Of a DNA stretch of 14,978 nucleotides, positions 1-14,978 are shown piece by piece. The notes under the pieces are model-generated. The model searched no databases. It saw only the letters and a list, made by a program, of their open reading frames with translations, and had not been told where the DNA came from. The translations under genes and the position numbers were made by a program. Source of the stretch: Bacteroidota bacterium (GTDB taxonomy: Bacteria; Bacteroidota; Bacteroidia; Bacteroidales; JADFUO01); the NCBI GenBank assembly GCA_030614305.1, contig JAUWKH010000012.1:1-14978 (forward strand), given 5' to 3'. The stretch's first letter is position 1; each line of letters begins with the position of its first letter.

Positions 1-236
1 GTTTCGTTATTAAAGATCAGATTTGCTCTTTCGTCAAGGCTATTAATTCGTATGTATAAATTGTCTCCTGGCTGAATTCTATATTTAAAATATTTTCTAT
101 TATAGAAATGTTTTTGAGTTTCGATTTTGCTTTGCAGGTATCTGATTTTTTTTTGTGGAACACATGAAGAAAATAATAGTATAAAAACGATAAGGATAAA
201 GCTTAATTTTGATAATAATAAAAGGTAATTTTTCAT
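1..236 (-). CDS. Wza-like polysaccharide export lipoprotein, N-terminal part
   Basis: Partial gene running off the left edge; 78 codons are visible from the ATG at 236. The protein starts with a hydrophobic segment ending in the lipobox LFSSC (Cys about residue 25), followed by VPQKKIRYLQ and then YRIQPGDNLYIRI. A lipobox, a 'QKK..YLQ' stretch and a 'Y.IQPGD.LYI.I' strand are typical of Bacteroidota polysaccharide biosynthesis/export proteins (Wza/BexD family), where the PGD segment opens the first export domain. Family members form an outer-membrane channel for capsule or exopolysaccharide. The visible part would be the lipid anchor and the start of that domain. A -7 promoter box lies at 281-288. 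The gene diverges from the operon at 482. The family call is from motif recognition; most of the protein is outside the window. Confidence 0.8.
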   Translation of the reverse strand, partial: MKNYLLLLSKLSFILIVFILLFSSCVPQKKIRYLQSKIETQKHFYNRKYFKYRIQPGDNLYIRINSLDERANLIFNNE

Positions 237-280
237 CAGAAATGTGTTGGTTGATTTAATTTTTGGATTTTAATAGTTTG

Positions 281-288
281 CAAAAGTA
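281..288 (-). promoter_or_regulatory. Bacteroidota -7 box for the export lipoprotein gene
   Basis: On the minus strand this reads TACTTTTG, an exact match to TAnnTTTG. It lies 44 bp upstream of the ATG at 236. No TTG is seen at the usual -33 distance, so this is a half-supported promoter. Confidence 0.45.
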
Positions 289-362
289 AATTTTTTTTTC
301 AAATTATAATAATTTTGTGATTATTATTCCGTTAATATTTCCAAATGAAAACCATTTGTGGA

Positions 363-428
363 AACCAGTAACCAGAAACCAGTAACAAGTAACCAGCGAC
401 ACGAAGTTAGCCCGTATGGGTAACCAGT
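363..428. repeat. 7-bp-period tandem repeat (AACCAGT-type)
   Basis: Five tandem units of the heptamer AACCAGT occupy 363-397 (AACCAGT, AACCAGA, AACCAGT, AACAAGT, AACCAGC). A sixth unit stands apart at 422-428. The array lies in the 245-bp gap between the divergent export lipoprotein gene and the operon at 482. I see no gene in this gap. Confidence 0.8.
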
Positions 429-450
429 AACATGGTTTTATTATTGATAA

Positions 451-458
451 CATATTTG
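451..458 (+). promoter_or_regulatory. possible -7 box for the operon at 482
   Basis: CATATTTG differs from TAnnTTTG only at the first base and lies 24 bp upstream of the ATG. No clear -33 element is visible, so support is weak. Confidence 0.3.
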
Positions 459-481
459 TTTATATTTTAACTTATATAATT

Positions 482-997
482 ATGATTAAAAAAATATTTA
501 ATACCTGGCTTATTATCTTTTTTTTGATAATGTTGTTTGCAGCAGGCACGGGATGTAAAAGCAAGCAAAAGATTGCAAAGGCAGAAGCACAATTAGCATG
601 GGAAAAAGAAGCCGAACAAAAGAAAAAACAGGAAGAGCTTAGAAAAGAAGCCGAACAAAAGAAAAAAGAGGAAGAACTCAGAAAAATAGCCGAAGCAAAA
701 AAAGCTACTGCAAAATATGAAAATATTAATGCACATTTTATAGCAGTAGCCGGTGCTGAAAATTTTACCATAGCAAACGACAGAATAAAAAAAGCATTAA
801 CTTTATTTGCTTCTGAAAATGCTCTTGTTTTGATTATTATTAGTCAGGCAGACGGGTTTAACGATTACGACCGCCCCACAACAATAAAAAAATACCTTGA
901 ATATTTAATGGATCAAAAAAAATATGATAAACGTATTGAAAATGTTGTGTCTGATACTAACGGAAAAATAACGGAAATAGAATTAATCAAAAAGTAA
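482..997 (+). CDS. coiled-coil lipoprotein of unknown function
   Basis: 171 residues. Residues 1-25 form a lipoprotein signal peptide ending in AAGTGC, with lipidation expected on Cys25, so the protein should be membrane anchored. Residues about 31-75 are highly charged (Lys, Glu, Gln) and predicted coiled coil. They include a tandem duplication of a 13-residue unit, EAEQKKKQEELRK then EAEQKKKEEELRK (residues 43-55 and 56-68). The C-terminal 100 residues look globular, with a conserved-looking segment around DYDRPTTIKKYLEYL and an ending of NGKITEIELIKK. The layout resembles a periplasmic spacer with a terminal binding domain, but I do not recognise a characterised family. It is the first gene of a run of four exported proteins, with only 5 bp before the next start. 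The ATG at 482 is used because it gives the complete signal peptide. Confidence 0.85.
   Translation: MIKKIFNTWLIIFFLIMLFAAGTGCKSKQKIAKAEAQLAWEKEAEQKKKQEELRKEAEQKKKEEELRKIAEAKKATAKYENINAHFIAVAGAENFTIANDRIKKALTLFASENALVLIIISQADGFNDYDRPTTIKKYLEYLMDQKKYDKRIENVVSDTNGKITEIELIKK
608..685 (+). repeat. 39-bp tandem duplication inside the coiled-coil lipoprotein
   Basis: Two adjacent 39-bp units (608-646 and 647-685) differ at only a few positions and keep the frame, encoding two copies of EAEQKKK(Q/E)EELRK. This is the kind of unit that can expand or contract and so vary the rod length. Confidence 0.85.
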
Positions 998-1002
998 AAA
1001 TC

Positions 1003-1578
1003 ATGTTTAAAAGTAAAATATTATTGTTAGCAATATTTTGTGTTTCGCTTACAACAAATGTCTTTTCTCAGGATAATATCAGTCCTGAACGAAAGCAGGC
1101 AATTGACAGTCTGGCACTTGAAAAGATACGAGACCTGAGTAAATATATTTCTATAATCGGGAACAAGGAAACTCCATGGTCGGAAGCAAACCGTGTGATT
1201 GAGCGGACACTTGAGCTTTTTGCCGAAAACAGTCAGATGGGTGTTTCATCTTTGCACAGGGAAGAAATAAAATATTATGGCATTAGAGAATACTTTGAAC
1301 GTTTGATGGCTCTGAATTATGATAAAGTTACAATTAAATGGTATAATATTCAATACATCAGTGATCTTGAATTACAACCCGACGGACGATATGTTGGTGT
1401 AATAACTATTTACCAGCGTTTTGAGGGAGAATCGGGCGACGGCTTGAAATATGTTGATACAACAAAAAAAGACATCACAGTATATGTTGAACGTAAACAA
1501 ACCCAAATCGGCGGCAGACTGATTGGATTCTGGGATGTGCTGTTAGGTGATGTAAGAGTAACCGAAACAATGCCATGA
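1003..1578 (+). CDS. secreted protein of unknown function
   Basis: 191 residues. An N-terminal signal peptide (about residues 1-22) ends in VFSQ, the cleavage pattern usual in Bacteroidota, so the product is exported with no lipid anchor. The mature part has an amphipathic helical segment (about 28-75) and then alternating strands (about 100-190), including a Tyr-rich stretch around KWYNIQYISDLEL and QPDGRYVGVITIYQRF. A helix followed by a curved sheet would suit an NTF2-like fold, but that is inference from sequence pattern only. The start is 5 bp after the stop of the upstream lipoprotein and the end overlaps the next start by 4 bp (ATGA), so the genes are almost certainly co-transcribed and translationally coupled. 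No catalytic motif is evident and the function is unknown. Confidence 0.85.
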   Translation: MFKSKILLLAIFCVSLTTNVFSQDNISPERKQAIDSLALEKIRDLSKYISIIGNKETPWSEANRVIERTLELFAENSQMGVSSLHREEIKYYGIREYFERLMALNYDKVTIKWYNIQYISDLELQPDGRYVGVITIYQRFEGESGDGLKYVDTTKKDITVYVERKQTQIGGRLIGFWDVLLGDVRVTETMP

Positions 1579-2411
1579 GATACTTTCTGATCTTGTTATT
1601 TTCTTTAATTCTTTATCCTTTTAATTCAAATTCGCAGGTAATCGGCAATTATATTGGCGATGAGAGTATTTTGTATGCACAAACCAAGCAGGTAGGTCAA
1701 TTCTTCAGACGTTTTAATGCTGAAGAAGATCAATACGGAGAACGGTTTTCTATAAATGACAGTTTATTTCATAATCCTTATTTCAGAAAAAAGTTTCTTA
1801 ATATGCTTTTTGATGAAAAAAGTATTAATTTTAAAAAGGAATTTAAAAAAGAATTTATTGATGAAGTAGTAAATAAAAAAAATCCTTCTTTCCTGAATTT
1901 TCACGGCGGCAACTGGTTTGCCGAGGTTAAAACAAAATTTATTTACTATGATAAAGAGGAAACCCTGACATTATTTTTAAAGTTAGAGGAAGAAAAAATT
2001 GGTTCAAAATGGGTGATTACAAATGTATATTTTCAACCCTTTCATCAACTTTTTTTAAATCATGATACTATTGCTCAGTCTGATAAAAAATTCCTTCATC
2101 CCTTAAGCCATGAGCTTGATTTTATGAACCTTATAAAAATATTTAATAAAAATGAAATTATTGAGCAATATGCAGCCAAAGAATACTATCCTGATTATTT
2201 AACACTTTTTATTTATGAATTTAAAAAATCAAATCTTAAATTTGAAACCGTAATTAATGTTAAATTTCATTTTTTCCAGATAAATGGCTGGTATTTTGAG
2301 TTATCTGATTTTAACAGAAGATCATATAATTCGGGATGGCTTATTTCAAATCTGTTAAAAATATCTGAAGATGAGAGAAGTATATTAATGAGGTATATTT
2401 ATCATGAATAA
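1575..2411 (+). CDS. secreted protein of unknown function, coupled to the upstream gene
   Basis: 278 residues. A signal peptide at about residues 1-21 ends in SNSQ. The start codon overlaps the upstream stop as ATGA, indicating translational coupling. The mature protein begins with GNYIGDESILYAQTKQVGQF and then FRRFNAEEDQYG, a distinctive segment that looks conserved. It continues with two sections that each pair a helical stretch with a beta-rich stretch (about 90-150, ending KWVITNVYFQPF, and about 180-270, including INGWYFELSDF). The two halves may be repeats of one small alpha+beta domain, which I infer only loosely. No enzyme motif is visible. It shares the operon with an anchored coiled-coil lipoprotein and a small secreted protein, so a cell-envelope complex is a reasonable guess, not a demonstration. 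Confidence 0.85.
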   Translation: MRYFLILLFSLILYPFNSNSQVIGNYIGDESILYAQTKQVGQFFRRFNAEEDQYGERFSINDSLFHNPYFRKKFLNMLFDEKSINFKKEFKKEFIDEVVNKKNPSFLNFHGGNWFAEVKTKFIYYDKEETLTLFLKLEEEKIGSKWVITNVYFQPFHQLFLNHDTIAQSDKKFLHPLSHELDFMNLIKIFNKNEIIEQYAAKEYYPDYLTLFIYEFKKSNLKFETVINVKFHFFQINGWYFELSDFNRRSYNSGWLISNLLKISEDERSILMRYIYHE

Positions 2412-2413
2412 CT

Positions 2414-2618
2414 AGTGTTTGTCCATAATGTCGAAGTATTTATTAAAAATTGATTTACGAACATCCCGATAGCTATCGGGATTGCAGATTTTAGATTTAT
2501 GATTTTCAAATACTTCTAAAATCATAAATCGTTACCCCGTTCGATGTATAACTTATTAATCTTCAATGTATTAATTCTTAATTCTAAAATCTAAAATTTT
2601 ATCCAAATAGACAAACAC
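2414..2618. mobile_element. MITE-like foldback element, copy 1
   Basis: A non-coding block of about 205 bp lies between two genes of the operon. Its ends are an inverted repeat, GTGTTTGTC (2415-2423) and GACAAACAC (2610-2618). Inside are nested inverted repeats: a perfect 20-bp palindrome (2463-2482), AGATTTTAGA/TCTAAAATCT (2486-2495, 2583-2592) and a 13-bp hairpin with an 11-nt loop (2494-2506, 2518-2530). The left end, from TAGTG through GTCCATAA to TTATTAAAAAT, resembles the left end of the element at 14594, suggesting one family. There is no ORF and no transposase. The rest of the 329-bp gap (2619-2740) shows nothing I can name. Confidence 0.6.
2463..2482. repeat. perfect 20-bp palindrome
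   Basis: ATCCCGATAGCTATCGGGAT is its own reverse complement. It has a GC-rich core in AT-rich surroundings and would make a cruciform or RNA hairpin. There is no T-tract right after it, so it is not a canonical terminator for the gene ending at 2411. Confidence 0.85.
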
Positions 2619-2740
2619 AAATTAATATTCATATGCATCATTTCATCACTCTACCATTTCATTATTCCACTTCTGTAATCAATTGTTGCAATATACACAA
2701 ACAGCTTAGACACAGCATATTGTGTTCTGCCTGGATAAAA

Positions 2741-5350
2741 ATGAAATTTATTTTTCTTGTTTCTTGTTTGCTTTTCACTGTTCTATTAAGGTCTCAGGTT
2801 ATAATTTTTGACAGCCTGCCTCAAAACGAAGTTGAAATTTATGAAAATCAGGCAAAGCAATTAGTTAATTTTTTGGAATATACTTTTAATTCTATCGGGA
2901 GTGATGAGTTTAGTCAGAAAGAAAAAGACATTATTTTTAATCAGAGTTATCTTAAAATCTTTAAAAATGATAAAGTTCAAGTTGAGGATGACCTTGATGA
3001 AAACAGGATAATTATAACAAATAAAGATGTTCAGGCATATTTAAAAGATATTGATTTCTTTTTTAAAAATGTAAAATTCAAATTTACGATTGAGGATATC
3101 AGCCATAATGTGAATGAAGAAAATCAATTATTCTTTAAGATAAAACTCAACAGAAACCTGATTGGCGTGACAATAGATAATGATTCTGTTAATAATAATA
3201 AAATAAGATATATTGAAATTAATCTTGATGAAGAAAATCAGGATTTGAAAATTGCAAGCATTTATACTACAAAATTAGATGAAAAAGAAGACCTGAGAAA
3301 CTGGTGGAATAATTTACCTTTTGTATGGAAAGAGATTCTCGGGGCAGAAAAAATACTTTATGATTCTATACTGATTTTTGATATAGTTTCATTTACCGAT
3401 TCAACTCTTGTAAAAGAAAAGGATACATTTTCAATAATTAAAATTGATACTTTATTGGTTTTTGATAGTGATACATTATTTATTAAAAATGCTGATACAA
3501 TGCCGGTCACAATGCCTGACACACTTAAGATTGACCCGGAAGAAATCTACAATGAACTAAAAAGAATTATAAATATTACTGAAATTGATGTTTCTGACAA
3601 TATAAATATCAGAAATTTAAAGCCATTGAGCAAACTCACCAATTTACAAACTGTGAATTGCTCCAACACTTTAATTGATGAACTTTTACCTTTAAGAAAC
3701 CTTACCAAACTGGAAATACTTGAATGTTCGGGAACATCTGTTGAAAATTTGGCTCCGCTGAGATATTCCACAGATTTAAAGGACATATTTTGCGACAATA
3801 CCCGGATTGAAGATTTATCTTCTTTATCAGGTTTTGCAAAACTTGAAAGATTATATTGTGATAACACACCTATTGACAGCCTTGAACCAATAGCAAACCT
3901 GATTCATCTGAAAGATCTGCGTTGCCAAAATACACTAATCAGTAATTTGGATGCACTTGAAAAACTTGTTAACCTGGAAATATTGAGCTTTTCCGGTACT
4001 CAGGTTAAAAGCCTTCAACCCCTGCGAAATTTATCAAAACTCCATATAATTTTTTTTGATAATACACCTGTTGGAGTTTTAGACCCCTTATTGAATTTGC
4101 CTGATCTGAAAAAGATCTATTGCGACAATACTTTGATAGATACTGATATTGCCAATCGTTTTATGAAATCAAATCCGCAATGTTTGGTTATTTATGAATC
4201 GGAAGAGCTGGAAAATTGGTGGGCAACAATACATTATACCTGGCAAAATGTTTTCTCCGGTTATATTAATGCAAGTATTCCTCCGACAAAAGAACAGCTT
4301 CACGAGATAATAAAATTAAACAATATTAATATCAATGGAAATAAAGAAATAAACACTTTAGAGCCTTTAAAAAAATTATTGTATCTTAATGAATTCCAGT
4401 GTTCAAATACCGGCATCAGCAACTTGGAACCATTAAGAGATTTAATAAATCTTCAGGTTTTTGATTGTAAACAAACAAAGGTTAGCAGTCTGGAACCTAT
4501 CGAAGATTTAAAAAACCTTGAAAGATTAGATGTTTCATACACACTGATTAATAGTTTTTCGTCATTATCAAATCTTGCAATGCTTGAGTATTTAAATTGT
4601 GATAATACTCAGGTTGAAAGTTTAGAACCATTAGTAGATTTAAACAGGTTAAAAATAGTTTACTGTGATAGTACAAACATAGGCATAAATGAGGTGAAAC
4701 AATTCAGGATAAAACGGCCGGAGTGCTTAGTGGTTTATCAGACGGATGAATTGTTAACCTGGTGGAAAAATTTACCTGAAGTATGGAAAAATGTTTTCAG
4801 AAGTTATATAAATTTAGGAACACCACCAACAAAAGAACAGATTCAGCAAATTGCCAATTTGGGAAAAATTAACATCAACGGCAACAACAAAATCGCCAAT
4901 CTGATTCCTTTGGAAAGATTACCTTATTTGAAAGAAGTAAGGTTTTCAGGCACACAAATCAATGACCTTAAACCTTTGAAAAATTTAACAAACCTTGAAC
5001 TAATTGAATGTGCAGATAATCCTGTCAGTAATATTGAACCATTGACTTATTTACCGAATTTAAAATATCTTGATGTTTCAAACACGCAGCTAAGGGATTT
5101 TGAGCAGGTGCAGCATATAATTGGTTTGGAAACATTGATCTGTCCGGGAACACAAATTAAAAACCTGAAATACCTTGAATACCTTATAAACCTGAAACAA
5201 CTTGAATGTTTTAATACTTCTGTTAAGAGCCTTCAGCCGGTTGAAGACCTTAATCTTAATAAATTAAAATGTTATAATACGAAAATATCACAGAAAAAAA
5301 TTGAAAAATACAAAGCAAAACATCCCGATTGTGAGGTGGTGTTTTATTAA
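2741..5350 (+). CDS. secreted leucine-rich-repeat protein with three WW-LRR modules
   Basis: 869 residues from the ATG at 2741, chosen because it starts a clean signal peptide (MKFIFLVSCLLFTVLLRSQ); the frame stays open upstream but without signal-like sequence. Residues about 20-180 form an N-terminal domain with VQVEDDLDENR and KDVQAYLKDIDFFFK. Three modules follow, opened by Trp pairs at residues 188, 493 and 674 (NWWNNLPFVWKEI, NWWATIHYTWQNVF, TWWKNLPEVWKNVF). After a Thr/Asp-rich linker (about 205-270) come LRR arrays of 8, 5 and 6 repeats, nearly all 22 residues long, with consensus LxPLxxLxxLxxLxCxNT. Each array closes with a cap of the type 'P.C.VVY', the last being the C-terminus. 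22-residue SDS22/internalin-like LRRs bind proteins, so a surface or periplasmic binding scaffold is likely; the partner is unknown. It lies downstream of, and co-directional with, the three exported genes. Confidence 0.88.
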   Translation: MKFIFLVSCLLFTVLLRSQVIIFDSLPQNEVEIYENQAKQLVNFLEYTFNSIGSDEFSQKEKDIIFNQSYLKIFKNDKVQVEDDLDENRIIITNKDVQAYLKDIDFFFKNVKFKFTIEDISHNVNEENQLFFKIKLNRNLIGVTIDNDSVNNNKIRYIEINLDEENQDLKIASIYTTKLDEKEDLRNWWNNLPFVWKEILGAEKILYDSILIFDIVSFTDSTLVKEKDTFSIIKIDTLLVFDSDTLFIKNADTMPVTMPDTLKIDPEEIYNELKRIINITEIDVSDNINIRNLKPLSKLTNLQTVNCSNTLIDELLPLRNLTKLEILECSGTSVENLAPLRYSTDLKDIFCDNTRIEDLSSLSGFAKLERLYCDNTPIDSLEPIANLIHLKDLRCQNTLISNLDALEKLVNLEILSFSGTQVKSLQPLRNLSKLHIIFFDNTPVGVLDPLLNLPDLKKIYCDNTLIDTDIANRFMKSNPQCLVIYESEELENWWATIHYTWQNVFSGYINASIPPTKEQLHEIIKLNNININGNKEINTLEPLKKLLYLNEFQCSNTGISNLEPLRDLINLQVFDCKQTKVSSLEPIEDLKNLERLDVSYTLINSFSSLSNLAMLEYLNCDNTQVESLEPLVDLNRLKIVYCDSTNIGINEVKQFRIKRPECLVVYQTDELLTWWKNLPEVWKNVFRSYINLGTPPTKEQIQQIANLGKININGNNKIANLIPLERLPYLKEVRFSGTQINDLKPLKNLTNLELIECADNPVSNIEPLTYLPNLKYLDVSNTQLRDFEQVQHIIGLETLICPGTQIKNLKYLEYLINLKQLECFNTSVKSLQPVEDLNLNKLKCYNTKISQKKIEKYKAKHPDCEVVFY

Positions 5351-5375
5351 ATAAATAAAAATTTAATCATAATTA

Positions 5376-5395
5376 ATCAGCGAAAATCTGCGTCT
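5376..5395 (+). repeat. 20-bp inverted repeat, left copy
   Basis: ATCAGCGAAAATCTGCGTCT. Its inverted partner lies at 5899-5918, with 18 of 20 positions identical. The pair brackets the acetyltransferase gene. Confidence 0.7.
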
Positions 5396-5445
5396 AATAA
5401 TTTACTTACTGATTTAAGATAAATATTATTTTAAAACGCTTTTTA

Positions 5446-5892
5446 ATGATGAAAAAACAACAAATAAATATTCGTGAATTTCAAATAGAAGATTATGACA
5501 TTTTAGTTGATTTATGGCAAAAAGCTGGCTTACCTTACAAATCCAGAGGACGTGATAGCAGGGAAAAAATGAAAAAGGAGATGGAACATGGCTGTGCGGT
5601 TTTTCTGCTTGCCGAAATAAGCGGTAAATTAGTTGGTTCTGTTTTAGCAACACATGACGGACGCAAAGGCTGGATAAACCGTGTAGCTGTTTTACCCGAA
5701 TATCGTAATCAGGGTATAGCAACTTTACTTGTTAAGGAAGCCGAGCAACGACTTTACAATTTTGGTATTGAAATAATTGCCTGCCTTATTGAAGGCTGGA
5801 ATAAAACCTCTATGGAAGTCTTTCCAAAATTAGGCTATAAAAAGTTTGAGGATATTCACTATTTTACCAAGAGGAAATATCCCGGAGTTTAA
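5446..5892 (+). CDS. GNAT-family N-acetyltransferase
   Basis: 148 residues spanning a whole GNAT fold, which transfers an acetyl group from acetyl-CoA to an amine. The acetyl-CoA pyrophosphate-binding motif (R/Q-x-x-G-x-G/A) is visible as Arg87-Asn-Gln-Gly90-Ile-Ala92 in YRNQGIATLL. It is preceded by the strand INRVAVLPE and followed by the C-terminal NKTSMEVFPKLGYKKF (about 119-134), the usual motif-B region. The section GRDSREKMKKEMEHG and then ATHDGRKGWINR resembles the YpeA-like and archaeal RimI-like small acetyltransferases. The substrate (protein N-terminus or small amine) cannot be told. It starts with ATGATG at 5446; the second ATG would serve equally. It stands alone, convergent with the macroglobulin gene and flanked by inverted 20-bp repeats, which might mark a mobile or recently inserted cassette. 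Confidence 0.93.
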   Translation: MMKKQQINIREFQIEDYDILVDLWQKAGLPYKSRGRDSREKMKKEMEHGCAVFLLAEISGKLVGSVLATHDGRKGWINRVAVLPEYRNQGIATLLVKEAEQRLYNFGIEIIACLIEGWNKTSMEVFPKLGYKKFEDIHYFTKRKYPGV

Positions 5893-5898
5893 AATTTC

Positions 5899-5918
5899 AG
5901 ACGCAAATTTTCACTGAT
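5899..5918 (-). repeat. 20-bp inverted repeat, right copy
   Basis: The reverse complement reads ATCAGTGAAAATTTGCGTCT and matches the copy at 5376-5395 at 18 of 20 positions. It begins 7 bp after the acetyltransferase stop codon. Confidence 0.7.
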
Positions 5919-5940
5919 AAAACTGATTAAATTAATATGA

Positions 5941-6016
5941 AGTCAGCAGTCCTCAGTCAGCAGTCAGTCAGCGATTAACATGACTGAGGACTGAAGACTG
6001 AAGACTGAAGACTGAG
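5941..6016. repeat. two opposed 7-bp-period tandem arrays
   Basis: The left half (5941-5972) is built of AGTCAGC-type heptamers. The right half (5982-6016) is five units of GACTGA(A/G). The two halves are partly inverted copies: 5947-5959 and 5981-5993 form a perfect 13-bp inverted repeat around a 21-nt loop, which could act as a hairpin between the convergent acetyltransferase and macroglobulin genes. Confidence 0.8.
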
Positions 6017-6033
6017 AAAAAGAACACTTAATT

Positions 6034-6045
6034 TTATGGACGAAC
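6034..6045 (-). repeat. possible solo end of the MITE-like family
   Basis: The minus strand reads GTTCGTCCATAA, close to the ends of the two elements at 2414 and 14594 (GTTTGTCCATAA and GTCCGTCTATAA). No partner end is seen nearby, so it may be a remnant or chance. Confidence 0.25.
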
Positions 6046-6069
6046 GATGAATAAAAACAACATTGAAAC

Positions 6070-9000
6070 TTATTTCCCAACCCTAACCCTTACTCCTTCC
6101 GAATGACTTGTAAACTCAGGTGCATACATGCACTGAATAGTTGTAATGCCATTTGAAAAATCTCCTTTTTGAGACACTATCAAAGGATATTCAAACACAT
6201 AGGTTCCTTTGTTTAAGTAATTAAAAAAGAAATTAGTGGCAGCATCGCGTGTGCTTTCGTAATAACCAAGTCCACCCTGATATTTGTAACCTGAAATTAC
6301 ATTCACAGGTTCAAAAGCCGAGGCGCGCATATCTTTCATGTGAACATATTCCATGTTCCTGTCAACACGCAAAATAATTCTTACTTTTATTTTGTCGCCG
6401 ATCCTTAAAATAGTGTTTTCTGTAACAGGCTCAATTACAGGACCGCTTGAAGTATTCTGTTCTACAAATAGTTTTTTCTCAAGACTTAATGGAGTTTTAT
6501 GAGAAGTTATTTTATCAAGATTTTCAAAATACTGCCAGTAAACAGCACCCCAGGCAACACCTTCATCATTTTTTGTTACAGTTATATTGCCCATATCAGG
6601 TTTAATTTCATTGCCTGTCCATGATGTCCGGAAATAGCCTGTACCTGCTTCTACATTTACGCCATCAATATTTTTTGGGTCAATTTTTTCGTTACCAATA
6701 GTAATATCAACCAATTCGTCACTTGCCAGCAAATCGGTTCCTCTGAGTATCAAAGCATAAATAGCTTCAGCAGTTGCTTTTGTGGTTTTCCAGTCCTGGG
6801 TTTGTTTTTGTTTCAGCAGCCAGATCTTCATTTCTTCAACAGCTTTTTTATCATCAGCTACTTCATCAAATGCTTCTATCAGCAATGCCTGGGTTTCAAT
6901 CGGAGCCTGATACCAGAAATATCCGGCAGGATTTCTCCAGTACATACCCATTTCGCCGGAATAAAGTGCCTTTTCTTTCAGGGATTTTATTATTGCCGAA
7001 GGGGTTGATTTGTATCCGTATCTGTTTAAAGCCAAGGCAATCATCCCTTGCATATAATTATTTTTATCAACCCAGTATTTATCAGCCTGATCTTTAAAAT
7101 AATTAAATGCTTTTTCATTCTTTTTCTGTATTTCAATATCATTTCTGAAAAAACTTCTGGCATACAAATACTGGATTTGAATATGGCTAAGATGGTCTTC
7201 ATCAATTTTTTCAGGGTGTCTGTTTAGAATATTTTCATAATCTTCATTAATTCTGTCATCTAAATATCTTACGGCTTTTTTAATCATATTCCATGAGTTT
7301 TTATTTGATTTACAGCTTTTTATTCCCAGATGTGCGAGATGACCAAAGCCGGTAACAATATGCTGTGTGATGTAACGGCTGTCTCTCATGCCTTTGAACC
7401 AGGGCCAGCCGCCGTTAGAAGTTTGCATCTGCTGTAGTTTGAATAAAGCACTTTGCAATTCATTTGACATTTTGTTCAGATCAAACAGTAATGAGATTCT
7501 TTTTTTGCGTTCGGATTCATTTTTTGCATTAAGCACCCATGGGGTTTCTTCAAGTATCACAGATTTCAGTTCCTGATTTTTCTCCAAATTTGAAAGCAAA
7601 GCATCAGGACTTAAATTTTTCCAGCTTTCAAAAATCCTTTTAATTTTCGGGTTTGAATTGGCAATGTGTGATGCTATACTGTTTGCATAATACCGGCTAT
7701 AAATTTGTTCGGAACATTCGTAAGGATATTCCATCAGGTAAGGTAATGCCTGAACTGCATACCATGCAGGGTTGGAAGTAAATTCAAGTGTTAATTTATA
7801 ATTACTGATGGTAGATGAAGTTGATGAATTTAATAGTTTAACGAACTTAAAATGTTTGGTTTGTTTTCCGTTTATCGGTAATGGCAATGATTCGGTAACA
7901 AGTATTCTGTTTGTGAGGACAGGAATTGCCATTTCTTCGCCGTCAGTGAATTTTCCTGATTTTGCAGTGATTCTGTAAGTGATGGCATCAATTCCACCCG
8001 GGATTGAAATTGTCCAGTTCAAAACCTGACTTTGTCCTTGTTTTACATAAAATGGCTTCCCGAAATTTTTATTATTCAAAAGCTCATCAATTGGTTTCAT
8101 GCTCAGAGCGTTAAAAAAATGAAGCTCAGCATAACCTGACAATTCTTTATCAGAAAGATCAACAATTTTTGCACTGAAAGTTATTGTGTCGCCAACTCTG
8201 AAAAAACGGGGAGGATTAGGAATAACCATCAGGTCTTTTTGGGTTACAAGCTCTTTTTGTATTTTTCCGATCATCAGATCCTTAGTATAAGCAAGTCCCA
8301 TCATTTTCCATTTTGTAAGTGATTCGGGGATGGTGAATTTAATAATAACATCTCCGTCTTTATTTGTCTCAAGATTTGGGAAGAAAAATGCAGTTTCATT
8401 AAAATCTCTCCTGATCTGAATTTTGGGACTTGATATTACGGGCTGTGTTTGTTCTTCTGAATCTTGTATTTCTTTTTCAGAAGTTGATTTTTTTAAGTCC
8501 TTTTCGTGTTTAATATCAGAGATTTCTAATTCGCCTTCGGGCATTGCAGTTGTTGCAAAAACATCTTCATCAGCCACAGCACCCATTCCTCTTATATTAT
8601 ATCTTCCATAAAAATTAAATCCGAACCAGTTTAATTTGTCGTAATTGCGGAAAACATAAGATTTTATATCATGACTTTTAGTTTTATAGTAGCGGCTTGA
8701 TTTCGTTTTAAAAGAATTGTTTGTTTTCCAACCCAATGAACTGTAGTATGTTTTATAAATATTAAAAAACCAATTGTTTTCCCTGAAAGCGTCCAAAGAG
8801 GCATCGTAAATTGTTGCAAGCATTTCGGCTGCAACTTTTTCACCTTTCTTTCCTCTTATTTTTATTTTCCATTCTTCTTTTTGACCCGGTAATAATTTAT
8901 TTCTGAAAGTTTCAAATTCAAGGGTTAATTCTTTATTTGTGTAAGGAACTTTAATAACAGCATTGTTCTGGTAGCTCCTGTTGTTTTTTACAAAAACCAG

Positions 9001-12000
9001 ATTTATTGCAAAATTGCCGCGGTACTCGTCTTTAATGGGAATTTCAATTAATTTTTGCTGACTGTTTAATTTTAAGAATTGCCTGCTTTTAATAGTGTCG
9101 TTATGCTGGATTTCATAAATAATGTTTACATTTTTTTCTTTTGTGCCGATTAAAAACGAGGCATTTTGTCCCGGCTCTCCTTTATCTTTTAACATTGTAA
9201 ACCAATTGATCGAATTATCGGGGATTACTTTTGCTTCCGTAGAATAAACGGTAAAATAATTTGTGATTTCAACTTCTTCACCAAATTTATCTTTTGCTGA
9301 AATTGTTAGTTTGTATGTTCCCTGCATCCAATCAGCAATATTGTTAAGTTTCAAAACAGAATCTTTTCCTGTATCAAATAAAATATCTGAAATCATCTTT
9401 TTTGTTTCCCATTTTGAAACATTATCCTCATCCTCATAAATATCATTAGGAAAATTTTTATAAAATTCTTCTTTATTAATAATAAATAAATCAGGACGTT
9501 GCCAATCCCGTTTTCTGAAAATTCTGTCGGGTTGTTTTAGTTTGTAAATGGAAATCTTACCTGATGTATTTACAAATTCTCCGTTAAGATTTGTTGATAT
9601 TATTTTAAACTCTTTTTGTTTATTTTGATTAACTTTTTCAGGAATGTCAACATTGAGCAATAATGTTTTGTAGCCAACAGCAATACTTTCCTCAGCAGAA
9701 TGAGTTTCGCCGTTAATATCGGTTACATCAGCGTAAACCATATAATTAAAAACAGGTTTGAATTTTTTATCAATGCTCAAATCGGGAATTGCTTTAAATT
9801 CAATTTCAAATTCACCATTTTCGTCAGTAGTTGTAAATCCGTTTGTAATTTCCATTTCTGCTGATTGCGGGTAAATCCATCTCCACCAAAATCCCCAATA
9901 AGGATATCTGACTGCTCGCACAACCCGGTATTTTACTTTTGCATTATCAATTGCATTTCCTGCATAAGCTTTAGCATTTCCAATTATTGTGAGAGCTTCG
10001 TTTAATTTATAACTGCCTTTTACAGGATTGAAAGTAACTTCAAATTTCGGGCGCTTATAATCTTCAACAGAAAAGTAAATCTTACCTGATTCGTTGGCAA
10101 TGCTCATTTGTCCGTTCAAAACACCTTGTGGTGCTGTAAAAGCTCCGTTAACCGAACCATAATCATTTGAGACCAATGTAAGTTTTGAAACTTCCTGACG
10201 GTTAACATCATAGAAAGTTACAGAAGTTTTATAATCAGGTTTGATTTTGTATTTTTCACCGTCTTTTTCTAAAATAATTCCTTTAAAATAAATCGTTTGA
10301 CCCGGGCGGTATATTGCCCTGTCAGTAAAGAAAAAAGTCTTCAGTTTCTTATCATCCGGGCGATAAAAATGGCGATACAGATTGAAATAATTCACGGTGA
10401 TGAGTGTATCGTTTTTATGTGAAAATTCAACATAAAATGATTTGTCGCCTGATATTTTTATAATTTTAAAATAACCGTTTTTATCAGATAAATATTCATT
10501 TGATTTATGAAACTCGTAAGTTCTTGTATTGTAATTATAATTTTTAATAAAAGTTTGTGCTTTAACATTTTTGACAGGTGTGCCGTTTTCACGGTCTAAG
10601 ATATAAAATTCAATGGTGCCGTCGGTTTTTTGCTGGCTGATAAAACTGATGTTTGAAATCCAGAACGAACTGTAAGCAACAGAATTTTTTAAAGAGAAAT
10701 TTTTGTCGCCTCCAACCAAAACAACATAATAACCCAAAGGAATTTCGGGCATTTTTATCTCAACCGAATGATTTTGAAAATCACCGTCATTTATCAGTTC
10801 AACCTGCCATTCCTTAACCGGAGATAATTTTTTATATTCCTTAATTAAATTTTCTTTTTTCAGATTTTGTTTTAGTTCCCTGTCTTTTTCAGGATTGATT
10901 TTTATAATTCTGAGATTAATGCCCGAAATATTTGTATACGAAATAAGACCAAGAAATGGTTTATCTGGTATGTTTGCATATTCGGTTGTAAGACTCAGTG
11001 AAGTTTCTTTAATTTGGTTAAGGAGGATTTTGCAGTTTTTTGCTCCGTCGGATTCAGGGAAGCGCCTGATAGCATCTTCACAGACTTCATACGCTTTCTT
11101 TTTATCCCATTTATATTTGTCGGAAACAAGAGGTTGGTATTGCTGACCTTTCTGAAAATATTGCTTTGCAATTTCATAAGAAACATCTGTGGAATTCTGG
11201 AAATCAATATATTTCTTTTCAAGTTTTGATAAAGCATTTAGGTAAATACTGTCTTTTAATTCAATGCCATAAGCATTTTGGCTTACAAATTTAAGGCGTT
11301 TTAAATCAACATCAATCAGTGCTGCCGGATTTTTATCATTAAGGTGAAAGGCAATTAAATCCTGCAATATTTCAATAGCATAAAATTTAAGTGAAAGAGA
11401 ATCCTTGGTTGTAATTTTCAGTTTTACGAAGTTTTGGGCAGGCTCAAAATATTCGGCTTTATTGAGTTCAAATTTGAAAACCGGTTGAGTAAGTGAATTT
11501 TCATCATTCATAAAAAAATCTATGGCACGGTGGGCAAGAAAATCATATAAGAACGGATGGTATTTTTTTGAGTTTTTTTCTTCTTTAATGATAATATTGA
11601 ATTTTTCTAATGGTATTTTTTTCAGTTCAGCGGGGTTTTTCAGCGAAAGCATATAATTTGAAATGATTTCCTGCATTATTTTTTTCAAGTCCCAGGTTTT
11701 AATGTCGTTACTTTTAATATTTATTGTTTCGGTTCTGTTTAAAAATTTGTAACGGTTAACCTGATAATAGCCCCAGTAAATTTCAGCAAGAATAGAATGA
11801 AGGATTTGTGTTACAGGCTCGTCTGAAGTTTTGATTTCTTCATTAAGATCCACGATTATTTTTTCAATAAAATCTTCCTTAAAATCACTTTGAAGACGCA
11901 TTTTAAACAATGTTGCTTTAATGAACTGGGATGCATTATTTGATTTTTTTGCACGTTCATAAATTATTTCAACAACCTTTAAAGCTGATTTTGGTAATCC

Positions 12001-12171
12001 CTGATTTATAAAGTTATCAACTTTTTTCCAGTCTTTTTCATAATCATCATTGTCAACCGGAAAGTCTAAAACTATTTGTTGTGAATTTTTTTGATTTTTT
12101 ACTGAGAAGCCGGTTAAGATTGCCGTAATACTTAGTAAGGCTATTAGAATTAGGATTTTTGTTTTCATCAT
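6070..12171 (-). CDS. alpha-2-macroglobulin family protein (large bacterial type)
   Basis: 2033 residues. An N-terminal signal peptide or membrane anchor (about 1-22) carries no lipobox Cys. Residues about 40-400 are helical and TPR-like. Macroglobulin-type beta domains follow, with TDRAIYRPGQTIYFKG at about residue 610. An acidic low-complexity stretch (about 1190-1250) stands where the protease bait lies in this family. The core A2M domain starts near 1255 (ETAFFFPNLETNKDGD, LTKWKMMGLAYT). The thioester motif is intact as Cys1486-Ser-Glu-Gln1489 in YPYECSEQIYSRYY, followed by the helical thioester domain and a C-terminal beta domain. In characterised members, bait cleavage exposes the thioester, which traps the protease covalently; bacterial forms are thought to guard the envelope. 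It stands alone, with no penicillin-binding-protein partner in view, and diverges from glyS. The MG boundaries are estimates. Confidence 0.95.
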   Translation of the reverse strand: MMKTKILILIALLSITAILTGFSVKNQKNSQQIVLDFPVDNDDYEKDWKKVDNFINQGLPKSALKVVEIIYERAKKSNNASQFIKATLFKMRLQSDFKEDFIEKIIVDLNEEIKTSDEPVTQILHSILAEIYWGYYQVNRYKFLNRTETINIKSNDIKTWDLKKIMQEIISNYMLSLKNPAELKKIPLEKFNIIIKEEKNSKKYHPFLYDFLAHRAIDFFMNDENSLTQPVFKFELNKAEYFEPAQNFVKLKITTKDSLSLKFYAIEILQDLIAFHLNDKNPAALIDVDLKRLKFVSQNAYGIELKDSIYLNALSKLEKKYIDFQNSTDVSYEIAKQYFQKGQQYQPLVSDKYKWDKKKAYEVCEDAIRRFPESDGAKNCKILLNQIKETSLSLTTEYANIPDKPFLGLISYTNISGINLRIIKINPEKDRELKQNLKKENLIKEYKKLSPVKEWQVELINDGDFQNHSVEIKMPEIPLGYYVVLVGGDKNFSLKNSVAYSSFWISNISFISQQKTDGTIEFYILDRENGTPVKNVKAQTFIKNYNYNTRTYEFHKSNEYLSDKNGYFKIIKISGDKSFYVEFSHKNDTLITVNYFNLYRHFYRPDDKKLKTFFFTDRAIYRPGQTIYFKGIILEKDGEKYKIKPDYKTSVTFYDVNRQEVSKLTLVSNDYGSVNGAFTAPQGVLNGQMSIANESGKIYFSVEDYKRPKFEVTFNPVKGSYKLNEALTIIGNAKAYAGNAIDNAKVKYRVVRAVRYPYWGFWWRWIYPQSAEMEITNGFTTTDENGEFEIEFKAIPDLSIDKKFKPVFNYMVYADVTDINGETHSAEESIAVGYKTLLLNVDIPEKVNQNKQKEFKIISTNLNGEFVNTSGKISIYKLKQPDRIFRKRDWQRPDLFIINKEEFYKNFPNDIYEDEDNVSKWETKKMISDILFDTGKDSVLKLNNIADWMQGTYKLTISAKDKFGEEVEITNYFTVYSTEAKVIPDNSINWFTMLKDKGEPGQNASFLIGTKEKNVNIIYEIQHNDTIKSRQFLKLNSQQKLIEIPIKDEYRGNFAINLVFVKNNRSYQNNAVIKVPYTNKELTLEFETFRNKLLPGQKEEWKIKIRGKKGEKVAAEMLATIYDASLDAFRENNWFFNIYKTYYSSLGWKTNNSFKTKSSRYYKTKSHDIKSYVFRNYDKLNWFGFNFYGRYNIRGMGAVADEDVFATTAMPEGELEISDIKHEKDLKKSTSEKEIQDSEEQTQPVISSPKIQIRRDFNETAFFFPNLETNKDGDVIIKFTIPESLTKWKMMGLAYTKDLMIGKIQKELVTQKDLMVIPNPPRFFRVGDTITFSAKIVDLSDKELSGYAELHFFNALSMKPIDELLNNKNFGKPFYVKQGQSQVLNWTISIPGGIDAITYRITAKSGKFTDGEEMAIPVLTNRILVTESLPLPINGKQTKHFKFVKLLNSSTSSTISNYKLTLEFTSNPAWYAVQALPYLMEYPYECSEQIYSRYYANSIASHIANSNPKIKRIFESWKNLSPDALLSNLEKNQELKSVILEETPWVLNAKNESERKKRISLLFDLNKMSNELQSALFKLQQMQTSNGGWPWFKGMRDSRYITQHIVTGFGHLAHLGIKSCKSNKNSWNMIKKAVRYLDDRINEDYENILNRHPEKIDEDHLSHIQIQYLYARSFFRNDIEIQKKNEKAFNYFKDQADKYWVDKNNYMQGMIALALNRYGYKSTPSAIIKSLKEKALYSGEMGMYWRNPAGYFWYQAPIETQALLIEAFDEVADDKKAVEEMKIWLLKQKQTQDWKTTKATAEAIYALILRGTDLLASDELVDITIGNEKIDPKNIDGVNVEAGTGYFRTSWTGNEIKPDMGNITVTKNDEGVAWGAVYWQYFENLDKITSHKTPLSLEKKLFVEQNTSSGPVIEPVTENTILRIGDKIKVRIILRVDRNMEYVHMKDMRASAFEPVNVISGYKYQGGLGYYESTRDAATNFFFNYLNKGTYVFEYPLIVSQKGDFSNGITTIQCMYAPEFTSHSEGVRVRVGK

Positions 12172-12241
12172 ATTAAAAAATTAGTTTATGTAAAGTTAAT
12201 AGAAATCAAGTTTTGCAATATGCAATTTTAAACAAATATTG

Positions 12242-12258
12242 TACCTTATTATAAGGTA
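12242..12258. repeat. short near-palindrome in the macroglobulin/glyS divergent gap
   Basis: TACCTTAT (12242-12249) and ATAAGGTA (12251-12258) are perfect inverted arms separated by a single T, directly next to the heptamer array. It could be an operator for either divergent gene, or nothing. Confidence 0.4.
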
Positions 12259-12284
12259 GAAATTAGAAATTAGAAATTAGAAAT
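12257..12284. repeat. 7-bp-period tandem repeat (TAGAAAT x4)
   Basis: Four exact tandem copies of TAGAAAT lie in the 205-bp gap between the divergent macroglobulin and glyS genes. The gap holds no gene. Confidence 0.85.
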
Positions 12285-12364
12285 TAATAATACCAAATAA
12301 ATTCCTATAAATCAATGTCTTAAACTGAAACAGAAAATCATTTTTTTAAATTCTTTCTTTTTTC

Positions 12365-12372
12365 TATTTTTG
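12365..12372 (+). promoter_or_regulatory. -7 box for glyS, implying an almost leaderless mRNA
   Basis: TATTTTTG matches TAnnTTTG exactly and lies only 4 bp before the ATG at 12377. Transcription in this phylum starts a few bases after the box, so the message would begin at or very near the start codon. No TTG is seen at -33. Confidence 0.55.
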
Positions 12373-12376
12373 CACC

Positions 12377-13705
12377 ATGGTAAATAACGAAGATCTTTTT
12401 AAAAAAATTATATCCCATTCCAAAGAGTATGGGTTTGTGTTTCAGTCGAGTGAAATATATGACGGCTTAGCTGCTGTTTATGATTACGGTCAATATGGTG
12501 TTGAACTGAAAAATAATATCAAAGACCATTGGTGGAAAGCAATGGTTCAGTATAATGAAAATATTGTTGGAGTGGATTCGGCAATTTTCATGCATCCTAC
12601 TGTTTGGAAAGCTTCGGGGCATGTTGATGCATTTAATGATCCGATGATTGATAATAAAGATTCAAAAAAAAGATACAGGGCTGATGTTTTGATTGAGGAC
12701 CATATTACAAAAATTGAAGGAAAAATTCAAAAAGAAGTTACAAAAGCAAAAAAACGATTTGGCGAAACTTTTGACGAATCACAGTTTTTATCTACTAATC
12801 CAAGAGTTCTTACTAACAAAAAAAAGATAGAGGAAATAAAGAACCGATTATATCCGGCAATGGATAATAATGATTTGGAAGATATTAAATTATTGATTGA
12901 GGAATTAGGGGTTGTTTGTCCTTTTTCAGGTTCAAAAAACTGGACGGATGTCCGTCAGTTTAATTTGATGTTTTCCACTCAAATAGGTTCATTAAGCGAT
13001 GATTCCGATAAAATATATTTAAGACCTGAAACTGCCCAGGGTATTTTTGTAAATTACCTCAATATTCAAAAAACCGGAAGGATGAAAATACCTTTTGGCA
13101 TTGCACAGATTGGGAAAGCATTCAGGAATGAGATTGTTGCACGTCAGTTTATTTTCCGTATGCGTGAGTTTGAACAAATGGAAATGCAGTTTTTTGTCCG
13201 TCCCGGCGAAGAAATGAAGTGGTACGAATACTGGAAAGAACAAAGAATAAAATGGCATCTGTCATTGGGTATTCCCGAATCAAAATACCGTTTTCATGAA
13301 CATGATAAACTGGCACATTATGCAAATGCTGCTGCTGATATAGAATTTGAATTTCCTATCGGATTCAAGGAGATTGAAGGAATTCATTCAAGAACGGATT
13401 TTGATCTTGAGGCTCATCAAAAATACACAGGTAGAAAAATTCAGTATTTTGACCCCGAGATCAATAAAAGTTATGTGCCTTATGTAGTTGAAACTTCTCT
13501 TGGTTTAGACAGAACCTTCCTTGCAATTATCAGTTATGCTTATACTGAAGAAAGATTAGAAGATGGCTCGGAACGTGTGGTTATGAAAATACTTCCTGCT
13601 CTTGCCCCCATAAAGGCTGCTGTTTTGCCTCTTGTAAAAAAAGACGGACTTCCTGAAAAAGCCCGTGAGATCATGGATTTCCTGAAATTTGACTACTTAT
13701 GCTAG
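12377..13705 (+). CDS. glyS: glycyl-tRNA synthetase, cut short by an in-frame TAG
   Basis: Class II, alpha2-type GlyRS, which charges tRNA-Gly with glycine. Visible parts are the N-terminal catalytic section with YDYGQYGVELKNNIK, motif 2 with FRNE at 249-252 (FRNEIVARQFIFRMREFEQME), and motif 3 with GLDR at 376-379. The anticodon-binding domain begins near 405 (ALAPIKAAVLPLVKKDG). The reading frame stops at codon 443, TAG (13703-13705), where the family normally has Gln ([22 protein letters not shown]). A single C-to-T change of CAG would explain it. The next 65 codons are in the same frame and read as the missing GlyRS C-terminus up to TAA at 13901-13903, which would give about 508 residues, near normal. 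As written, the protein loses most of its anticodon-binding domain. It is either a pseudogene, a suppressed amber, or a sequence error; the otherwise intact frame means the change is recent or artificial. Confidence 0.9.
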   Translation: MVNNEDLFKKIISHSKEYGFVFQSSEIYDGLAAVYDYGQYGVELKNNIKDHWWKAMVQYNENIVGVDSAIFMHPTVWKASGHVDAFNDPMIDNKDSKKRYRADVLIEDHITKIEGKIQKEVTKAKKRFGETFDESQFLSTNPRVLTNKKKIEEIKNRLYPAMDNNDLEDIKLLIEELGVVCPFSGSKNWTDVRQFNLMFSTQIGSLSDDSDKIYLRPETAQGIFVNYLNIQKTGRMKIPFGIAQIGKAFRNEIVARQFIFRMREFEQMEMQFFVRPGEEMKWYEYWKEQRIKWHLSLGIPESKYRFHEHDKLAHYANAAADIEFEFPIGFKEIEGIHSRTDFDLEAHQKYTGRKIQYFDPEINKSYVPYVVETSLGLDRTFLAIISYAYTEERLEDGSERVVMKILPALAPIKAAVLPLVKKDGLPEKAREIMDFLKFDYLC

Positions 13706-13903
13706 TATGATGAAAAAGATGCAATCGGAAGGCGTTACAGAAGACAGGATGCTATCGGAACACCTTATTGTATAACTATTGACCACCAAACCCTTGAAGA
13801 TAATACTGTAACTATCAGAGAAAGGGATTCAATGGGGCAGGAGAGAATAGCGATTGAAAAAATTTCTGGGATTATCTCAAAAAAATTAAAAGAGGAGAAG
13901 TAA
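13706..13903 (+). pseudogene. glyS: detached C-terminal part of glyS
   Basis: This continues the glyS frame after the [23 protein letters not shown], then [20 protein letters not shown], the canonical core of the GlyRS anticodon-binding domain. The last residues, about [13 protein letters not shown], do not look like a normal GlyRS ending, and the same DNA read two bases later is PIN-domain-like. The true GlyRS 3' end may therefore have been replaced near 13862. There is no start codon context for independent translation. Confidence 0.8.
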
Positions 13904-14076
13904 TTGTCATTTATTCAAATTTACTTGAAAAGGAATTGCAAAATGCTCCAGAAAGGGTTAAGGAAGTAATTAAAGAATTGCCCATTGACAATGTTGAATA
14001 TATTGAAATATCAGACGAATCAAGGAATATTTTAGCAAACTTAAATCAATTTGTTTGCAGTTTTGCTGCGTTATGA
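13858..14076 (+). pseudogene. PIN-domain protein fragment
   Basis: Frame +2 relative to glyS, open from just after a TGA at 13855 to TGA at 14074-14076, 72 codons with no start codon. It reads [20 protein letters not shown], then LLEKELQNAPERVKEVIKEL and VEYIEISDESRNILANL. This is the pattern of the middle of a PIN domain (VapC-like ribonuclease fold: W...K.G...Y.S..L..EL..AP..V). The N-terminal part with the first catalytic Asp is missing, as is the C-terminal part with the later acidic residues; after LANL the sequence becomes unrelated. It is non-functional as it stands. The fragment overlaps the last glyS codons, so a deletion or recombination probably joined the two. The assignment is by pattern only. 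Confidence 0.55.
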
Positions 14077-14112
14077 ATAACTAATACCATTCAGGTTTTT
14101 TGACAGACTGAC

Positions 14113-14134
14113 GTTATCAACAATTGTTAATAAC
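14113..14134. repeat. 22-bp imperfect palindrome
   Basis: GTTATCAACA and TGTTAATAAC flank a central AT, with one mismatched pair. Each half resembles a DnaA box with one or more deviations. It lies about 75-100 bp upstream of the expected start of the putative RNA and could be a regulator site. No further boxes or AT-rich unwinding region support an origin. Confidence 0.35.
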
Positions 14135-14173
14135 TGCCGTGAATAGTTTGTTTAAAACAACAGAAAAAAATAC

Positions 14174-14205
14174 TTGACCTCGGGTAGTTTTATATTGTAT
14201 ATTTG
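14174..14205 (+). promoter_or_regulatory. Bacteroidota-type promoter for the putative RNA
   Basis: TTG (14174-14176), a 21-bp spacer and TATATTTG (14198-14205) match the -33/-7 arrangement of the Bacteroidota major sigma factor. Transcription should start near 14210-14212. This is the best-formed promoter in the window, and no coding frame follows it. Confidence 0.7.
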
Positions 14206-14210
14206 TTTCA

Positions 14211-14540
14211 TCAAGTGAGGGATAAAAGGCGAGCCGAAAAAAGCTAAGGAGAAGGGAAAGTGAAAACCGCAAGGAAGGAGCAAAACCAACTCCACTTTCA
14301 AAGGAAAGCCAAGCCGAGAGGCGGAAGCAGGAACTTGAAAGAGCCTTCGAAAGCTTGGATTTAGAAGAGCGTTACCCGCACGGGTAAAGAGCGGCTAAAA
14401 CCTGACAAACGGGGAAGCTCCTCGGAGAAGAACCAAAAAAGTCAGTCACAATAACAGTAACTTGGCACAAACTGAAAGCTACGGCATTCAGCAAGTGAAC
14501 GGGAATCTATTCCAAAAGAATGGGTTCCCGTTGTGTTTTT
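14211..14540 (+). ncRNA. putative structured non-coding RNA, family not recognised
   Basis: A stretch of about 330 nt with its own promoter and terminator. 14221-14520 is about 47% G+C by my count, in surroundings near 30%, and it is rich in GAAA- and GGAA-type purine runs, as structured RNAs in AT-rich genomes are. No open frame of note runs through it. Possible helices: AGCCG 14232-14236 with CGGCT 14392-14396 as a closing stem; inside it GAAAGTG 14256-14262 with CACTTTC 14293-14299, GCC/GGC around GAGA (14313-14322), and TTACCC/GGGTAA closing a GCAC loop (14372-14387). Next come CTGAC 14402-14406 with GTCAG 14441-14445, then a two-part hairpin ACTTG/CAAGT and CTGAA/TTCAG (14460-14496), then the terminator. 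It lacks the conserved segments of RNase P RNA, tmRNA and SRP RNA that I know. A HEARO/omega-like or other large RNA class is possible but untested. Confidence 0.6.
14498..14540 (+). terminator. intrinsic terminator of the putative RNA
   Basis: A continuous 15-bp stem (14498-14512 with 14518-14532, two G-U pairs) closes a CAAAA loop and is followed by GTG and five T's. The GC-rich base AACGGGAA/TTCCCGTT is perfect. Confidence 0.85.
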
Positions 14541-14593
14541 ATATAGTACTTTGTAGAAAATTTAACGGTATTTTTTTGTTGACCAACACTACT

Positions 14594-14820
14594 TAGTGTC
14601 CGTCTATAAAGTCCGATAGTTTAAATAATTATTAAAAATCACAAATGACAAGCACCAAATTTCAAAACTTGTCCGTCTGGATAAATTACAATGTTCAAAA
14701 ATTCAATGACCAAAACAGTTTCGGTCATTTTATCATTGATATTTCGAATTTATTTGTTATTTGTTTATTGATATTTGGTGCTTTAATTTTAATAAATTTT
14801 GACTTTATGGACGGTCATTA
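14594..14820. mobile_element. MITE-like foldback element, copy 2
   Basis: About 225 bp forming a long imperfect palindrome. The ends CCGTCTATAAAGTC (14600-14613) and GACTTTATGGACGG (14801-14814) are inverted with 13 of 14 matching. Further in, AAGCACCAAAT (14650-14660) pairs perfectly with ATTTGGTGCTT (14773-14783), and AATGACC/GGTCATT lies near the centre. The left end is similar to the element at 2414. There is no transposase; a 94-codon open frame across it is a by-product of the palindrome. Its right end touches the stop codon of the minus-strand gene at 14818. Confidence 0.65.
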
Positions 14821-14978
14821 CTTAATAATTATCCTGCTTAATTTCCTGTTGATATCCATGCTGATATTTTTCAAACTGATATGTTTTTGCTGCAAAATTA
14901 TTCTATCCTCATCATTACCTGCTTTTTGAATTTCTTTCTGGTTATCAATTATCATTTTATCAACTTTTTTTGCTTTAA
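14818..14978 (-). CDS. C-terminal end of a gene, probably DNA primase (DnaG)
   Basis: The last 52 codons and TAA stop of a minus-strand gene entering from the right edge. The visible protein is charged and helical: KKVDKMIIDNQKEIQKAG, then NDEDRIILQQKHISLKN and ISMDINRKLSRIIIK. A helical tail with 'LQQ...LK......IN..L.RII' at the very C-terminus resembles Bacteroidota DnaG primases, whose last helices bind the replicative helicase. That is a recollection-level match on a short segment, so the coding call is firmer than the name. The stop lies at the edge of the MITE-like element, so insertion may have occurred at or just past the end of the gene. Confidence 0.5.
   Translation of the reverse strand, partial: KAKKVDKMIIDNQKEIQKAGNDEDRIILQQKHISLKNISMDINRKLSRIIIK

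Follow-up and report, generated by a model that had tools for sequence, protein, structure and literature searches.

Large structured RNAs are rare in bacteria, and several of them have proved to be central machines. OLE, GOLLD, ROOL and raiA/ModT are large structured non-coding RNAs that are long, independently transcribed, elaborately folded and conserved, and they come from a different phylum from the family described here. Bacterial Y RNAs, the partners of Ro60, pair their 5′ end with their 3′ end, keep an internal feature conserved and vary in the distal part. RNAs such as CsrB and RsmZ are long, carry many hairpins and end in a strong terminator. Within the Bacteroidota, a table in PMC2864571 gives 6S-flavo (RF01685) as the 6S family of the phylum.

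Here we describe a non-coding RNA gene of about 330 nt at positions 14210-14541 (+) of the window, by which we mean the whole 14,978-nt stretch of DNA that was analysed (contig JAUWKH010000012.1 of assembly GCA_030614305.1, order Bacteroidales). Comparative evidence makes it almost certain that the gene belongs to a real, independently transcribed, structured RNA family, and we consider it very probable that this family is not a catalogued one. Taken as a whole, 14210-14541 probably encodes a trans-acting large structured non-coding RNA of an undescribed family of the class Bacteroidia, in which a regulator, boxA and protein docking may each have a role. The initial annotation, which proposed a structured RNA of no recognised kind, equipped with a promoter and a terminator, is borne out by the lack of an Rfam match, by 97 distinct full-length sequences and by strong covariation. 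It had started the RNA at 14211, one base off the transcription start that we place at 14210, and it did not include the palindrome at 14113-14134, the end-to-end pairing or the conserved internal loop.

The composition of the locus also agrees with that first description, of about 330 nt of non-coding, purine-rich sequence at about 47% G+C in AT-rich surroundings. The G+C content of positions 14211-14541 is 46.5%, higher than in the window as a whole (32%) and in the flanks (26-29%); purines make up 65%, and the longest stop-free run in any of the six frames is 61 codons. The window RNA is predicted to fold at −96 kcal/mol, compared to −78.7 kcal/mol for dinucleotide shuffles (sd 5.6, z −3.1), a stability reached by 0 of 100 shuffles.

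The initial annotation had pointed to blastn as a source of homologues, and relatives were indeed found in 26 of 149 genomes at E ≤ 0.01, the RNA’s own genome included. The matches fall separately on the 5′ and 3′ ends, with a middle that varies in length. A covariance model (R1) was built from 16 aligned 3′ ends, leaving the 5′ end outside the model, and was run on 294 strictly filtered genomes of at least 85% completeness. It matched 73 of them at E ≤ 0.01, 64 of these at E ≤ 1e-6, own genome included; the other 221 had no match at E ≤ 0.01, and the RNA is not universal. Sixty regions around the better R1 matches were taken for reading. A 5′ block of consensus [A][C/T]C[A/G][A/G]G[C/T]GAG[A/C/G]GATAAAAGG, searched for with up to 5 substitutions, lies upstream of all 64 of the 3′ domains read (that of the window and 63 others), in 59 cases with at most 2 substitutions.

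Further members came from wider searches. A pattern scan of GTDB contigs gave 47 matches, spread over 46 records that are without exception metagenome-assembled genomes. Of these matches, 34 are additional members that possess the 5′ block, 11 had been collected previously and two lack the block, one being too short (L151) and one showing none (L154). The records are labelled Bacteroidales, Bacteroidetes, Bacteroidota or Bacteroidia, with two Bacteroides sp. and one each of Mariniphaga, Cyclobacteriaceae and Chlorobiota. The core of the ‘Chlorobiota’ record (L127) is identical to that of a member from the order (L069), the Cyclobacteriaceae record is L154, with no 5′ block seen, and the metagenome-assembled Mariniphaga (L160) is the sole genus name among matches having both ends. 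A second covariance model (R2), built from 63 sequences, was run across the class and at E ≤ 1e-3 picked out 26 of 346 genomes, one of them the RNA’s own. Of 28 class-level loci beyond the order, 18 combine the 5′ block (at most 3 substitutions) with at least 5 of 6 P1 pairs; loci failing this joint rule (L178, L185-L187, L188-L191, L192 and L193) are not counted. In a sample of the phylum, 4 of 247 genomes matched at E ≤ 1e-6, own included, all within the class. By these matches, roughly one in five of the relatives sampled (64 of 294) has the RNA family, which also extends to further orders of the class; many environmental bacteria related to gut Bacteroides carry it. The covariance model can be applied to any genome.

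Four loci of one genus among those not counted (L188-L191) are weak matches (E 2e-5 to 7e-4) with RNAs of about 365 to 630 nt, their ends set by eye. Judged by eye, they keep the promoter, the UCAAG/CUUG ends (P1), a UNCG hairpin and the terminator around a different internal loop. A ATCAGCGTTCGC-like unit occurs in seven copies each in L190 and L191, partly at a spacing of about 26 nt, in three copies in L188 and not in L189. The RNA of these four loci has no Rfam match.

Transcription appears to start from a promoter of the RNA’s own. The promoter first proposed, TTG-N21-TATATTTG, is exact: the −33 element TTG lies at 14174-14176 (+) and, after 21 nt, the −7 element TATATTTG, of the Bacteroidota TAnnTTTG type, at 14198-14205 (+). 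TAnnTTTG is present in 93 of 96 members, beginning 12-13 nt ahead of the 5′ block; control stretches taken 200 nt farther upstream contain none. Of the 93 members with a −7 element, 89 have TTG 14-30 nt 5′ of it. A simple sigma-70 scan of the window gave 3 promoter-like sites against 3.8 expected and is not evidence by itself; what lifts the promoter call above chance is the conservation of TAnnTTTG before the 5′ block. Its fixed distance from the block puts the predicted transcription start at the block’s first A, which is conserved in 93% of the 97 members and corresponds to 14210 in the window; the 3′ end at 14541 is set from the terminator.

Further upstream, a 22-bp palindrome, GTTATCAACAATTGTTAATAAC, at 14113-14134 (no strand assigned) is centred about 86 nt before the RNA start. 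In its family form, TTATTAACA-N2/3-TGTTAATAA, it is present with at most 2 mismatches over 18 half-site positions in 80 of 92 members and 0 of 92 control stretches, and with at most 4 mismatches in 90 of 92 members and again no control stretch. Among the 90 members whose site can be recognised, 86 have its centre 85-88 nt upstream. At fixed spacing and at most 1 mismatch, 11 of 13 carrier genomes have exactly one site, at the RNA, and 0 of 10 non-carrier genomes have any. One of the 13 outside this pattern, G010, has a palindrome with a wider, 3-nt centre at its RNA. In G267 the palindrome is not at the RNA, and two sites stand before genes that by eye are dnaB-like (L212) and batD-like (L211). 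Allowing 2 mismatches at fixed spacing gave 69 sites in 49 of 62 carriers, of which 46 (in 44 genomes) lie at the RNA and 23 elsewhere; a reversed-pattern control gave 16. These counts skip sites with a 3-nt centre (31 of 90 members), so that they are low at the RNA, and cover fixed spacing only elsewhere. Among the 23, a perfect site in G271 probably marks the promoter of another copy, severed by the contig end. Outside the order the palindrome is not recognisable, the best sites having 5-7 mismatches. We regard this distribution as the mark of a site serving essentially one gene, and the palindrome as a putative operator near-private to the RNA. It resembles two head-to-head DnaA boxes, and a DnaA-box reading was also considered on account of GTTTTCCACAATTGTGGAAAAC in the class-level locus L174 and of the G267 site before the dnaB-like gene; this reading is weakened by the absence of the site from all 10 non-carriers.

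The two ends of the RNA pair with each other. In the window, the P1 5′ strand UCAAGU (14211-14216, +) pairs with the 3′ strand ACUUGG (14460-14465, +); across the family, YCARGY at the 5′ end forms this stem with RCYUGR close to the 3′ end. Statistics on P1 and the loop come from 97 distinct RNAs, the window’s included, out of 98 collected. Standard pairs fill 96% of P1 cells in these RNAs, compared to 3-47% when one strand is slid by 1-4 nt. One P1 pair is A-U in 66, G-C in 25 and G-U in 6, and so paired in 97 of 97 against a shuffled maximum of 87, while the innermost is intact in just 79 of 97, which does not exceed the shuffled level. Inside P1 and across an internal loop, P2 joins GGC (14228-14230, +) to GUC (14445-14447, +). 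As GGC/GYC it reaches 97% pairing over 90 RNAs, the 7 whose loop is shifted being excluded, and 4-66% when slid, a slide of −4 still giving 66%. Over P1 and P2, G.U exceeds A.C by 102 to 19, as expected if the (+) strand is the RNA.

Between P1 and P2 lies the most conserved part of the RNA, GAGNGAUAAAA opposite ANAAUAACNGUA. The 5′ strand of the loop, GAGGGAUAAAA (14217-14227, +), has 8 of its 11 positions at least 95% conserved in the 97 RNAs, the remaining three being 91, 82 and 47% conserved. In the 3′ strand, ACAAUAACAGUA (14448-14459, +), AAUAAC is 94-100% and GUA 98-100% conserved. By eye, NGUA/GAG of the loop is possibly loop-E-like.

The 3′ end of the gene holds two more conserved helices. 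A hairpin at 14472-14491 (+) with a UNCG-type loop, C(UACG)G, has 82% of its cells paired, and over 62 distinct rows each of its 7 pairs varies in both strands. The intrinsic terminator at 14498-14541 (+), 94% paired and with 12 of 13 modelled pairs changing on both sides, has in the window the 15-bp stem (14498-14532) that had been called there, followed by the T tail GTGTTTTTAT. Jointly, the hairpin and terminator are 89.8% paired, against 63.9% when shuffled, and 19 of the 20 pairs vary in both strands, as counted on an alignment that had been fitted to that structure. G.U outnumbers A.C by 70 to 17 in the terminator and by just 24 to 19 in the hairpin, and a T-run follows the stem in 87 of 96 members (loose pattern). 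The initial annotation would have withdrawn the RNA call if homologues, covariation and a transcript were all missing; the relatives found and these 19 of 20 pairs, with 96% pairing in P1 and 97% in P2, point the other way.

We propose that the RNA is most likely a trans-acting ribonucleoprotein scaffold or regulatory RNA. A scaffold or protein-holding RNA is our tentative preference over an antisense regulator. That a protein holds the RNA at its core is suggested by the combination of an invariant paired-end core, a plastic interior, a promoter of its own with a near-private site, and no fixed neighbour. In this model, a dedicated dimeric regulator at the palindrome would set transcription of the RNA, the core of P1, internal loop, P2 and 3′ hairpin would dock a protein, and the variable domain may act as a scaffold, a spacer or a second binding surface. 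It is tempting to go further and to see here a large ribonucleoprotein RNA of a new class, belonging to the Bacteroidia and without known counterpart, an old chromosomal RNA with a paired-end core that binds a protein or ligand, a freely evolving interior, a private operator and, in part, rRNA-type antitermination; we hold this broader view with something short of even confidence. The family makes it testable which protein holds a new Bacteroidota ribonucleoprotein.

Antitermination enters this model through boxA, which acts through NusB/S10. A boxA, GTTCTTT, occurs in 25 of 64 members, and in 23 of 60 of a reduced set against 1.4 expected; even the hexamer TTCTTT is absent from 39 of 64, among them the window’s own RNA. 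16S genes were found in 4 of 12 carrier genomes searched, and GTTCTTT is present in all 5 of the 16S leaders read. These five (L195-L199, four carrier genomes) share the boxA GTTCTTTGA about 105-115 nt upstream of 16S, and some hold further copies. In the many members that have it, boxA could recruit the NusB/S10 antitermination complex, which may allow the long untranslated transcript to be completed. The members with the motif show that a non-ribosomal RNA of the Bacteroidota can carry boxA signals of the rRNA type.

The interior of the RNA, a variable domain of several hairpins at 14231-14444 (+), invites another explanation. The distance from 5′ block to core ranges from 197 to 564 nt (median 336), and UNCG and GNRA loops are enriched family-wide, with CUUCGG, CUACGG, CGCAAG and CGAAAG strongly so. 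RNAalifold gave a partly resolved fold for the window’s 11-sequence clade and, for a 15-sequence clade, a predicted multi-helix fold of 132 pairs, 53 of them with compensatory changes, each fold being scored on the alignment that produced it. A long, purine-rich RNA with many short hairpins could be a CsrB-like sponge, titrating an RNA-binding regulator through repeated hairpin loops, some members do show internal repetition (z up to 6.2), and L190 and L191 have their seven units each. However, the median z for internal repetition is 0.9, the enriched loops are generic stable tetraloops, and conservation peaks in the P1 core rather than in the hairpins. The likeness to CsrB and RsmZ in length, hairpins and terminator does not extend to the loops, here UNCG/GNRA, nor to the partner: none of 26 genomes, including 16 carriers, encodes CsrA (PF02599), although another binding protein is possible. 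We consider a sponge unlikely.

An antisense-type regulatory RNA that pairs with mRNAs, about equally unlikely, would be in keeping with the lack of a fixed neighbour gene, and GibS of B. thetaiotaomicron offers a precedent (PMC7366714). But the invariant segments are opposed within a closed internal loop, a better fit to a structural motif than to a seed, and L106, L116 and L120 appear by eye to have swapped part of this loop for Watson-Crick pairs.

A slightly lower chance is that the RNA has already been described under a name outside Rfam. Our novelty claim depends on Rfam 15, in the copy current on 30 Sep 2026, and on a limited literature check. Rfam scans covered the window, 8 relatives and 9 loci at E ≤ 1, 5 of which repeat RNAs of the 8. 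Where a strong match would have ended any claim to novelty, the window RNA and 12 distinct relatives gave 0 matches at gathering thresholds; at E ≤ 10 the window gave six weak matches, none on the RNA’s own strand. The library presumably contains 6S-flavo, HEARO, ROOL, GOLLD, OLE, raiA and group II models. OLE, GOLLD, ROOL and raiA differ from this family accordingly, having no covariance match to it, and the core here is a short closing stem and internal loop around a plastic interior. Literature coverage is thin, which leaves room for an earlier description outside Rfam; the limited search, which included the accessible parts of PMC2864571 and PMC7366714, returned no matching RNA.

It is still less probable that this is a 6S-like RNA binding RNA polymerase, its closing stem and internal loop imitating an open promoter. 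The ends do pair around a conserved asymmetric loop, and RF00013 was found in 0 of 25 genomes of the order, which says little, as it is absent from all 25 whether they are carriers or not. P1, however, is just 6 bp, and the RNA is longer with a branched predicted fold. 6S-flavo (RF01685) is likewise a Bacteroidota non-coding RNA, yet it is unmatched in the Rfam scans and differs from this branched RNA with its 6-bp closing stem.

Three other known RNAs were considered and set aside. RNase P RNA of class A is alike in size, but all 26 genomes examined, 16 of them carriers, have a separate RF00010 gene elsewhere (including G000:C206). ARAGORN found 0 tmRNAs in the window. Y RNAs have the same paired-end layout; here there is no Rfam match, and Ro60/TROVE (PF05731) is present in 0 of 26 genomes, including 16 carriers.

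The genes around the RNA differ between clades. Of 30 neighbour families recurring in at least 4 of 60 loci, 20 were examined by Pfam and are ordinary chromosomal genes, among them RelA/SpoT, DnaG, SRAP, ClpS, FloA, a tRNA synthetase and DNA polymerase III; the other 10 were viewed only as sequence starts. A convergent dnaG lies downstream of the RNA in 8 loci of the window’s clade. In 9 of 60 loci, from six families, relA/spoT is found no more than about 1 kb away: downstream in L065, L073 and L082, and upstream in L081, L102, L106, L110, L115 and L120. This proximity could be a vestige of where the gene originally lay, or could hint at a tie to the stringent response. That the RNA is a leader or attenuator acting in cis on the next gene is highly improbable: in those three downstream loci relA/spoT begins shortly past the terminator and on the same strand, but it is upstream in six, dnaG is convergent in 8, and neighbours vary by clade.

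Just as improbable is a mobile-element remnant or guide RNA (HEARO/omega, group II intron or retron), for which the large structured RNA and the two sense-strand copies in 8 of 73 matched genomes, some tandem, could speak, but which has no Rfam match, no transposase, reverse transcriptase or RNA-guided nuclease among the 20 of 30 recurrent neighbour families examined by Pfam, and nothing in plasmid and phage records (blastn) or in viral contigs (two exact patterns). The initial annotation’s suggestion of HEARO/omega or a group II remnant is thus not upheld; an adjacent IscB or TnpB frame, as expected for HEARO/omega, was likewise found in none of these 20. Tandem copies occur in G041, G075 and G253, as well as in the Mariniphaga genome (L160); the copies are 88 and 91% alike in two of the tandem pairs and 71% alike over 302 nt in a third.

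The remainder of the window holds other genes of note. A leucine-rich-repeat protein of 905 aa is encoded at 2633-5350, and a bacterial alpha-2-macroglobulin-like protein of 2033 aa (MG2, A2M, bMG10) at 6070-12171 (−). Upstream of the RNA, a glycyl-tRNA synthetase-like frame (PF00587) at 12377-13901 contains an in-frame stop at 13703-13705, which the close relatives L061 and L062 do not have at that position, either an assembly error or a mutation. Downstream, a second terminator-like hairpin at 14705-14729 (−) possibly belongs to a convergent dnaG, as in close relatives.
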